Part shown: positions 1 to 64,000 of the stretch, piece by piece
Layout of the letters: the number at the start of each line of letters is the position of its first letter
Position numbering within the stretch: the stretch's first letter is position 1
Source of the DNA: Enterococcus wangshanyuanii
GTDB taxonomy: Bacteria; Bacillota; Bacilli; Lactobacillales; Enterococcaceae
DNA: 64,000 nt
Assembly: GCF_002197645.1 (NCBI RefSeq)
Contig: NZ_CP021874.1
Coordinates: forward strand, 3,778,362-3,842,361
Reading direction: 5' to 3'
The notes under the pieces: generated by a model
Databases searched by the model: none
Told to the model about the DNA's origin: nothing
Seen by the model: the letters and a program-made list of their open reading frames with translations, nothing else
Translations under genes and position numbers: made by a program

Positions 1-69
1 GTGGCATTTCCGGAAAAAGGAATCAAACGATTACTGGCGGCATTTGCTCCGATTGAGAAAATATCTTAG
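1..69 (+). CDS. pcrA: PcrA DNA helicase, C-terminal end only (partial)
   Basis: The first 22 codons read in frame to a TAG at 67-69. The peptide (GIKRLLAAFAPIEK region) matches the conserved end of the PcrA C-terminal domain that follows the superfamily 1A helicase core in Firmicutes. pcrA directly upstream of ligA is the usual enterococcal order, which supports the call. Everything before the tail lies outside the window, so no catalytic motif can be seen. The reading rests on a short stretch plus synteny. Confidence 0.8.
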   Translation: MAFPEKGIKRLLAAFAPIEKIS

Positions 70-660
70 GTTGTACAGAATGGACATTAGGAAAAAGAGA
101 GAGTCATTGTGAAAAAACGAGTCACGAAGTCAATTTTCTATTTTCTAGTAGAGACTGCACGGCTCATTCCACATCTATCGTTATCCAGCTGCATGAGCCA
201 GTCTCTCGAGAAAAAGATAAAGCCTAAATGAGGTGAAAAGCACCTCATTCATGTTTTCCTATTTTCTAGTCGAGACTGAACGGCTCATTCCACATCTATT
301 GTTATCCAGTTGCACAAATCAATCCTTAGGAAAATAGACAAATTGTCAGTGTGACAAAAAACGTCACAAAGTCAATTTCCTAATTTTCTACAGGATTAAA
401 CGATTTGTTCCGCATCTATCGTTATCCAGCTGCACAAGCCAACCTCTCGGAAAAAAGACAAAAATAGAGTGAGACAAAAAGCGTCTCAATCTATTTTTCC
501 TATTTTTCAGTCGAGGTTAAACGGCTTGTTCCGCTTTTATCGTTATCTAGCTGCACAGGTCAGCCTTTCTGGAAAAAGATAAAAATGAATTGTGGCAAAA
601 AGCGCCACATTTCATTTTTCCTATTTTCCGTTCAAGGCTAAGCGACCTGTTCCGCTTTTA
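70..660. repeat. Tandem array of about 120-nt hairpin repeats between pcrA and ligA
   Basis: Four well-formed hairpins of 95-96 nt lie at 193-288, 314-408, 434-529 and 555-650, with a degenerate fifth at the pcrA end. The period is 120-121 nt. Their outer arms differ in sequence but always pair: ATGAGCC/GGCTCAT, ACAAATC/GATTTGT, ACAAGCC/GGCTTGT, ACAGGTC/GACCTGT. The next helix also covaries, for example AACCTC/GAGGTT against AGCCTT/AAGGCT. Each tip has a short stem closing an A-rich loop, such as TGTGGC/GCCACA. Linkers of 25 nt keep a common core around TATCGTTATCCAGCTGC. The layout resembles the BOX and RUP intergenic elements of other Firmicutes. No ORF is present. A related copy lies at 55643-55733. 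Confidence 0.85.
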
Positions 661-667
661 AATTTAG

Positions 668-2719
<2,052 letters not shown>

Positions 2720-2871
2720 GAGTAGCTATATCGCTAAATTATCACAATTTTTTTCAATTATAAGTGATTTTCTTTGGTCTCTAGCCAATTTTCTTAGAAT
2801 TTTATGATAGAATAAGGAAAAAGCTGTTTTATCAAACGAAATGATTCATTTAACAGTATAAATTTGAACGA

Positions 2872-2942
2872 AAGAACTCTAGCAAGTTTGTGTTCTATTT
2901 GCAGCTTAATTGCTTCTATAGAACCTGCTTGGCGGAGTTCTT
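2872..2942 (+). promoter_or_regulatory. Nested leader hairpin upstream of gatC
   Basis: Three successive helices pair across this stretch: AAGAACTC with GAGTTCTT at the base, a CAAG/CTTG helix, and GTTCTAT with ATAGAAC near the tip. The structure ends just before the ribosome-binding purines (AAAGGAAAGAAGG) and the gatC start at 2964. It has no T-run, so it is not a simple terminator. A cis-regulatory or processing role is inferred only from its position and stability. Confidence 0.45.
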
Positions 2943-2963
2943 CTAAAGGAAAGAAGGGTACCC

Positions 2964-3269
2964 ATGGCAATTAGTGAAGAACAAGCAAAACACGTAGCAA
3001 AATTATCAAAACTAGCATTTTCCGATGGAGAATTGAAAGATTTTACTGATCAATTAGGTAAAATCATCGATATGGTGGAATTATTAGAAGAAGTAGATAC
3101 AGAGGGCGTACCTTTTACGTCTAACGTCGCACATTCGATCAATGTGATGCGTGAAGACAATGCGATACCAGGAATGAACCGCGATGAATTAATGAAGAAC
3201 GTACCGGAATCAGAAGATGGCTATATCAAAGTGCCAGCAATTATCGACAATGGGGAGGCTGGTGCATAA
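2964..3269 (+). CDS. gatC: Asp-tRNA(Asn)/Glu-tRNA(Gln) amidotransferase subunit C
   Basis: GatC is the small structural subunit of GatCAB, which converts misacylated Glu-tRNA(Gln) or Asp-tRNA(Asn) into the amidated form in bacteria that lack the direct synthetases. It is 101 aa and starts with the family pattern [16 protein letters not shown]. The central [20 protein letters not shown] helix and the VMREDN segment that wraps around GatA are both visible. The TAA overlaps the gatA ATG by one base (TAATG), so translation is probably coupled. The gene lies downstream of a strong leader hairpin. Confidence 0.97.
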
Positions 3270-4738
3270 TGGAAAAATTATACGATAAGTCACTAACAGA
3301 ACTGCATAATTTATTGGTATCAAAAGAAATTACTGCTACAGATCTAACACATGCAACATTGGACCGCATCAAAGAAACAGAGAAAGATGTCGACTCATTC
3401 ATTACAATCAATGAAGAAAAAGCGTTAGATTTAGCGAAAGCAATTGATTTGAAAGGGATCACTGAATCAAATCCATTAGCTGGAATTCCTATCGGTATCA
3501 AAGACAATATCGTCACAAAAGATATTTTAACAACGGCTGCATCAAAAATGCTGCATAATTTCAATCCGATTTATGATGCAACAGTAATGGATAAACTGTA
3601 CCAAGCAGATATGATCCCTGTTGGTAAATTAAACATGGATGAATTTGCCATGGGTGCAAGTACAGAAACATCATATTTCAAACAAACAAAAAATGCTTGG
3701 GATCATTCAAAAGTTCCTGGCGGTTCTTCAGGTGGTTCGGCAGCAGCAGTTGCAGCGGGACAAATTCCGGTTTCTTTAGGAAGCGATACAGGTGGAAGTA
3801 TTCGCCAACCAGCTTCATTCAACGGAATCGTTGGTATGAAGCCAACATACGGACGTGTATCTCGATTTGGTTTGATCGCCTTTTCTTCAAGCTTAGACCA
3901 AATCGGTCCAATGACTAGAAATGTTCAAGACAATGCTCTAGCGTTGAACGCAATCAGCGGGTTTGATGAAAAAGACGGCACTTCTGCTGGCGTATCCGTT
4001 CCTGATTTTACTACAGGTTTAACAGGGGATATCAAAGGTATGAAAGTTGCTTTACCAAAAGAATATCTTGGTGAAGGAGTCGATGCTGGTGTTCGTGACG
4101 CTGTCCTTAAAGCGGCAGAAACATTTAAAGCACTAGGTGCAACAGTTGAAGAAGTTAGCTTACCACATTCAAAATATGGTGTAGCTGTTTATTATATCAT
4201 CGCTTCTTCAGAAGCAAGTTCAAACTTACAACGTTTTGACGGTATCCGTTATGGTTACCGCTCTGAAAATGTTAAAAACCTTGAAGATGTGTATGTGAAT
4301 TCACGTTCTGAAGGTTTCGGTATTGAAGTAAAACGCCGTATTATGCTCGGAACATTCTCATTAAGTGCGGGCTATTATGACGCTTATTTCAAAAAGGCAG
4401 GTCAAGTTAGAACCTTGATTAGACAAGATTTCGATAAAGTATTCGAATCGTATGATATTATCATTGGCCCAGCATCACCGACCGTTGCTTTTGGGTTAGG
4501 TGAAAACATCAATGATCCAATCACGATGTATATGAATGACTTATTGACGATTCCAGTAAACTTAGCTGGTTTACCTGGAATGTCCGTACCAGCTGGCTTC
4601 TCAGAAGGCTTGCCAGTCGGCTTACAAATCATCGGCAAAGCATTCGATGAAAGTACGATGTATAAAGCAGCTTACGCATTTGAACAAGCAACAGATTTCC
4701 ACACGAAAAAACCTGTGATCTTAGGGGGGAATGACTAA
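3269..4738 (+). CDS. gatA: Glutamyl-tRNA(Gln) amidotransferase subunit A
   Basis: GatA releases ammonia from glutamine for transfer to the tRNA-bound acyl group. This 489-aa protein belongs to the amidase-signature family. The Ser-cisSer-Lys triad appears as K78 (GIPIGIKDN), S153 in the glycine/serine-rich stretch [15 protein letters not shown], and the nucleophile S177 in [10 protein letters not shown]. Length and motifs are normal. It overlaps both gatC and gatB by a single base, so the three subunits form one translationally coupled unit. Confidence 0.98.
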
Positions 4739-6168
4739 TGAACTTTGAAACTGTCATCGGACTTGAGGTCCATGTAGAATTAAAAACAAACTCTAAAATC
4801 TTTTCACCAGCACCTGCTCATTTTGGTGCTGAGCCAAACAGCAATACCAATGTGATCGACTGGGGTTACCCAGGCGTATTGCCAGTGATGAATAAAGAAG
4901 CGATTGCTTTTGGGATGAAAGCAGCACTTGCTTTAAATTGTGAAATCTCAAAAGATACACACTTTGACCGTAAAAACTATTTTTACCCAGATAATCCCAA
5001 AGCCTATCAAATTTCTCAATTCGATCAACCGATCGGTCATGACGGCTGGATCGATATTGAAGTTGAAGGCGAAACAAAACGCATTCGTATTGAACGTGTT
5101 CATTTGGAAGAAGATGCGGGTAAAAACATTCACGGAGAAGGCGGCTATTCTTACGTCGACTTAAACCGTCAAGGAACACCGTTGATCGAAATCGTGTCAG
5201 AAGCAGATATGCGTTCACCAGAAGAAGCTTATGCTTATTTAGAAGCATTACGTTCGATCATTCTTTTCACAGATGTTTCTGATGTGAAGATGGAAGAAGG
5301 CTCAATGCGTTGTGATGCTAATATTTCACTACGTCCATATGGTCAGGAAGAATTCGGGACAAAAGCCGAAATCAAAAACTTGAACTCTATGAGCTTTGTT
5401 AAAAAAGGGTTGGCTTTTGAAGAAAAACGTCAAGCGAAAGTCTTATTATCAGGCGGTGAAATTCAACAAGAAACTCGTCGTTTTGATGAAACAACAAATA
5501 AAACATTGTTGATGCGTGTCAAAGAAGGCTCAAGTGACTATCGTTACTTCTCAGAGCCGGATGTACCACGTTTTGCGATCGATGATGAGTGGATCGAGCA
5601 AGTGCGCCAAAGCTTACCTGAGATGCCTGCTTCTCGTCGTGCACGTTACACGAAAGAATTAGGATTACCTGAATACGATGCAATGGTCTTGACCTTGACG
5701 AAAGAAATGTCTGATTTCTTCGAAGCAGCTTTAGCAGAAGGTGCAGATGCCAAACAAGTATCAAACTGGTTGATGGGTGAAGTTTCTGCTTACTTGAATA
5801 GCGAAAAAGTCGAGTTGGCTGATACAAAACTAACACCAGCAAACTTAGCTGGAATGATCACGTTGATCGCAGACGGTACGATCAGCTCTAAGATCGCTAA
5901 AAAAGTCTTTAAAGAATTGATCGAAAATGGCGGCGATGCCAAAGAAGTCGTTGAAGCAAAAGGCTTGGTTCAACTTTCTGATCCATCACAATTATTGCCG
6001 ATCATCAATGATGTACTAGATAACAATCAACAATCTGTAGATGATTTCAAAAACGGGAAAGACCGTGCAGTCGGCTTTTTAGTGGGTCAAATCATGAAAG
6101 CAACAAAAGGGCAAGCCAATCCAGGTGTTGTAAACAAACTGCTCCAAGAAGAATTGACAAAACGATAG
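4738..6168 (+). CDS. gatB: Aspartyl/glutamyl-tRNA amidotransferase subunit B
   Basis: GatB is the tRNA-binding kinase-like subunit of GatCAB. It phosphorylates the misacylated residue before amidation. The 476-aa protein has the family start [14 protein letters not shown], the active-site region [19 protein letters not shown], and [15 protein letters not shown] helical and YqeY-like tail follows from about residue 330, ending in [13 protein letters not shown], which contacts the tRNA elbow. It is the last amidotransferase gene. dagK begins 10 bases after its stop, so the two may be cotranscribed. Confidence 0.98.
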
Positions 6169-6178
6169 AAAGCAGCAG

Positions 6179-7255
6179 ATGCAGATGAAAAAAGCAAGAG
6201 TAATTTATAATCCTACTTCCGGTAAAGAACTAGTCAAGAAAAATCTAGCAGATATTCTTTCTATCTTGGAAGAATGCGGATATGAAGCTAGTGCTTTTGC
6301 CACAACGCCAGAAGAAAACTCCGCTAAAAATGAAGCCCGTCGTGTAGCTGAATCAGGTTTTGACCTGGTCGTTGCGGCAGGTGGAGACGGAACGATCAAT
6401 GAAGTTGTAAACGGAATTGCTCCTTTGGAAAATCGACCTAAGATGGCGATTATTCCTGCTGGAACAACGAATGATTATGCAAGAGCATTAAAAATTCCTC
6501 GAGATAATATTGTCAAAGCAGCAGAAGTGATCCGCAAAAATCAAACAGTTAAAATGGATATTGGTCGTGCTCGTGAGAACTATTTTATCAATATCGCAGC
6601 AGGTGGTCATTTGACTGAGTTGACCTATGAGGTTCCTTCAGAGTTGAAAAGTATTTTTGGCTATCTTGCTTATTTAGCGAAGGGGGCTGAAATGCTACCT
6701 CGGGTCAAACCGATCAAAATGCGGATGGAATACGATGAAGGCGTCTATGAAGGAAATGCTTCGATGTTTTTCCTTGGACTGACCAACTCAGTCGGAGGAT
6801 TTGAAACGATCGTACCTGATGCAAAACTAGATGATGGCAAATTCTCTTTGATCATCGTTAAAACGGCAAATGTGTTTGAGATCCTTCATTTAGTTGCTCT
6901 AATGTTAAATGGTGGAAAGCATGTAGAAGATCCTCGTTTGATCTATACTAAAACAAGTTATCTACATGCAGAAACACTTGATCCAAAAGCGAAAATGATG
7001 ATCAATTTAGATGGAGAATATGGTGGTGATGCACCAATGGAATTCACGAATTTGCATCAACATATTGAAATGTTTGCGAATGCTGATGCAATTCCTTCGA
7101 ATGCCATCATGGGATCAGTTCTAAGTGAATATAAAGACGAGGATGAAGCTGATCAGGAAGAAGAAGATCAGTATCATGCAGCAAGTAAAGAGTTTGTAAA
7201 AGAAGTTGAACGTTTGACCGAAGAAGATATTGATAACAATGGTCAAATCGGCTGA
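6179..7255 (+). CDS. dagK: Diacylglycerol kinase, lipid kinase family
   Basis: This soluble DagK phosphorylates diacylglycerol released by lipoteichoic acid synthesis, returning it to phospholipid metabolism. The NAD-kinase/DAGK fold motifs are present: NPTSGK near residue 12, VVAAGGDGTINEV near residue 67, and PAGTTNDYARAL. At 358 aa it is longer than DgkB-type proteins because of a strongly acidic tail (EYKDEDEADQEEEDQ). Two starts are possible. ATG 6179 has a weak GAAAG six bases upstream, and ATG 6185 gives the more typical MKKARVIYNP start. The position directly after gatCAB is common in enterococci. Confidence 0.95.
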   Translation: MQMKKARVIYNPTSGKELVKKNLADILSILEECGYEASAFATTPEENSAKNEARRVAESGFDLVVAAGGDGTINEVVNGIAPLENRPKMAIIPAGTTNDYARALKIPRDNIVKAAEVIRKNQTVKMDIGRARENYFINIAAGGHLTELTYEVPSELKSIFGYLAYLAKGAEMLPRVKPIKMRMEYDEGVYEGNASMFFLGLTNSVGGFETIVPDAKLDDGKFSLIIVKTANVFEILHLVALMLNGGKHVEDPRLIYTKTSYLHAETLDPKAKMMINLDGEYGGDAPMEFTNLHQHIEMFANADAIPSNAIMGSVLSEYKDEDEADQEEEDQYHAASKEFVKEVERLTEEDIDNNGQIG

Positions 7256-7268
7256 TTTTTCATTAAAG

Positions 7269-7315
7269 ACAGGTTCAAGTCAAAACATTCTAGTTTTGGC
7301 TTGAACCTGTTTTTT
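7269..7315 (+). terminator. Rho-independent terminator after dagK
   Basis: A long stem, ACAGGTTCAAGTCAAAAC pairing with GTTTTGGCTTGAACCTGT around a six-base loop, is followed directly by a T-run. It closes the gatCAB-dagK transcript. Confidence 0.9.
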
Positions 7316-7413
7316 AGCACGAAAATGAGAAAATTAGTAAAAACACAATATATGTACTTCATATAATTAATAAACGCAATATATAGTATAAAAAAACTCT
7401 CATAATTGTTAAT

Positions 7414-7428
7414 TGAGAAGGATTCTCA
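7414..7428. promoter_or_regulatory. Fur-like palindrome before pnuC
   Basis: TGAGAAGGATTCTCA is a perfect 6-3-6 inverted repeat. It matches most positions of the 7-1-7 Fur/PerR/Zur consensus (TGATAATNATTATCA). It also contains a GAGAAGGA Shine-Dalgarno-like core just before the TTG at 7429, so the symmetry could be partly fortuitous. It is listed as a candidate only. Confidence 0.35.
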
Positions 7429-7515
7429 TTGACTTCTGATTCAAACAAGAGTAAATTAATGGAGTCGTCAATTCTGCAGAAGGTGATAATAATAGTCGCG
7501 AAAGGTTTGTTTGAG

Positions 7516-8202
7516 ATGGGTTCAAATTTTATTATAAATGATTTTAAAGGCTGGCAAAGAAAAAGCTATTTATTTTTATTAGCGATGGTTTTAGTTCAAT
7601 TGACTGCATTTCTTTTTAATCCGTCCAGTTGGATCACATTAGTTGGAGGCTTATCCGGAATCATTTGCGTCAATCTGATTGCTCAAGGAAAAGCCAGTAA
7701 CTATATATTTGGCTTTATCAGTGCATTGATCATTGGTTATTTTGGCTTAAAGACAAAAGTCTACGCAGAGGTACTGCTTCAGACATTTTATATCATCATG
7801 GATATTACAGGATTATTTGCTTGGCTAAAAGCAAGTGAAGACGGTACTGGCAATGTCACAGATGTCAAAGTATTAAAAGGGATTCAATGGCTATATGCGG
7901 GATTGATTTGGCTAGGGATCGGTATTCTTGCTTATTATCTTTTAGGTTTTGTCAACGATGCACAGCAGACACTTGACGCAGTAACTTTTAGTGTCTCAGC
8001 AACGGGAATGCTATTGATGATCAAGAGATATCAGTCACAATTTGTTTTTTGGTTATTAGGAAATTTATTTTCTATCGTTTTATGGTTTAGAGCAGGGACA
8101 CATGCTGGTGGTGACTATGCGTTGTTTGTTATGTATTGCATGTACACCTTTAACTCGATATATGGTATGATACATTGGTTGAAATTAAAAAAAAATAATT
8201 AA
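7516..8202 (+). CDS. pnuC: PnuC-family nicotinamide riboside/mononucleotide transporter
   Basis: PnuC proteins carry NAD precursors, usually nicotinamide riboside, across the membrane by facilitated diffusion. The sequence is almost entirely hydrophobic, with about seven membrane segments. It has the family signatures NDFKGWQRKSYLFLL at the start, W-rich mid segments and a WLKLKK tail. ATG 7516 has GAAAGG ten bases upstream and gives 228 aa, close to the family norm. A longer reading from TTG 7429 adds 29 residues and has a good GAGAAGGA site, so it cannot be excluded. A deoxynucleoside kinase follows after 18 bases, which makes a small nucleoside-salvage operon. Confidence 0.9.
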   Translation: MGSNFIINDFKGWQRKSYLFLLAMVLVQLTAFLFNPSSWITLVGGLSGIICVNLIAQGKASNYIFGFISALIIGYFGLKTKVYAEVLLQTFYIIMDITGLFAWLKASEDGTGNVTDVKVLKGIQWLYAGLIWLGIGILAYYLLGFVNDAQQTLDAVTFSVSATGMLLMIKRYQSQFVFWLLGNLFSIVLWFRAGTHAGGDYALFVMYCMYTFNSIYGMIHWLKLKKNN

Positions 8203-8220
8203 TAATAGGTAGGGAGTTCG

Positions 8221-8862
8221 ATGGCAGTGATCGTTTTAGCAGGTACAATTGGTGCAGGAAAATCTAGTTTAACAGAAATTATTTCAGAACATTTAGGTTC
8301 AGAAGCATTTTATGAATCTGTAGATGATAATGAAGTATTACCTTTGTTTTATGCAGATCCCCAAAAATATGCATTTCTATTACAAATCTATTTTTTAAAT
8401 AAACGCTTTGATAGTATCAAACAAGCATTATCTCATGAGAATAATGTACTAGACCGCTCGATCTATGAAGATTCTTTACTTTTTCATTTGAATGCTGACT
8501 TGGGCAGAGCAAATGAAACCGAGGTAAAAGTTTATGATTCACTATTGGAAAATATGCTGCAGGAATTGCCCTATGCAGCGCATAAAAAGCGTCCGGATCT
8601 GTTAGTCCATATTAAAGTATCTTTTCCTAAAATGCTGGAACGAATCAAACGACGTGGGCGTTCATACGAGCAGGTAGATGATGATCCAGAACTTTATGAA
8701 TACTACAAAGAACTGAATAGTCGCTATGAAAAGTGGTTTGAAGACTATGATGAGAGTCCGAAAATTCAAATTGATGGTGACAAATATGATTTTATCGAAA
8801 ATGATACTGCCAAAAAAGAAGTGATTCAATTGATTGAAAATAAATTAGCTGAAATCAACTAA
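8221..8862 (+). CDS. Deoxynucleoside kinase (dAK/dGK family)
   Basis: This is a 213-aa salvage enzyme that phosphorylates deoxynucleosides. The P-loop GTIGAGKSS lies at residues 8-16, and the substrate-binding DRS motif at VLDRSIYEDSLLF. The arginine-rich lid RIKRRGRSYEQ, near residue 140, is typical of the deoxyadenosine/deoxyguanosine kinase family of Lactobacillales. Specificity cannot be fixed from sequence alone. A GGTAGGGAG ribosome-binding region precedes the ATG. Its place behind pnuC suggests shared use of imported nucleosides. Confidence 0.93.
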   Translation: MAVIVLAGTIGAGKSSLTEIISEHLGSEAFYESVDDNEVLPLFYADPQKYAFLLQIYFLNKRFDSIKQALSHENNVLDRSIYEDSLLFHLNADLGRANETEVKVYDSLLENMLQELPYAAHKKRPDLLVHIKVSFPKMLERIKRRGRSYEQVDDDPELYEYYKELNSRYEKWFEDYDESPKIQIDGDKYDFIENDTAKKEVIQLIENKLAEIN

Positions 8863-8877
8863 TTTAAATGAAATAAT

Positions 8878-8918
8878 GAAAGATGAGGTAAAGGGAACCG
8901 TTTTTATCTCATCTTTTT
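8878..8918 (+). terminator. Terminator after deoxynucleoside kinase
   Basis: AAAGATGAG pairs with CTCATCTTT, and additional inner pairs (GTAAA with TTTAT) extend the stem. A T-run follows. Confidence 0.8.
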
Positions 8919-9029
8919 ATTTTCCCCCCTTAAAATGTGATTCTTTTTACTATCAAAGCCGAACTCTCTATTGCTTTTCCTGTATTTTTTCATTAGAATG
9001 AGTGAAGCGCATAAAAGAAGGAGCGACCT

Positions 9030-10400
9030 ATGAATAATTTTCCAGTAAAAAAAAATGAAACGATCGAAGTAGATATCATTGATTTGACCCATGAAGGAAT
9101 GGGGGTAGCTAAAATCGATGGGTATCCACTATTTATAGAAGATGCTTTACCTGGCGAAAAAATCGAAATCAAAGTGTTGAAAGTCGGTAAAAGCTTTGGT
9201 TATGGTAAAGTAGTCACTATTTTAAAATCAAGTGGAGACCGTGTTCCTGTTAAAGATCGAAACTTTACCAAAGTCGGTATCAGTCCGTTGCAGCATTTAG
9301 CTTATGGAGCTCAATTGAATTTTAAAACCAATCAAGTGAAAAATGTAATGCAGCGTGTTGCCAAGTTACCTGATGTCCCAGTTTTAGATACTCTAGGAAT
9401 GAAAAATCCATGGGGATACCGCAATAAAGCACAAATTCCGGTAAGAAAAATCGATAATCAATTGCAAACAGGTTTCTTTAGAAAAAATAGTCATGATTTG
9501 ATTCCGTTGGAACATTTCTATATTCAAGATCCTAAAATCGATGAAGCAGTGATCAAGATTCGTGACATTATGAGACGATACAGTATCAAACCATATAACG
9601 AATCAGATAATACAGGGAACCTGCGCCATATCGTTGTTCGTAGAGGCTATCATACTGGAGAAATGATGGTAGTTCTGATCACAAGAACACCCAAACTATT
9701 CCCAACAAGTAAAATCGTCCCGGATATATTAGAGGCGCTGCCAGAAGTGGTTAGCATCGTACAAAATGTCAATCCGAAAAAGACTAATGTTATTTTTGGT
9801 GATGAAACGATTTTACTTCATGGTGAAGATCAGATCATTGATACGATTTTTGATTTGAAGTTTGAAATCTCTTCTCGCTCGTTCTACCAAGTAAATCCAC
9901 AACAAACAGAAGTAATGTACAATAAAGTCAAAGAATACGCTGCTTTAACAGGGAATGAAATAGTTGTCGATGCTTATTGTGGGATCGGTACGATCGGTCT
10001 GACTTTAGCAAAAGATGCGAAGCATGTTTATGGTGTGGAAGTTATCGAAGAAGCGGTGAAAAATGCGGAGAGCAATGCTCAGTTGAATGGTATTACAAAC
10101 GCAACTTTTACTGCCGGACTAGTAGAAGAAGCTTTACCAAGACTCTTGGAACAAGAAATCAAGCCGGATGTTGTGATCGTTGATCCTCCACGTAAGGGAT
10201 TAGAAGCAAGTTTAGTAGAAACATTGATCGAAACTAAACCGGAGCGAATTGTTTATGTCAGCTGCAATCCTGCAACATTAGCAAGAGATTTAGCTTTATT
10301 AGTAGAAGGCGGTTATCAAGTAAAAGAAGTTCAACCAGTAGATAATTTCCCTCAAACAACTCATATTGAGTCAGTGACATTACTGACAAAGGCGGTGTAA
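9030..10400 (+). CDS. rlmD: 23S rRNA (uracil-C5) methyltransferase, RlmD/RlmCD type
   Basis: The enzyme adds a methyl group to uracil C5 in 23S rRNA using S-adenosylmethionine. The 456-aa protein begins with a TRAM RNA-binding domain (residues 8-65, GMGVAKIDGYPLFIEDALPGE). The SAM-binding VDAYCGIGTIGL, the DPPRKGL motif and the catalytic cysteine in YVSCNPATLARDL follow. Bacillus and relatives have a dual-site enzyme (RlmCD, U747 and U1939), so dual specificity is possible. An iron-sulfur CxxC cluster like that of E. coli RlmD is not apparent. A small basic-protein gene follows two bases after the stop. Confidence 0.93.
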   Translation: MNNFPVKKNETIEVDIIDLTHEGMGVAKIDGYPLFIEDALPGEKIEIKVLKVGKSFGYGKVVTILKSSGDRVPVKDRNFTKVGISPLQHLAYGAQLNFKTNQVKNVMQRVAKLPDVPVLDTLGMKNPWGYRNKAQIPVRKIDNQLQTGFFRKNSHDLIPLEHFYIQDPKIDEAVIKIRDIMRRYSIKPYNESDNTGNLRHIVVRRGYHTGEMMVVLITRTPKLFPTSKIVPDILEALPEVVSIVQNVNPKKTNVIFGDETILLHGEDQIIDTIFDLKFEISSRSFYQVNPQQTEVMYNKVKEYAALTGNEIVVDAYCGIGTIGLTLAKDAKHVYGVEVIEEAVKNAESNAQLNGITNATFTAGLVEEALPRLLEQEIKPDVVIVDPPRKGLEASLVETLIETKPERIVYVSCNPATLARDLALLVEGGYQVKEVQPVDNFPQTTHIESVTLLTKAV

Positions 10401-10401
10401 C

Positions 10402-10530
10402 ATGGATACAAAAAAGAAAATGCTTGAACTGATCAAAAAGAAACAAAGTGGTGGAAGATCGAAACAAATGGAATCCCCAAAAAATGATCGGAAAAACATG
10501 CGAAAAGGGCCAAAAATATACAATAAATAA
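10402..10530 (+). CDS. Small very basic protein, 42 aa
   Basis: This short ORF (MDTKKKMLELIKKKQSGG at its start) begins one base after the rRNA methyltransferase TAA, so coupled translation is likely. It is rich in Lys/Arg, has no hydrophobic segment, and ends in KGPKIYNK. A terminator follows immediately, which marks it as the last gene of the unit. The composition suggests RNA or ribosome binding, but no family is recognised and the function is unknown. Confidence 0.6.
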   Translation: MDTKKKMLELIKKKQSGGRSKQMESPKNDRKNMRKGPKIYNK

Positions 10531-10533
10531 TAG

Positions 10534-10584
10534 AAATCCAATGCCTCTACACAATTTTTGTGAGTATCGGCATTGGATTTTTTT
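10534..10584 (+). terminator. Terminator after the small basic protein
   Basis: AAATCCAATGCC pairs with GGCATTGGATTT around a 23-base loop, with a following run of T. It separates the plus-strand unit from the convergent ROK gene. Confidence 0.85.
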
Positions 10585-10591
10585 GTTATGG

Positions 10592-11524
10592 TCATGAATG
10601 AGTTTCTTTAAAGTGAAGTGCTGCACCAATCAAGTTTGCATCTTTTTTAAAGTGACAGATTTTTATAGTAGGTGCCAACAATTCTTGCTCTTTTTTCAAT
10701 AAACTTCGATAAAAGTCAATTTTAGTTTTCTGACTCACTAATACTTCAGCAATCGTCTTATTTAGATTGGGTAAAAGATCAGGATTATTACTGACTCCTC
10801 CGCCTAAACCAATAAATTCTGGAACGAATGCATCATTTAAAAAAATCAGAATTTCTGCCAAAGAGAGATACATACGCTCAATTTCTTGACAAGCGACAGC
10901 ATTTCCCTGTTCAGCAAGATCGAATACATCTTTTCCTTCGATCATGTTTGGCCATTTAAAATTTTTAATGGAAACAGTTTTTCCTATTTGGACAGGAGAA
11001 ACGCGTGAATTATGCATCATTTTTATAGTATCAGCGATAAATTTTTCAATCGTATCGATTTTTTCAGCTGAGTTTACAAGAATTTTTCCTTCTTTAACAA
11101 TAGATAAACCAACGCCTGACCCAATGATCGTAAATAATGCATTTTGATGATTTTTGCCGATTCCTAAAGTCATTTCAGCTAAAGCTGCACTATCTGCATC
11201 ATTTTGTAATGAGACAGGCAAGCCCAATAAGTCAGAAAACTCTTTTTGAAATTCTCCTATGTGCAAAAAAGGGACATAGCTCAGTCCGCGAATCATTCCT
11301 GTTGATTCATCAGGTTCTCCAGGACAGCTGACAGCTATACCGATAAGTGAAAACTCACTTGAAAATTGTTCACATAATTGTTGTACAGATGCATAAAGCG
11401 ATTTTCTAGTTCGAGGTGTAGGAAAACTATTTTGGTGATATAACGTTTCATTAGACCAAATACCATATTTAACAGCAGAGCCTCCTATGTCAAGAACCAG
11501 TAGTGCTTGTTTACGAGTAGTCAT
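10592..11524 (-). CDS. ROK family sugar kinase-like protein
   Basis: ROK proteins are glucokinase-like sugar kinases or sugar-responsive regulators. This 310-aa protein has the N-terminal phosphate-binding motif LVLDIGGSAVKYGIW, the catalytic-aspartate region LQNDADSAALAE, and the second glycine motif GLGGGV. There is no N-terminal helix-turn-helix, so it is a kinase-type member. The zinc-binding CxCGxxGC motif common in ROK kinases is not evident, so substrate and activity are uncertain. The gene stands alone, convergent with the rRNA methyltransferase unit. GGATCC at 11528-11533 overlaps its ribosome-binding region. Confidence 0.85.
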   Translation of the reverse strand: MTTRKQALLVLDIGGSAVKYGIWSNETLYHQNSFPTPRTRKSLYASVQQLCEQFSSEFSLIGIAVSCPGEPDESTGMIRGLSYVPFLHIGEFQKEFSDLLGLPVSLQNDADSAALAEMTLGIGKNHQNALFTIIGSGVGLSIVKEGKILVNSAEKIDTIEKFIADTIKMMHNSRVSPVQIGKTVSIKNFKWPNMIEGKDVFDLAEQGNAVACQEIERMYLSLAEILIFLNDAFVPEFIGLGGGVSNNPDLLPNLNKTIAEVLVSQKTKIDFYRSLLKKEQELLAPTIKICHFKKDANLIGAALHFKETHS

Positions 11525-11635
11525 ATCGTTGGATCCTTTCTGGAAAATAGATGTCTTAAGGTAAGTGTAACATAATTTTTCATAGCTTTTGTTCTTAAAA
11601 AGAGTAAGTAGGACCCTCAGTTATCTTGGAACAGT

Positions 11636-11664
11636 GTGACATAACTATTTTTTTATGCTATGAT
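11636..11664 (+). promoter_or_regulatory. Promoter of the antitoxin-like RNA
   Basis: GTGACA (11636-11641) and TATGAT (11659-11664) are separated by exactly 17 bases. They sit just upstream of the structured RNA region and read toward the peptide gene on the opposite strand. Confidence 0.65.
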
Positions 11665-11670
11665 AAATAT

Positions 11671-11790
11671 GAAAAGAGGTAGAATTTCCTACCTCTCTTG
11701 TAGACCCGTTCAAAAGACGGTGACTATAATTAAATTTGTGAAGCCATCTAATTACTGTCGAAGTGGAATTAGATGGTTATTTTTTTGGTT
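11671..11790 (+). ncRNA. Candidate type I antitoxin RNA, convergent with the 28-aa peptide gene
   Basis: About 120 nt follow a good promoter and carry no credible ORF. A first hairpin is GAGGTAGAATTTCCTACCTC. The terminal hairpin, CCATCTAATT pairing with AATTAGATGG and followed by T-rich sequence, overlaps the end of the peptide gene on the other strand. Convergent small RNA and toxin mRNA overlapping at the shared terminator is the arrangement of Fst/par-type and holin-like type I loci. The transcript ends are inferred, not measured. Confidence 0.65.
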
Positions 11791-11863
11791 TATCTTGGTC
11801 TATGATCAGCACCACTAAAGTTGCAAATGCAACCATCAGCGTAAGTGCTTCAAAAACAGACAT
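11777..11863 (-). CDS. Holin-like type I toxin peptide, 28 aa
   Basis: The peptide starts MSVFEALTLMVAFATLVV, continues as one hydrophobic helix and ends in charged DQDKPKK. This is the pattern of the short holin-like toxin peptides of Lactobacillales, which act at the membrane. AAAGGA lies six bases before the ATG on the minus strand. A longer leader (to about 11960) contains a possible TATGAT box. The stop codon lies inside the terminator hairpin of the opposing RNA. No toxicity can be shown from sequence, but size, helix, spacing and the convergent RNA all agree. Confidence 0.75.
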   Translation of the reverse strand: MSVFEALTLMVAFATLVVLIIDQDKPKK

Positions 11864-11981
11864 GTCTATTCCTTTCCAGGGATAAAGCAGAGAACCATAA
11901 GCATCACCCCTTTTTCTAGGAGTTAGCCACCATCTTTTTCACTTTTCTACTCATCGATCATAACATAGTTCATTTTTGTAA

Positions 11982-12644
11982 TTAGGCAGAGAAAAAATCA
12001 AGTAACGACTCTGCTAAGATATCGTTATCAATAATATAGCTACCGTGATCTTGGTTTTCCATGATTTTCAAGTCAGAAGCTTCAATCAGTTGGTGCATTT
12101 GTTCAAATATCTCTAATTCGCATAGATCATCATCCGCAGCGATGATCAGTGTAGGGACTTCGATTTTACGTAATTCTTGTAAAGGAATATTTGGCTGTTC
12201 CATCATCAGTTTAAATAAAGGGTCTTGCGTTTCTTTATATTTTTCGACAATATGGTCAAAGATTTCAGGTTTTAGCTGTTCAGGGCTTGTATTGGCACCT
12301 AAAAGAGCTAGTTTATTGAGCCAAGATAATTTTTTGATGCCCATGAGGATCGCTAAGATGGCGCCATCACTGAAGCCAACGATGTTGACCTTCTCAAGCT
12401 TTAAGACATCGATAAAATCAATGATATCATCAGCCATTTGTTCATAATCATATTGTTCTGTCCGCGCACTTTCCCCGTGATTACGACTATCAATCGCATA
12501 AACCGCAAAGTCCTTTTCTAATTTTTGACTTAACTGATCAAAAATATGATGATCTTCACCATTTCCGTGCAGTAAAAGTAGTGGATCACCTTGCCCAGAT
12601 TTTGTATAAAAAAGTTCAGTACCATTAACGTTGATCAATGTCAT
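11982..12644 (-). CDS. Alpha/beta-fold hydrolase
   Basis: This 220-aa alpha/beta hydrolase has the oxyanion-region LLLLHGNGEDHHIF near residue 23 and the nucleophile elbow GFSDGA. The nucleophile position keeps the G-x-S-x-G spacing with Asp-Gly-Ala following. Later come an acidic residue in LIIAADDDLCE and the catalytic histidine in ENQDHGSYI. Substrate is unknown. AGGAGGAAAATATT precedes the ATG. A MerR-type regulator lies just upstream on the same strand. A long palindrome between the two genes may be the operator controlling this hydrolase. Confidence 0.85.
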   Translation of the reverse strand: MTLINVNGTELFYTKSGQGDPLLLLHGNGEDHHIFDQLSQKLEKDFAVYAIDSRNHGESARTEQYDYEQMADDIIDFIDVLKLEKVNIVGFSDGAILAILMGIKKLSWLNKLALLGANTSPEQLKPEIFDHIVEKYKETQDPLFKLMMEQPNIPLQELRKIEVPTLIIAADDDLCELEIFEQMHQLIEASDLKIMENQDHGSYIIDNDILAESLLDFFSA

Positions 12645-12700
12645 AATATTTTCCTCCTGATGGTTGTTTTTATTGTGTTGTTAAGAAGAGTATAACAATT

Positions 12701-12728
12701 GAACCTTGACAGCATCATGTCAAGGTTC
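12701..12728. promoter_or_regulatory. 28-bp palindrome between MerR regulator and hydrolase
   Basis: GAACCTTGACA and TGTCAAGGTTC are perfect 11-bp inverted arms around six bases. The CTTGAC/GTCAAG core resembles many MerR-family operators, and a TATACT box lies beyond it in the hydrolase direction. There is little T-run, so a pure terminator role is less likely. It could be the operator for the hydrolase gene or a weak terminator of the regulator gene. Confidence 0.5.
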
Positions 12729-12741
12729 GCAAAAGGAAGAG

Positions 12742-13113
12742 CTATTTTTTTCGGCTAGCATCGACTTTCTTTTGGTATTTCTCGATTTTATAATCCAGCA
12801 TATCGATGCCTTCTTGAATTTGTCTCATTTCATTTAGAGCAATTTGCTTTTGTTTTTGTAAAAGCGCCAGTCGATTTTGATTGGTCGCATCACCTTCGTG
12901 CCACCAATCGATGTATTGTTTGAGGTCTTCGATCGTCATTCCAGTCTTTTTTAAATGTAAGAAAAAATCGATCCATTCTTTGTTTTGTTCATCATAAATT
13001 CGGATATTATTTTGGTCTCTATTTACAGTGATCAGGCCTTCTTTTTCATAAAAACGCAAGGTGTATGGGCTCAGACCCGTGATTTGCGAAAATTCTTGGA
13101 TTTTATAAGTCAT
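12742..13113 (-). CDS. MerR family transcriptional regulator
   Basis: The 123-aa protein has an N-terminal MerR winged helix (IQEFSQITGLSPYTLRFYEKEGL) and a long dimerisation coiled coil from about residue 75 to the end. No cysteine cluster or effector-binding domain follows, as in the small stress-type MerR proteins. AGGAGGAGG lies before the ATG. Its promoter (13146-13176) has a 19-bp spacer filled by a perfect palindrome, so autoregulation by DNA distortion is likely. A paralogue is encoded at 14492-14875 beyond a divergent transporter gene. Confidence 0.92.
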   Translation of the reverse strand: MTYKIQEFSQITGLSPYTLRFYEKEGLITVNRDQNNIRIYDEQNKEWIDFFLHLKKTGMTIEDLKQYIDWWHEGDATNQNRLALLQKQKQIALNEMRQIQEGIDMLDYKIEKYQKKVDASRKK

Positions 13114-13145
13114 TGCTTCCTCCTCCTAAATAGGTTTCTAGTTTT

Positions 13146-13176
13146 ATTTTACCATGTAGAGCTAGCTCTAAGTAAA
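13146..13176 (-). promoter_or_regulatory. MerR-type promoter with 19-bp spacer (minus strand)
   Basis: On the minus strand, TTTACT and TAAAAT are separated by 19 bp. The spacer contains the perfect palindrome TAGAGCTAGCTCTA (13157-13170). Over-long spacers with an operator between -35 and -10 are the hallmark of MerR-controlled promoters. It reads into the 12742-13113 regulator. Confidence 0.75.
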
Positions 13177-13200
13177 ATTCTGCTATTTTTTCAATAATCC

Positions 13201-13231
13201 TTGACTTCGAGTGCACTCTAAGAGGTATCCT
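13201..13231 (+). promoter_or_regulatory. MerR-type promoter with 19-bp spacer (plus strand)
   Basis: TTGACT (13201-13206) and TATCCT (13226-13231) are 19 bp apart. The near-palindrome CTTCGAGTGCACTCTAAG (13205-13222) fills the spacer. It reads into the transporter and MerR gene pair at 13263-14875. Confidence 0.78.
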
Positions 13232-13262
13232 GAGATAGAGAAGAGGATGAAGGGGTGGGAAA

Positions 13263-14453
13263 ATGAATATTCTAAGATTGAGGAAAATATCGATTTTGTC
13301 AGTCTCGCTGATCGTGGTTTCAGGCGCTGCGATCGGAGCGAATATACCAGCAATTGCAGAAACATTTCCTGAAATTCCATTGCCGTTGATAGAGATGTTA
13401 ACAACGATTCCAGCACTATTTATTATCCCTGCTGTATTGCTAAGTACAAAAATTGCTAAATATATAGGCTATAAAAAGACAGTTTTGATGGGATTAGGTA
13501 TCGTTTTGATTTCAGGAATTCTTCCGGCTATAGTGAATAATTTTACAACTATATTTATTTCCAGAGCTTGTTTTGGGTTTGGCATAGGGCTGTTTAATTC
13601 GTTGCTTATTTCAATTATTAGTTATTTTTATCAAGGGAATGAACGGGCAGCAACAATTGGTTTTCAAAGTGCATTTGAAGGAATCGGCGGTATGTCATTG
13701 ACGTTCGTTGTGGGACAGTTACTAAAAATTAATTGGCAAGCCTCCTTTTGGGTCTATTTGATTGTCGTACCAATTTTTATTTTGTTTGCTTTATTTGTAC
13801 CAGAGATTTCTCAAAGAGAAATAAATCAAAGGGCTCAAAATAAAAACAATGATTTTGAGTATGTTGAAATACTAGAACATAGATTATCTACAATGGTATT
13901 TTCAGGGTATATTTGTTTATTGATTTTGGTTGTGTGTATCTATATGTCAATAACTGTTAAAGGCACTTTGTTGATGACGACTTTAGGTTATGGGGATGCA
14001 ACTGACGGCAGCAATATTTTATCATTGATTGGAGTTGGTGCAATGACTGCCGGGTTTTTATTTGGGCCTATTTATACTGTGACGAAGCAATGGACGTTGC
14101 CACTGGCATTTTTTGTGATGAGTATCGGGATGTTAATGATTGGTTTCTCTAATCAAGTTTGGCTGACAGGGCTTGGAGCAATGATTTGTGGTTTCTCTTT
14201 TCGAACCTTTATTCCTTATTTATTTAACCAAACTAATAGTCGCTCAGGACAAAAGGCTGCCTTTCGAACTTCGTTATTGCTGGTGGGGTTCAATCTCGGT
14301 TCAGCATTTTCTCCATATGGAATTGCTTTGATTGAGAGCGTATCTAATTTTTCAACTATTCGCGGAATATTTTTTTCAGAAGCTATTTTACTATTGCTTT
14401 TGGCGATTGCTACAGTAGGAATTGTATTTTGGGAAAAAAAGCGAATTGAATAG
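13263..14453 (+). CDS. MFS family transporter
   Basis: The 396-aa protein has about twelve hydrophobic segments. The conserved A-motif region between helices 2 and 3 appears as KIAKYIGYKKTVLMG. A second long loop lies near residues 180-210 (ISQREINQRAQNKNN). It belongs to the major facilitator superfamily and most resembles drug or small-molecule exporters, but no substrate can be assigned. GATGAAGGGGTGGGAAA precedes the ATG. Expression probably depends on the MerR-type promoter 30 bases upstream, and the MerR gene that follows is the likely regulator. An inducible efflux unit is the simplest reading. Confidence 0.88.
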   Translation: MNILRLRKISILSVSLIVVSGAAIGANIPAIAETFPEIPLPLIEMLTTIPALFIIPAVLLSTKIAKYIGYKKTVLMGLGIVLISGILPAIVNNFTTIFISRACFGFGIGLFNSLLISIISYFYQGNERAATIGFQSAFEGIGGMSLTFVVGQLLKINWQASFWVYLIVVPIFILFALFVPEISQREINQRAQNKNNDFEYVEILEHRLSTMVFSGYICLLILVVCIYMSITVKGTLLMTTLGYGDATDGSNILSLIGVGAMTAGFLFGPIYTVTKQWTLPLAFFVMSIGMLMIGFSNQVWLTGLGAMICGFSFRTFIPYLFNQTNSRSGQKAAFRTSLLLVGFNLGSAFSPYGIALIESVSNFSTIRGIFFSEAILLLLLAIATVGIVFWEKKRIE

Positions 14454-14491
14454 TTTCTATAGCATATCACTTGAAGTAAGGAGAGGTTAGT

Positions 14492-14875
14492 ATGAATATC
14501 AGTACAGCAAGCAAGGAAACGAATGTATCAGCGGATACAATTCGGTATTATGAGCGGATCGGATTGATCCCGCCAGTTAAAAGGACCGAAAACGGGATTC
14601 GCGAATTTAGTGAGGAGGATCTACGTTGGATCATTTTTAGCAGACAAATGCGTAACGCAGGTCTTTCAATTGAATCCTTGATCGAGTATTTAAGTCTTTT
14701 TCGTGAAGGTGACCACACGGTTCCTGCTCGTTTAGAGTTGTTGAAAGAACAGGAAATGATTTTAAAGGAACGAGTGGATATGATGCAACGTGCATTAGAT
14801 CGTCTGGCGTTTAAGATTGAAAATTATGATAGTCATATGGTTCCTAATGAGAAAAAATTGAAGAAATTTAGTTGA
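14492..14875 (+). CDS. MerR family transcriptional regulator (second paralogue)
   Basis: This 127-aa regulator has a typical MerR head (ASKETNVSADTIRYYERIGLI) followed by FSEEDLRWIIFSRQMRNAGL. A coiled-coil tail lies from residue 75 (LELLKEQEMILKERVDMM). The arrangement matches YyaN/AdhR-type one-component regulators. It follows the transporter gene by 38 bases with AAGGAGAGG before the ATG, so both are probably under the 13201-13231 promoter. A bidirectional terminator ends the unit. Confidence 0.92.
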   Translation: MNISTASKETNVSADTIRYYERIGLIPPVKRTENGIREFSEEDLRWIIFSRQMRNAGLSIESLIEYLSLFREGDHTVPARLELLKEQEMILKERVDMMQRALDRLAFKIENYDSHMVPNEKKLKKFS

Positions 14876-14902
14876 AAAACTATATAGACAAAAATCAATG
14901 AT

Positions 14903-14947
14903 AAAAAAAGAGGAAAGTGAACTAAATCTCACTTCCTCTTTTTTTTT
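14903..14947. terminator. Bidirectional terminator
   Basis: AAAAAGAGGAA and TTCCTCTTTTT arms, extended by GTGA/TCAC, have T-runs on both strands. It ends the plus-strand MerR unit and the minus-strand two-peptide operon. Confidence 0.85.
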
Positions 14948-14953
14948 AAAAGC

Positions 14954-15022
14954 TTATTTAAACCAACCTAAAACGCCTGAGACTGTATTTAAAATACCTT
15001 GTATAATATTGATAATAAACAT
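14954..15022 (-). CDS. Small amphipathic peptide 2 (22 aa)
   Basis: The ORF starts MFIINIIQGILNT and ends GVLGWFK. Hydrophobic residues alternate with small and polar ones as in an amphipathic helix. There is no leader, no Cys pair and no Gly-Gly cleavage motif. AGGAG lies nine bases before ATG 15022. An ATG two codons earlier (15028) is also possible but too close to that site. It is the second of two such peptides in tandem, before a terminator. Size and pattern recall phenol-soluble modulins or leaderless bacteriocin peptides. That resemblance is one of character, not proven homology. Confidence 0.65.
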   Translation of the reverse strand: MFIINIIQGILNTVSGVLGWFK

Positions 15023-15049
15023 ACACATTTTCTCCTATTCTGTAATTAA

Positions 15050-15115
15050 TTATTTAAAGAAATTGAAAAAATTAGAAGTAACATCTAACCAATACTTAAC
15101 GATATCCACCCACAT
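15050..15115 (-). CDS. Small amphipathic peptide 1 (21 aa)
   Basis: The peptide begins MWVDIVKYWLDVTS and ends NFFNFFK. It is rich in aromatic residues with charged residues spaced along one helix face. A strong ribosome-binding site (AAAGGAGG, eight bases before the ATG) and a near-consensus promoter (TTTACA-17-TATTAT on the minus strand) precede it. A 28-bp palindrome lies between promoter and gene. Together with the next peptide it forms a two-gene unit downstream of an Rgg-type regulator. Possible roles are secreted toxin, bacteriocin pair or signal; none is established. Confidence 0.7.
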   Translation of the reverse strand: MWVDIVKYWLDVTSNFFNFFK

Positions 15116-15146
15116 GAATAATTCCTCCTTTCCTTTTTATTTAAAA

Positions 15147-15174
15147 CATATAGTAATATTAATATTTCTATATG
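15147..15174. promoter_or_regulatory. 28-bp palindrome at the start of the two-peptide transcript
   Basis: CATATAG and CTATATG flank AATATTAATATT, with only one mismatched pair in the whole 28 bp. It lies just downstream of the -10 box for the peptide operon, a position where a bound dimer would block transcription. The nearby Rgg-type protein is the natural candidate ligand, but this is inference. Confidence 0.6.
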
Positions 15175-15177
15175 AAG

Positions 15178-15206
15178 ATAATAACACTCTTTTTTCGTTT
15201 TGTAAA
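15178..15206 (-). promoter_or_regulatory. Promoter of the two-peptide operon
   Basis: On the minus strand, TTTACA (complement of 15201-15206) and TATTAT (complement of 15178-15183) are separated by 17 bases. They lie about 65 bases upstream of the first peptide. Confidence 0.75.
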
Positions 15207-15320
15207 TAAAAAATATATCTTTTTTTATCATTGATACAAAAATTATCTGGTTAATTACTAATGGAATGAGAACTAGCTGTTGAAAATGCCGTGTAGAGTT
15301 ACTTTTTATATCCTACCTTC

Positions 15321-16184
15321 TCAGTTACACAGCTTCTCAAAAAATTCAAGAATCTCCATACATTCTAATTGTTTTGCCAAGTGTAATTTTTCTTCTAAAT
15401 GATCCATATGACAAGGATTAGAAGTGTCTACTTTGGAATTGCAATAGCAGATTATACATTTTAAAAATAGCCATTGGTATAGTTGCTTATTCTTTTGTGC
15501 AATGTTTTTTCCAAAGGATGCGTATTCGATGGCAGGATCGTATTTGTTTTCCATAATGAGTAACGTACACAGATTACATATAAAACTTAAGATGTTATTT
15601 TTTTCTAAAAAAAATGAACTATATTTTTCAATGTACTCTGAAATCATGGGCATCATATCAAGAATTTCTTCTGTTGAAAAACAAAACATCGTATTATTAA
15701 ATAATCGAAAATCATAAATTGTCCAACTATTGATACTTTTAAAGTAGCTATTGATAGAGTCAACAGATTTGCGACTGGCTAATAAATTTTTTTTGCTTTT
15801 AAATTTGCAATGTGCTTCTAGAACGATTAACAGGTGCTTGTATTTTAGTAATTTATCCTCTGAATATTTTTTCTCTAAATGATTCTTTAATTCCAGATAC
15901 TCTTTTTCGGTATATTCTGCGTAATTTTCTATTGTATTAAACCGTAGATTGTCATTGTTCTTATCCATTTCTTGTTGAATCAAGAAAACAAATTCATCTA
16001 ATTCTGTATTTAAGCGCTCTAATAGTTCCAATAGTATTTTGATAGATGGAGAATATTTATTTGATTCTAATAAGGAAAGATAGGATCTAGAGATAATATT
16101 GTTACTTACATATTCTTGGGTATAGTTATGGCTCAATCTAATTTTTTTTAGAATATCGCCGATTTCTATTTCGTTTATTTGCAT
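15321..16184 (-). CDS. Rgg/MutR-type helix-turn-helix regulator (RRNPP-like)
   Basis: The 287-aa protein starts with an XRE-type helix-turn-helix (residues 10-62: ILKKIRLSHNYTQEYVSNN, SYLSLLESNKYSPSIKILLELLERL). A long all-helical region follows, of the TPR-like type found in Rgg, MutR and PlcR regulators that bind short peptides. AAGGAGAG precedes the ATG. The gene is divergent from the RiPP precursor at 16472 and lies upstream of the two amphipathic peptides, so it is placed to control both. The cognate signal is not proven. A 12-residue hydrophobic ORF and the precursor itself are both nearby candidates. Confidence 0.85.
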   Translation of the reverse strand: MQINEIEIGDILKKIRLSHNYTQEYVSNNIISRSYLSLLESNKYSPSIKILLELLERLNTELDEFVFLIQQEMDKNNDNLRFNTIENYAEYTEKEYLELKNHLEKKYSEDKLLKYKHLLIVLEAHCKFKSKKNLLASRKSVDSINSYFKSINSWTIYDFRLFNNTMFCFSTEEILDMMPMISEYIEKYSSFFLEKNNILSFICNLCTLLIMENKYDPAIEYASFGKNIAQKNKQLYQWLFLKCIICYCNSKVDTSNPCHMDHLEEKLHLAKQLECMEILEFFEKLCN

Positions 16185-16286
16185 GATTACAATCTCTCCT
16201 TATATATTATTCAGAAAAAAGTGCCTAGGTCTCCCTGAGATATTTTCCTGAATTTGGATTTATTTTAACCTATAAATAGAGAAAAA

Positions 16287-16320
16287 TATAGTTATTTTTT
16301 TGTATAAAATACTAACTATA
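16287..16320. promoter_or_regulatory. Inverted repeat and -10 region in the Rgg/precursor divergent promoter
   Basis: TATAGTTA (16287-16294) and TAACTATA (16313-16320) are perfect 8-bp inverted arms separated by 18 bp. The centre contains TGTATAAAAT, a candidate -10 for the plus-strand peptide genes. An operator for the divergent Rgg-type regulator is the likely meaning. Confidence 0.5.
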
Positions 16321-16383
16321 TGGCGTTATTATTTTTTTTTGTTGTACTATCAAATAGAAGATTACGGGGGAGGTGTTTAAATT

Positions 16384-16422
16384 ATGCCTGTTATTTTATG
16401 TGTGCTATGGTTTTTTTTATAG
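16384..16422 (+). CDS. Possible 12-aa hydrophobic peptide
   Basis: The ORF MPVILCVLWFFL stops at TAG and is preceded by GGGGGAGG ten bases upstream, which is far stronger than chance would require. It lies between the Rgg-type regulator and the RiPP precursor. Rgg regulators of streptococci respond to short hydrophobic peptides (SHPs), usually longer than this. It could be a signal peptide gene, a leader peptide, or a chance ORF. Confidence 0.3.
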   Translation: MPVILCVLWFFL

Positions 16423-16471
16423 AACAATTTAACCTGTTATCTTTTAGAAAATTTGGAGGGAGGTATGAAGA

Positions 16472-16567
16472 ATGGAATTCAAAAAAATTGAAGAAAAAGA
16501 CGCTAACTTTATCATTGTCGGCGGACTTTTGGTTGTCGGTGGATTGATTGCAGCTGTAGTTTGCTAG
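16472..16567 (+). CDS. RiPP-like precursor peptide, 31 aa, C-terminal Cys
   Basis: The ORF has a charged leader (MEFKKIEEKDA) followed by a hydrophobic core of about 20 residues with two VGG repeats (IIVGGLLVVGG) and a single terminal cysteine. GGAGGGAGG lies eight bases before the ATG. It is the first gene of a plus-strand cluster with an M50 protease, a ThiF/MccB-like enzyme and an ABC transporter, so a ribosomally made, modified and exported peptide is inferred. MccB-type enzymes activate a peptide C-terminus. A free C-terminal Cys would be an obvious site, but the chemistry is unknown. No similar precursor is recognised. Confidence 0.7.
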   Translation: MEFKKIEEKDANFIIVGGLLVVGGLIAAVVC

Positions 16568-16575
16568 TCAGACTA

Positions 16576-16777
16576 ATTTTAATTCTCAGAGGATAAACTT
16601 TACGTGTTATAGATGCTGAATTACTTATGAGGTTGGTTAAAAGAAAGTCTATTTCTGAGAATTAAAGTAGTATGAAAGTTCAATCAACATTTTTATGCGG
16701 GAGTATCCAAGGGGAGATATGACTTTATCAAGACCAAATTAATTGATTATTTGGAGATAAGTACCTTGGCTCCCGCT
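16576..16777 (+). promoter_or_regulatory. Two large hairpins between precursor and modification genes
   Basis: TTTAATTCTCAGA pairs with TCTGAGAATTAAA across 16577-16664, with a loop of more than 60 nt. Then GCGGGAG plus CCAAGG pairs with CCTTGG plus CTCCCGC across 16697-16777. Neither has a T-run. Their position between the peptide gene and the enzyme genes suits partial attenuation or mRNA processing, so that the precursor is made in excess. The stretch 16568-16863 has no other convincing gene. Confidence 0.5.
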
Positions 16778-16863
16778 ACTGTTAAAAAATGCCTGACGAA
16801 AATTAGAATAGGAAGAGTATCACTTAATAATACGAGTGATCTGCTTATTGAGGGGAATAACTT

Positions 16864-17820
16864 ATGTATGATTATGACTTAAATTCTTCGATTTGTTACA
16901 AACGTCTTCAAAACCAAGAAAAGTATCATCTTTATGATGGCCTCAGCAACCAACATTATCTTGTTAGTGAGAAGGAAATTACATTTTTATCTATGCTGGA
17001 AAAAAAATTTTCTCTCTCTGAACTGGAGGTAAATTCAAAATACACTCAGGCTGAAATTATATCGTTTATGGAAATCTTTGAATCGATCGGGTTACTTAAT
17101 CCAACGAAAAAAAAATCATTTTTAAGAGTGAACGTTTCAAAAATTAAGAAGAGCTCTACATCTATAATTTTAGAAAAATTATGTCCTATATTCCTTATTA
17201 TTGGAGGAATAACTGCAGTAGCATTTTCGACTGTTTTTTCTATGAGCGAATATGTTTCTGCTTGGAAATCTATAGAGGAGCAAAACTTGATTTTTCTATT
17301 CGTCCAAGTATTTTTGATAACAGTAGTCAGCATTTTATTTCATGAAATCGGTCATTTTCTTTTTGCCATAAATAGAGGATTGCTCGTTCCTACGATTTCT
17401 TTGAATACAAAAAAGGGCTTAGTCAGTGTTGATACTACAGGAATACAATTTTTACAGGAGCTGAACGATAAAATAGCTATTTTATTTGCTGGTCCACTTT
17501 TTAATCTCATTTTGAGTTTATACTCTTTTCTGGGAGGAATGTTTGTGGGAGGGACAAAACCATTTTGGTTATTGGTCAGTGTGATCAATTTTCTTTTTTT
17601 TATACAAAATATGTGCTTATTATTTAGCCAAAGCGATGGGCAAAAAATTTTGACCGAACTGACTCAATCGAGCTTGTTTGCAGATAATATGAATATTTTT
17701 TACTTTTTAAAAAATATGAATGATTTAAATCGTCAGAGACGATACTTCTTTTTATTCTTATGGAGTCAAAAAATAGGACTTGCAGCATTGCTCATTATTG
17801 CCATAGCAGCAATTTTTTAA
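16864..17820 (+). CDS. M50-family membrane metalloprotease with PqqD/RRE-like N-terminus
   Basis: This 318-aa protein has a soluble N-terminal part (residues 1-80) shaped like the PqqD/RRE peptide-binding domains of RiPP enzymes. Several membrane helices follow. HEIGH at residues 160-164 is the zinc-binding site of site-2-type (M50) proteases, and the later NMCLLFSQSDGQ matches the position of the third-ligand Asp-Gly motif. Such enzymes cut within or next to the membrane, so leader removal or processing of the hydrophobic precursor is likely. GAGGGG precedes the ATG. It is the first enzyme gene after the hairpin region. Confidence 0.82.
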   Translation: MYDYDLNSSICYKRLQNQEKYHLYDGLSNQHYLVSEKEITFLSMLEKKFSLSELEVNSKYTQAEIISFMEIFESIGLLNPTKKKSFLRVNVSKIKKSSTSIILEKLCPIFLIIGGITAVAFSTVFSMSEYVSAWKSIEEQNLIFLFVQVFLITVVSILFHEIGHFLFAINRGLLVPTISLNTKKGLVSVDTTGIQFLQELNDKIAILFAGPLFNLILSLYSFLGGMFVGGTKPFWLLVSVINFLFFIQNMCLLFSQSDGQKILTELTQSSLFADNMNIFYFLKNMNDLNRQRRYFFLFLWSQKIGLAALLIIAIAAIF

Positions 17821-17852
17821 AAGAGAACGCGCTTTGAAAGGATGTGTGAAAT

Positions 17853-19091
17853 ATTAAAAATCTTTATTTGAATCCGTATTGTTCCATTTTAAAAAAAGAT
17901 AGGCTCACGTATTTATTCAGTAGAGTAGAACAACAACTAACCTTGCCAACGCTTATTGTTGATGAACTTTTAGCGAATCTACCTTGCAATATAGAGCAGG
18001 CAGCACTAATAGTGGGAAATGATAATCTTGAAGCTTTGCTCAACTTGAACATTTTAATGGAGGATCTGATTGAAACAACTAAGGTAGACTCTGTAAATAG
18101 AGGCTGGTTTTTAGCCCAAAGTGAAAAACAGCTTTATGATAGCGTTAAAGAAAAAACGGTACTTATTCTAGGCTGTGGCGGTCTAGGTTCTCATTCGGCA
18201 TGGGCTATGACAGCCTTGGGAATAAAAAAAATGATCTTGATAGATGATGATCATGTCTCGATAGATAATCTTAACCGACAATTATTATACGACCAGGCAG
18301 ATATCAATCATAGTAAAGTTTCTGTATTAAAGAATAAGTTAAGTAAAATCAATCCAGATATAGAGATTGTTACATATAAAAGAAAAATAACTAATCCATA
18401 TATCCAACTGTCAGATATTTTAACTCTTCATGAGCCAGTAGATCTTGTAATAAAAGCCGTCGATACGCCAGACAATCATATGAGACTGTTCAGTGATTAC
18501 TTCAGTCATATGAATATCCCTTACACATCCGGCGGTACATTGGGAAATGGGATCATTTTAGGCCCAACATTTCATCCTAGTTTACCCAATCATTATCAAA
18601 AGGAAATAACTGCAACCGAAGAGCTGACACGTGTTCATGTAAAGGGCATTTCCTTGCCAATGATCATGGAAAAAGTTGCAGCTGAGGTAAATCTTGAAGC
18701 TTTAAATATATTATGCAACCGAATCGACAAAGTTAGGTTTAATGATTCTATAAGCTATGAAAATCTTTATGAATCATCTATTTCTTATGAAAAAAGAAAC
18801 CTCAGGATTTTTTTATTTTTGATCGTTGGATTAATCAGTACGAGTCTTCAATTTTTAGTCTTATTTTTAATACTCTGGATGACAAGTAATAAAAAAGAAA
18901 TGATGATGAATGTGGTATCGTTAGCCTCAGGATTTGCTTTTAGTCAGGCAATTCAAGTACTTCTCAGAGCTAATGTATTTACGACTCATTTAGCTATAAT
19001 TTGTTTCATTTTATTTTTTTCCAGTATGCCATTAGCTATTTTTTGCCTGTGCGATTATTTTATTAGGAACTATAGGAGGATCAGCCAATGA
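17853..19091 (+). CDS. ThiF/MccB-like adenylating enzyme fused to membrane helices
   Basis: E1-like (ThiF/MoeB/MccB) enzymes adenylate a peptide or protein C-terminus. The Rossmann motif LGCGGLGSHS, the acidic LIDDDHVSIDN, NLNRQ and a following lysine (HSKVSVLK) are all present. The first 75 residues look like the peptide-clamp (RRE) domain of MccB. The usual zinc-binding Cys pairs are not seen. Unusually, about 100 C-terminal residues form three to four membrane helices, tethering the enzyme. The only ribosome-binding site (GAAAGGATG) fits an ATT start at 17853; the first standard start is TTG 17868. It overlaps the ABC ATPase gene by four bases (ATGA). Confidence 0.85.
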   Translation: MKNLYLNPYCSILKKDRLTYLFSRVEQQLTLPTLIVDELLANLPCNIEQAALIVGNDNLEALLNLNILMEDLIETTKVDSVNRGWFLAQSEKQLYDSVKEKTVLILGCGGLGSHSAWAMTALGIKKMILIDDDHVSIDNLNRQLLYDQADINHSKVSVLKNKLSKINPDIEIVTYKRKITNPYIQLSDILTLHEPVDLVIKAVDTPDNHMRLFSDYFSHMNIPYTSGGTLGNGIILGPTFHPSLPNHYQKEITATEELTRVHVKGISLPMIMEKVAAEVNLEALNILCNRIDKVRFNDSISYENLYESSISYEKRNLRIFLFLIVGLISTSLQFLVLFLILWMTSNKKEMMMNVVSLASGFAFSQAIQVLLRANVFTTHLAIICFILFFSSMPLAIFCLCDYFIRNYRRISQ

Positions 19092-19921
19092 CTTATGCCA
19101 TAGAAATGAATGATATCAGCAAAAATTTTGGAAATCAGACTGCATTAAAAAAGATAAATTTCAACGTAAAAAAAGGAGAAATATTTGGATTTTTAGGACC
19201 CTCCGGCGCTGGAAAAACAACAACTATCAAGATCTTAACTGGACAGATAAAAAGCTCGAATGGAACAGCAAAAATTCTTGATCAAGACGTAAAAACAATT
19301 GACTCTCATTTTTACACAAGGATTGGAATCGTCACTGATAATAGCGGCGTTTTTAAACAGTTAAGCTGTTATGAGAATTTAAAAATATTTGCTCAAATTT
19401 ATAATATTCCAGATGCTAGAATTGATCTTTTGATGTCGAGAGTTGGATTGATTGCTGCAAAGAAAAAAAAGGCAGGGAAGCTTTCAAAAGGAATGCTGCA
19501 ACGGCTTATTTTAGTTAGAGCTCTTTTACATAATCCTGAATTATTGTTCCTGGATGAACCGACTAGTGGGCTTGATCCTAAAACGATGAAAGAAATTCAT
19601 CAGCTCATTCTCGAGGAAAAGAAACGAGGAATGACGCTATTTTTAACAACTCATAACATGCACGAAGCTGAAATTCTATGCGATCAAGTGGCCTTGTTGC
19701 ATGGTGGTGAGATTGTGGAATGCAATTCTCCCCAAACCTTGAAGAAAAAATATTATAAAGAGCCTAAAATTGAGATAACTTATAAAGATGATACGCAAAA
19801 AACATTAAACTTAACAAGAGAAAATGTGAAAAAGATCAATAAAGACATTTTAACTATCCATTCTAATGAACCTAATTTGGAAGAAATTTTCTTACAATTA
19901 ACAGGAAAAGAGTTGAATTAA
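19088..19921 (+). CDS. ABC transporter ATP-binding protein of the peptide cluster
   Basis: The 277-aa ATPase has Walker A GPSGAGKTT, an unusual signature KLSKGMLQRL in place of LSGGQ, Walker B LLFLDEPTSGLDP and the switch histidine in FLTTHN. It resembles the ATPase of bacteriocin immunity or export systems (BcrA/CcmA class). It starts inside the stop of the ThiF-like gene with AGGAGG before it, so it is part of the same operon. It pairs with the permease two bases downstream. Export of the product or self-protection are both plausible. Confidence 0.9.
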   Translation: MTYAIEMNDISKNFGNQTALKKINFNVKKGEIFGFLGPSGAGKTTTIKILTGQIKSSNGTAKILDQDVKTIDSHFYTRIGIVTDNSGVFKQLSCYENLKIFAQIYNIPDARIDLLMSRVGLIAAKKKKAGKLSKGMLQRLILVRALLHNPELLFLDEPTSGLDPKTMKEIHQLILEEKKRGMTLFLTTHNMHEAEILCDQVALLHGGEIVECNSPQTLKKKYYKEPKIEITYKDDTQKTLNLTRENVKKINKDILTIHSNEPNLEEIFLQLTGKELN

Positions 19922-19922
19922 T

Positions 19923-20645
19923 ATGGTACGTTCCATTCGAAAAGTTATGATTATTTCAAAAGTTAAATTGATCAACATTATCACAAGTCCTCAGTTATTA
20001 AGTTCATTACTTTTAGCCATTGGTTTTTGTTTTATTCTAGATCGATATGCACCAGCTGAGCAGTTAGAGACGATGCCATTATTTATTATCACTACGGGTT
20101 TGACTTTTTCCATGGGAATGAGTGGAATAATGATGTCGGCGTTACCATTGTCTTCTGACAAAGAATCAAATATGCTTAGAGTTCTTATGGTAGGAAGTGT
20201 CTCGCCATTTCAATATATTCTTGGAAGCATTATTCCTTCATTTTTTTTGATAGGATTGACAAATGCTGTCATTGGTTTCTTCTGGTTGCCGGATCGTATA
20301 TCGATACTGCCATTTTTGATTATCACATCTCTTGGAACGTTTATTAGTTTGCTGATTGGATTAGTGATAGGTTTTTATAGTTCCAATCAAATGGTTGCTT
20401 CGTCCATGTGTATTCCTACAATTTTTATTTTTGCTTTAATACCTATTTTAAAAATAATAAGTGAAGATTTTGAAAAATATAGTAAGTATCTCTATACAAG
20501 CCAAGTGATCAATTATCTGCAAAACCTGTTCGAAGAAAAAAATAAACCACTGACATCGGACATATATATAGTCATCTCTTCAACGCTGATCCTCATTTTA
20601 TTGATTTGCTATTACGGCTATAGAAAAAATCGGTTTGACCGTTAA
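19923..20645 (+). CDS. ABC-2 type permease of the peptide cluster
   Basis: This 240-aa integral membrane protein has six hydrophobic segments in the ABC-2 pattern, including SMGMSGIMMSALPLSSDKES before the second pair of helices. No soluble domain is present. It follows the ATPase by one base and is the last gene of the cluster before a long hairpin. With the ATPase it would form a half-size exporter or immunity pump for the modified peptide. The substrate is inferred only from context. Confidence 0.85.
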   Translation: MVRSIRKVMIISKVKLINIITSPQLLSSLLLAIGFCFILDRYAPAEQLETMPLFIITTGLTFSMGMSGIMMSALPLSSDKESNMLRVLMVGSVSPFQYILGSIIPSFFLIGLTNAVIGFFWLPDRISILPFLIITSLGTFISLLIGLVIGFYSSNQMVASSMCIPTIFIFALIPILKIISEDFEKYSKYLYTSQVINYLQNLFEEKNKPLTSDIYIVISSTLILILLICYYGYRKNRFDR

Positions 20646-20699
20646 AAATAGTAAAAATCGATTCTGTAAAGTTGAATATAATGAAATGACTCGAAGAAA

Positions 20700-20757
20700 A
20701 AATAAAGAATCAACGCAATTATTCATTTTATTGAATAGTCGTGTTGATTCTTTATTT
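20700..20757 (+). terminator. Long hairpin after the peptide cluster
   Basis: AAATAAAGAATCAAC pairs perfectly with GTTGATTCTTTATTT around a loop that can itself pair (ATTATTCA with TGAATA). The T-run is weak, but the position after the last gene supports a terminator. Confidence 0.65.
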
Positions 20758-20904
20758 GGGTAATAATCGTTTGAGGATCAGCCATAATTTAAATAAAGAA
20801 AAGTTTTATGCAGTTCCTTTTGTACGACAAAATAATGCAATGCCTATATAATGTGGAAAACAAGACATTTTTTGACTATTTGAATAAGTGAAGGAGTGGT
20901 TATT

Positions 20905-23541
20905 ATGGAATGGTATCGCTTAACGATCAATGACGTCTTTAAAAAGCTGAATGTCGATAAATCTGGTTTGAGTACATCAGAAAGGGCTGAAAGACATCAA
21001 ACGTATGGCAGCAATGTTCTTTCAAAAGAAAAAGAGATCAGTAACCTACAAAAATTTTTAAGTCACTTCAATGATTTACTTATTTATGTTTTGATCGGCT
21101 CTGCAGTGTTGAAAGGAATCAGTGGAGATTTCATTGATATGAGTATTATTTTGCTAGTGGTGATTATCAATGCGATCATCGGTTACATTCAGGAAGCCAA
21201 AGCCTCAGATTCATTAGACAGTTTAACTGCTATGATGAGTACTAAAGCAGTTGTGTTGGTCGATCAAGAGAAAAAAACAGTGGATGCAGAAACGTTGGTG
21301 CCGGGAGATCTCGTCTATTTAAATGCAGGGGATATTATCCCAGCTGATTTACGAATCACTGAATCATATAATTTAGTTGTAGAAGAGGCGATTTTGACTG
21401 GGGAATCTACGCCTGTAGAGAAAAATAGTGAGGCTATTCAAACGCAAGCAGAATTGGGCGATCGTATCAATACCGTATTTTCCGGCACACTTGTAAACAG
21501 CGGTTCCGGCAAAGGAGTCGTTACAAGCATTGGTGATGAGACTGAGCTTGGAAAAATCAATCAGCATTTAAAGAGTGTGGAAGAAACAGAAACGCCGTTG
21601 ATTCGTAAGATGAAAGGGCTAAATAAGCAGATTTTTTATGTATTAGCGATCCTGATTGTATTTTTAGCGGTATTTAGTCTTTTATTTAGAGAGTTGACTG
21701 GTGAGGAATTACTGTCAGCGATGATTGCCTTGGCTGTTTCAGCTGTTCCAGAAGGCTTGCCAGCGGTTCTGTCATTGATTTTATCTGTTGGTGTGACGCG
21801 TATGGCGAGACAAAAAGCGATCATCAAAAAAATGCCTGCTGTAGAAACCTTGGGGAGTATGACGGTTATTTGTTCCGATAAAACAGGAACCTTGACAAAA
21901 AATGAAATGACGGTCGTTTCGGTTGCTCTAGCAGATGAATTGATTGAAGAAAGCCAAGCAGATCCTGATTCAAAACAATTGAATCAAGTTGAAGAAGATG
22001 GTCCGTTTAGAAAGATGATCGAAGCGGCTTTATATTGTAATGATACAAAACTTACGTATAAGAAGGGACAAAGAGAAATCATTGGCAACCCAACAGAAGG
22101 AGCATTACTGGACTGGGCAAATCATCTGGCTTTGGTGGAAGAAGTCCATGAAGTAAACAAGATTCCGTTTGATTCTTCGTATAAATATATGGCTACGCTA
22201 GTCGATGTGGATCAACAACGGTTTATTTATTTAAAAGGTGCGCCGGATGTTTTATTAGCTAAGACGAGCCATCAATTCACTCAAACTGGGATAAAGGAAA
22301 TTGATTTCTCATACTGGGAAAACAACATTCGTTTGCAAGCGCAAAAAGGACAGCGGATTTTGGCCGCTGCATTTAAAGAAGTAGCTAAAACAAAAGACAC
22401 GATCATACATGACGATTTAAATGATATGGTTTTGATCGGTTTATTTGGCATCATGGATCCACCAAAACCAGAAGCAATCGAAGCCGTTTCGATCAGTAAC
22501 AAAGCTGGAATCTCAGTGAAGATGATCACTGGAGATCATCAAGACACGGCTATTGCGATCGCAAAGGATATCGGCATCAAAAATTATACGAATGCTATGA
22601 CTGGACACGAAATCGAACAATTATCAGATGATGAGTTAGTCGATGTAGTTATGACGCATGATGTCTATGCAAGAACCACACCAGAGCATAAATTACGTTT
22701 AGTCAATGCCATTCAAAAAAATGATCAAATCGTTGGAATGACCGGTGATGGAGTCAATGATGCGCCTGCTTTAAAACAAGCCGATATTGGAATCGCAATG
22801 GGAATCAAAGGAACACAGGTAACCAAAGATGCGGCGGATATGGTTTTGGCGGATGATAATTTTGCCACGATCACTAGTGCTGTTAAAGAAGGCAGACGTG
22901 TGTACGAGAACTTGAAAAAAACAATTTATTTCTCATTACCAACTGCGTTCGCGCAGGGACTCTTAGTTGTTGTATCTTTGTTGATCGATAAGCCGCTGCC
23001 ATTGACCTCAGTTCAAATTTTATGGCTGAATATGGTCACAACGATTACGTTATCTTTTGCTTTAGGATTTGAGCCTTTAGAAAAAGATGGAATGAGCATA
23101 CCACCTAGAGATCCTAAGGAAAATATTCTGAATCGTTATGCAGTCATTAGAATTTTTTATGTTTCTGTTTTACTGGCAGGATTAGGTTTTATCGTGAATA
23201 ATTACCTTGCTGAAAATGGTTCAAGTATTGAAGTGATGCAAACGACGTTGATTACGACGATCGTATTTGGTCAAATTTTCTATATGTTGAATTGTCGTGA
23301 TATCTATGATTTCCCAATTGATAAAAGTATTTTTTCTAATAAAATTCTTTGGGGAACGATCTTGATCTTATTATTGCTGCAAAGTGCTTTGATTTATCTG
23401 CCTTTTATGCATATTGTTTTTGATACAGCAGCAATCGGTCTTCAATACTGGGGCTTAGCGCTGTTATCAGGAATCATCGTTTTTGTGATTGTTGAAGTGG
23501 AAAAGAAAATATATCGGACGATTGTAAAAGACAAAAAATAA
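20905..23541 (+). CDS. P-type calcium-transporting ATPase (P2A-like)
   Basis: This cation pump of about 878 aa has the N-terminal cation ATPase domain, the TGES actuator loop (AILTGESTPVEK), the phosphorylation site CSDKTGTLTKNEM, MTGDGVNDAPALKQADIG, and about ten membrane segments. The PEGLPAV motif in helix 4 fits P2A/P2B calcium pumps of the PacL/YloB type. Manganese or mixed specificity is possible. AAGGAG lies before ATG 20905. A GTG nine bases upstream is less well placed. A TATAAT box at about 20844 probably starts the transcript. It is monocistronic, with a terminator after the gene. Confidence 0.93.
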   Translation: MEWYRLTINDVFKKLNVDKSGLSTSERAERHQTYGSNVLSKEKEISNLQKFLSHFNDLLIYVLIGSAVLKGISGDFIDMSIILLVVIINAIIGYIQEAKASDSLDSLTAMMSTKAVVLVDQEKKTVDAETLVPGDLVYLNAGDIIPADLRITESYNLVVEEAILTGESTPVEKNSEAIQTQAELGDRINTVFSGTLVNSGSGKGVVTSIGDETELGKINQHLKSVEETETPLIRKMKGLNKQIFYVLAILIVFLAVFSLLFRELTGEELLSAMIALAVSAVPEGLPAVLSLILSVGVTRMARQKAIIKKMPAVETLGSMTVICSDKTGTLTKNEMTVVSVALADELIEESQADPDSKQLNQVEEDGPFRKMIEAALYCNDTKLTYKKGQREIIGNPTEGALLDWANHLALVEEVHEVNKIPFDSSYKYMATLVDVDQQRFIYLKGAPDVLLAKTSHQFTQTGIKEIDFSYWENNIRLQAQKGQRILAAAFKEVAKTKDTIIHDDLNDMVLIGLFGIMDPPKPEAIEAVSISNKAGISVKMITGDHQDTAIAIAKDIGIKNYTNAMTGHEIEQLSDDELVDVVMTHDVYARTTPEHKLRLVNAIQKNDQIVGMTGDGVNDAPALKQADIGIAMGIKGTQVTKDAADMVLADDNFATITSAVKEGRRVYENLKKTIYFSLPTAFAQGLLVVVSLLIDKPLPLTSVQILWLNMVTTITLSFALGFEPLEKDGMSIPPRDPKENILNRYAVIRIFYVSVLLAGLGFIVNNYLAENGSSIEVMQTTLITTIVFGQIFYMLNCRDIYDFPIDKSIFSNKILWGTILILLLLQSALIYLPFMHIVFDTAAIGLQYWGLALLSGIIVFVIVEVEKKIYRTIVKDKK

Positions 23542-23562
23542 TCGCTATTTGAAATATAGTTT

Positions 23563-23594
23563 AAAGTCCAGTATACATTAACTGGGCTTTTTTC
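23563..23594 (+). terminator. Terminator after the P-type ATPase
   Basis: AAAGTCCAGT pairs with ACTGGGCTTT around eight bases, followed by T-rich sequence. Confidence 0.85.
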
Positions 23595-23650
23595 TTTCAG
23601 TTAAATGTTACAATAGTAAGTAACCGCAATCTGATTTGAAAGGAAAAAAT

Positions 23651-24244
23651 ATGAAAGACAGAGAAGTTCTTGATTTACAAATGGAAATAAAAGATTTTTT
23701 GCATTGTCATAATAAAATGGAAACCTATCATCATTGCACAGCTGTTGGAGAATATGCTTATAATTTAGCGGAAAAAAGTTTAGCAGAACCGAACAAAGCA
23801 AAACTTGCAGGTCTTTTACATGATATTTCGGCAATCTATCCCAATAATCAAAGAATCGATAGAGCAAATAAGCTGGAAATTCAACTATGTAAGGAAGAGA
23901 TCAAGTTTCCTATGATCATTCATCAAAAGATTTCCAGAAAAATGGCACTTGATTTATTCAAAATTACTGATTCGGAAATATTATCTGCGATTGAATGTCA
24001 CACAACATTGAAGGGTGGTTACTCTGATTTAGATTTAGTCGTGTTTGTAGCAGATAAAATAAAATGGGATCAAGCAGGCGAGCCGCCATATCTTGATGGT
24101 TTGATGGCTGCGTTAGATCAGTCATTGGAACATGCTGCATACTATTATATTGAATACTTGTTAAGTAATGATATAAAGGTTATCCATCCTTGGCTGATGG
24201 ACGCATATAGGGAATTAACAAATAAACTCCAAATTGATTTATAA
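23651..24244 (+). CDS. YqeK-like HD-domain hydrolase
   Basis: This HD-superfamily phosphohydrolase of about 197 aa has metal-binding residues in YHHCTAVGEYAYNLAE, AGLLHDIS and ECHTTLKGGYSDLD. These match the YqeK family, which hydrolyses diadenosine tetraphosphate symmetrically. Here it is not beside nadD, the usual partner of yqeK, so this may be a paralogue. AAAGGA lies seven bases before ATG 23651. TTG 23636 is upstream but overlaps that site. It stands alone between terminators. Confidence 0.82.
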   Translation: MKDREVLDLQMEIKDFLHCHNKMETYHHCTAVGEYAYNLAEKSLAEPNKAKLAGLLHDISAIYPNNQRIDRANKLEIQLCKEEIKFPMIIHQKISRKMALDLFKITDSEILSAIECHTTLKGGYSDLDLVVFVADKIKWDQAGEPPYLDGLMAALDQSLEHAAYYYIEYLLSNDIKVIHPWLMDAYRELTNKLQIDL

Positions 24245-24276
24245 ATAGAAAAATAGCTGATTTTTTATATGAAAGG

Positions 24277-24310
24277 AAAACACTGTGAAAAGAAATTACA
24301 GTGTTTTTTT
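24277..24310 (+). terminator. Terminator after the HD hydrolase
   Basis: AAAACACTGT pairs with ACAGTGTTTT around eleven bases, continuing into a T-run. Confidence 0.85.
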
Positions 24311-24472
24311 GTTACAAGATAGATCAGTTTTTACTTAATGATTAGATTAAAATAAATGTCTTTTTGTGATAGACTATAAGTGAGAGGTATTTGCTGGAAA
24401 AAATCAGGAAATTTGTTCAGAGTAGTTATTCAAATCAATGAGTGAAACTTTATAAAGAAAGGATGTATAAAT

Positions 24473-24631
24473 ATGGCCTATCATACATTTTCATTTTATT
24501 GGAAAAGAAGACACGATCCAAAATGGAGACTAGACTATCAAGTGTCTTTGTGGACTAGAGTCAGGAATGCACTTATTCTATCAAATTTAATTGTATATGG
24601 GATAATCATTTTTCTAAAAGTTAACGCTTAA
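24473..24631 (+). CDS. Small membrane protein, 52 aa
   Basis: The ORF has a basic, aromatic N-terminal half (YWKRRHDPKWRLDYQ) and one C-terminal membrane helix (about residues 33-48). GAAAGGA lies nine bases before the ATG. It sits alone at the left end of a 1.9-kb stretch without intact large genes. No family is recognised. The orientation (positive end inside, short tail outside) is predicted from charge only. Confidence 0.5.
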   Translation: MAYHTFSFYWKRRHDPKWRLDYQVSLWTRVRNALILSNLIVYGIIIFLKVNA

Positions 24632-24689
24632 ATTAGACACATAACATGTCATAATTTGTACTATCATTGTTGAAAATTTAAACAATTCC

Positions 24690-24807
24690 CCGCCTATCTC
24701 CCATGTTAAAAAAATGGTTGGTATGGTCTTTTTTCAAAAGGAATGGAGTTGAGATAGGCGGAGAGTTGAAACAAGTTGGTTCTGCAAGGCCAGCTTGTTT
24801 TTTTAGT
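24690..24807 (+). ncRNA. Candidate structured RNA with terminator
   Basis: CCGCCTATCTC pairs with GAGATAGGCGG at a distance of about 50 bases. A terminator-like hairpin follows directly (AACAAGTTGG with CCAGCTTGTT, then T-run). No start codon with a good ribosome-binding site lies inside except a short ATG ORF in the loop. A small RNA gene is the best reading; the 5' end is unknown. Confidence 0.5.
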
Positions 24808-25230
24808 AGGATCCTGACTATCGTTAGTTAGGTTCTTACTATTACTACAGGATAAAAATTATAATCTGTGACTTTCATGACGTCTGGATCATTCTCGGAA
24901 AATAATTGTTTGCATGTTCATTTTTACTTTTTCATTTTATTCTATTACGCATTGACGTAAGCACACCTTTTTTTAGACGAGATGAAAAACACATGGTGAG
25001 TCATTGATTTTTATCCAGCAGCTCGCACACATCAGGGGATGGAATTGAAAAAAATGTTAGGAAAAAAGGAGAACCTGATGGGTACTATTTATAAAAAGAG
25101 CGAAAAAAAAACGATATTCGTCACCAACAAATACCGTGCAAAAGTTCAATGAATAACCATTCACCTATTCAAAACTAAAAGATGTAAAAAAACACTAGTA
25201 TTTCTTACAAATTTTAGGTAAAATGAATAA

Positions 25231-25336
25231 GTCAATGCGCATTGACTAGGGCAACTTGTATTGTCAGTTGTGGCTGACTTTACAGGGCTCTGTAGAAGGA
25301 TTGCTGTCCTTTTTACAGAGTGCCTTATTTATTTTG
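25231..25336 (+). ncRNA. Tandem structured small RNA, copy 1
   Basis: Three hairpins follow a TAAAAT box (25219-25224): GTCAAT/ATTGAC, then GTCAG/CTGAC around the loop TTGTGG, then a terminator stem (CTCTGTA with TACAGAG, flanked by GGC/GCC). Single-stranded GGCAACTTGTATT separates the first two. Copy 2 keeps the loops and single-stranded stretches but changes both sides of the stems together, which is strong evidence for a conserved RNA. No ORF is present. Confidence 0.75.
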
Positions 25337-25379
25337 TTTTTCGCTCTAATTATTAACTCAAATGACAAAACGCAAAAAA

Positions 25380-25406
25380 ATGGTATTTGTCAGCGACTAA
25401 TACCAT
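25380..25406. promoter_or_regulatory. Inverted repeat upstream of small RNA copy 2
   Basis: ATGGTATT and AATACCAT are perfect inverted arms around 11 bp. They lie about 75 bp before the TACAAT box of copy 2. The matching place before copy 1 keeps a degraded version (CGATATT ... AAATACCG). A shared operator is possible, although the same bases can also be read as the end of a short ORF. Confidence 0.35.
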
Positions 25407-25494
25407 GAAACGTTCAGTAAATAGAAATTAACCAATTCAAAGAAAAGTCAGAAAAAGCTGGTAATCTTTTCTTACTTTTAGTACAATGAAAGAA

Positions 25495-25597
25495 GTCAAT
25501 AACATATTGACGGAAGGCAACTTGTATTATTAGTTGTGGCTGATAATACAGGGCTCTGCGGGATGATTTGCTGTCTCCTGCAGGGCGCCTTTTTTTA
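25495..25597 (+). ncRNA. Tandem structured small RNA, copy 2
   Basis: This copy has the same order as copy 1: GTCAAT/ATTGAC with a different loop, GGCAACTTGTATT unpaired, then TATTATTAG/CTGATAATA around the identical TTGTGG loop. A terminator hairpin (GGCTCTGC region with GCAGGGCGCC) and T-run end it. Stem 2 has changed on both sides relative to copy 1. A TACAAT box lies at 25482-25487. About 250 bp, including the upstream region, appears to be duplicated. Confidence 0.75.
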
Positions 25598-26063
25598 TTT
25601 TGTTTTGTAACGTTATCTTAACTTAAAGACAAGATAAGAGTCAAGTCCTTTTGCAAATAGTAAAAAAAATTGATTTAGAGTAAAAAAGTACTCAAACAAA
25701 AAAGCAGGCTGGAAATTTTTTTTAGCAAGTAAAACAAACCAGTGAAAAACGTCTGGAAAGCTGATGGTAGCGGGGAAAAGGACAGCTTCTCATAAGCGAT
25801 GCTTTATGAATATTTCATCCTTTAGTTATATCGTTGGTACGAAAAACGTACAATAACGAACGAATAAAATAGGAAAAGTACTTATGAAGGTAAAAATTTA
25901 AGTACGATGAAGAAGAAAGAGAATTGATCAGATGGAAATGCTATTTTCATATAAATAAATGTTTATACTAATATGCGTTCATTGTATACTTAAAGTAACA
26001 GATGATTGAAACGAAAGGAATAAAATGACATTAAGATCAATGAAATAGGAATGAGGAGATACT
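25598..26063. other. AT-rich intergenic stretch without recognised gene
   Basis: No ORF with a convincing start was found here. An 'AAGTAC ... GTACTT'-type inverted repeat occurs around 25890-25925. Short ATG ORFs (for example at about 26024) are under ten codons. Nothing else can be supported. Confidence 0.5.
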
Positions 26064-26352
26064 ATGAATAAAACGAATCAAGGGTTTATTTTTTGAACCA
26101 ACTTAGCTATTGTCATTTACTATTTTTTACCTAGAATGCAAGTGTCTACCTATTCTTATTCGTGGAACCTAATTTTTGCTTTTTAGACAGTTGAGTGTCA
26201 TTTTACTTACAGTAGTGATGTTATTTATTGCTTATCAAAAAACACATTTGAACAAGTGGAAAAACATTGATTCAGGTAGAATGGTTGTGGATTCGTACAT
26301 TTTATATTTATTTGCAACGATAGTCTGTATAATGATTCTTGAATTTGTCTAA
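26064..26352 (+). pseudogene. Decayed small membrane protein gene
   Basis: A good start (GAGGAGATACT before ATG 26064) opens a hydrophobic protein, but a TGA appears after ten codons where Trp would fit. A further shift occurs near 26186 (T5 where T4 would keep frame). The remaining frame reads LSVILLTVVMLFIAYQK and ends with a second membrane helix at TAA 26350-26352. The restored product would be a protein of about 95 aa with three helices. Family unknown. Real decay is more likely than error here because two independent lesions are present. Confidence 0.55.
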
Positions 26353-26475
26353 CACTTGTAGATAAAAATAGTCTAGTTACTGACGCCTTAATAAATAGTA
26401 TTTGAAATCATGGACTTCGATGATTCTACAAAAAACGTATTGTTCGTTTTTACTCAAATAAAAAAACAATAGTAA

Positions 26476-26509
26476 AACCTCCTAAAGTGGAAAGATACTT
26501 TAGGAGGTT
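26476..26509 (-). terminator. Terminator after the Rgg gene at 26540
   Basis: AACCTCCTAAAGT pairs with ACTTTAGGAGGTT around eight bases. On the minus strand it is followed by TTTTACTATTG and a T-run. Confidence 0.75.
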
Positions 26510-26539
26510 CTTATTTTATGAGCGAGTGTGAAATAAGAA

Positions 26540-27409
26540 TCATAAAAGAATTGCCCATTCCGCTTGATAAACTTTAGCTATTTGCTCATATTCAAGATAT
26601 CGCAGGGTGTTCAGAGCTTTTTCACAAACCTTTTGTCCAGATAATATTTGACCTTCTAAAATCAAAAGTATTCCTCTAAAAAAACGCTCAATGATTCTAA
26701 AAAGCCCACTATTAAGATCAGTATTCAAGTGATTTAGCTGATCAAGTAACTCTTTTGCCGTCGAAAGTTCATTCTCTTTTAAGCATAGTTCAGAAAAATT
26801 GATCAATAATGTTTGTAAAATTTCTTTGCCACGGTCATAGTTGCGGTATTTTTTTAGCAGTTTATATATATTTTTTTTAAAGATCATTCTTTGATCATGT
26901 GAGAAGTAGTCAAGTGTATTTGTGAAGATCAGCAATTCAAAGAGTGTCCAAGATTCTCGTTTCAACAAAAATTGAACTACGATAGCCATTTGTTCAGCTG
27001 GGATTTTGGTGTAATCGATTTTGTTAAAGTGAAGAAAATGATTGACGATATGAATGCGTCCTTCAACTAAAGCTAAAAAAAGTTCTTTGGTATCAGAAGT
27101 TGCTTGTGTTTGGATTTCTTTCTTCAGTTTAAACAAATCATTCAGGTTATTTTCATTTGAGGCTTTAGCTAATAAAGTCCAAAAGGTAGTCGTTTCTGGA
27201 ATGGTATATTGATTATAGATAAACAGGAATTCATCAGCTGTTATTCTTAGCGCATCTAAGACTTGCTCCAATAATTCTAAGGATAGATCATGACGGCCTT
27301 TTTCAAATTCGATCGCATAAGATTTTGAAATCAGGTTATTATATAATTCTTTTTGAGAAATACCTTTAGATAAACGGATCTCGCGTATGACCAGTCCATA
27401 TTCTTTCAT
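26540..27409 (-). CDS. Rgg/MutR family transcriptional regulator (second)
   Basis: The 289-aa protein begins with an XRE helix-turn-helix (LVIREIRLSKGISQKELYNN, then YAIEFEKGRHDLSLELLEQ). A helical repeat region follows to the end, the Rgg/MutR architecture used for peptide-responsive control. A palindrome lies in its divergent intergenic region with an LPXTG surface-protein gene, its likely target. AAAGGA precedes the ATG. No candidate pheromone gene is visible next to it, so the signal may be encoded elsewhere or absent. Confidence 0.88.
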   Translation of the reverse strand: MKEYGLVIREIRLSKGISQKELYNNLISKSYAIEFEKGRHDLSLELLEQVLDALRITADEFLFIYNQYTIPETTTFWTLLAKASNENNLNDLFKLKKEIQTQATSDTKELFLALVEGRIHIVNHFLHFNKIDYTKIPAEQMAIVVQFLLKRESWTLFELLIFTNTLDYFSHDQRMIFKKNIYKLLKKYRNYDRGKEILQTLLINFSELCLKENELSTAKELLDQLNHLNTDLNSGLFRIIERFFRGILLILEGQILSGQKVCEKALNTLRYLEYEQIAKVYQAEWAILL

Positions 27410-27468
27410 AATTCAAATCCTTTCTAAGCTATGATTGTTGATAAAAAGAGTGTAGCAGTTTTTGCTGA

Positions 27469-27490
27469 AAAGTCCTAGATATAGGACTTT
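27469..27490. promoter_or_regulatory. Palindrome between Rgg gene and LPXTG gene
   Basis: AAAGTCCTA and TAGGACTTT are perfect 9-bp arms around GATA, located between two divergent genes. It is a likely operator for the Rgg-type regulator, acting on itself, on the surface protein, or on both. Confidence 0.6.
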
Positions 27491-27551
27491 AATCTATATA
27501 AGAAATTATTTTGTTCATGATAGATCAAAGCTTTAAGAAAGGAACGAGAAC

Positions 27552-28184
27552 ATGTTTAAAAAATATTTTATTATCGCTTTAGCTATTTTTTTGACAGGAT
27601 TTTGGGCAATAGCAGCAGAAGCAGAAACGATCATTGTTACACCAAGCCATATCATTAAAGATCAAAAAGACTATTATTTAGATGGGCATACTTGGTATAA
27701 CGATGGTAAACCAATAAATTCTGATAGTCTATTTTCGACAGAAGAAAGTTCGGCGGTCGAATCGACTACTACGGAATCGACTACAGAGACAACGACCATT
27801 GAAGCTTCAGATAGCACGAAAGAAACGACCACAGAGACGACAAGCTCACTATCCGCTGCCAGCGTAGAAAAAGAGACAAGTGTGCCTTCCTCGACTGCTA
27901 TTGGCATAGAGACTTCAACAACGACCAGCGTTGAATCATCTATCGAAAATGAACAGACAAGTGCTAGTAACAAAGAAAGTTCAACTGACGTTAATGAACC
28001 ATTAGTAAAAACGAGCAAAGTTGAGAGAATAGAAGCACCAAGCAACAATCCAACCAGTTCTTCAAACAATACATCAATGTCTAATAGATTACCTGAGACC
28101 GGTGAAAAAAGTCCAATAGTCATCAGTTTTCTAGGAATTGTTCTGATTGGGTGTGCTATTTTTTTGTTTAATCGACGTATATGA
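27552..28184 (+). CDS. LPXTG-anchored surface protein, Ser/Thr-rich
   Basis: The 210-aa protein has a signal peptide (KKYFIIALAIFLTGFWAIAAEAE). A short folded part of about 45 residues follows (PSHIIKDQKDYYLDGHTWYNDG), then a long Ser/Thr/Glu stalk and the sortase signal LPETGEKSP with a hydrophobic segment and RRI tail. The stalk would span the wall and display the small N-terminal domain. Its ligand is unknown. GAAAGGAACGAGAAC precedes the ATG. Divergent from an Rgg regulator with a palindrome between, so peptide-dependent expression is likely. Confidence 0.88.
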   Translation: MFKKYFIIALAIFLTGFWAIAAEAETIIVTPSHIIKDQKDYYLDGHTWYNDGKPINSDSLFSTEESSAVESTTTESTTETTTIEASDSTKETTTETTSSLSAASVEKETSVPSSTAIGIETSTTTSVESSIENEQTSASNKESSTDVNEPLVKTSKVERIEAPSNNPTSSSNNTSMSNRLPETGEKSPIVISFLGIVLIGCAIFLFNRRI

Positions 28185-28199
28185 ATTTTTTCTAGTGTT

Positions 28200-28250
28200 T
28201 AACTATTTTACATGAGTCAAGGCTCTTGTAAAATAGTTTCTTTTTTATTA
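28200..28250 (+). terminator. Terminator after the LPXTG gene
   Basis: AACTATTTTACA pairs with TGTAAAATAGTT, extended by GAG/CTC, and is followed by a T-run. Confidence 0.85.
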
Positions 28251-28289
28251 TAATTTCCATATAGAAATCATTTTATGGAGGCGAATCAA

Positions 28290-28721
28290 ATGAATACGCT
28301 TGAAGATACGTTAATGAATCTACAGTGTGAACTAGTTGCGGAAAGGAATAGGACAAATCCTCAAGGGATCAGCTGGCTTCAGTATGACGTTTTACATCTT
28401 CTTGATTTAGAAAAAGAGCTAGCGCCATCAAAAATCAGTATTTTACTTGGAATCAGTCGAACAAAGCTATCTAAGGCTTTAAAAGAGTTGAAGACCATGT
28501 ATTATATCCAACAAAAACCAAATGAAAAAGATGGACGAGAATTACGAACGGTTTTAACTGAAACAGGTCATCAATTGCTTAAGGATCTCGACCAAGGGCA
28601 TCAACAACTTCATCAAGTTGCCAACCAAGTATTTACCAATGAAGAACAAGAACAATTTTCACAGCTGGCTGAAAAATTCTCCAATGCGCTTAAATCAGAA
28701 AGGTTGAAGGCTCATGAATAA
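28290..28721 (+). CDS. MarR-like transcriptional regulator
   Basis: This winged-helix protein of about 143 aa has the MarR layout: LQYDVLHLLDLEKELAPSKIS, the recognition helix GISRTKLSKALKEL, a wing with KDGRELRTVLTETG, and a C-terminal dimer helix. GGAGG lies eight bases before ATG 28290; ATG 28275 overlaps that site and is less likely. It overlaps the UvrA-like gene by eight bases, so the pair is one operon. A drug- or damage-responsive local repressor is the usual role for this arrangement. Confidence 0.85.
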   Translation: MNTLEDTLMNLQCELVAERNRTNPQGISWLQYDVLHLLDLEKELAPSKISILLGISRTKLSKALKELKTMYYIQQKPNEKDGRELRTVLTETGHQLLKDLDQGHQQLHQVANQVFTNEEQEQFSQLAEKFSNALKSERLKAHE

Positions 28722-30960
28722 CTTTATTTCGATTAAAGGAGCCAAAACAAATAATCTCAAAAATCTGTCTCTTGACATTCCAAAACAACAAATAACCGTT
28801 GTCACTGGTGTTTCAGGGTCTGGTAAATCCTCTCTAGTCTTCGACACTCTAGCGGCTGAATCCCAACGACTTTTAAATGAAACTTATTCTAGCTATATTC
28901 AGCAGCTATTGCCTCACTATCCACAACCTGTCTTTGATACTATAGAAAATCTACCTGTTTCGATAGTGATCAATCAAAAGAAGATTGGTGGCAATGCACG
29001 CTCAACTGTTGGTACAGTAACAGATATTTACTCGAGTCTACGCCTTTTATTTTCAAGAATCGCTACGCCATTTATTGGCTATTCAATGGTCTATTCATTT
29101 AATAATCCGCAGGGAATGTGCCCGATTTGCAATGGCTTAGGTGAAACAAAACAAATTAATTTGAATCAGCTGATTGATTTTAACAAATCATTAAATGAGG
29201 GTGCAATTGATTTCCCTACCTTTCAACCTGGCGGCTGGCGATTGACCAGATACACAGAATCAGGAAATTTCGATAATGATAAAAAAATCCAAGATTATAG
29301 CCAGTCAGAGTTAGAGCTTCTTTTACACGATATCGGAAGCGCGCCAAAGAATCCAACCAAAAAATGGCCAAAAACCTCAACCTATATTGGGATTATTCCA
29401 AGAATCACTAAAAATTTTGTAGAGAAAGACGAGACGAAATATACGAAGCAATTGAATCGGATACTTGAGGTCAGAGAGTGTTCGGGCTGTCATGGAACCA
29501 GAGTTAACGAAATTGTTCGATCTGCAAAAATTGATGGAAAATCTATTGCGGATTGCGTAACCATGTCGATCACAGAATTACTGTTGTTCATTAAACATAT
29601 TCATTCTCCTAACGTTGAGATTGTTTTGAATGATCTGATCAAAAAATTAGAAAGCTTACAGAACGTTGGTTTGAGTTAATTATTTCTTAACCGCCCAACA
29701 GCTACTCTTTCTGGTGGTGAATCCCAAAGAATAAAGATGACCAAGCATCTAAATAGTGCATTGACTGATGTTTTATACATTTTTGATGAACCCAGTATTG
29801 GTCTTCATCCAGAAGATATTTTAAGAATGTCAAAAATTATTATTGGGCTGAAAAAGAAAGGGAATACTGTGGTATTAGTTGACCATGATCCTGATATTAT
29901 AAAAATCGCAGATCATGTGGTGGATCTAGGGGAATATGCAGGAGATAAAGGTGGCAAGATCACTTTTGAAGGAACGTATCAAGAATTATTGAAATCGGAT
30001 ACAATCACGGGGAAAAGTTTATCTGCAATAAATACGATCAATACTGAAAAAAAGCTGTTTTCTACTTACTATTCATTAAATAAAGTTAGCCTGCATAACG
30101 TTATTGAGGCTTCAGTAAAAATACCAAAACAATCATTAACGGTCGTTACAGGTGTGGCTGGCTCTGGAAAGAGTACGTTGATTCGGCAGCTCTTCAAGCA
30201 AAAATACCCCGAAGCAAGTATCTTGGATCAGAATCCGATAAGTGGGAGTAATCGTTCAAATGTCCTGACGTACCTTAATGTTTTTGATAAAATAAGAAAT
30301 ATTTTTGCACATGATTCCGGAAAAAGCAGCTCTCTTTTTAGCTATAACGGGAAAGGTGCTTGTCCTGTTTGTAAAGGGAAGGGCTATTTAAAATTAGATT
30401 TAGCCTACATGGGAGATGTTAAACAGATTTGTGAAAAGTGCCAGGGGAAAAGATATAGTGATGAAGCACTTTCCATAGTTTGGCGCGGCTTGAACATCTA
30501 TGATCTTTTACAGCTGTCGGCTGAAAAAGCGCGCAAGCTATTTGAAGACAGTGCATTAGTAGCAGCTATGCAAACGTTGATTGATGTTAATTTAGGGTAT
30601 GTCAAATTGGGCCAATCATTAGCTACGTTTTCGGGAGGAGAGTTACAACGCTTGAAAATAGCTAAGGTAATGCAGCAAAATACGACGGATTTATTGATCT
30701 TAGATGAACCATCTACTGGTTTACATGAGGCTGATATCAAGAAGTTACTAAAGCTTTTCAAAAGACTTCTGAAAAGAAATCAGACGTTGATCGTTTTAGA
30801 ACACAATCTTCAAATTATTAGTCATGCGCAGTGGATCATCGATATGGGGATTGGCGGAGGCGATTTAGGCGGGAAAATACTTTTTGAGGGGTACCCGATT
30901 GATTTATTGACTGTATCAGATTCATATACTGCTAAACATTTACAAAGATATATAAAGTAA
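28714..30960 (+). pseudogene. UvrA-like ABC ATPase interrupted by an in-frame TAA
   Basis: UvrA paralogues of this short class (about 748 codons) carry two ABC modules with zinc-finger insertions and are linked to drug tolerance. Walker A GVSGSGKSS and GVAGSGKST, CPICNGLGE and CPVCKGKGY fingers, TLSGGESQR and TFSGGELQR signatures, and both Walker B DEPS motifs are all present. The only lesion is TAA at 29677-29679, where Tyr (TAT/TAC) fits the family (GLS-stop-LFLNRPTATLSGG). The frame is open before and after it. Two fragments (28714-29679 and 29737-30960) could still be made, but the full ATPase needs readthrough or repair. MarR gene directly upstream. Confidence 0.85.
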
Positions 30961-30973
30961 GCAAAACGGTAGC

Positions 30974-31004
30974 ACAAAAAATCCCATCTCAGCCAAGATG
31001 GGAT
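30974..31004 (-). terminator. Terminator for the DUF1801 gene
   Basis: ATCCCATCT pairs with AGATGGGAT around five bases. The minus-strand exit is TTTTTTGTGC, so it serves the gene at 31148-31519. Confidence 0.7.
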
Positions 31005-31147
31005 CAAATGATTTATTTATCTTTTGGGGAAGATAAGTAATTTCTCTATGAATGAATCATAAACGATTTTCACTGCTTTTGCTACTTCAAAAAAATCCTA
31101 TCCTTCTTACTTTTTTGAAGAAACTCTGTATTTAAAAGGATCGGCAG

Positions 31148-31519
31148 CTATTCTCTCCAAAATTTTGTGTAATCGATTTTTTCCTGGATGTTATAGTCGA
31201 TGATTTTTTTGAGTAAGGCAAAATCGATTTCTTGGGCCCAAGTGATTTTGAAGATATTATCTGTATGCTCATATCCAGCTTTTTCGATGTCTTCTTTGAA
31301 CGCGGCAAGTGTCGCGGTTTCAGGTGCGACCGACATATGTTTTTTCGAAACGCTAAAACCGATAATAAATGTCCCATGATCGGTAAACATCGGTTGATTC
31401 CATTTGATGACGGTTTCTAGCTGCGGAAAACTTCCTTTGATCCAGTTAAACAGATCATTCAAACGCTGACGTTGGTCTGGATTACTGATTTTTTCTGTAA
31501 ATTCATTTAAATTTGCCAT
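31148..31519 (-). CDS. DUF1801 / YdhG-like protein
   Basis: The 123-aa protein matches the YdhG/DUF1801 family, whose Bacillus relative Fra is called an iron chaperone. ETVIKWNQPMFTDHGTFIIGFSVSKKHMSVAP is the family's core region, spanning roughly residues 35-66. The exact role in enterococci is not established. It is a single gene, convergent with the UvrA-like gene and divergent from the DUF1697 gene at 31626. GAAAAGAGG lies before the ATG on the minus strand. Confidence 0.82.
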   Translation of the reverse strand: MANLNEFTEKISNPDQRQRLNDLFNWIKGSFPQLETVIKWNQPMFTDHGTFIIGFSVSKKHMSVAPETATLAAFKEDIEKAGYEHTDNIFKITWAQEIDFALLKKIIDYNIQEKIDYTKFWRE

Positions 31520-31625
31520 CGTGAAACCTCTTTTCTTTTAGGTAGGATTGTTTCATTGTTTTTATTATAATATGAATAAAGAATTTAGAATAGGTATTTG
31601 ATTGAGTAGAAGGAGGGGAATGAAG

Positions 31626-32174
31626 ATGCCACAATATATTGCTTTATTGCGCGGTGTAAATGTCGGAGGGAAAAATCGTGTGGTGATGACCGAATTAAGG
31701 GAGTCATTTGAGCAGCATGGATTTACACAAGTCAAAACGTATTTAAATAGCGGGAATGTCATTTTTTCAACGGAGAAAAAGGAATCAGAAATGATTACTA
31801 AAGAGTGTGAAATGCTGATTGAAAGGATGACAGGGCTGCATATTCCTGTGACGATCGTTTCTGGTGAAGCGTGGCTGGAAGCGGTCAAGCATGCGCCAAA
31901 ATGGTGGAATACAGACAAGGAATCAAAACATAATGCAATTTTTATTATTTCGCCAACGACAACAGCTGAGGTCATGCTTTCTGTTGGAGAAGCAAAACCG
32001 GAGTACGAGCAGGTCGATCATCATGAACGAGTGATTTTTTGGTCAGCACCATTAAAAACATTTTCGAGAACCCGCTGGTCAAAGATCGTCAGCTCAGCGT
32101 ACTATGATCGAATCACGATCAGAAATGCCAATACAGTTATGAAAATAGCGGAGCTGATCAAAAAAGAAAAATGA
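31626..32174 (+). CDS. DUF1697 family protein
   Basis: The protein of about 182 aa shows the DUF1697 start (QYIALLRGVNVGGKNRV) and the TYLNSGNVIFST motif near residue 50. The family is widespread, and no biochemical function is established. AAGGAGG lies eight bases before ATG 31626. ATG 31620 and TTG 31602 upstream would fall inside or before that site. No operon partner is evident. The next gene starts 170 bases later. Confidence 0.88.
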   Translation: MPQYIALLRGVNVGGKNRVVMTELRESFEQHGFTQVKTYLNSGNVIFSTEKKESEMITKECEMLIERMTGLHIPVTIVSGEAWLEAVKHAPKWWNTDKESKHNAIFIISPTTTAEVMLSVGEAKPEYEQVDHHERVIFWSAPLKTFSRTRWSKIVSSAYYDRITIRNANTVMKIAELIKKEK

Positions 32175-32344
32175 ATACTTGCCTTCGACATGGCTCCGAG
32201 GTTTATACTTTCCTTGTTGGTCGATCAACACGTCATAAAAAAATGAACGACATATCTAGTGAATAAAAAATAGACGAGCAGCCGATTTATTGTATAATGG
32301 TTGTTAGTCTGTTTTTATTTATAGGATGGAAAGAGGAAAGTATT

Positions 32345-33418
32345 ATGAAAAAAAAGATCAAGATACTGTTCAGTATACTTGCTGCAATTATCGCTATTAT
32401 TTTAATCTATGTGGGGTATGTTTATTTCAGCTATTCAAGAATTGAAGATGATGTTTCGATTAAAGTGGTACAGAAAGCTGAACATTCAAGCCTAACTACA
32501 AACAAAGAATATAGAATAACTACATTCAATATTGGCTACGGCTCATATACACCTGATTATACATTTTTCATGGACGGTGGAAAGCAATCCAAAGCGGTAA
32601 GTAAGGAAAGTGTACGTACTAACATTGACGGTGTGATCGAAACGACAAAGAAAATCGCTCCTGATTTTGCTTTATTTCAGGAAGTAGATGAAAAAGCAAC
32701 ACGCAGCCGCGGAGTAGATGAGGTTCAGCAGATCAATCAGAGTTTTAAAGAACACACAAGTGCATTTGCAGTGAATTATGATTCCGCATTTTTAATGTAT
32801 CCGGTGTTAGATCCAATCGGAAAATCGAAATCTGGGATTTTAACACTTAGTAATACAGAAATGGAAAGTAGTACACGTTACAGTTTACCGATCGAAACCA
32901 ATTTTAATAAATTTTTTGATTTAGACCGAGCGTTTACGGTTTCTAAAATTCCAGTTGCAAACGGAAAATCATTGATGCTGTATAATGTTCATTTATCTGC
33001 ATATATCAAAGACCAGAAAATTCAAAAAGAGCAAGTGCATAAGCTGTTTGATCATATGGAACAGGAATATAAAAAAGGAAATTATGTGGTTTGTGGAGGA
33101 GATTTTAATCATGATTTGCTTCCTTCCTCTACGGAAACGTTTAAAAACGATCCGACAGAAGAGTATACCTGGCTGCAGCCTTTTCCAAAAACAGAACTGC
33201 CCGAAAATCTTCGTGTAGCAGCATTGAGTGAAACCAAAGAAGCGGTACCTTCAGTTCGTAATTTAGACAAACCTTATGAAAAAGGCAAGTCATTTGTTGC
33301 GTTGATCGATGGCTTTATTGTGTCTGATAATATTGAGAATATCAATGGAAAAGTGATCGATAAGGAATTTCAACATTCAGATCATAATCCAGTTGAGATG
33401 ACGTTTAAATTGAAATAA
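32345..33418 (+). CDS. Membrane-anchored endonuclease/exonuclease/phosphatase family protein
   Basis: The protein of about 357 aa starts with one membrane helix (ILFSILAAIIAIILIYVGY) and then has the EEP fold. It contains ITTFNIGYGS, LFQEVDEK (catalytic Glu), YNVHLSA, CGGDFNHD and the final FQHSDHNPV (His). The catalytic part would face outside the cell. Relatives act on nucleic acids, lipids or phosphoesters, and the substrate cannot be fixed. AAAGAGG precedes ATG 32345; a GTG-like longer reading (32297) covers the promoter region. A terminator follows. Confidence 0.87.
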   Translation: MKKKIKILFSILAAIIAIILIYVGYVYFSYSRIEDDVSIKVVQKAEHSSLTTNKEYRITTFNIGYGSYTPDYTFFMDGGKQSKAVSKESVRTNIDGVIETTKKIAPDFALFQEVDEKATRSRGVDEVQQINQSFKEHTSAFAVNYDSAFLMYPVLDPIGKSKSGILTLSNTEMESSTRYSLPIETNFNKFFDLDRAFTVSKIPVANGKSLMLYNVHLSAYIKDQKIQKEQVHKLFDHMEQEYKKGNYVVCGGDFNHDLLPSSTETFKNDPTEEYTWLQPFPKTELPENLRVAALSETKEAVPSVRNLDKPYEKGKSFVALIDGFIVSDNIENINGKVIDKEFQHSDHNPVEMTFKLK

Positions 33419-33458
33419 TGGAATAAAAGTGCTTTTTTCTCGCCGCTTATTCAGAATC

Positions 33459-33503
33459 AAAGCCCGAAACAAAACTGATTTTTAGTTTTGTTTCGGGCTT
33501 GTT
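33459..33503 (+). terminator. Terminator after the EEP-family gene
   Basis: AAGCCCGAAACAAAAC pairs with GTTTTGTTTCGGGCTT around a nine-base loop. The T-content is modest, and it may work in both directions between convergent genes. Confidence 0.8.
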
Positions 33504-33616
33504 AGCTTTTGATAACGGACGGATAAAAACCAGTTTTTTCGGTAATTGGACTAAAAAAACGAAGCAACATTTGTCTGATCTTTTTTTATATAGGATTCAA
33601 TTTGTGAGATGAAATA

Positions 33617-35953
33617 TTATTCTTTTACTTGAATAATTGTTTGTTGCCTATGATTGATAATCAGAGCTGTTTGGTCAGGCACTTTGACATCATCCGTATC
33701 ATAATTCCTATCAGAAAAATTAGCGATCACTACTAGATCATCTCCAAATTGTGTTTTTTGTACGAGACGGTCTTGTGTCAAGACTGTGAAGTCGGTCATT
33801 TCATGTGCTAAAGCAGCTTTTTGAAATGGTGCCCAAATTTTAGCATTTTCACTGATATCCTGTTTATGTTCATCCCACGCAGCTTTATCGAGGTGGAACA
33901 TTGGCGGAGTATTATATAAATATTCCTTCATACGGCGTTCAGCGACTTGTCCTTTGATTTTGTAACTATCCCATTCCCATTGATGTGAAGTAATGACTGA
34001 GCGATTATAAACAAGCTTATATAGTGGGAGTGAATAAGCTGGATCTGTATAAATGGCTTTGTATTCATCTTTGATCGGAACGGTTTTTTTATATTTTGTT
34101 GGAATACCGCCATCTAAAGCAGCGTAGCTTCCCACATAATATTCACTCTCTTTATTTTCCCTCATATCCGGGTCAGACCACATGATCACAGGCGTTTCGA
34201 TTCCGTGAGAGAAGACCATTTCTTTTGAAGCAAAATCATTTCCTCCTTCTGAGCCGACAACTAATCCATTCTTATTGAAATAATCCATTCTTTTTAGACG
34301 ACCAGCAACATCTTCACTTTGAGTTGTTTGGTGATCAGGACTGTAGTCATTGTAAATTTCTCCAGCTGCATCTGTATCTAGAAACCAAGAGTTGAAAGGA
34401 ATCTTATTTTGCATAATACCAATGAAGCGTTCTTCAACATCTGGAAAAATTTGCGTTGGATTTAGCTTTCTACCTTTGCCTAAAAACCCAGCCACTTTTT
34501 CGCCATTTTTCTTTGTCACAGTTGCTTGTTCATAGAGTTTTTCATTGGGAAAAGAAGCGGTATTCCAATCGATACTGGCATTTTCTTGAATAGATTGATA
34601 CGAATCATAGGGACCGATCAAATATCCTTGATCAGCTGCCGTTTTTACCATAGCAGGATTCATTAAGCCATTGGCCCAGTTAGGTAAACCGATCCAAGCG
34701 TTTTCTATCCCAGCATTTTTCATTTCTTTAAAGACGTCGACGGATGTCTCTTTGCCCCATTGTTCAAGCGGGGGAGTCAGGTCTTGAAGAGCGCCAGCTA
34801 ATAAATGTTTATTTAATGTATAACGGTCTTGTTCACTCAATGTATCGATTCCTTTTTCAATCAGTTTTGAAGCTGTTTCATCCGGCTGTTTAAAAATAGA
34901 CTTATTGAAAAATTGAGGGTAAAGCAGAACATAATTGAGTGAATTTAAAAGGGTGTTTTTTTCATACTGATAGCCTTCATTATTTTTGAAAGCAGCTAAA
35001 GCATTTTCGTATTCTGCTGATCCATCTTCGCCATATTGTGATAATAATTCAGCGATCCATTGAAAAATAGGCTCATCAACTTGTTCAGGAAGCTTGCTCC
35101 AGTTAATATCTTCTTCAGTTAAAATCCGGCTGTTCCAGTAATAAATTTGAATGGCTCCCCGCATTTTCTTGATTTCTGGATTCTCTTTTTCCTTGTCGTC
35201 TAATGTCTTGAAATTATTTGTCTTGATGCGATCCATTTGATAAGTTTTGGCAATCGCAACTGGGTCATTTTCTGTGATATAAAGGCGATAATTCAAGGTT
35301 TTGTTTTTGTCGAAGCCGATAAAATGATGACTGGCCTCAAAAGCTAGGTGATTACTTGTTTCAGCGAGCAAATCACTATTAAAGGTTTCATCAGTGACAA
35401 AGCTTGCGGCAAACTGTTCATAGTTAGCAGTGAAAAAGCTCATGGAGAAAGCTTCACTCATGGCTAACTCATTGTTTTGTTGAAAATAAGCCAGCCAATC
35501 TTTTTGATCATTTGGGATCATTTTTCCTTCTGCGATGGGTAAGGTATAATTTTTAGCATCGATTTTTGGCCAGTTGAAGGTTAAGTCCTCATCAGTCAAA
35601 CTTGTAAGTGAAATAGCCAAGTGCTCGTCTTCTTTTTTTACTGCGATTTGAAGGTGTTCATCTGGATAAGTCCAGCTGATTTCGTTAGTCGTTTTTTTTA
35701 AATTTGTTACTCGTTTGGTTGTTTGAGGTTGAGCAACGGTTTCTTTTTGGTTGTTTTCGGTGATTGTGATAGCAAAGGTTTCAGGATCAACGTCAAATGA
35801 GAAATCAGTTTTGGCATAAGATTTATTTTTGTTTAGCTCTTGGTTAACTGAGCTTTTTTCTTGTACCTGCTTCTGCATTATTCCGGGCGTCTGACAAGCT
35901 GCTAATGAAAGTGTTAGCGTGGTTAAAAGTGTGATAAAAAATTTCTTTTTCAT
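33617..35953 (-). CDS. Large lipoprotein, putative glycoside hydrolase
   Basis: The 778-aa lipoprotein has signal peptide and lipobox (SLAAC, lipidated Cys20). An N-terminal beta-rich part (residues 45-270) is followed by a probable (beta/alpha)8 region with AWIGLPNWANG, GYLIGPYDSY, NSWFLDTDAAGEIYNDYSP, and VGSEGGNDF. A C-terminal beta domain ends it (FTVLTQDRLVQKTQFGDDLVVIANFSDR). The acidic residues in LDTDAAG and GSEGG suit a carbohydrate-active enzyme resembling GH101/GH66-type folds, but the family cannot be fixed by eye. It would act at the cell surface. It is separate from the kinase operon by a terminator. Confidence 0.7.
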   Translation of the reverse strand: MKKKFFITLLTTLTLSLAACQTPGIMQKQVQEKSSVNQELNKNKSYAKTDFSFDVDPETFAITITENNQKETVAQPQTTKRVTNLKKTTNEISWTYPDEHLQIAVKKEDEHLAISLTSLTDEDLTFNWPKIDAKNYTLPIAEGKMIPNDQKDWLAYFQQNNELAMSEAFSMSFFTANYEQFAASFVTDETFNSDLLAETSNHLAFEASHHFIGFDKNKTLNYRLYITENDPVAIAKTYQMDRIKTNNFKTLDDKEKENPEIKKMRGAIQIYYWNSRILTEEDINWSKLPEQVDEPIFQWIAELLSQYGEDGSAEYENALAAFKNNEGYQYEKNTLLNSLNYVLLYPQFFNKSIFKQPDETASKLIEKGIDTLSEQDRYTLNKHLLAGALQDLTPPLEQWGKETSVDVFKEMKNAGIENAWIGLPNWANGLMNPAMVKTAADQGYLIGPYDSYQSIQENASIDWNTASFPNEKLYEQATVTKKNGEKVAGFLGKGRKLNPTQIFPDVEERFIGIMQNKIPFNSWFLDTDAAGEIYNDYSPDHQTTQSEDVAGRLKRMDYFNKNGLVVGSEGGNDFASKEMVFSHGIETPVIMWSDPDMRENKESEYYVGSYAALDGGIPTKYKKTVPIKDEYKAIYTDPAYSLPLYKLVYNRSVITSHQWEWDSYKIKGQVAERRMKEYLYNTPPMFHLDKAAWDEHKQDISENAKIWAPFQKAALAHEMTDFTVLTQDRLVQKTQFGDDLVVIANFSDRNYDTDDVKVPDQTALIINHRQQTIIQVKE

Positions 35954-36024
35954 GATTTTCCTCCTAAATGAACTGGTTTATTGAACCAATTGGAGTGTAA
36001 CAAGTATCTGTTACAGAAATATGG

Positions 36025-36063
36025 CAAAAAAAGAGTACGATCCACAAAGAAGGATCGTACTCT
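36025..36063 (-). terminator. Terminator of the two-component unit
   Basis: AGAGTACGATCC pairs with GGATCGTACTCT around eight bases. On the minus strand it is followed by seven T. It ends the GH73-permease-regulator-kinase unit. Confidence 0.9.
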
Positions 36064-36084
36064 GGTGCTAGATAAGGAAGGCGC

Positions 36085-37512
36085 TTATACTACTCTTTCA
36101 TCAAAAAAGGCAGCTTTCGCTTTTTTATTGAAATGCAAATTGAAAATCAACGTTTTATGAACGAGTCGTGCTTCGATGTCAAAGCCATGTTCATTCATGA
36201 TCGATTGAACGATCGATAAGCCTAGTCCCGTGCCTGACAGATTTTTATTGCGAGATTTTTCATGAACATAAAATGCTTCCCACAGTTTTTCAATATCAAA
36301 GTCTGAAGGTAAGGAGGTTTGATTACTGATCGAAAATTCAATAAAGTCATTCGTTTCCCGCCAGCTGACTTGGATTTCTTTATCTGTTGTATACTTGATG
36401 CTGTTGGTCAATAAATTGTCAAACGTACGCTTGATCAATAAAGGGTCAGCTTCAATCAGGGACATTGATGTATCTGTTTGGGCTTCCAATAGTAAAATCA
36501 TCTCTTTTTCCAGTAAGGATTCTTGATCTCGTAATGTTTGCTGCCAAATCTCTGACAATTGGATGGGCACTTTTTGTAGTGTTTGTTGCTGTTCTAATTT
36601 TGCATAATCAAGCATTTGGTCAACGATCTCATTTAATCGTTGGGCTTGCTGGAGGATGATCGTCAAATAGGTGCCATCGTCTAAACCATCTTCGATGCCT
36701 GAGCCATAAGCTTTGATCAAGGCAATCGGTGTTTTCAATTCATGGGTCAAATCAGCTGTGAATTGCTTTAATTGGTCATTTTTTGCAAGTAGATTCTTTT
36801 GATACGTTGCCAAAGCGTGACTCATTTTGTTGATACTGACCGCTAGCTCACCAATTTCATTTGCAGGAATATTTTCAGTAGTTACAAAGGTCAAAGCGGT
36901 GATCTCTTCAGCTACTTTTTTTAACTCAACCAGTGGGTCAGTAATTTTTCTAACAGAAACATAAATCAAAAAGATGATCAAAATCAACGTAAGACTCAGT
37001 GAAATCAAGTTAAAGCTATTGATCAAGGCTGCTGTTTCAGAAAAATTAACGGTAGAAACGCCAACCAAATAGAACGTGTCATCGATCACCATCATTTCAA
37101 CGAGAAAACTAGATTTTTGTTTTCCTTGATCAAAGCTTCTTTGGATCGGTCGAGCCGTTTGACGCAGCTGATCTAAAGTCTCCTGGGTGACCCAAAAGCG
37201 GTTCAAAGCGACTTTTTTTCTATTTAAGTTCAGTGTCAAAGCTTCATTGAAGTCGTCAAGTGAGGCTCCGTCGATCGGTTGTGTAGTTATCGTCACTTGA
37301 TGCTCGTTTTCAAGGCGCTCCAGTTGTTCTTCACTAGAAGAAGATTGCTGAATCATTTCCATGACAGAAGTTACTTTATGCTCCATTTTAGCGTTATAGT
37401 AATAAGGAACGATCATCGTATTGAAAATAAACATGACAAAAAAACTGGCAATGATGATCAACGAAAAAGTGAGAGTCAGTGTTGTACTGATTTTTCTAGT
37501 TTTCTTTTTCAA
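36085..37512 (-). CDS. Sensor histidine kinase
   Basis: This is a membrane sensor kinase of about 475 aa with two helices around an outside domain of about 130 residues. HAMP follows (RKITDPLVELKKVAEEITAL), then HisKA with the phosphoacceptor His in DLTHELKTPIALIKAYG. The ATPase domain has DNLLTNSIKYT and the glycine box GTGLGLSIVQSI. TTG 37512, overlapping the regulator's stop, is the likely start. ATG 37554 gives 489 aa but has no ribosome-binding site and overlaps the regulator further. Partner of the adjacent regulator. The stimulus is probably cell-envelope related, judging by its neighbours. Confidence 0.9.
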   Translation of the reverse strand: MKKKTRKISTTLTLTFSLIIIASFFVMFIFNTMIVPYYYNAKMEHKVTSVMEMIQQSSSSEEQLERLENEHQVTITTQPIDGASLDDFNEALTLNLNRKKVALNRFWVTQETLDQLRQTARPIQRSFDQGKQKSSFLVEMMVIDDTFYLVGVSTVNFSETAALINSFNLISLSLTLILIIFLIYVSVRKITDPLVELKKVAEEITALTFVTTENIPANEIGELAVSINKMSHALATYQKNLLAKNDQLKQFTADLTHELKTPIALIKAYGSGIEDGLDDGTYLTIILQQAQRLNEIVDQMLDYAKLEQQQTLQKVPIQLSEIWQQTLRDQESLLEKEMILLLEAQTDTSMSLIEADPLLIKRTFDNLLTNSIKYTTDKEIQVSWRETNDFIEFSISNQTSLPSDFDIEKLWEAFYVHEKSRNKNLSGTGLGLSIVQSIMNEHGFDIEARLVHKTLIFNLHFNKKAKAAFFDERVV

Positions 37513-38140
37513 TGAGATACCCAACTCCTCTTTTTGTTGTGATGATCTCATCACCGATTTTTTCCCTTAATCGTCGAATATGTGTATCTACAGTACGAGC
37601 GACACCCTCGTAATCCATACCCCAAACACCAATTAAAAGCTGTTCCCGGCTTAAAATCGTTCCGCGATTTTTGACGAAAAACAGCAGCAGATCGATTTCT
37701 TTTTTTGTTAGATCGATTGATCGTTCGTTTTTCCAGACACTCAGTTTAGTCGGGTCGATCACAAGGCTTTTTACCGTGACCAATTCTGTCACACCGAGTA
37801 ATTTTTTGACTCTCAAAACTAACACTTGAGGATGAAAGGGTTTTGTGAGAAAGTCGTCTGCACCACTGGATAAAGAGAGAAATTCATCCTCACCAGTTGT
37901 TTTAGCAGTCAACATCAGAATTTTAACTGGACTTTCTGATTTGATGGTTTTGATTACTTCGATACCATCGATTTTCGGCATCATCCAGTCGATGATCGCT
38001 AAATCTATTTTTTCTGTATAAAAAAGATCAAGTGCGGCTTCACCATCAAAGGAAGGAAAGACAGTAAACCCTGCCTGTTTCATATAAGCACTTAAAATCT
38101 GCACCATTTCTGGGCTATCATCCGCAATCAAAATATTCAT
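37496..38140 (-). CDS. OmpR/PhoB family response regulator
   Basis: The 214-aa regulator has a receiver domain (acidic pocket ILIADDSPEM, phosphoacceptor Asp in LAIIDWMMPKIDG, conserved Lys in FLTKPFHP). The winged helix includes LTKKEIDLLLFFVKNRGTILSREQLL and VDTHIRRLREKIG. It is encoded 15 bases after the half-permease gene and overlaps the kinase, so all are cotranscribed. The regulon probably includes this unit. Confidence 0.95.
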   Translation of the reverse strand: MNILIADDSPEMVQILSAYMKQAGFTVFPSFDGEAALDLFYTEKIDLAIIDWMMPKIDGIEVIKTIKSESPVKILMLTAKTTGEDEFLSLSSGADDFLTKPFHPQVLVLRVKKLLGVTELVTVKSLVIDPTKLSVWKNERSIDLTKKEIDLLLFFVKNRGTILSREQLLIGVWGMDYEGVARTVDTHIRRLREKIGDEIITTKRGVGYLIEKEN

Positions 38141-38155
38141 AAGCAGCAGCTCCTT

Positions 38156-38782
38156 TTATAACCTTGTTACTTGTTTATTTATATGCAAAAACTGACAAAG
38201 TAGAACCAACCCAAACACGCCCATCAATGGCAAGTCTACGCAAAGAAAAAAACGGCCGGGGGTATATAAAAAATCCTTGATCCATGAAGTGTTTGTCCTA
38301 AAAAAATCCGCATAAAGCAGTTCAGTGCTAAGCACGCCAATAAAAGTACTTGGAATGGCAAGAAGTAAAAAGTCTGAAAAAATCTCACTCGTTACTCGAA
38401 TACCAGAACTGCCAAGTAATTTTTTGATGATCAACTCTTTTTTATCCACTAACAGAACCTGTTGAAAATGAATAAACAGGTAAAAAAGACCAGCGATAAA
38501 TAATCCTAGACTAATCAGAAGCAGTCCATTTTTTAGCGTGGTCAATAAAAAAATCAAATTTCTAAGAGCCGCTGTCTGTGAAAAGGCATCGATCATTTCA
38601 GTTTGACTTAGTAGATGTTCACGTTCCAATGTCTCAAAATGCTTCAGTGTAAGTCCTATACGAATGAGAAGCGTCGAAATAAAAAAATAAGCGATGATCG
38701 AGAAACTTTTAATGAAAGAGTGCCACTTATTCCTCAATAGAAAACGTCCACTGTCAATTAAAATAGAAGACAAAGTATTCAT
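38156..38782 (-). CDS. FtsX-like half permease / membrane protein
   Basis: The 208-aa protein has four strongly hydrophobic segments. The first and third are separated by an outside loop of about 50 residues (IGLTLKHFETLEREH). The pattern looks like half of an FtsX/MacB-type permease, but there is no ATPase gene here. In bacitracin-type systems, permeases of this kind assist a sensor kinase, so a sensing accessory role for the downstream kinase is possible. Family assignment is by topology only. Confidence 0.6.
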   Translation of the reverse strand: MNTLSSILIDSGRFLLRNKWHSFIKSFSIIAYFFISTLLIRIGLTLKHFETLEREHLLSQTEMIDAFSQTAALRNLIFLLTTLKNGLLLISLGLFIAGLFYLFIHFQQVLLVDKKELIIKKLLGSSGIRVTSEIFSDFLLLAIPSTFIGVLSTELLYADFFRTNTSWIKDFLYTPGRFFLCVDLPLMGVFGLVLLCQFLHINKQVTRL

Positions 38783-38843
38783 AAATCAACCTTTCTCCAC
38801 CTACCAATAGATAGTGTTAGGTGGATTTGTGTTCTTATTAGAA

Positions 38844-39413
38844 TTATTTATCAAATTTATCTAGTCGAAATTCCTCGATCAAGGCGATCAATTTTTCGGC
38901 ATACTCTGGATCAGTTGCATAACCGCCATTTTGCAAAGCAATAGCGGCTTCACGATAATTTTTACTTGTCTTGATCGACTCGTACGTTCCGCCATTTAAA
39001 AATTCCATATGATCGACCATTGATTCTTGGATCGTTGTGTATTTCTTAAATGAATCATCGATCGTAATTTGTTCACCATCAATGAATTCTTCGGTGGGCA
39101 TAATACTAGACTGCTCGTTGAATGCACCTTTGATCCCGAAAAGATTATTCGCTTCAATTGCTAGATCACTACGTCCCCAATCAGATTCCAAAATGGCTTG
39201 AGCGATCGTGATGCTGGCAAATAGATGCGTTTGTTTTTGTAAGATTTTGGCTTCAGCCGCGATTTCATCGATAAAAATCTGTTGATACGCAGTGGCTTCA
39301 TCTTGAATGGGTTGTTCTTCGTTATTAAAAATTAAGAAAATACTCGCAATTGAAAGAAGTAAAATCAATAATAGCGGTAAAATATTTCGTTTGATAAGGA
39401 TTCTTTGATTCAT
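38844..39413 (-). CDS. GH73 glucosaminidase-family peptidoglycan hydrolase
   Basis: The 189-aa protein has an N-terminal membrane anchor (ILPLLLILLLSIASIFLIF). A GH73 domain follows, with the catalytic Glu in SITIAQAILESDWGRSDL and the downstream NNLFGIKG and FKKYTTIQESMVDHMEFL motifs. It would cut the glycan strands of peptidoglycan from the outside of the membrane. It lacks LysM or other wall-binding domains, so it is a small, membrane-held hydrolase. First gene of the minus-strand unit with the half permease, regulator and kinase. Confidence 0.88.
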   Translation of the reverse strand: MNQRILIKRNILPLLLILLLSIASIFLIFNNEEQPIQDEATAYQQIFIDEIAAEAKILQKQTHLFASITIAQAILESDWGRSDLAIEANNLFGIKGAFNEQSSIMPTEEFIDGEQITIDDSFKKYTTIQESMVDHMEFLNGGTYESIKTSKNYREAAIALQNGGYATDPEYAEKLIALIEEFRLDKFDK

Positions 39414-39623
39414 GTCATCCCCTCTTTTCCTTTAGTGAATAAAGTTAGTATAGTGGTTCAATGTTACAAAAAGATGCCAAATAAGTTAATAATTGTTTGG
39501 CTTTCTTAAGAAATAATTCAGTTTGATTAAGAAAGTTTTGAAGAATGAAAAATGGATGATAACGAAAAAATGAAACAAACCCCTTTACAAGTTATAAAAA
39601 ATGATTTATGCTAAGTTCTGTAA

Positions 39624-39639
39624 ATACCCATAGGGGTAT
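39624..39639. promoter_or_regulatory. CstR/CsoR-type operator
   Basis: ATACCCATAGGGGTAT is a G-tract palindrome of the class bound by CsoR/CstR repressors. It lies about 15 bases before the first rhodanese ATG. The regulator encoded at 41915-42169 has the CstR cysteine pair, so autoregulation of the operon by persulfide is expected. Confidence 0.85.
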
Positions 39640-39653
39640 AAAAGGAGGAGCAT

Positions 39654-39968
39654 ATGTTTTCATTTTTTAACAAAACATCGATCGATTTATCGGAACTTCA
39701 GCAAAAGCTAGACATGAAATCTGAAATCATTGATGTACGTGAGAAGTCAAAATTTCAAGCAGGGCATATACCTGGAGCTAAAAATATTCCACTGAGTAAA
39801 ATCGGCTCATATAGCTTAAAAAGCGAACAGCCGATCTATGTCATCTGCCAATCAGGTTTAAGAAGCAGACAAGCGACGAAAATATTACGAAAAAAAGGCA
39901 TACAAGCATTTAATGTCAAAGGTGGAATGAGCCGCTGGTCAGGTGCAGTTAGAGGAGGAAAATTATAA
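39654..39968 (+). CDS. Rhodanese-like sulfurtransferase (first)
   Basis: This is a 104-aa single-domain rhodanese. The active-site loop is CQSGLRSR (Cys in YVICQSGLRSRQA). DVREKSKFQAGHIPGAKNIPLSK is the usual early motif. It moves sulfane sulfur between small thiols or persulfides. It is the first gene behind the CstR-type operator, with AAAGGAGGAGC before the ATG. It overlaps the reductase gene by one base. Confidence 0.92.
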   Translation: MFSFFNKTSIDLSELQQKLDMKSEIIDVREKSKFQAGHIPGAKNIPLSKIGSYSLKSEQPIYVICQSGLRSRQATKILRKKGIQAFNVKGGMSRWSGAVRGGKL

Positions 39969-41620
39969 TGCGAGTAGTAATTATTGGTGGAGTAGCTGGC
40001 GGAATGTCTGCTGCGACTAGATTAAGAAGATTATCAGAAGATATCGAAATTATCGTCTTGGAAAAAGGGCCGTATGTTTCTTTTGCTAATTGCGGACTGC
40101 CTTATTATGTATCTGGAGAAATCACTGAGCGTTCAGAACTGATTTTACAAACTCCTGAGCAGCTGAAAAAGAGATTCAATATCAAGGTGTACACTGAAAC
40201 AGAAGCAGTTGAAATCGACCGTCAAAATAAAACAGTTCAAACAAATTCTAAAGGAAAAGAAGAAACGATCAGTTATGACCAATTGATTTTATCCCCTGGA
40301 GCTCAACCGATAGTTCCTGAAATCGAAGGCTTGTCCCAAGCGACCAATCTACACACCTTGAGAAATGTCCCGGATGTCGACAAAATCGTCGAAACGGTGA
40401 AACGTGAACAGCCAAAGCAAGTGGTTGTCATTGGAGCTGGATTTATCGGTTTGGAGATGGCTGAAAGTCTAAAACATTTAGAAATGGACGTCACATTAGT
40501 AGAAGCAGCTCCACAAATTTTACCACCATTAGATGAAGAAATGGCCGCATTTGTTGAAAAAGAACTGATACAAAATGGGATCACTGTTTATAAAGGGGCT
40601 GCTGCATCGGCGTTCAAGGATTCTGGGAAAATAATTGAGCTAAGCACAGGAGAAACGATCACCAGTGACTTTACCATTCTGTCTATAGGAGTCAAACCTT
40701 CTAGTGAATTGGCGCAAGCTGCTGGTTTAGAGACAGGGTTACGTGACGGAATTCTTGTTGATGAAGCTTATCGTACAAGCGATCCTGCTATTTATGCTGT
40801 GGGTGATGCAATCGTTGTGAAACAGCAAATTACAGGCGAAGCTGCCTTGATTTCACTCGCTTCGCCAGCCAATCGTCAAGGAAGACAAGTAGCAGATGTG
40901 ATTATGGGCGTTGAGCGGAAAAATCAAGGCAGTATTGGTACAGCAATTGTTCGTGTCTTTAACTTGGCAGCTGCAAGCACTGGTTTGAGTGAACGTCAAT
41001 TACGTAATGATAAAATAGACTATAAAGTCGTTCATACTACATCAAAAAGCCATGCAGGCTATTTTCCGGGGAGCCAATCCATCGTAATGAAATTATTGTT
41101 CCATCCTGTTTCTGGGAAAATTTTTGGCGCTCAGGCCGTTGGAGCAGATGGTGTAGATAAACGAATCGACATTATTGCAACGGCGATCAAAGCTGGGATG
41201 ACTGTGATCGATTTACCTGAATTAGAGTTTACTTACGCGCCACCATTTGGGTCAGCAAAAGATCCAGTCAATATGATCGGTTATGCTGCAGCAAACATTC
41301 TAGAAGGGTTTTCAGAAAATATTCAATATTATGAACTAAAAGCAGCGATCGAAAACGGCGCGTTGTTGCTTGATGTGAGAAATCCAAATGAGCTAACCAA
41401 TAATGGAGCGCTACCACAAGCTAAAAATATTCCATTGGATGAACTGAGAGCGCATTTAGATGAATTACCTAAGAATCAAGAAATCATTGTGAGCTGTCAA
41501 AGTGGACAAAGAAGCTACTTAGCAGAACGAATCTTGAAAAATAATGGCTTTACCGTAAAAAATTTAGATGGTGCATTTCAGCTTTATAGCATGATTTACC
41601 CCCAGGAGGTTATTAAATAA
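39968..41620 (+). CDS. CoA-disulfide reductase fused to rhodanese domain
   Basis: This 550-aa fusion has an FAD/NAD(P)H disulfide reductase (residues 1-440) with the FAD motif GGVAGGMSAATRLRR, the single active-site Cys42 in FANCGLPYYV and GAGFIGLEMAE for the nucleotide. Its C-terminal rhodanese (from about residue 455) has VSCQSGQRSYLAE. Such CoADR-rhodanese enzymes reduce CoA persulfide or polysulfide. The gene overlaps both neighbours by one base (TAATG), so the whole unit is tightly coupled. Confidence 0.93.
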   Translation: MRVVIIGGVAGGMSAATRLRRLSEDIEIIVLEKGPYVSFANCGLPYYVSGEITERSELILQTPEQLKKRFNIKVYTETEAVEIDRQNKTVQTNSKGKEETISYDQLILSPGAQPIVPEIEGLSQATNLHTLRNVPDVDKIVETVKREQPKQVVVIGAGFIGLEMAESLKHLEMDVTLVEAAPQILPPLDEEMAAFVEKELIQNGITVYKGAAASAFKDSGKIIELSTGETITSDFTILSIGVKPSSELAQAAGLETGLRDGILVDEAYRTSDPAIYAVGDAIVVKQQITGEAALISLASPANRQGRQVADVIMGVERKNQGSIGTAIVRVFNLAAASTGLSERQLRNDKIDYKVVHTTSKSHAGYFPGSQSIVMKLLFHPVSGKIFGAQAVGADGVDKRIDIIATAIKAGMTVIDLPELEFTYAPPFGSAKDPVNMIGYAAANILEGFSENIQYYELKAAIENGALLLDVRNPNELTNNGALPQAKNIPLDELRAHLDELPKNQEIIVSCQSGQRSYLAERILKNNGFTVKNLDGAFQLYSMIYPQEVIK

Positions 41621-41925
41621 TGTATAAGTCAATGATGATCGATGAGTTTGAACAATTACAGAAAAGAAATCAATTAGAAATTATTGATGTGCGAGAAGTG
41701 GACGAATATCAGTCTAGTCATATCAATGAAGCAAAAAACATGCCTTTGAGCACCCTGCAGGAGACCGCTGAGACGTTGGACAAAGCGCAAGAATATTATA
41801 TTATTTGCCATTCTGGCGGACGCTCTCAAATGGCTAGTGAATATTTTGCTTCATTAGGGTATAATGTAACGAATGTGATGGGCGGAATGTCCGCTTGGAG
41901 AGGAGACGTTACTCGTGGGATGTGA
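41620..41925 (+). CDS. Rhodanese-like sulfurtransferase (second)
   Basis: This 101-aa single rhodanese domain has IIDVREVDEYQSSHINEAKNMPLS and the active-site loop ICHSGGRSQMAS. It is a paralogue of the first gene of the operon. Its end overlaps the CstR gene by 11 bases in another frame. It likely passes persulfide sulfur among thiols in the same detoxification pathway. Confidence 0.93.
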   Translation: MYKSMMIDEFEQLQKRNQLEIIDVREVDEYQSSHINEAKNMPLSTLQETAETLDKAQEYYIICHSGGRSQMASEYFASLGYNVTNVMGGMSAWRGDVTRGM

Positions 41926-42169
41926 TCCTAAATTAGCCAATCGTTTAAAACGTTCTGAAGGACAAATTCGCGGCGTTTTAAAAATGATGGAAGAAGGTAA
42001 GGATTGTCGAGAAGTTGTGACTCAGCTGATGGCTGTCCGTTCCAGTATCGATAAAGTAATCGGACTTGTTGTGACAGAGAATTTGAAACAATGTATGGAA
42101 GATGAGCAGATCGATCTTTCCAATGAAGATCTAGCAAAAGCTTTAGAGATGATCGTGAAAACTAGATAA
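41915..42169 (+). CDS. cstR: Persulfide-sensing repressor CstR (CsoR/DUF156 family)
   Basis: The 84-aa all-helical repressor belongs to the CsoR/RcnR family. It has C31 (EEGKDCREVV) and C60 (NLKQCMED), the two thiols by which CstR senses persulfides. The copper-binding His of CsoR (normally before the second Cys) is replaced by Asn in ENLKQC. That rules against copper sensing. The G-tract operator before the first rhodanese gene is its likely target. A terminator follows, so it is the last gene of the operon. Confidence 0.92.
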   Translation: MGCDPKLANRLKRSEGQIRGVLKMMEEGKDCREVVTQLMAVRSSIDKVIGLVVTENLKQCMEDEQIDLSNEDLAKALEMIVKTR

Positions 42170-42172
42170 AAA

Positions 42173-42218
42173 AAGCGTTAAACTTTTTAGCCAGAGGCCT
42201 GAAGTTTAACGTTTTTTT
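42173..42218 (+). terminator. Terminator of the cst operon
   Basis: AGCGTTAAACTT pairs with AAGTTTAACGTT with further inner pairing (AGCC/GGCC), then eight T. Confidence 0.88.
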
Positions 42219-42514
42219 TAGTGAATAGATGATTCGTAAGGTACTGATTTAGAATAATTAGTTCCAAATCATTAACACGTACTTTTTTTTATAGATCTAT
42301 TTCAAGAAGTAAAATATAACACTATTCAGAGAATCATATAGCCCTATTTTTTTGTTTTTTCTGAAAAAAATATTCGTAATAGCGATAAAATTTGAATTAT
42401 TTTGAAAAAAACAAATTAAATATAGTATAGTTTAAGTAGTGATGTTAAATAGTTGAAAAAAATAATTTGAAACCATTTTAGTTATTTAATTGAAAAAATA
42501 TGTTTTTGTCATTA
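42219..42514. other. AT-rich stretch left of the invertible segment
   Basis: No ORF is credible. TTGAAA (42402-42407) and TATAGT (42426-42431), 18 bases apart, form a possible rightward promoter that would read into the invertible segment. Its effect would therefore depend on the segment's orientation. Confidence 0.4.
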
Positions 42515-42543
42515 TTTTCTTATAACTTCTACTTATAAGAAAA
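42515..42543 (+). repeat. Recombinase site L (inverted partner of site R)
   Basis: TTTTCTTATAA and TTATAAGAAAA are perfect 11-bp inverted arms around CTTCTAC. This is the layout of a tyrosine-recombinase core site: two binding arms and a 7-bp crossover region. The same core in reverse complement is at 44048-44076. 25 of 29 bases match when site R is inverted. Confidence 0.85.
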
Positions 42544-42614
42544 AATGGTAAAAAAATCATATATATCTAGATTCCAAGCCGCCAAATGACCATTGCTTTG
42601 ACGGCTTTTAAAAC

Positions 42615-42649
42615 AAAAAAATAAAACCAATATCAGGATCTATTGGTTT
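42615..42649 (-). terminator. Terminator of the recombinase gene
   Basis: AAACCAATA pairs with TATTGGTTT around eight bases. The minus-strand exit is T-rich. A second hairpin (AAGCCGCCAAA with TTTGACGGCTT, 42576-42607) lies beyond it. After inversion these would stand between the recombinase and the WxL operon. Confidence 0.75.
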
Positions 42650-42653
42650 AATG

Positions 42654-43781
42654 TCATTTGAATAAAGGGGGTTTTTTCAACAATGCATCAACGGCTTTCA
42701 TGACTTCTTGTCGATGCTCCAACAATGAATCGGCATAGGTGTCGAGTGTGAGCTTTGTCGATCGATGCCCCAAAATTCGACTCAAGCTAACAATATCAAC
42801 TCCTTGTTCCAAACACCTAGTTGCAAATGTGTGTCTCAACACATGGAAATGAATCGATGCGAACTCTGTTTCACGAATCATTCGTTTAAAACGATAATTA
42901 ATGACTCTTGGCTCCGCCAGTTTTCCTCGACAATGAATCACGTATTCAGAAGGAGAGGTTTCTTTTTTTTCAAGTAAATAGTCTTTTAAATTAGTTGCTA
43001 AAGGAATCACTCTGCTAGAATATGCTGTTTTTGGGCTTCCAGAGATTAGTTCTGTTTTATTGATCGTGCTATGTTCATCGATAATTCTTGAAATCGTTCG
43101 ATGGACTCGAATCAATCCTTTATCAAAATCAATATCTTCCCATTTGAGTCCACTGATTTCTCCTATTCTCATCCCCGAATAGAGAGCTAAAATAATTGGG
43201 GAGCACTCCGTTTCACGGAAGGCCAGTTCTTCTAATTTTCTCTGCTCCTTACTACTTAATGAGTGAATAATCGGCACCGTGTGCTTAGGTAAATGTACTG
43301 AATTACATGGATTTTTATCTAAATACTCATTTTTTACTGCTTCTTTTAAGGATTTATTTACGATAGTAAAAATCAAACGAATCGTGCTGTTTGCTAGATT
43401 TTTAGCAAGTAATCCATCAACAAATTCTTGTAACAGTGCAGAAGTTATCTTTGCCAAATGATATTCTCCCAGAGTAGGCAAAATGTGCTTACTTAGCAAT
43501 CGAAAATAATTTGAATAAGTTGTGGCTTTCACTGTTCGTCTTACAGTATTATTAAGCCAGTAAATAATCCAATCTTGATACGTTTTATGGGAAGAAATCA
43601 CAGTCTCTTGAGTGACTAACTGTTTTGCTTTTAGAAAAATCAGCTTTTCTTTCACCTCACTATACTTTTTCCCATAGACGTATCCATAAATAATTTTTTT
43701 CGTTGGTGTTCGTTGTTTAATGTAACGACCTTCCCAGCGACCGTCTTTTCGTTTATAAATATTTTCTCCTTTTTTAGACAT
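42654..43781 (-). CDS. Tyrosine recombinase (phage-type integrase family), likely DNA invertase
   Basis: The 375-aa enzyme has an N-terminal AP2-like arm-binding region (KDGRWEGRYIKQRTPTKK), a core-binding SAM-like domain (KTYQDWIIYWLN, about residues 65-150) and the catalytic domain. The catalytic residues are Arg in YSGMRIGEISGLKWEDID, HVLRH, GHRS, and the nucleophile Tyr in LDTYADS. There is no excisionase, relaxase or phage gene nearby. It lies between two inverted core sites, so inversion of its own segment is the likely reaction, rather than element transfer. Confidence 0.9.
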   Translation of the reverse strand: MSKKGENIYKRKDGRWEGRYIKQRTPTKKIIYGYVYGKKYSEVKEKLIFLKAKQLVTQETVISSHKTYQDWIIYWLNNTVRRTVKATTYSNYFRLLSKHILPTLGEYHLAKITSALLQEFVDGLLAKNLANSTIRLIFTIVNKSLKEAVKNEYLDKNPCNSVHLPKHTVPIIHSLSSKEQRKLEELAFRETECSPIILALYSGMRIGEISGLKWEDIDFDKGLIRVHRTISRIIDEHSTINKTELISGSPKTAYSSRVIPLATNLKDYLLEKKETSPSEYVIHCRGKLAEPRVINYRFKRMIRETEFASIHFHVLRHTFATRCLEQGVDIVSLSRILGHRSTKLTLDTYADSLLEHRQEVMKAVDALLKKPPLFK

Positions 43782-43978
43782 CTTTCATCATTCCCTTCCA
43801 ACATTTCTTGACGATTATTTTGACGGCTCATTTTTATTTTTGATATAACGCTATGAAAACAATGTTTTTTAGTGATTAAAATCAGAAATTTGTTTTATAA
43901 GCAACAAAACTCTTTCATTATTCTCTTATTTTTCAAAAAAATATAAAAAAATTGATAAGATAAAAACGAAATAATACA

Positions 43979-44042
43979 TTGACTTCAAAGGTTTTTTAGA
44001 TTAAAGTTATCTTTGTTAAATGAATTCCGACTGAGATATAGA
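43979..44042 (+). promoter_or_regulatory. Outward promoter inside the invertible segment
   Basis: TTGACT (43979-43984) and TAAAGT (44002-44007) are 17 bases apart. TTGTTA (44013-44018) and TATAGA (44037-44042), 18 bases apart, make a second candidate. Both read right across site R toward the 44161 regulator. Both lie inside the invertible segment, so inversion would turn them away. A TATACT box at 44088-44093 outside the segment could also act with a -35 provided by site R. Confidence 0.6.
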
Positions 44043-44047
44043 CTCTA

Positions 44048-44076
44048 TTTTCCTACAAGTAGAAGTTATACGAAAG
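44048..44076 (-). repeat. Recombinase site R (inverted partner of site L)
   Basis: TTTTCCTACAA and TTATACGAAAG arms flank GTAGAAG, the exact reverse complement of the site L core. The arms are less perfect than those of site L, which could bias the direction of recombination. 1504 bp lie between the two sites. Confidence 0.85.
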
Positions 44077-44160
44077 AGTTTAGATATTATACTACATTTC
44101 TGAAAACAATAGGGAATGAAATGCTCTTGATTTAAATAATCAGAATTTGGGAGGCACGTC

Positions 44161-44847
44161 ATGTATAAATTAGGAATTATATCAAAAAAAAATTATTCCG
44201 AAAAAATAATATCCGAGTTTGAAAAAAATGGTTTCATGCTGACATGTTTAACCAAAGAACAAATCTGTAGTGACGGATTGGATGGCATTTTTATTGAAGA
44301 AACAGAAGAACATTCAATCAGTCTCATTTGCGAATTGGTGTTGTCGATTCGCAAAGAAAGTGATGTGTTTATTTGGGTTCTCTCTAAAAAGTCAACGACT
44401 GTCGATCGGCAAGTTTATTTACAACTAGGGGTCGATAATGTATTTAATAGTAACTACTTTCCTGAAGAACCCTTATTAGTTATACGGAACACGTTTACTA
44501 GAAAAATGAAACAAATTCCAGCAGAACAAAAAACAGAAATGAATGATTCCGAAATAAATTCGATGAAATTGGACCCAAGAAATTTAAGTCTCTCTGTCGT
44601 TACAGGTGAAAACCAGGTGAAAGAAATTGCTTTGACAAAATTAGAGTATCGGATTATGGAACTATTATACAGCAATCCTGGAAAAGCCTTCTCATATAAA
44701 GAAATCCATGAAGCTCTTTGGAAAATTCCATACAGCGATCGGCCGTATCGGGTAGCTAATCTGGTTTTTCACATCAGAGATAAATTGGAAAATACATCTA
44801 TTTATATCAAGACTGTACGATCTAAAGGGTATCGATTGATTTTATAA
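44161..44847 (+). CDS. Winged-helix regulator with degenerate receiver domain
   Basis: The 228-aa protein has an N-terminal receiver-like half (KLGIISKKNYSEKIISEFE) without the usual phosphoacceptor Asp motif. The matching stretch is LDGIFIEETEEHS. Its C-terminal OmpR-type winged helix reads EIALTKLEYRIMELLYSN to IKTVRSKGYRLIL. Regulators of this type accompany WxL operons in enterococci. Control is therefore likely by protein level or another signal, not phosphorylation. It is the first gene downstream of the invertible promoter, with GGGAGG before the ATG. Confidence 0.85.
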   Translation: MYKLGIISKKNYSEKIISEFEKNGFMLTCLTKEQICSDGLDGIFIEETEEHSISLICELVLSIRKESDVFIWVLSKKSTTVDRQVYLQLGVDNVFNSNYFPEEPLLVIRNTFTRKMKQIPAEQKTEMNDSEINSMKLDPRNLSLSVVTGENQVKEIALTKLEYRIMELLYSNPGKAFSYKEIHEALWKIPYSDRPYRVANLVFHIRDKLENTSIYIKTVRSKGYRLIL

Positions 44848-44869
44848 GCAGTTGAAAGGAGGTGAAAAA

Positions 44870-47800
44870 ATGAAAAGGAAAAAAAGACTCTATTTATTTC
44901 TAAGTTTCATTACGATCGTAGGCATCTATTTTTACCATAGTACACCATTGCTTAAAGCAGAAGAATCTACCAGTCAAAGTACTGTAGAGTCGACACCGCC
45001 CCTTTCAACAACCGAGTCATCTAAAGCTGATGTTACTAAAAATGAATCTTCAACGCTAGGTGAGACTAATAAGAATGTAAAGACTATACAGCCCCAAATG
45101 ACAAATCTTGAAACGTTTGAATTATCAGAAAATGGGACGGGGATCGTAGCTAAGAATATAGCAAAAACAATGACGGATATTCAAAGCTATAACGGTGATA
45201 CTGAAGCAATCAAACAGATGATTCTCAGAGATACTGAGGCAAAAGCATATGGAGTGTCTGGCGGATCTATCGTTGAAGTAACCGATAAGATCCAACTATC
45301 TGATCTAAAAGGACTTGATACAGTTGCAACGAATGATCTACAAGAGTTTCATTTGACGTTGACCGTTCCTTCAAGTGAGTCAGGAACAGGCAGCGATTTG
45401 ACAAGTGAAGTCATCGTTTATGTCGGAAATGTAGCAAAAGTAAGTACATGGGATCAACTGGATGCTGCATTGATGAGTAACACGGTAACGATTGTCGATG
45501 TGCAAAATTCTATGACCAATACTGTAACGAACAGGACGGATCGAACTGTCTCGGATAACCGACCAAATTATGTGTTATTAGGAAATGGTTACTCTCTTGA
45601 TTTTATTGGCTATTCTTATAGATGGGGAACGAATACATCGATCGTACACAAAGCAGTTGTCGATAATGTAGATATGTATGGAGGGCACTATTATGGACCT
45701 GTGACGATGTGGGATAGAAATGCCTATGGCTCAAGTATCACGTATCGAAATGTAAATTATACAGGTTCACAAGTGACGGCCTCTTTCCAAGCGCTTTTAC
45801 GCTTTGAAGGGAAAAACGTCATTAAGTCTAAAGCAACAAGTTACACCTCTTATGATGGAGCTACTCGCAATATGGCCAATACCAATCAATCTGGTTTAGA
45901 GTCACATACACTTTTATTTGCATCTAATACGGACACAACGATCGAAGTAGAAAATGGTGATGGTGTGATTTTAGGTAGCTGGTACTCTAACTATGATACG
46001 GTCGCAACGATTCAACCTTCTTTGACTTTAGAAGAAAATGCTACTGCAACGATTCGTACGTTAGGGAACGCGGGAGAAACAAATTCTTGGCAAACTGATG
46101 GCGGCAATATTCCTTCTGTGATCAGCGTTCAAAGAAATGGAAAAATAAATGTCGGTAAAAACGCCACATTAAATGTTGAGACCGCAGATGGAACAACACG
46201 TGTACCCGTACGTTTAGGTTACCAATCAGCAACCTCTCAATGGACGACGAGTATCGATCTGGAGGAAAGCAGTCATTTCAATGTGAACATCAACGGTCCG
46301 ATTGCGACGACTAGTTCACGTGCAGGATTTATGCTTCAACAAAATTCCGCTATCAATGTCGGTGACAATGCAGAGATGACTATCAATGCAAATCAGATGA
46401 CAGCTGGTGCTCCGGTCATTTCTATGGGACAAAACGCCAAATTTGATGTCGCAGAAAAAGGGCAGCTGACGTTGAATAAAAACGGGGGAGTTGGACGTCT
46501 TCTTGATCTTTCTAATGGCTCTAAATTTAAAGTAAGTGATCAAGGTGCAACAAAGTTTATTTCCACAAATGAAGGAACATCGACAAGCTCAATGATCTAT
46601 GGAGGTAGTGGTTCTTCTTTTATTATTGGTGATAAAGGAACCTTTGAGTCTGTTATTAAAGATGGGACTGGCGTTCGGAATATGCTGGATTTTGGTAGCA
46701 ATACTACCTTCCAATTCTCGAATGCTCAAAAAATAGACTTGGATTCACGGGGGAATACAAATGCAAATTTGATCAATATGACGAATCCAGGGACGTTTAC
46801 AGCTGATATTCAGGAAGTTTCTTCTTGGAGTAAGCAGGATGCAGCACAAGTAACACCAACATTCCACTGGACACCGATGTATGGAATGACGATCAAGTAT
46901 AACGGTATTACTACAACAAGTGTTTCAGGAAATAGTATTACAAATGCGATCCAAACAAATTTCATAAATAACTATCGAACAGAAAACTTTTCAAGAATTG
47001 TTTATGATTATATTCCAGATGTGATCGTTGGAGTAGATGAAATCAGTGATAATAAAGCACTAGAAAGCGGTCAAAAAATTTCTGGGACAGTCAATAATGA
47101 TGCAGCAATGCTGTTTTATCTAGTAACAGATGAAAACGATCCAAGTAAAGATGTATTGTTAACAACTCCGGATGTAGCTTCTCCAGTTGAAGGCGATGCA
47201 CGAAAATTTCATACGATCGCGGATGATAAAGGAAAGTTTACTTTTGAGTTACCTGAGAATGTTACGTTGAAAGCAGGACAAAAGATAAAAGCTTATGGAT
47301 GGTTAAATGGGAAGGACAGCTACACGAATCAAACAGTTTTAGATAAAACGCCTCCAAAAGGAGAGTCCGTAAATTATCATGTTGCTTTAAACGAAGCTGC
47401 ACCGACTGCAGATAAATTTGTAAGTAATCCAACCGATTCTAATCCAACACCACAAAATTTCACGTATGCTTTTAATGCAGAAACACCGCAGTCGTTGGTT
47501 GACAGCTTTATGGGTCAACTTGGTGAACATACTGTAAAAGTCGACTTATCGGATGAAGCAGGTAATATGACGACTGTTGTATCTACTCTTACTGTGAACA
47601 AGGCAACACAAGAAATTTATGGCTCTGATATAGAAGCACCTTATGTCGATATTCGTAATTTATCCGAAGAACAACTGAAAAATTACATTCTTACGCATAG
47701 CCAACCAACCGCGTACAAATTAATGGATGGTGAAAAAACAGATCTTAGTTCATTTATAAAAGTGACGGATTTTGGTGGATTGAATGATATCGCAACCATT

Positions 47801-48559
47801 CAACCTAAAGCATATCCCGTGACGCTAACAGTCAAAGCTAGCGATTCAGGATTGCCAACAGATATCTCTACGACGATCAATGTCACAGTTGTTGACGTAG
47901 ACGCAGTGTTGAATGTCGAGTTTGTGAATGAAGTAGAGCAAGTACTTTCAGGTTATACAGTGACACTTGATACACAGGTAGGAGATACGATCGATCTGAC
48001 TAAAAATACTGAAGTTCAAGGTCAATTAGAGAACGTATTATCAGCAGGGTATGATATCGCTCAACGTCCAGAAAATGAGACTGCAGTAAAAATTGATAAT
48101 ACAACGGTGACTGTAAGATACAAACTGCAGGGGGTATTGAGTTTAACTTCAGTACCGCATGCGTTGGATTTTGGAACATTGTCGTATGATGCAACAACCA
48201 AACGAGTAGAAGAGCCAGTTTTTGATGAGCAACTTGTTGTGACTGACACGCGTGCAGAAGCAGCGAATGGTTGGCGTATGACCGCTTCCTTGTCTTCTCC
48301 AATGCAAAATGCCAAAGGGCAAGAATTGACGAATGCTTTACGCTATGTGAATCAAGGAAAAGAAACGATTTTAAACCAAGATGCACAAGTTATTTATACC
48401 AATACGCAAGGGACTATGGGGAGCTATACTGTCAGCAACGGCTGGGGAACTGCCCCTAATACGGATGGAATCAAGCTTCAAATCAATTCCTCAGATACGG
48501 TATATACAGGAGATTATGTTGGCGTCATTACATGGAAAGTGATGGCAGGACAACCATAA
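44870..48559 (+). CDS. Large WxL-domain surface protein with beta-helix-like core
   Basis: The exported protein of about 1229 aa has a signal peptide (LYLFLSFITIVGIYF), a Ser/Thr-rich spacer, and a long repetitive region (about residues 240-620). The repeats, with many Asn/Gly ladders (INVGDNAEMTINANQMT), suggest a right-handed beta helix. Ig-like or bacterial cadherin-type parts follow (residues 640-1060). The C-terminal WxL wall-binding domain starts near residue 1065, with GVLSLTSVPHALDFGTL, NGWRMTASLS and the terminal GVITWKVMAG. It would bind peptidoglycan non-covalently. AAAGGAGGTG precedes ATG 44870. Ligand unknown; adhesion is a common role. Confidence 0.88.
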   Translation: MKRKKRLYLFLSFITIVGIYFYHSTPLLKAEESTSQSTVESTPPLSTTESSKADVTKNESSTLGETNKNVKTIQPQMTNLETFELSENGTGIVAKNIAKTMTDIQSYNGDTEAIKQMILRDTEAKAYGVSGGSIVEVTDKIQLSDLKGLDTVATNDLQEFHLTLTVPSSESGTGSDLTSEVIVYVGNVAKVSTWDQLDAALMSNTVTIVDVQNSMTNTVTNRTDRTVSDNRPNYVLLGNGYSLDFIGYSYRWGTNTSIVHKAVVDNVDMYGGHYYGPVTMWDRNAYGSSITYRNVNYTGSQVTASFQALLRFEGKNVIKSKATSYTSYDGATRNMANTNQSGLESHTLLFASNTDTTIEVENGDGVILGSWYSNYDTVATIQPSLTLEENATATIRTLGNAGETNSWQTDGGNIPSVISVQRNGKINVGKNATLNVETADGTTRVPVRLGYQSATSQWTTSIDLEESSHFNVNINGPIATTSSRAGFMLQQNSAINVGDNAEMTINANQMTAGAPVISMGQNAKFDVAEKGQLTLNKNGGVGRLLDLSNGSKFKVSDQGATKFISTNEGTSTSSMIYGGSGSSFIIGDKGTFESVIKDGTGVRNMLDFGSNTTFQFSNAQKIDLDSRGNTNANLINMTNPGTFTADIQEVSSWSKQDAAQVTPTFHWTPMYGMTIKYNGITTTSVSGNSITNAIQTNFINNYRTENFSRIVYDYIPDVIVGVDEISDNKALESGQKISGTVNNDAAMLFYLVTDENDPSKDVLLTTPDVASPVEGDARKFHTIADDKGKFTFELPENVTLKAGQKIKAYGWLNGKDSYTNQTVLDKTPPKGESVNYHVALNEAAPTADKFVSNPTDSNPTPQNFTYAFNAETPQSLVDSFMGQLGEHTVKVDLSDEAGNMTTVVSTLTVNKATQEIYGSDIEAPYVDIRNLSEEQLKNYILTHSQPTAYKLMDGEKTDLSSFIKVTDFGGLNDIATIQPKAYPVTLTVKASDSGLPTDISTTINVTVVDVDAVLNVEFVNEVEQVLSGYTVTLDTQVGDTIDLTKNTEVQGQLENVLSAGYDIAQRPENETAVKIDNTTVTVRYKLQGVLSLTSVPHALDFGTLSYDATTKRVEEPVFDEQLVVTDTRAEAANGWRMTASLSSPMQNAKGQELTNALRYVNQGKETILNQDAQVIYTNTQGTMGSYTVSNGWGTAPNTDGIKLQINSSDTVYTGDYVGVITWKVMAGQP

Positions 48560-48573
48560 AAGGAGAGAGAAAA

Positions 48574-48900
48574 ATGAAACAAATGCGAGTTATCTTGTTC
48601 TGTTGCTCTCTGATTCTATGGATAGGGGTCTTTTCTACAGAAACCGTTGTTCAGGCAAATGAAGGAAATGGTGGTCAAGTCATTACAGATGGAAAAATTT
48701 CATTTTATGAAGGAACGACTGAGACCAGCAGTTCTACCAGCACAGAACCCAGTTCAGCGACGCCAAGCAAATCGATTGGAAAACCGCTTCCTAATACGGG
48801 AGAACAGATCAAACACTATAGTCTAATTGGAGGCGGCTTGCTTCTTTTAGTCCTAATCTTTCTCTTTTTTACTAACAGGAGAAAGGGGGAGCAGAAATGA
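48574..48900 (+). CDS. Small LPXTG-anchored protein of the WxL operon
   Basis: This 108-aa protein has a signal peptide (VILFCCSLILWIGVFSTE), a short Ser/Thr stretch and the sortase motif LPNTGEQ, followed by a hydrophobic segment and RRKGEQK. AAAGGAGAGAG precedes ATG 48574. WxL loci typically contain one such short covalently anchored partner, thought to help hold the WxL complex at the wall. Its last four bases overlap the next ORF (ATGA), so translation is coupled. Confidence 0.9.
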   Translation: MKQMRVILFCCSLILWIGVFSTETVVQANEGNGGQVITDGKISFYEGTTETSSSTSTEPSSATPSKSIGKPLPNTGEQIKHYSLIGGGLLLLVLIFLFFTNRRKGEQK

Positions 48901-49703
48901 GATTCACACACACTTCTTTTATAGCTAGTATGACGGGTCTTGTCCTTTTGTTTAGTATCAATAGTTTATCTGTGCAGGCAGCTCCCGATACTATGGAGCA
49001 ATCTGGATCAGTCTCAGTAAAAGGAAGTTCAACGACAAACCCTGTTGATCCTGAAAATCCAGGTACAATAGTTGATCCTGGGAAAAGCCCATCTACAACA
49101 GGTCCACTTCGGATCGATTATGTATCAGCACTTGATTTTGGTGAAAGTAAAATCACGAAAGGTGCTCGTCGATACAATGCACGAGCGCAACAATTTTTTG
49201 GTGATACAGGACCAAGAGGAAGTTATATCCAGATCACAGATCAGCAGGCGGATTCCTCAGGCTGGACATTACAGGTCAAACAAGAGAAGCAATTTACGAA
49301 TCCGATCATTCAAAACGTTGAGGAACAAGAGTTGAAAGGGGCAGTCTTGTCTTTGGATAAAGGCTGGGCAAATTCTAGTAGTATTAGTGAAGCCCCAACA
49401 GTAACACGCGAAACGATTGCTTTGAATTCGATTGGTTCGGCATATGAAGTAGCGACTGCACGAAAAAATAGTGGTAAAGGAATTTGGACGATCACATTCG
49501 GTGCTTCAGAGAGCAATACGAATAATCAACCTCATACACTAACACCAGTCGTTGATGCTTCACATAAGCCAATTATAGATCAAACCTATAACAAGCCAGT
49601 GTATAGCAATTCAGCAATTACTCTGACCGTACCAGAAACAACGGTGATACATCCGGTCGAATATCAAACGGAGATAACTTGGATATTAGCCAAGTTGCCT
49701 TAA
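48897..49703 (+). CDS. WxL-domain surface protein (first small)
   Basis: The 268-aa protein has a signal peptide and a Pro/Asp-rich linker (TNPVDPENPGTIVDPGKSP). The WxL domain has both motifs: SSGWTLQVKQ near residue 120 and EITWILAKLP at the C-terminus. LDFGESKI marks the domain start. The domain binds peptidoglycan without covalent linkage. It is paralogous to the next gene. The start overlaps the LPXTG gene stop. Confidence 0.92.
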   Translation: MRFTHTSFIASMTGLVLLFSINSLSVQAAPDTMEQSGSVSVKGSSTTNPVDPENPGTIVDPGKSPSTTGPLRIDYVSALDFGESKITKGARRYNARAQQFFGDTGPRGSYIQITDQQADSSGWTLQVKQEKQFTNPIIQNVEEQELKGAVLSLDKGWANSSSISEAPTVTRETIALNSIGSAYEVATARKNSGKGIWTITFGASESNTNNQPHTLTPVVDASHKPIIDQTYNKPVYSNSAITLTVPETTVIHPVEYQTEITWILAKLP

Positions 49704-49736
49704 TAAATTACACACACTTTTAGGAGGAACAACAAT

Positions 49737-50522
49737 ATGAAAGCAAGAAGTCTTTGTGCAACAACATTAGCAGCAATTTTAGGAGTAACTTTATTAGGAA
49801 GTGCTACACCTGCATTTGCAGCTCCAACAGAATTAAATTCAACTGGTACAGTCAAAGTTGAAGAAGGAACAGCCGGTGGTGGAGATCAAGGAACAGTCGA
49901 TCCAGAAAACCCTAACGAAGTATTACCAGATCCTGATCCAGAATCACCTGGAGAAAATACAAACTCTGATAAAGGGCCTTTAGTTGTTGAAAAAACAACT
50001 GATCTAGATTTTGGTACGATCAAAACTTCTGCAGATGCAGTTACAAGTTTTGCTAAACCAATGAGCTTTGAAGCAGGAGCAAAAACTCGTGGCGCATATG
50101 TTCAATGGGCAGATGTTCGTTCAGGCGGTACGTATGGATACACTGTGACAGCACAATTATCAAGTCAATTCAAAGATACTACAGGAACAAATGTATTGAC
50201 AGGTTCAACAATTGATTTTAGTAATGGACTTGTTTCTGCACAAGGAAGCAATACAAATACAGTGCCATCAAATGCACAAACAGCATTCCAATTAACAGAA
50301 GCAGCAGATGATGCTAAAACGATCGTAACTGCCAGCAAAGATTTAAAAGAAGGTAAAGGTCGTTATATCATGGAATTTGGTCAAAGTAAAGATTCTACAG
50401 TAGGGACTCCAGATACGGATACGAGCTCTGTTAAATTAACTGTACCGGCAGCAACGGCTTCAAATATGGCAGCAACTGATTATACAGCAACAGTAACATG
50501 GAAAATCGTTGCAGCACAATAA
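49737..50522 (+). CDS. WxL-domain surface protein (second small)
   Basis: The 261-aa protein has a clean signal peptide (SLCATTLAAILGVTLLG, cleavage after AFA) and an acidic Pro-rich linker. The WxL domain starts at LDFGTIKTSADA. The first Trp motif is replaced by GGTYGYTVTAQ, while the final WxL (ATVTWKIVAAQ) is intact. GGAGGAACAACAAT precedes the ATG. After the stop, a hairpin without T-run (50551-50581, ACAGaCCAACAAG with CTTGTTGG) lies before the next gene and may lower downstream expression. Confidence 0.92.
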   Translation: MKARSLCATTLAAILGVTLLGSATPAFAAPTELNSTGTVKVEEGTAGGGDQGTVDPENPNEVLPDPDPESPGENTNSDKGPLVVEKTTDLDFGTIKTSADAVTSFAKPMSFEAGAKTRGAYVQWADVRSGGTYGYTVTAQLSSQFKDTTGTNVLTGSTIDFSNGLVSAQGSNTNTVPSNAQTAFQLTEAADDAKTIVTASKDLKEGKGRYIMEFGQSKDSTVGTPDTDTSSVKLTVPAATASNMAATDYTATVTWKIVAAQ

Positions 50523-50550
50523 GCATAATAAACTGATTCTAACAGTTTTT

Positions 50551-50581
50551 ACAGACCAACAAGTGAATCTTGTTGGCCTGT
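50551..50581 (+). promoter_or_regulatory. Intergenic hairpin in the WxL operon
   Basis: CCAACAAG pairs with CTTGTTGG around five bases, with flanking ACAG/CTGT. No T-run follows, so partial attenuation or RNA processing is more likely than a full stop. Confidence 0.5.
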
Positions 50582-50619
50582 ATACATAGAAAATCATTTC
50601 AAAATAAGCGAGGTTGGTT

Positions 50620-51692
50620 ATGAAAACACATAAGTCTTTTACGCTGCAGTATACTATTTTGGTTTTTAGTATAATTGTAGGATTTTTATTTTTAGCTAAA
50701 GCAACAGCGGTGTCTGCTGAGGAGGAGAATTCTGCAGGTGCAACAGGATTTACCTATAGTATCAGTTTTCCAGATAATCAAATAGATAAAGAATTAGGTT
50801 ATTACAAGTTGAAAATGACGCCTGGACAGGAACAGCAATTAAGTATTATGTTAAGCAATCCAAGTGCAGAAAAGGTTGTGATCGATGTCAAATTGAATGG
50901 GGCAAAGACCAATCAAAACGGTGTGATCGAATATGGTGAATCAGCGATCAAAAATGATCCATCCTTAAAATTCAATTTTATTGACCTTGTAGAAGGCCCA
51001 AAATCTGTTGAATTAGCGCCAGGAGAAACTAAAAGTTTAGAGTTGACAGTTAAAATGCCAGAGACAGAGTATGATGGAGTCATTGCCGGTGGTATTCAAT
51101 TGATGCGTGCCGGACAAGAGGCAACAACGAATAGTGGTGGATCTAAAATCATCAATCAATACGCCTATGTCATTGGTGTACTTTTACAGGAGAATGAGGC
51201 TGTAATTCAACCCGATTTATCATTGAATAGTGTAAAAGCAGGCCAAAACAATTACCGAAATGCAATTTTTATCAACTATTCTAATACCAAAGCTGCTTAT
51301 TTAAATGATATGACTGCAGAAGTACAATTACTGAAAAAGGGAAAGAAACAGTCTTATATGAGCGAAAACAAACAGCTATGCGGATGGCGCCAAATTCGTT
51401 TATCGATTTTCCTGTTAGCATGAACGGCGAGCGAATGATCCCTGGAGATTATGAAGCAGATATTCTGATCACTTCTGGGGATAAAAAATGGGCTTGGAAA
51501 CAAGCATTCAAAATTACCGATGAAGATGCAAATAAATTCAATGAGCGAGATGTCGGTTTAGTTCAGGAAAAAAGTTTGGATTGGAAATTGATCCTATTAC
51601 TTGTTGCAGCATTTCTTATAGGAATTTTCCTTCTTTTCTTAGTTGTTCATTTCTTTAGAAAAAAAAAAGCACAAAAAGAATATCACGAATAA
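50620..51692 (+). pseudogene. DUF916/DUF3324 WxL-partner membrane protein, frameshifted
   Basis: Proteins of this type (WxL-interacting, DUF916 plus DUF3324) are anchored by one C-terminal helix and link WxL proteins to the envelope. A signal peptide, the DUF916 domain (KELGYYKLKMTPGQEQQLSI) and part of DUF3324 are read from ATG 50620. The frame is lost near 51370 and ends at 51421-51423. The second frame (51378 on) continues exactly where the family should (APNSFIDFPVSM), through the membrane helix, to 51692. One missing base in a short A-run (GAAAACAAACAGC) explains it. Either a real null allele or an assembly error. Confidence 0.85.
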
Positions 51693-51785
51693 AAAAAGCA
51701 AGGAAGCAGAAAAAACAAGCTTCAGGAAATTTAAGTACTAAACAGAAAAAAACAAACAATTAATGCAGTAGGGGAGCTGAAGTGA

Positions 51786-52446
51786 GTGTCTACTATAGAT
51801 TGGATTTTCATTATAGGTATAGCAATGACGATCGTTGTGCTCCTCGGATCAGGTTATTTTTAGTGAGATTCATACGAATAAAACAGCAAATCAGACGACT
51901 GCCAGCCAGGCGGTTAAAAATAAAAAAGCAGCGAATAGTAGTGAAAAAGCGAAAATGCTTATAAAAAAGCAAAAATCAGTTTTAGATTTTTCTACTGCTC
52001 TTATTTTTAACAGGATTATTTGCTGGTGCGACCAGTTACCTTTCTTATTATCAAGCGATGAACCTGACGACGAATGATTCAGATTCAGTAGTGAAGGGAT
52101 ATTATCTTTTACGTGATTTGAACAACAATTAGCGGTTGCTAAAGAAAAAGGCGACAATGAAGAAAAAATGCAGAAAAATATCCGCTATTTAGCGACAGCG
52201 ATGGCCAGCTACGGAACAAAAACAGCCAGTACAATCAATTCAAAAGAAGGTCAGTTGACATTGAATCGTTATTATAATGCGATCAAGCAAGTTGGGATGA
52301 ATGCCAGTACACAAACTAAAAATTTTTATGGAAATGCCCAAATCGTTGATAGCTTTTTAGAAGATATAGAGAAAGTAAAAGTTTACGAGAAAGCAGCATT
52401 TACTTATTATAAAGTCGATGAAACAGCCTTTTCAGAAGAAAAGTAG
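51786..52446 (+). pseudogene. WxL-operon membrane protein with three frameshifts
   Basis: The reading restored by hand is a two-helix membrane protein. It starts at GTG 51786 (AGGGGAG upstream) with a first helix (IDWIFIIGIAMTIVVLLGSG) and a Lys/Ala-rich linker (EIHTNKTANQTTASQAV). A second helix (LTGLFAGATSYLSYY) follows, and then a helical tail to 52446 (KNIRYLATAMASYGTK). Three shifts are needed: +1 at T5 near 51861, +1 at T5 near 52008, -1 near 52118. No family is recognised, but similar helical proteins occur in WxL loci. The density of indels makes decay or poor sequence equally possible. Confidence 0.65.
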
Positions 52447-52462
52447 GCGGAGTGAAAAAGTC

Positions 52463-53158
52463 ATGAAGAGAAAATCATTGCCTAATCCCTCAACTGTCAA
52501 GAAAATAAGCGGAAACCCTGCTAAAGAAAAGGGACAGCGCCGTATTCATTCGTCTAAAAAGCATAGAAATAAACGTCAGATACAGAAGAAACGCGTACTA
52601 ACTACATCAAGCAAAAAGAAACAAGCTCGTCATAAGCGTAAAAGAATCGTTAAAGAGTTATTTTTAGCTTTTTTTAGTGGAAGTATTCTTATACTGTTAG
52701 TTAGCTTTTATTTTGTTAGGATCATTACCGTGAGTGGGTTTGGGATGGTTCCGACTCTACGTGAAGGAGATAAGGTAGTAACGAGAAAAACGAGTGATCT
52801 AAAAAGATTTGATTTAGCTGTCTTTACTTTAGGCAAAGAAAAAAAACAAGTTCGACGTATAATCGGTTTGCCGGGAGAGACAGTTTATTATCAGTCAGAT
52901 ATTTTATACGTTAATGAGCATCCGATCGATGAAAAATTTTTGATCGAAGAGATCAATGAAAACCAAAAAAATGGCCGCAATTATACGGAAGACTTCACAC
53001 GAAAAACAGTCGTGGTCCCTGACCAATATTATTTTGTATTAGGAGATAATCGACCATATGCGACAGATAGTCGGCATTATGGATTCGTAGCTAAGAAGAA
53101 TATCATCGGAAAAGTAACGGCTCAGTTTTTTCCGATCAATGAATTCAAAGTCTTTTGA
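52463..53158 (+). CDS. Signal-peptidase-I-like protein lacking the catalytic dyad
   Basis: The protein of about 231 aa has the S26 signal peptidase fold: one membrane helix (FLAFFSGSILILLVSFYFV), box B TVSGFGMVPTL, RRIIGLPGE, and box E YFVLGDNRPYATDSRHYG. In active enzymes box B has the catalytic Ser (SM) and box D starts with Lys. Here these are Gly (GFGMVP) and Arg (VRRIIG), so it should be inactive. A basic N-terminal extension of about 65 residues (HRNKRQIQKKR) is also unusual. A non-catalytic assembly role in the WxL complex is inferred, by analogy with inactive signal peptidase homologues in some pilus loci. Confidence 0.85.
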   Translation: MKRKSLPNPSTVKKISGNPAKEKGQRRIHSSKKHRNKRQIQKKRVLTTSSKKKQARHKRKRIVKELFLAFFSGSILILLVSFYFVRIITVSGFGMVPTLREGDKVVTRKTSDLKRFDLAVFTLGKEKKQVRRIIGLPGETVYYQSDILYVNEHPIDEKFLIEEINENQKNGRNYTEDFTRKTVVVPDQYYFVLGDNRPYATDSRHYGFVAKKNIIGKVTAQFFPINEFKVF

Positions 53159-53233
53159 AGGAGAATAAGAACGAAGAAACATCCTCTTTTGGATTAAACA
53201 TTGTTACTTGCGACTCAGAAAAAAATCAGTATT

Positions 53234-53271
53234 CAAAAAGGAGAACAGCATTTTCGTTGTCCTCCTTTTTT
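53234..53271 (+). terminator. Terminator of the WxL operon
   Basis: AAAAAGGAG pairs with CTCCTTTTT around an inner ACA/TGT stem, followed by T-rich sequence. Confidence 0.88.
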
Positions 53272-53377
53272 CGTTTATGGGGAATAGATTTTTTTGGTGA
53301 AAAATAGCTTATTTGACAATTGCAGCTTGAAAAAAGAACATATGTTTGGTATCCTTTAATTATAAGGAGGGGTAAGT

Positions 53378-53779
53378 ATGAGTACAACATTTAACGTGAC
53401 CAAGTGGGACGAACAGGCGATTGATGCTGAAAAGACAAATTTTCCGCTCAATCAAGTTCATGCTCAGTATGAGCTTGAAGGAGATTTGCAAGGAATCGCA
53501 TGGGTTGAATATCTACTGTACTATATTGAAAGTAATCAAGAAGACGGTCATCTTGCAACAGCTAGAATTACTGGATTTCTTCATTTCGAAGGACAGTATA
53601 AAGGAAAAACAGGAACCTTTACAGCTGCGGAAAAAGGCCTATTCGATAAAGGCGCACTGGATTCCCCTGGAATGATCATCAAAGGGACAGGAGAATTACA
53701 AGGTCTGTCTGGCTCATATCAGTATGATTTTATTGGTGAATCAAGCAAATTGATTTTGGATTTTAAAGTACATGAATAA
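53378..53779 (+). CDS. DUF3224 family protein
   Basis: The 133-aa protein matches DUF3224, small beta-barrel proteins of the allene-oxide-cyclase-like type. The pattern is FNVTKWDEQAID, then VEYLLYY, GFLHFEGQYKGKTGTF, and GELQGLSGSYQYDF. No enzyme activity is established. AAGGAGGGG precedes the ATG. The stop overlaps the WYL regulator gene by eight bases, so the two are coupled and the regulator may control this gene. Confidence 0.88.
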   Translation: MSTTFNVTKWDEQAIDAEKTNFPLNQVHAQYELEGDLQGIAWVEYLLYYIESNQEDGHLATARITGFLHFEGQYKGKTGTFTAAEKGLFDKGALDSPGMIIKGTGELQGLSGSYQYDFIGESSKLILDFKVHE

Positions 53780-54659
53780 TTTATCAAGGTTATTTTACAT
53801 CATGCACTACCTGACGCTCCATAATAAAGTGAAAGCGACTTATCTGGCAGAACAATTGGAAGTTTCGACGCGGACGATTTATCGTGACATTGATGTATTG
53901 TCTGCTCAGGGCTTTCCCGTATACGCTAAAAGTGGGCGTGATGGCGGGATCCATTTGCTGGATACACATCATTTGCCAGCGACTTTTGTAGATGATGAAG
54001 AGCAGGACCAAATTATATTAGGCTTACAGAACTTATCAGCAGCGAATCTGAATAATGTCGAACCTTTAGTCAATAAACTTTCCTCCTTATTTAATAAAGA
54101 AATAGAGCCTTGGATCGATATCGATTTTTCAACTTGGGGACAAGAAGACGAAGCTCGTGCAATCGAATTGATCACAGAGGCTAAAACCAAAGGCAAGTGT
54201 ATTTCTTTTTATTATAGAAATACCAAAGGTGATGGAATATCCCGGGAAGTAATGCCGAACAAACTGATCTTTAAGCAAAACGCTTGGTATCTTGCGGGAT
54301 ATTGTTTTGTTCGAAAAACGACTCGCTTGTTTAAATTAAAGCGAATCACTCATTTGATCATGACAGACACTGAAATTGATGAATTACTTTTGGATAAGGA
54401 ATATCAGCCGGAATTTGAAACAACTGATGTTGTATTCAAAGTAAAGAATGAGCTGTTTTACAGAATCAAAGAAGAGCTATCTGAGCTCGAAATAGAGCCT
54501 AATGAAAAGTATACAACAGTAAGAACACAGCAACCTAAAGGTAGTTGGCTGACTTCTTACTTACTTTCTTTTGGGAGTGCGATCGAAGTAATAGAGCCAG
54601 ATGAAGTCAAAATTCAAATTAAAGAGGAAGTCCAAAAACTTCAGCAGATTTATTCGTAA
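53772..54659 (+). CDS. HTH and WYL-domain transcriptional regulator
   Basis: The 295-aa regulator has an N-terminal HTH_11/DeoR-like domain (VKATYLAEQLEVSTRTIYRDID). The WYL domain, about residues 130-210, reads KGDGISREVMPNKLIFKQNAWYLAGYC and RLFKLKRIT. The family binds ligands or nucleic acids through WYL. It overlaps the DUF3224 gene, its likely partner or target. No separate promoter is visible between them. Confidence 0.9.
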   Translation: MNNLSRLFYIMHYLTLHNKVKATYLAEQLEVSTRTIYRDIDVLSAQGFPVYAKSGRDGGIHLLDTHHLPATFVDDEEQDQIILGLQNLSAANLNNVEPLVNKLSSLFNKEIEPWIDIDFSTWGQEDEARAIELITEAKTKGKCISFYYRNTKGDGISREVMPNKLIFKQNAWYLAGYCFVRKTTRLFKLKRITHLIMTDTEIDELLLDKEYQPEFETTDVVFKVKNELFYRIKEELSELEIEPNEKYTTVRTQQPKGSWLTSYLLSFGSAIEVIEPDEVKIQIKEEVQKLQQIYS

Positions 54660-54721
54660 ATACTCTTGAATTGCTGATTATTGATTGAGATAATAGCATG
54701 GAATAGAGAAAGAGGGATAAC

Positions 54722-55153
54722 ATGAAACAACTATGGTTTGAACGATTGCTTCATTGGAATGGAAAAATACAGAAATTATTAACTGGAAGATATGCACGAA
54801 TCGATCAACTTAATCGTACGTTATTGACGCTTAGTTTGATTTTGCTAGTATTAAATTTATTTTTACCAACTTCTTTTGCATTTTATGTAGCATTTAGCTT
54901 GTGGTTATGGTCAAATTATCGTTTCTTTTCAAAACGGATATATCCAAGAGCTAATGAAAATACTCGTTTTGTGGCAAGCCGACAGCAGATGATAACATCT
55001 ATTTCGATGATCAAGACAAAGTTTATCCATCGTAAGGCATATCGTTATTTTAAATGTCCAGCTTGTAAACAGCAGTTACGCGCGCCGAAAAAAAGAGGCA
55101 AGATCAAAGTAACTTGTTCGAAGTGCCAAGAGCAGTTTTTTAAGATAGTTTAA
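54722..55153 (+). CDS. Membrane protein with C-terminal zinc ribbon
   Basis: The 143-aa protein has two closely spaced hydrophobic segments in the first half (TLLTLSLILLVLNLFLP and SFAFYVAFSLWLWSNY). It ends with a zinc-ribbon-like domain (CPACKQQLRAPKKRGKI with VTCSKCQEQF). A basic linker lies between. No function is known. Such ribbon-tailed membrane proteins are common in Firmicutes. GAGAAAGAGGG precedes the ATG. Single gene followed by a terminator. Confidence 0.75.
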   Translation: MKQLWFERLLHWNGKIQKLLTGRYARIDQLNRTLLTLSLILLVLNLFLPTSFAFYVAFSLWLWSNYRFFSKRIYPRANENTRFVASRQQMITSISMIKTKFIHRKAYRYFKCPACKQQLRAPKKRGKIKVTCSKCQEQFFKIV

Positions 55154-55177
55154 AAATGAATACATGTAAAGTATTAG

Positions 55178-55219
55178 ATTGAAAATTGACTAAGAAGAGT
55201 TGATTTTCAATTTTTTTAT
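55178..55219 (+). terminator. Terminator after the zinc-ribbon membrane protein
   Basis: ATTGAAAAT pairs with ATTTTCAAT with additional inner pairs (ACT/AGT), followed by seven T. Confidence 0.85.
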
Positions 55220-55324
55220 TGAAAAACGAACGATCGATTCATTTTAGTAGAATTTGTTCCGCTTTTTTGTTAACAAGTGAACATGCTATGTTATAATAGA
55301 AAAAATGATTGAGGGGGAAATTAT

Positions 55325-55636
55325 ATGCGGGCAGTATTGACAGTTATAGGAAAAGATAAAGTAGGGATCATCGCTGGTGTGAGCCACACATTAGCTGAAA
55401 TGAACATAAATATCCTTGATGTTTCTCAAACGATCATGGATAGCTATTTTACGATGATGATGGTACTTGAACTATCGAAAGAACAAGCAAATTTTGAAGA
55501 TATTCGTGCAACATTAAATGAGTTAGGTGAACGATTAGGGGTCACGATCAGTATTCAAAACGAAGAAATATTCAACGTGATGCAACAAACTATAATATCT
55601 ATAGTCGTCTGTGCTCGAGTTTTTAACATTATCTAG
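55325..55636 (+). CDS. ACT-domain protein with repeat-derived C-terminus
   Basis: UPF0237/ACT proteins of this type are about 88 aa and bind small ligands. They are thought to regulate the partner gene downstream. Here the ACT fold (LTVIGKDKVGIIAGVSHTLAEM to RLGVTISIQNEEIFNVM) is normal to about residue 86. The last 17 residues (QQTIISIVVCARVFNII) do not match the family and are encoded by the start of the hairpin repeat. Repeat insertion at the 3' end has changed the tail without destroying the domain. TTGTTA and TATAAT boxes lie upstream. Confidence 0.87.
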   Translation: MRAVLTVIGKDKVGIIAGVSHTLAEMNINILDVSQTIMDSYFTMMMVLELSKEQANFEDIRATLNELGERLGVTISIQNEEIFNVMQQTIISIVVCARVFNII

Positions 55637-55642
55637 CTTCAG

Positions 55643-55733
55643 GAGCTAGTCTCTTGGAAAAAGAAAAACATGAATACGGAGTAGATCACCATAGTCATAT
55701 TTTCTTATGTTCCAGTCGAGACCATGTGAGCTC
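55643..55733. repeat. Hairpin repeat of the pcrA-ligA family
   Basis: GAGCTAGTCTC and GAGAC plus GAGCTC form the outer arms. TATCTAGCTTCA before it matches the linker of the 70-660 array (TATCTAGCTGCA), and GGAAAAAGA follows the left arm as there. Copies 55 kb apart show the element is dispersed. It sits between the ACT gene and UPF0210. Confidence 0.75.
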
Positions 55734-55763
55734 GCATTATTTTTAATATTAGGAGGAATCATT

Positions 55764-57107
55764 TTGGAAACGAACCAAATTTTAGAAACGATTCGCATGA
55801 TCGAAGAAGAAAATTTAGACATCAGAACGATCACGATGGGGATTTCATTACTGGATTGTATTGATAGTGATAGTGATCGTGCCTGTCAAAAAATATATGA
55901 AAAAAATCACGCGCTTAGCGAAGAATCTTGTTAAAGTTGGAACAGAGATTGAATCAGAATACGGATTCCGATCATCAATAAACGGATTTCAGTAACTCCG
56001 ATCGGAATCATTGCCGCAGCTAGTCCAGATAAAGATTATGTGAAATACGCGAAAGCATTAGACAGAGCAGCTCAAGCGGTTGGGGTCAATTTTATTGGCG
56101 GATTTAGTGCCTTAGTCGAAAAGGGATATCAGCATGGTGATGATATTCTAATTAATTCGATTCCCCAAGCATTGGCTGAAACAGAATTTGTGTGTTCATC
56201 GGTGAATATCGGCTCTACTCGTGCCGGTATCAATATGGACGCTGTTCGTCATATGGGGTATGTGATCAAAGAAACTGCGGAAAGATCTGATATGGGCTGT
56301 GCCAAATTAGTCGTATTCGCAAATGCTGTCGAAGACAATCCCTTTATGGCTGGCGCCTTCCACGGTGTAGGGGAAGCGGATTGTGTGATTAATGTCGGTG
56401 TCAGCGGACCAGGAGTTGTCAAACGGGCACTGGAAAAAGTCAAAGGAGAACCTTTTGACGTTGTAGCTGAAGTCGTAAAGCAAACGGCATTTAAAATCAC
56501 AAGAATGGGTCAGTTAGTTGGAAAAATTGCTTCAGAACGTTTAAATGTGCCTTTTGGGATCGTAGATTTATCATTGGCGCCAACGCCAGCTGTGGGAGAC
56601 AGTGTTGCGTATATTTTAGAAGAGATGGGCTTGGAAAGTGTTGGGACTCATGGGACAACTGCTGCATTGGCTCTATTGAACGATGCGGTGAAAAAAGGCG
56701 GAGTGATGGCATGTAATCACGTTGGTGGACTTTCCGGCGCATTTATTCCAGTCTCTGAGGATGCTGGCATGATCGATGCGGTTAATAACGGCGCTTTGAA
56801 TTTGGAAAAATTAGAGGCAATGACTGCGATTTGTTCGGTAGGATTAGATATGATCGCGATACCTGGAGAAACTTCTGCTGAAACAATTGCTGCTATGATC
56901 GCTGATGAAGCAGCGATCGGCGTGATCAATCATAAGACGACTGCTGTCAGAATCATTCCGGCTAAAGGAACTCAAGTAGGAGATATGGTGGAATTTGGCG
57001 GTTTATTAGGCAGAGCACCTGTGATGAAAGTCAATGACTACGCATCTACTGATTTTATTTTACGTGGCGGACGGATTCCAGCACCGATTCATTCTTTTAA
57101 AAATTAG
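55764..57107 (+). pseudogene. UPF0210 (DUF711) protein gene with two compensating frameshifts
   Basis: UPF0210 is a conserved protein of about 450 aa encoded with the ACT protein; its enzyme function is not established. TTG 55764 (AGGAGG before it) starts the normal protein ([20 protein letters not shown]). It fails at a stop at 55932-55934. One extra A in the A7 run at 55899-55905 and one missing base near 55968 would put the frame right, and both halves are in the same phase. The larger half (GTG 56040 to 57107, including [12 protein letters not shown] and [13 protein letters not shown]) is otherwise intact. A pseudogene call unless sequencing error is shown. Confidence 0.8.
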
Positions 57108-57230
57108 TTGAATAAGGGTTGGAGCTATTTTTAAGAAAACGAAATATGTTATAATGATTTTAAGCAGAGCAATTATTTTTTCAGTAAAATAGTGACTGTC
57201 AAACCGAAATATAAAGGAGAGTACAAAAAC

Positions 57231-57620
57231 GTGGAAATAAAACGTCAGCAAGAAGTCGTAGAAGCTTTTCATTACGACATGCGTACACAAGATATGGGCG
57301 AGGTAGAAACAGACCTAAGAGTCGGTTTTTCACCAATTGAATCAACAGATGAGAATTATCCTAAAGAAAATTCAATTATCGCGGCTCGTTTAGAGTTTCG
57401 CTTAGTATTTGAAGAATATGTGTTGTCAGGATCTGTGAGTCAAATCAACCATATCATCAATCACAAAATTGAAAAACAAGAAGATATCAGCCAAGAAGAA
57501 GTGGATGAATTAGTAAGTCCTCTATTCAGCATTGTTCAACGTATGGCCTATGAAGTGACTGAAATTGCACTGGACAAACCAGGAATTCAATTGAACTTTC
57601 AGTCGTCGCAAGAAGGATAA
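57231..57620 (+). CDS. DUF1149 family protein
   Basis: The protein of about 129 aa belongs to DUF1149, which is found in enterococci, lactococci and streptococci. It has been compared to SecB-like folds. The family start EIKRQQEVVEAFHYD follows GTG 57231, with AAAGGAG about 11 bases before. GTG 57192 would add 13 residues without a good site. It contains FRLVFEEYVLSGSVSQINHII and a C-terminal helix. A chaperone role is only suggested by fold. TTATAAT lies upstream, and a terminator follows. Confidence 0.85.
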   Translation: MEIKRQQEVVEAFHYDMRTQDMGEVETDLRVGFSPIESTDENYPKENSIIAARLEFRLVFEEYVLSGSVSQINHIINHKIEKQEDISQEEVDELVSPLFSIVQRMAYEVTEIALDKPGIQLNFQSSQEG

Positions 57621-57630
57621 AGCCGAAAAT

Positions 57631-57672
57631 AAAAGAGTTTGTGATAGTCTGAAACTATCACAAACTCTTTTT
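57631..57672 (+). terminator. Terminator after the DUF1149 gene
   Basis: AAAAGAGTTTGTGATAGT pairs with ACTATCACAAACTCTTTT around five bases, then T. It is a very strong stem. Confidence 0.92.
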
Positions 57673-57759
57673 ACTATCATCAGCGAAACAAAAAAGTATC
57701 TTTTCTTATTTAAAATAAGTTAAAATAGACGTATCACTAAAAATAAGATTCTTTATTTT

Positions 57760-57866
57760 TAGGGCGGATCATTGAAGAATGATTCCCGGGAACCTTTACT
57801 TCCTTTGATGGACTGTCATTTATTTTGCGGTGGTTAGCTCTAAAAGCTGCTTTCGCTTTAAAAATT
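57760..57866 (+). promoter_or_regulatory. Structured leader before the cystine-type symporter
   Basis: GGATCATT pairs with AATGATTCC at the 5' side (57766-57788), and AACC with GGTT across the middle. An AAAGC/GCTTT hairpin lies just before the ribosome-binding site. It is more structured than a normal leader, but no known riboswitch class was recognised. A sulfur-linked RNA control would fit the gene but is speculation. Confidence 0.35.
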
Positions 57867-57879
57867 GGGAGGGAAAAAA

Positions 57880-59271
57880 ATGACAACACTCATCACTGTT
57901 TTAGTGGTCCTGGCTTTTGTTGCTGTGTTATACGTCTTTTATCGTATGCAGAAAAAACACCTTAAATTTTCAACGCGTGTCTTTGCTGCATTAGGCGTGG
58001 GTATTGTTTTAGGTGCAATTATTCAATTCGCATTTGGTACTCAAGATAAAGTTACAACACAAGCAATGGACTGGATCGGTATTGTAGGTAATGGATATGT
58101 AGCATTTTTACAAATGCTCGTAATCCCCTTAGTCTTTGTTTCGATTGTCGGAGCATTTACGAAAATGAAAGAATCCAAACAATTAGGAAAGATCAGCTTT
58201 AATGTTCTCGCAACATTATTAGGCACGACAGCAGTCGCGGCTTTGGTCGGAATTGGAACCACATTATTGTTTGGACTTCAAGGTGCACAATTTACTGAAG
58301 GAACGGCAGAAACGGCACGGATCGCAGAACTTGCGACTCGACAGGAAACCGTTGAAAACCTATCGATTCCTCAACAAATCTTAGCCTTTATTCCTAGAAA
58401 TGTTTTTGCAGATTTTGCTGGAACTCGTCCAACAAGTACGATTGGCGTTGTTATCTTCGCTGCTTTCGTTGGTGTAGCTTATCTTGGTGTGAAACGCAAA
58501 GCACCAAAAGAAGGAGAGTTTTTCGCAAATCTGATCGACAGCCTTTATAAAATTACGATGCGTATCGTAACACTTGTATTGCGTTTGACACCATATGGCG
58601 TGTTAGCGTTAATGACTAATGTGGTAGCGACAAGTGATTTTGAAGCGATTCTGAATTTAGGTAAATTTGTATTAGCTTCCTATACTGCGTTGATTATTGT
58701 GATGCTCATTCACTTAGCGATTTTGATTGCGGTGAAAGTAAATCCTGTGAATTATTTGAAAAAATCATTCCCAGTTCTAAGCTTTGCTTTTACATCAAGA
58801 TCAAGTGCAGGAGCATTGCCTTTAAATATTGAAACACAAACAAAAGCTTTAGGCGTAGATGATGCGACAGCAAACTTTGCTGCAAGCTTTGGCTTGTCGA
58901 TTGGTCAAAACGGCTGTGCTGGTGTTTATCCTGCAATGTTGGCAACGATCGTTGCTCCAACGGTTGGTATCGATGTCTTTAGTTTAGAATTTATTTTGAT
59001 GTTAGTTGCAATTGTTACAATCAGTTCATTTGGTGTTGCTGGTGTCGGCGGTGGAGCGACTTTTGCTTCCTTGATCGTATTAGGTGCGATGAACTTACCA
59101 GTTGCGATTGTTGGGTTAGTTATTTCTGTAGAACCGTTGATCGATATGGCAAGAACAGCTGTTAATGTGAGTGATAGCATGGTTGCAGGAATCGTGACGA
59201 GTTCTAGAATCAATGAACTAGATCGTGATGTTCTAAATGACAGCAATTTAGTCATTGAAGAAAATGCCTAA
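57880..59271 (+). CDS. tcyP: Sodium/dicarboxylate symporter family protein, probable L-cystine transporter TcyP
   Basis: The protein of about 463 aa has the DAACS (SLC1-like) architecture: a long N-terminal helix, eight or more membrane segments, the LTPYGVLALMTNVVA region, a serine-rich hairpin (SFAFTSRSSAGALPLNIE) and GVAGVGGGATFAS near the substrate site. It is closest in character to TcyP-type cystine symporters. Other amino acids cannot be excluded. GGGAGGG precedes ATG 57880. A long leader with structure lies upstream, and a terminator after. No other transporter subunit is needed. Confidence 0.85.
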   Translation: MTTLITVLVVLAFVAVLYVFYRMQKKHLKFSTRVFAALGVGIVLGAIIQFAFGTQDKVTTQAMDWIGIVGNGYVAFLQMLVIPLVFVSIVGAFTKMKESKQLGKISFNVLATLLGTTAVAALVGIGTTLLFGLQGAQFTEGTAETARIAELATRQETVENLSIPQQILAFIPRNVFADFAGTRPTSTIGVVIFAAFVGVAYLGVKRKAPKEGEFFANLIDSLYKITMRIVTLVLRLTPYGVLALMTNVVATSDFEAILNLGKFVLASYTALIIVMLIHLAILIAVKVNPVNYLKKSFPVLSFAFTSRSSAGALPLNIETQTKALGVDDATANFAASFGLSIGQNGCAGVYPAMLATIVAPTVGIDVFSLEFILMLVAIVTISSFGVAGVGGGATFASLIVLGAMNLPVAIVGLVISVEPLIDMARTAVNVSDSMVAGIVTSSRINELDRDVLNDSNLVIEENA

Positions 59272-59309
59272 GAAGTGATCCACTTCTCTTCCCCAAGAGA
59301 GTTAAAATG

Positions 59310-59350
59310 AAAAGGAGATACGGCTGTTTATTAGCTGCATCTCCTTTTTT
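59310..59350 (+). terminator. Terminator after the cystine-type symporter
   Basis: AAAAGGAGAT pairs with ATCTCCTTTT around a GC/GC-rich inner stem and loop, then T-run. Confidence 0.88.
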
Positions 59351-59460
59351 AAAGCAAAATTATTTTCATAAATCTTGGTATAAGATATAGTAAAAAGTAT
59401 ATAATAGAAATGGAATAATCGAGAAATGGAATAATCGCTATCAAGAAAAGGAGTTCAAAA

Positions 59461-59832
59461 ATGTTTACTAATCAAATTAAAATCATGTTGTATGTAATAA
59501 ATGTCGAGGAATCCAGTCAGTTTTGGCAAAAAATCGGTTTTGTGGAAAAGGAAAGAGATGCAGTCGATGGCACGTTAGTAGTAGAAGTGTCACCAGGAGA
59601 GAATGCCGATACAAGTATTGTTCTCTATGATTTGGAGTTCATTCAAAAACATTCACCAGAAGTTGCGGGAAATACACCATCATTGATGTTCTTCTCAGAT
59701 GACATTGTGAGTTTATACAAGAAAATGAAAGATGCTGGTGTTCGAGTAGGTGAAATGGTTCAATTGCCGACGGGACTGGTGTTTAATTTCGCGGATAATG
59801 ATGAAAATTATTTTGCGGTCTCTGGACAATAA
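59461..59832 (+). CDS. VOC (glyoxalase-like) family protein
   Basis: The 123-aa protein has one glyoxalase/bleomycin-resistance-type fold: KIMLYVINVEESSQFWQKIGF, then VLYDLEF, LMFFSDDIVSLYKKMKDAGVRV and VFNFADNDENYFAV. Metal ligands are only partly evident, so enzyme or binding function is open. AAGGAG lies before the ATG. It is a single gene between terminators. Confidence 0.88.
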   Translation: MFTNQIKIMLYVINVEESSQFWQKIGFVEKERDAVDGTLVVEVSPGENADTSIVLYDLEFIQKHSPEVAGNTPSLMFFSDDIVSLYKKMKDAGVRVGEMVQLPTGLVFNFADNDENYFAVSGQ

Positions 59833-59846
59833 CCTTATGTAAGTAT

Positions 59847-59893
59847 AAAAGCTTTGAAACCTGACTGAAGATACCCGGTTTCAAAGCTTTTAC
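59847..59893 (+). terminator. Terminator after the VOC gene
   Basis: AAAAGCTTTGAAACC pairs with GGTTTCAAAGCTTTT around a 15-base loop. The T-content is modest. Confidence 0.85.
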
Positions 59894-60017
59894 ATTGTAC
59901 ATTAATACACAAGCAAATATCTCGATTTTCCTCTTTCTTTTTTTATATACTTAATAGGTATGAGGATAAATTAAGGACTGTCTTGTAAACAGTTTGTAAA
60001 AAAGGGGAAAGATAAGA

Positions 60018-60959
60018 ATGGACTATCGTGTATTGCTTTACTATAAATATACACCACTAGAAAATCCAGAACAATTTGCGAAAGAGCATTTAGCATTTTG
60101 CAAATCACTAAATTTAAAAGGAAGAATTTTAGTCGCCTCAGAAGGAATCAATGGCACACTTTCTGGAACGATCGCTGATACAGATGCTTATATGGAAGCA
60201 ATGCTTGCGGATGAGCGATTCAAAGATACTTACTTCAAAATCGATGAAACAGAAGAAATGGCTTTTCATAAAATGTTTGTTCGTCCGCGAAAAGAGCTTG
60301 TTTCTTTAAACTTGGAAGAGGATGTCAACCCGTTGGAATTAACAGGTAAATATTTGGAGCCAAAAGAATTTAAAGAAGCCTTGCTTGATGAAAATACTGT
60401 TGTCATCGATGCTAGAAATGACTATGAATATGATCTAGGGCATTTTAGAGGCGCTGTTCGTCCGGATATCCGTAATTTTAGAGAACTGCCTCAATGGATC
60501 AGAGAAAATAAAGAACAATTTATGGATAAAAAAATCGTAACCTACTGTACTGGTGGAATTCGCTGTGAGAAGTTTTCTGGCTGGATGCTGAAAGAAGGCT
60601 TTGAAGATGTTTCACAACTTCATGGCGGGATTGCTGTATATGGAAAAGATCCTGAAGTACAAGGTGAATTGTGGGACGGGAAAATGTATGTCTTTGATGA
60701 ACGGATCAGTGTGGAAATCAACCATGTCGATAAAAAAATCATTGGTAAAGACTGGTTTGACGGAACGCCTTGCGAACGTTATATCAATTGTGCTAACCCG
60801 TTCTGCAATAAACAAATTTTAGCTTCAGAAGAAAACGAAGCAAAATATCTTGGTAGCTGTTCAGACGAGTGTCGCCATCATCCAGCTAATCGTTATGTAC
60901 AAAAAAATCATTTAACAGAGCAGGAAGTAACAGCTCGTTTGGAAGCAATCGCTAATTAA
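60018..60959 (+). CDS. trhO: tRNA uridine(34) hydroxylase TrhO (rhodanese family)
   Basis: The 313-aa protein belongs to the YceA/UPF0176 family, which hydroxylates U34 of some tRNAs on the way to 5-methoxy- or oxyacetic-uridine. An N-terminal acylphosphatase-like part ([19 protein letters not shown]) precedes a rhodanese domain with the catalytic Cys in [17 protein letters not shown] Cys-rich tail ([24 protein letters not shown]) follows. Length and motifs are normal. AAAGGGGAAAG lies before the ATG. Single gene with terminator. Confidence 0.93.
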
Positions 60960-60970
60960 AAATTGAAAAA

Positions 60971-61004
60971 AACAACCAAATGACCGTCATTTGGTTGTTT
61001 TTTT
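60971..61004. terminator. Terminator between trhO and the anion permease
   Basis: AACAACCAAATGA pairs with TCATTTGGTTGTT around three bases, then T-run on the plus strand. An A-run on the other side lets it act for the convergent permease too. Confidence 0.88.
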
Positions 61005-62106
61005 ATAGAATGAAATAAAAGAGTACAATAAATCCAATTAAAAAAATCAAGTTGATCAGACTAAACATCAGCAAAAATTGTTTTGATTGATTAGGATAAT
61101 ATTGCTTATAAATTTTAAACCCAATCAGATTAGCTAAAGAGGCAATGATTGTGCCTAATCCACCCACGTTAACACCAAAAAATAGCGCTTTGGTTTGAGC
61201 AGTGAACGGAGCGATAAGGATGGCAGCAGGAACATTGCTGATAACCTGACTAACTGCGATGCTGCCAAAGAATGTAGCTGAGGATGTAGTAAACTGTTTT
61301 TTGATCAACAAGGAAATAGTTTCCAGTTGTGAAAAATTGCCGACAGCGATAAAGAAAAAAATGAAGGTAGCCAATAAACGATAATCAACTTTTTTCAAAC
61401 TGCTGGAATCGTAAATACCTAGAAGTAAAATAGCTATAGGAATAACGATAGAATATGGGAGAAGATCGAAGACACCGATCAGGATCAGTAGGCCGATCAA
61501 GCTCAAATAAATGATATTACGTTGATCGATCGATGGCAGCGGCTCTTCTTGATTTGGAATAGGGCTCTTTTTGATCCAAAAAAAGGAAAGAAATAAAAAA
61601 ACAAACGATACAAGCAGTAAGAGAAAAGCCCAGTTGAAGAATGTCCCAGCTGCCAATGAGTAATAAGAAAATAAGAATAAATTTTGCGGGTTGCCAAAAG
61701 GGAAAAAGCTGCTGCCTAAATTGGCTGCAATGATCAAAAGGACAGCACCGGTCAGTTTATGGTTCATATCAGGAACTTTCTTCGTGATCGTCAAGTAGAT
61801 CGGCATAAGACTTAAAATAGCTACATCATTGGTTAAAAGCATCGAGCTAAAAAAAGCCAGCAAGGTGATATTTCTAATGAGAGCTCGAGTGTTGATTGAA
61901 ACATCGATCAATTTTTCAGCAAGATAGGTCAAAACCCCCAATTTATCAATATTAGCGACAAGCAGCATCAGTCCAAAAAGGCAAACGATGACTTTAAAAT
62001 CAATTGACTCAATCGAAAATTTGCCGAAGAAACAGCTGATAAGGGCCACGAAAAGGGAAATAGAAAATAAGAGATCATCCATAAAAAATGAGAAAATACG
62101 TTTCAT
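61003..62106 (-). CDS. ArsB/SLC13-type anion permease
   Basis: The membrane protein of about 367 aa has ten or more hydrophobic segments. The family motif SSMLLTNDVAILSLMPIYL lies near residue 90, with NLGSSFFPFGNPQNLFLFS and SNVPAAILIAPFT following. These fit the ArsB/NhaD/SLC13-type ion transporter superfamily. Substrate (citrate, sulfate, arsenite or other) cannot be told. GAAGG lies nine bases before ATG 62106; TTG 62109 directly before it is less likely. Single gene, convergent with trhO. Confidence 0.85.
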   Translation of the reverse strand: MKRIFSFFMDDLLFSISLFVALISCFFGKFSIESIDFKVIVCLFGLMLLVANIDKLGVLTYLAEKLIDVSINTRALIRNITLLAFFSSMLLTNDVAILSLMPIYLTITKKVPDMNHKLTGAVLLIIAANLGSSFFPFGNPQNLFLFSYYSLAAGTFFNWAFLLLLVSFVFLFLSFFWIKKSPIPNQEEPLPSIDQRNIIYLSLIGLLILIGVFDLLPYSIVIPIAILLLGIYDSSSLKKVDYRLLATFIFFFIAVGNFSQLETISLLIKKQFTTSSATFFGSIAVSQVISNVPAAILIAPFTAQTKALFFGVNVGGLGTIIASLANLIGFKIYKQYYPNQSKQFLLMFSLINLIFLIGFIVLFYFIL

Positions 62107-62190
62107 CAACAGCAGCCTTCTTTCAAAAATAACTTCTTTTTTAATTTACGTTAGAATAGGAGATTTATCAAGAAAAGAATATCTGAACGA

Positions 62191-62234
62191 AAAAAAGCAT
62201 GACCTGAATCAATCATTCAAATCATGCCTTTTTA
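62191..62234 (-). terminator. Terminator of the amino-acid ABC operon
   Basis: AAAAAGCATGA and TCATGCCTTTTT arms, extended by TGAAT/ATTCA, lead to seven T on the minus strand. It ends the operon that starts beyond the right window edge. Confidence 0.88.
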
Positions 62235-62241
62235 GTTAGTC

Positions 62242-62979
62242 TTAAATATTTAGAACTTTATCCAAGAAATCTTTGGTTCGCTCATTTTGCGGATTTTCAA
62301 AGATCTGCTGCGGGCTCCCATCCTCTAGGAAATTCCCGCCATCAATAAACATCACACGATTTGCCACTTCTTTAGCGAAGCCCATTTCATGGGTAACGAT
62401 GACCATCGTCATACCTTGTTTGGCTAGTTTTTTCATAACATTCAAAACATCACCAACCATTTCTGGATCAAGTGCAGAGGTCGGTTCATCGAATAGCATG
62501 ATATCTGGATTCATCGCTAAAGCTCTGGCAATAGCAACACGTTGTTTTTGACCGCCTGATAATGATTCTGGATAGCTGTCTTTTTTATCGGCAAGCCCCA
62601 CAGTTTCTAAAAGCTGGATTGCTTTTTCTTCCGCCTCTTGTTTAGAAAGACGACCTAGATCAGTAGGTGCCAATGTAATATTTTCCATGATCGATAAATG
62701 TGGAAATAAGTTAAAATGCTGAAACACCATACCGATATGCTGACGTATTTTATTGATGTTGGTATTTTTATCTGTTAAGTTTGCTCCATCAATAATAATA
62801 TCGCCGCTTGTTGCTTCTTCCAGTTGATTCAGACAACGAAGGAAAGTACTTTTACCAGAGCCGGAAGGACCGATGACACAAACGACATCGCCTTCTTGGA
62901 TAGAAACATTAATATCGTTTAAAACAGTGTTATCACCATATTTTTTTACTAAATGCTCGACTAGAATTTTTTCAGCCAT
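62242..62979 (-). CDS. Polar amino-acid ABC transporter ATP-binding protein (GlnQ-like)
   Basis: The 245-aa ATPase has Walker [11 protein letters not shown]-loop [12 protein letters not shown], signature [15 protein letters not shown], Walker [13 protein letters not shown] and switch His in VTHEMGFA. All are typical of the glutamine/polar amino-acid uptake class. It follows the permease-binding protein gene by one base on the minus strand, forming the usual pair. Confidence 0.95.
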
Positions 62980-62980
62980 A

Positions 62981-64000
62981 TTATTTCACCTTCTTTTCCA
63001 AGACTTTTGCTAGTTTTGTCAACGCTGTGATCAAGACTAGATACATCATCGCGATCACAAAATAAACAAGTGTACTTTGTAGGTTTCGGGCAACGATGAT
63101 TTTCCCTGTTTGTAGTAATTCGATCAACCCGATCGCTGAAAGGATCGTCGTATCTTTCAATGAAATAACGAATTGGTTGACGAATGATGGAATCATGATT
63201 CTGATTGCTTGCGGCAAAATGATTTTTTGCATTGTCCGATTATAGGAAAGTCCTAAACTGCGTGAAGCTTCCATTTGCCCTGTAGGCACAGCATTGATAC
63301 CGCCACGAACGATTTCAGAGATATAAGCACTGGCGTTTAGCGTCAAGGTAATGATTCCAGCAAGGAAGACTGGAATATTAAAGCCGAGAATTCCTGGTAA
63401 ACCAAAATAAATGAAGAAAGCAAGTACCATCAATGGAATTCCGCGGATGATGTCGACATAAACAGTGGCTATCACTCGTAAAGCTTTCGATGGTGAAGCA
63501 CTGAATAATCCGAAGATCACACCAACGATCAAAGCAAGAATGAATGAAATCAATGTTAGTTGAATCGTCATCCATAGTCCGCTCAATAGTCGTTTCCAGT
63601 TATTTTGAATCATACCGACGAAGGTTGATTCATCTACTTTGTTTTCTGTGGAACCATCTTTAATATATTTACCGACGATTTCGTCGTATTCACCAGTTCG
63701 TTTTAATTCTGCAAGTCCTTCATTGAACATTTGGATCAATTCAGGATTTTTGCCTTTTTTGACAGCAAACCCGTATTTTCCGCCTTCTTCACGAGGAATT
63801 GGTGTTACTAGTGGTTGCTTTTGAGCAACGCCGTAACCGATAACAGGATAGTCATCCATCATAGCGTCGATCTCACCGATCTCAAGTGCGCTATATAAAG
63901 CATCTGTTGTATCTAAATACTTGATTGAATAGCCATATTTATCTTTATTTGCTTCAAGAAAATCAGCACTTTCTGTCCCGATTTTTGCACCGACTTTTTC
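62981..64000 (-). CDS. Amino-acid ABC transporter substrate-binding/permease fusion (GlnPH-like), 5' end missing
   Basis: The open reading frame continues to the right window edge without stop. Its visible upstream part is the end of a solute-binding domain ([20 protein letters not shown], then [16 protein letters not shown] and [13 protein letters not shown]). After a linker, the permease begins ([20 protein letters not shown]) with [20 protein letters not shown], the EAA-type loop. Fusion of binding protein and permease is typical of GlnP in lactic acid bacteria. ATG 63862 is internal and not the true start. It partners with the ATPase. Confidence 0.92.

What the first reader, a model, noticed from the sequence alone, without database searches (positions are those of the whole stretch)
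42515..44076. Self-inverting promoter segment with its own tyrosine recombinase, in front of a WxL surface-protein operon
Seen: two 29-bp sites, each with 11-bp inverted arms around a 7-bp core (CTTCTAC at left, its exact reverse complement GTAGAAG at right), 25/29 identical after inversion, 1504 bp apart. The only gene between them is an intact tyrosine recombinase. Outward promoter candidates (TTGACT-17-TAAAGT; TTGTTA-18-TATAGA) lie inside and point to the WxL regulator. Known: tyrosine recombinases act on arm-core-arm sites and invert DNA between inverted sites. Inference: phase-variable on/off control of a nine-kilobase surface operon. I know of no described switch of this form for a WxL locus.
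Basis: partly seen in the sequence, partly recalled or inferred. Interest (0 to 1): 0.95.

Follow-up and report, generated by a model that had tools for sequence, protein, structure and literature searches.

The report
Self-flipping promoter switch for surface operon
In this enterococcal genome a 1.5-kilobase stretch of DNA that carries its own recombinase gene is found in both orientations, and flipping it is predicted to turn a promoter towards or away from an adjoining run of cell-surface genes, so that a minority of cells would likely switch that coat on.

Summary
The window is the last 64 kb of contig C1. The contig's two ends overlap by 40 kb with no substitution outside the two sites (29 one-base length differences), yet the 1.5-kb segment lies one way at one end and the other way at the other; the swapped bases place the exchange in a 14-base stretch that contains the 7-bp core. 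A second natural inversion separates orthologues in related species.

The segment belongs to a family. All 22 genomes searched in the genus carry the recombinase. Of 84 segments with clear sites, 74 hold an outward TNGACN-17-TANNNT promoter at the recombinase's 5' end, 0 inward; 84 have an NCGTCA motif before the recombinase gene and 82 after it, predicted arm sites of a lambda/Tn1549-like integrase. The window's orientation (promoter facing the regulator, predicted ON) is rare: 2 of 77. WxL genes follow 21 of 25 switches checked in four genomes; random places give 0.8.

Expression was not testable. Known kind (invertible promoter), new variant: an integrase-type, self-contained, multi-copy cassette tied to WxL operons.

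The parts
42515..42543 (+). left recombination site, arm-core-arm, core CTTCTAC at 42526-42532
   Evidence: exchange mapped here, between 42520 and 42535, by comparison with the other contig end
44048..44076 (-). right recombination site, inverted copy, core GTAGAAG at 44059-44065
42654..43781 (-). tyrosine recombinase (INT), 375 aa, inside the segment
   Evidence: PF00589 and PF14659; R205, K251, H313, R316, H339, Y349 in all 84 family members aligned; fold closest to Tn1549 and lambda integrases
43979..44007 (+). outward promoter TTGACT-17-TAAAGT, faces the regulator in this orientation
   Evidence: same type in 74 of 84 related segments, 0 of 84 on the other strand
43808..43828 (-). predicted arm-type pair at the recombinase's 5' end (AGCCGTCAAAATAATCGTCAA)
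   Evidence: NCGTCA in 84 of 84 segments at this end; position
42587..42606 (-). predicted arm-type pair at the recombinase's 3' end (AGCCGTCAAAGCAATGGTCA)
   Evidence: 82 of 84 segments; in the 79 used for the consensus it starts 47-67 bp from the site; position
42167..42220. hairpin with A and T runs between the flank gene and the segment, probable terminator in both directions (by reading; one search did not list it)
   Evidence: inverted repeat I2
44161..44847 (+). regulator (REG) with OmpR-type winged-helix C-terminus, first gene beyond the right site
   Evidence: PF00486; within 600 bp of a site in 77 of 84 family loci
44852..48559 (+). large surface protein with a pectate-lyase-like adhesive domain
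   Evidence: PF20585
48532..48900 (+). small LPXTG surface protein of the EF2685/EF0750 family
   Evidence: PF00746, NF053819
48897..49703 (+). WxL surface protein 1
   Evidence: PF13731, E 7e-47
49737..50522 (+). WxL surface protein 2
   Evidence: PF13731, E 7e-32
50614..51692 (+). WxL-interacting protein, frame broken in this copy, whole in the copy at the other contig end
   Evidence: PF06030 and PF11797
52418..53158 (+). signal peptidase, same strand, possibly the end of the unit
   Evidence: PF10502

Best explanation
This is an invertible DNA segment, seen in both orientations in the genome's own assembly, that likely works as an on/off switch: its recombinase is predicted to flip it between two inverted sites and so point a conserved promoter towards (ON, the window's orientation) or away from (OFF) the regulator and WxL surface genes next door. 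Shown: both orientations of the same locus, exchange within a 14-base stretch containing the core, an intact recombinase with all six catalytic positions, the conserved outward promoter type, and a conserved neighbourhood. Inferred: that this recombinase and not a paralogue does the flipping; that its N-terminal domain binds the two CGTCA pairs and bridges them to the cores; that the promoter is active and drives the regulator and the genes behind it as one unit of about 7.5 to 9 kb; that the regulator acts on that operon; that ON cells are the minority.
For: Both orientations at the two ends of contig C1, which overlap over 40 kb with no substitution outside the sites; outer arm differences stay, inner ones travel. 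Opposite orientation in G007 against orthologues in G014 and G021 with collinear flanks at 78-85% identity. Outward TNGACN-17-TANNNT in 74 of 84 segments against 0 of 84 inward, shuffles 2.0, recombinase body 1-2, flanks 0-4; in the mostly clostridial set 13 of 44 outward, 0 inward. No comparable promoter signal in the other five classes tested, among them the 150 bp between site and regulator. Regulator within 600 bp in 77 of 84. WxL genes 2.8-5.9 kb downstream of 21 of 25 switches in four genomes; random places give a mean of 0.8, maximum 5 in 2000 trials. Catalytic residues 100% in 84. Arm-type motif at both ends with a 97% conserved N-terminal stretch and a lambda/Tn1549-like fold.
Against: No reads or RNA were available, so orientation ratios and expression are unmeasured. 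The assembly evidence rests on one contig whose nature (untrimmed circle) is inferred. The window promoter's second hexamer (TAAAGT) is imperfect, and a plain scan of the region is no better than shuffles. 10 of 84 segments lack the strict promoter pattern; 13 of 96 recombinase loci show no clear site pair and 7 of 84 no regulator within 600 bp. Terminators between recombinase and regulator are not general (16 of 84), so read-through in the other orientation is not excluded. On a crude ORF count, 33 of 82 loci have a flank gene that the promoter would face in the common orientation. Pfam finds no arm-binding domain.
Confidence: 0.85

Rival explanations
1. Reverse polarity: the common orientation (recombinase reading towards the regulator) is the ON state, through read-through of the recombinase transcript or a flank promoter, and the window orientation is OFF.
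For: 75 of 77 loci have the common orientation; forward terminators between recombinase and regulator were found in only 16 of 84; a flank promoter candidate TTGAAA-18-TATAGT points into the segment at 42402-42431.
Against: Only the outward promoter at the recombinase's 5' end is conserved; inward, 3'-end, left-flank and site-to-regulator classes are near shuffles (for the strict pattern). In the common orientation the conserved promoter points away from the regulator.
Confidence: 0.08
2. Assembly artefact: the opposite orientation at the other contig end was made by misjoining short inverted repeats and no cell carries it.
For: Contig ends can be built from few reads; the 40-kb overlap differs by 29 one-base length differences, so at least one end is unpolished.
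Against: The sites share only a 14-base exact stretch, arms swapped cleanly with no error inside the segment, and an independent case of opposite orientation exists between related species.
Confidence: 0.03
3. Remnant of a mobile element: an integrase stranded between its own end sequences, with no switching role.
For: The closest solved structure is the integrase of the conjugative transposon Tn1549; the recombinase family is multi-copy.
Against: The ends are inverted, which suits inversion and not excision; no other sizeable gene lies inside; neighbourhood, polarity and outward promoter are conserved; sites differ from copy to copy within the genomes listed.
Confidence: 0.03

Closest known systems
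fimS of E. coli and other invertible promoters worked by tyrosine recombinases (recalled; FimB/FimE and the C. difficile pdcB/pdcC invertible promoters are named in passages of PMC11868660)
   Same: A promoter on a segment between inverted sites, on/off control of surface or signalling genes.
   Different: Here the recombinase gene lies inside the segment and the enzyme carries an extra N-terminal domain with a matching conserved motif at both ends.
Hin-type self-inverting segments (recalled)
   Same: Recombinase gene inside its own invertible promoter segment.
   Different: Hin is a serine recombinase with an enhancer; this is a tyrosine recombinase (PF00589).
Tn1549 and lambda integrases
   Same: Best fold matches over 320-380 alignment columns; predicted arm-site pairs.
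   Different: Inverted, not direct, sites; no other sizeable gene inside, hence no excisionase seen there; role predicted to be inversion.
Clostridial inverton group 139 with tyrosine invertase group 35 (PMC11892184, passages seen)
   Same: 33 invertons, 32 from Clostridia, linked to nearby tyrosine recombinases; the paper reports surface genes near invertons in general.
   Different: The two group 139 examples with printed coordinates span about 200-230 bp between repeats, with no room for a recombinase gene; 'Enterococcus' and 'WxL' occur 0 times in the main text. Whether the recombinases are the same family was not tested.
PsrA and hsdS inversions of Streptococcus pneumoniae (abstract starts seen)
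   Same: Gram-positive tyrosine recombinase that inverts DNA.
   Different: It rearranges coding sequence of hsdS genes, not a promoter.

Membership tests
Invertible promoter (inverton) with a tyrosine recombinase | Inverted site pair flanking the segment | tested here: met
Invertible promoter (inverton) with a tyrosine recombinase | Both orientations exist | tested here: met
   both ends of contig C1; orthologues L137 against L133 and L136
Invertible promoter (inverton) with a tyrosine recombinase | Tyrosine recombinase with catalytic R-K-H-R-H-Y | tested here: met
   all six positions invariant in 84
Invertible promoter (inverton) with a tyrosine recombinase | Promoter inside the segment, directed outward | tested here: met
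   sequence and conservation only, 74 of 84; activity not tested
Invertible promoter (inverton) with a tyrosine recombinase | Expression of the neighbour depends on orientation | not testable with these tools
   needs RNA or a reporter
Heterobivalent (lambda/Tn916-type) integrase | N-terminal arm-binding domain | tested here: inconclusive
   no Pfam arm-domain match; model has three strands and a helix at residues 8-64; lambda integrase matched over 365-380 columns; residues 4-20 97% conserved
Heterobivalent (lambda/Tn916-type) integrase | Arm-type sites beside the core sites | tested here: inconclusive
   conserved motif at both ends; binding untested
Integrative mobile element | Direct (not inverted) end sites and further mobility genes inside | tested here: not met
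   sites inverted; one sizeable gene inside
WxL surface operon | WxL-domain proteins together with a WxL-interacting protein | tested here: met
   PF13731 in two proteins, PF06030 and PF11797

The most novel reading that the evidence does not exclude
Enterococci of this group carry a dedicated, self-contained switch cassette: an integrase turned into an invertase, with a private core site for nearly every copy, paired arm sites and one outward promoter. Several to a dozen independent copies per genome let each cell draw its own combination of WxL surface coats, and the same cassette drives other surface genes in Clostridia.
Probability: 0.6. Interest if true: 0.82.

Novelty: new variant of a known kind. 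Interest (0 to 1): 0.74.

Why it matters
WxL proteins are a large and poorly understood class of Gram-positive surface proteins (recalled). A genus-wide set of self-contained switches would give a directly testable reason why such loci are silent in most cells of a culture: DNA orientation. Populations would then hold mixed coats, which bears on adhesion and on phage and immune recognition. It also offers a natural set of paralogous invertases with different sites for asking how an integrase with predicted arm sites is confined to inversion.

Tried and rejected
Assembly artefact, mobile-element remnant and reversed polarity were considered (see rivals). The second promoter candidate was set aside because its second hexamer is not conserved in the closest relative (alignment, by reading). 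A terminator between recombinase and regulator as a family feature was not supported: 16 of 84 forward, 6 of 84 reverse. The plain promoter and terminator scan of the region was no better than shuffles, so the comparative result carries the promoter. A two-neighbour switch (promoter serving one operon in each orientation) is not favoured here because the left flank gene points at the segment, but it stays open for other loci: 33 of 82 flank genes lie the other way on a crude ORF count. In the mostly clostridial set the polarity test was not informative: of 44 loci, 36 have an ORF on the recombinase's 3' side and 26 on its 5' side.

Rows dropped: 13 of 96 fetched loci with site score under 17 were left out of the 84-segment counts, as was L001, the second copy of this locus. 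In one search one of 85 segments gave no outward stretch. In one search, 2 of 51 loci had too little flank, and the site threshold was lower (14). In one search, 3 of the 82 3' motifs lacked full context and were not used for the consensus. In one search at most 20 candidates per genome were scored. In one search, 112 of 115 WxL matches of G004 and G014 were on the cut list and used; G002 39 of 39; own genome 33 after removing the 3 repeats from the contig overlap.

Papers: ten searches seen as listings with abstract starts. Passages seen: PMC11892184, PMC11868660, PMC9779914 (its one 'inverton' is a reference title; phase variation there concerns restriction systems), PMC9244547 (the words meet only by chance and in a reference), PMC5071367 (no switch), PMC3796261 (no switch). 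The 2019 inverton paper, PMC6543533, is not held: nothing seen, recalled only.

Full report
Observation. The two sites, the spacing, the single intact recombinase gene and the first promoter are as described. The left site's arms match 11/11, the right site's 8/11; inverted matches of 25/29 at this kind of spacing appeared in 3 overlapping frames and in none of 30 shuffles.

Organism. Same-genus handle G019 has contigs of the same lengths as records of Enterococcus termitis (274647 and 406527 bases), and the nearest named recombinases are enterococcal, so I take it as an Enterococcus; the species is not settled.

Inversion seen. A search of the window's own genome with the recombinase returned two identical copies near the two ends of contig C1. 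The window is C1:3778362-3842361, the end of a 3842361-base contig. Window 23880-63999 aligns to C1:1-40127 with no substitution outside the sites and 29 one-base length differences, nearly all in single-base runs. This looks like the untrimmed overlap of a circular long-read contig; a real 40-kb duplication is less likely and would not change the conclusion. Within the overlap the segment is inverted. The two sites differ at four of 29 positions; after inversion the two outer differences stay and the two inner ones travel with the segment, so the exchange fell in 42521-42534, which contains the core 42526-42532. That is what a tyrosine recombinase should leave.

Second case. In genome G007 (L137) the segment points the other way from its orthologues in G014 and G021 (L133, L136), while the flanks stay collinear, main pieces at 78-85% identity.

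Family. The recombinase is found at E<=1e-100 in 22 of 22 genus genomes, own included, up to 10 per genome, and at E<=1e-80 in 32 of 98 family genomes and 4 of 17 genera, up to 20 per genome with at most 20 candidates scored. I fetched 96 such loci. A clear inverted site pair (score 17 or more; shuffles gave 7-16) flanks the recombinase in 83 of 96; with the window that makes 84 segments. These are paralogues and orthologues, not independent samples. Sites differ within the four genomes listed, except one near-identical pair in G004 (L220, L221); site identity rises with recombinase identity (Spearman 0.43 over 3486 non-independent pairs).

Promoter. Between the recombinase start and the near site, the outward strand carries TNGACN-17-TANNNT in 74 of 84 and the inward strand in 0 of 84; shuffles average 2.0, the recombinase body 1 and 2, flanks 0-4. 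Of six promoter classes only this one stood clearly above shuffles (30% of segments over the shuffles' 95% level; the others 2-11%). The strict pattern was written; the mostly clostridial set is a partly independent check, 13 of 44 outward and 0 inward. The regulator lies within 600 bp of a site in 77 of 84: in 75 the recombinase reads towards it, so the promoter faces away; in 2 (the window and L137) the promoter faces it. I therefore read the window as the rare ON state. This is inference; no expression was measured, and an assembly is not a population count.

Arm sites. Before the recombinase start (median 47 bp, range 33-205) all 84 segments carry NCGTCA, consensus AAGCCGTCAAAAAAACCGTCAA; after its stop 82 of 84 do, and in the 79 used for the consensus the motif starts 47-67 bp from the site. 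TGACGGC is on one strand in 76 of 84 5' ends and on the other in 0. The same motif is the commonest 8-mer at both ends in the mostly clostridial relatives, whose core sites differ. Residues 4-20 of the recombinase are 97% conserved against 51-65% elsewhere, the model (mean pLDDT 87) shows three strands and a helix in the first 64 residues, and the best fold matches are Tn1549 and lambda integrases. Binding is predicted, not shown; Pfam gave no arm-domain match.

What it controls. Regulator, adhesin-like protein, LPXTG protein, two WxL proteins and a WxL-interacting protein follow on one strand with short gaps, 44161-51692, and a signal peptidase at 52418-53158. In four genomes 21 of 25 switches with clear sites have a WxL match 2.8-5.9 kb downstream on the same strand (own genome 5 of 6, G004 8 of 9, G002 3 of 5, G014 5 of 5); random places and strands give a mean of 0.8 and at most 5. 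In the mostly clostridial set I scanned ten large neighbours out of 44 loci: five have surface-type domains (DUF7601, Listeria-Bacteroides repeat, S-layer), one is a sugar transferase, one has only a match below its cut-off, three match nothing.

Known or new. Ten full-text searches of the held library found no WxL phase switch; subscription papers are mostly not covered, and the main 2019 inverton paper is not held. Promoter inversion by tyrosine recombinases is a known kind, so this is a new variant: recombinase inside the segment, integrase-type with predicted arm sites, multi-copy, tied to WxL operons.

Noticed in passing
window 23880-63999 and C1:1-40127 (L009-L011): The contig's two ends overlap by about 40 kb with only one-base length differences outside the sites, so C1 looks like an untrimmed circle and this stretch is counted twice in the assembly.
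   Followed up: yes
50614-51692: The WxL-interacting protein is split in two frames in the window but whole (380 aa) in the copy at the other contig end, so the break is probably a sequencing error.
   Followed up: yes
L222, L223 (own genome C1:3223503 and C1:2451114): Two recombinase relatives without WxL genes nearby: L222 has sites but no regulator within 600 bp, L223 has no recognisable site pair.
   Followed up: no
L220 and L221 (genome G004, two contigs): Two switches whose listed sites are almost identical, so their recombinases might act on each other's sites.
   Followed up: no
L156 and L159 (genome G002): Recombinases with no clear site pair that still stand before WxL genes; possibly decayed or more distant sites.
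   Followed up: no
L035, L041-L091, mostly Clostridia: 44 of 49 relatives show the same layout of sites and CGTCA motif; five of ten large neighbours scanned have surface-type domains.
   Followed up: partly
own genome: The regulator family has 14 matches here, counting this locus twice, and not all lie beside a switch, so many WxL loci seem to have the regulator without the switch.
   Followed up: no
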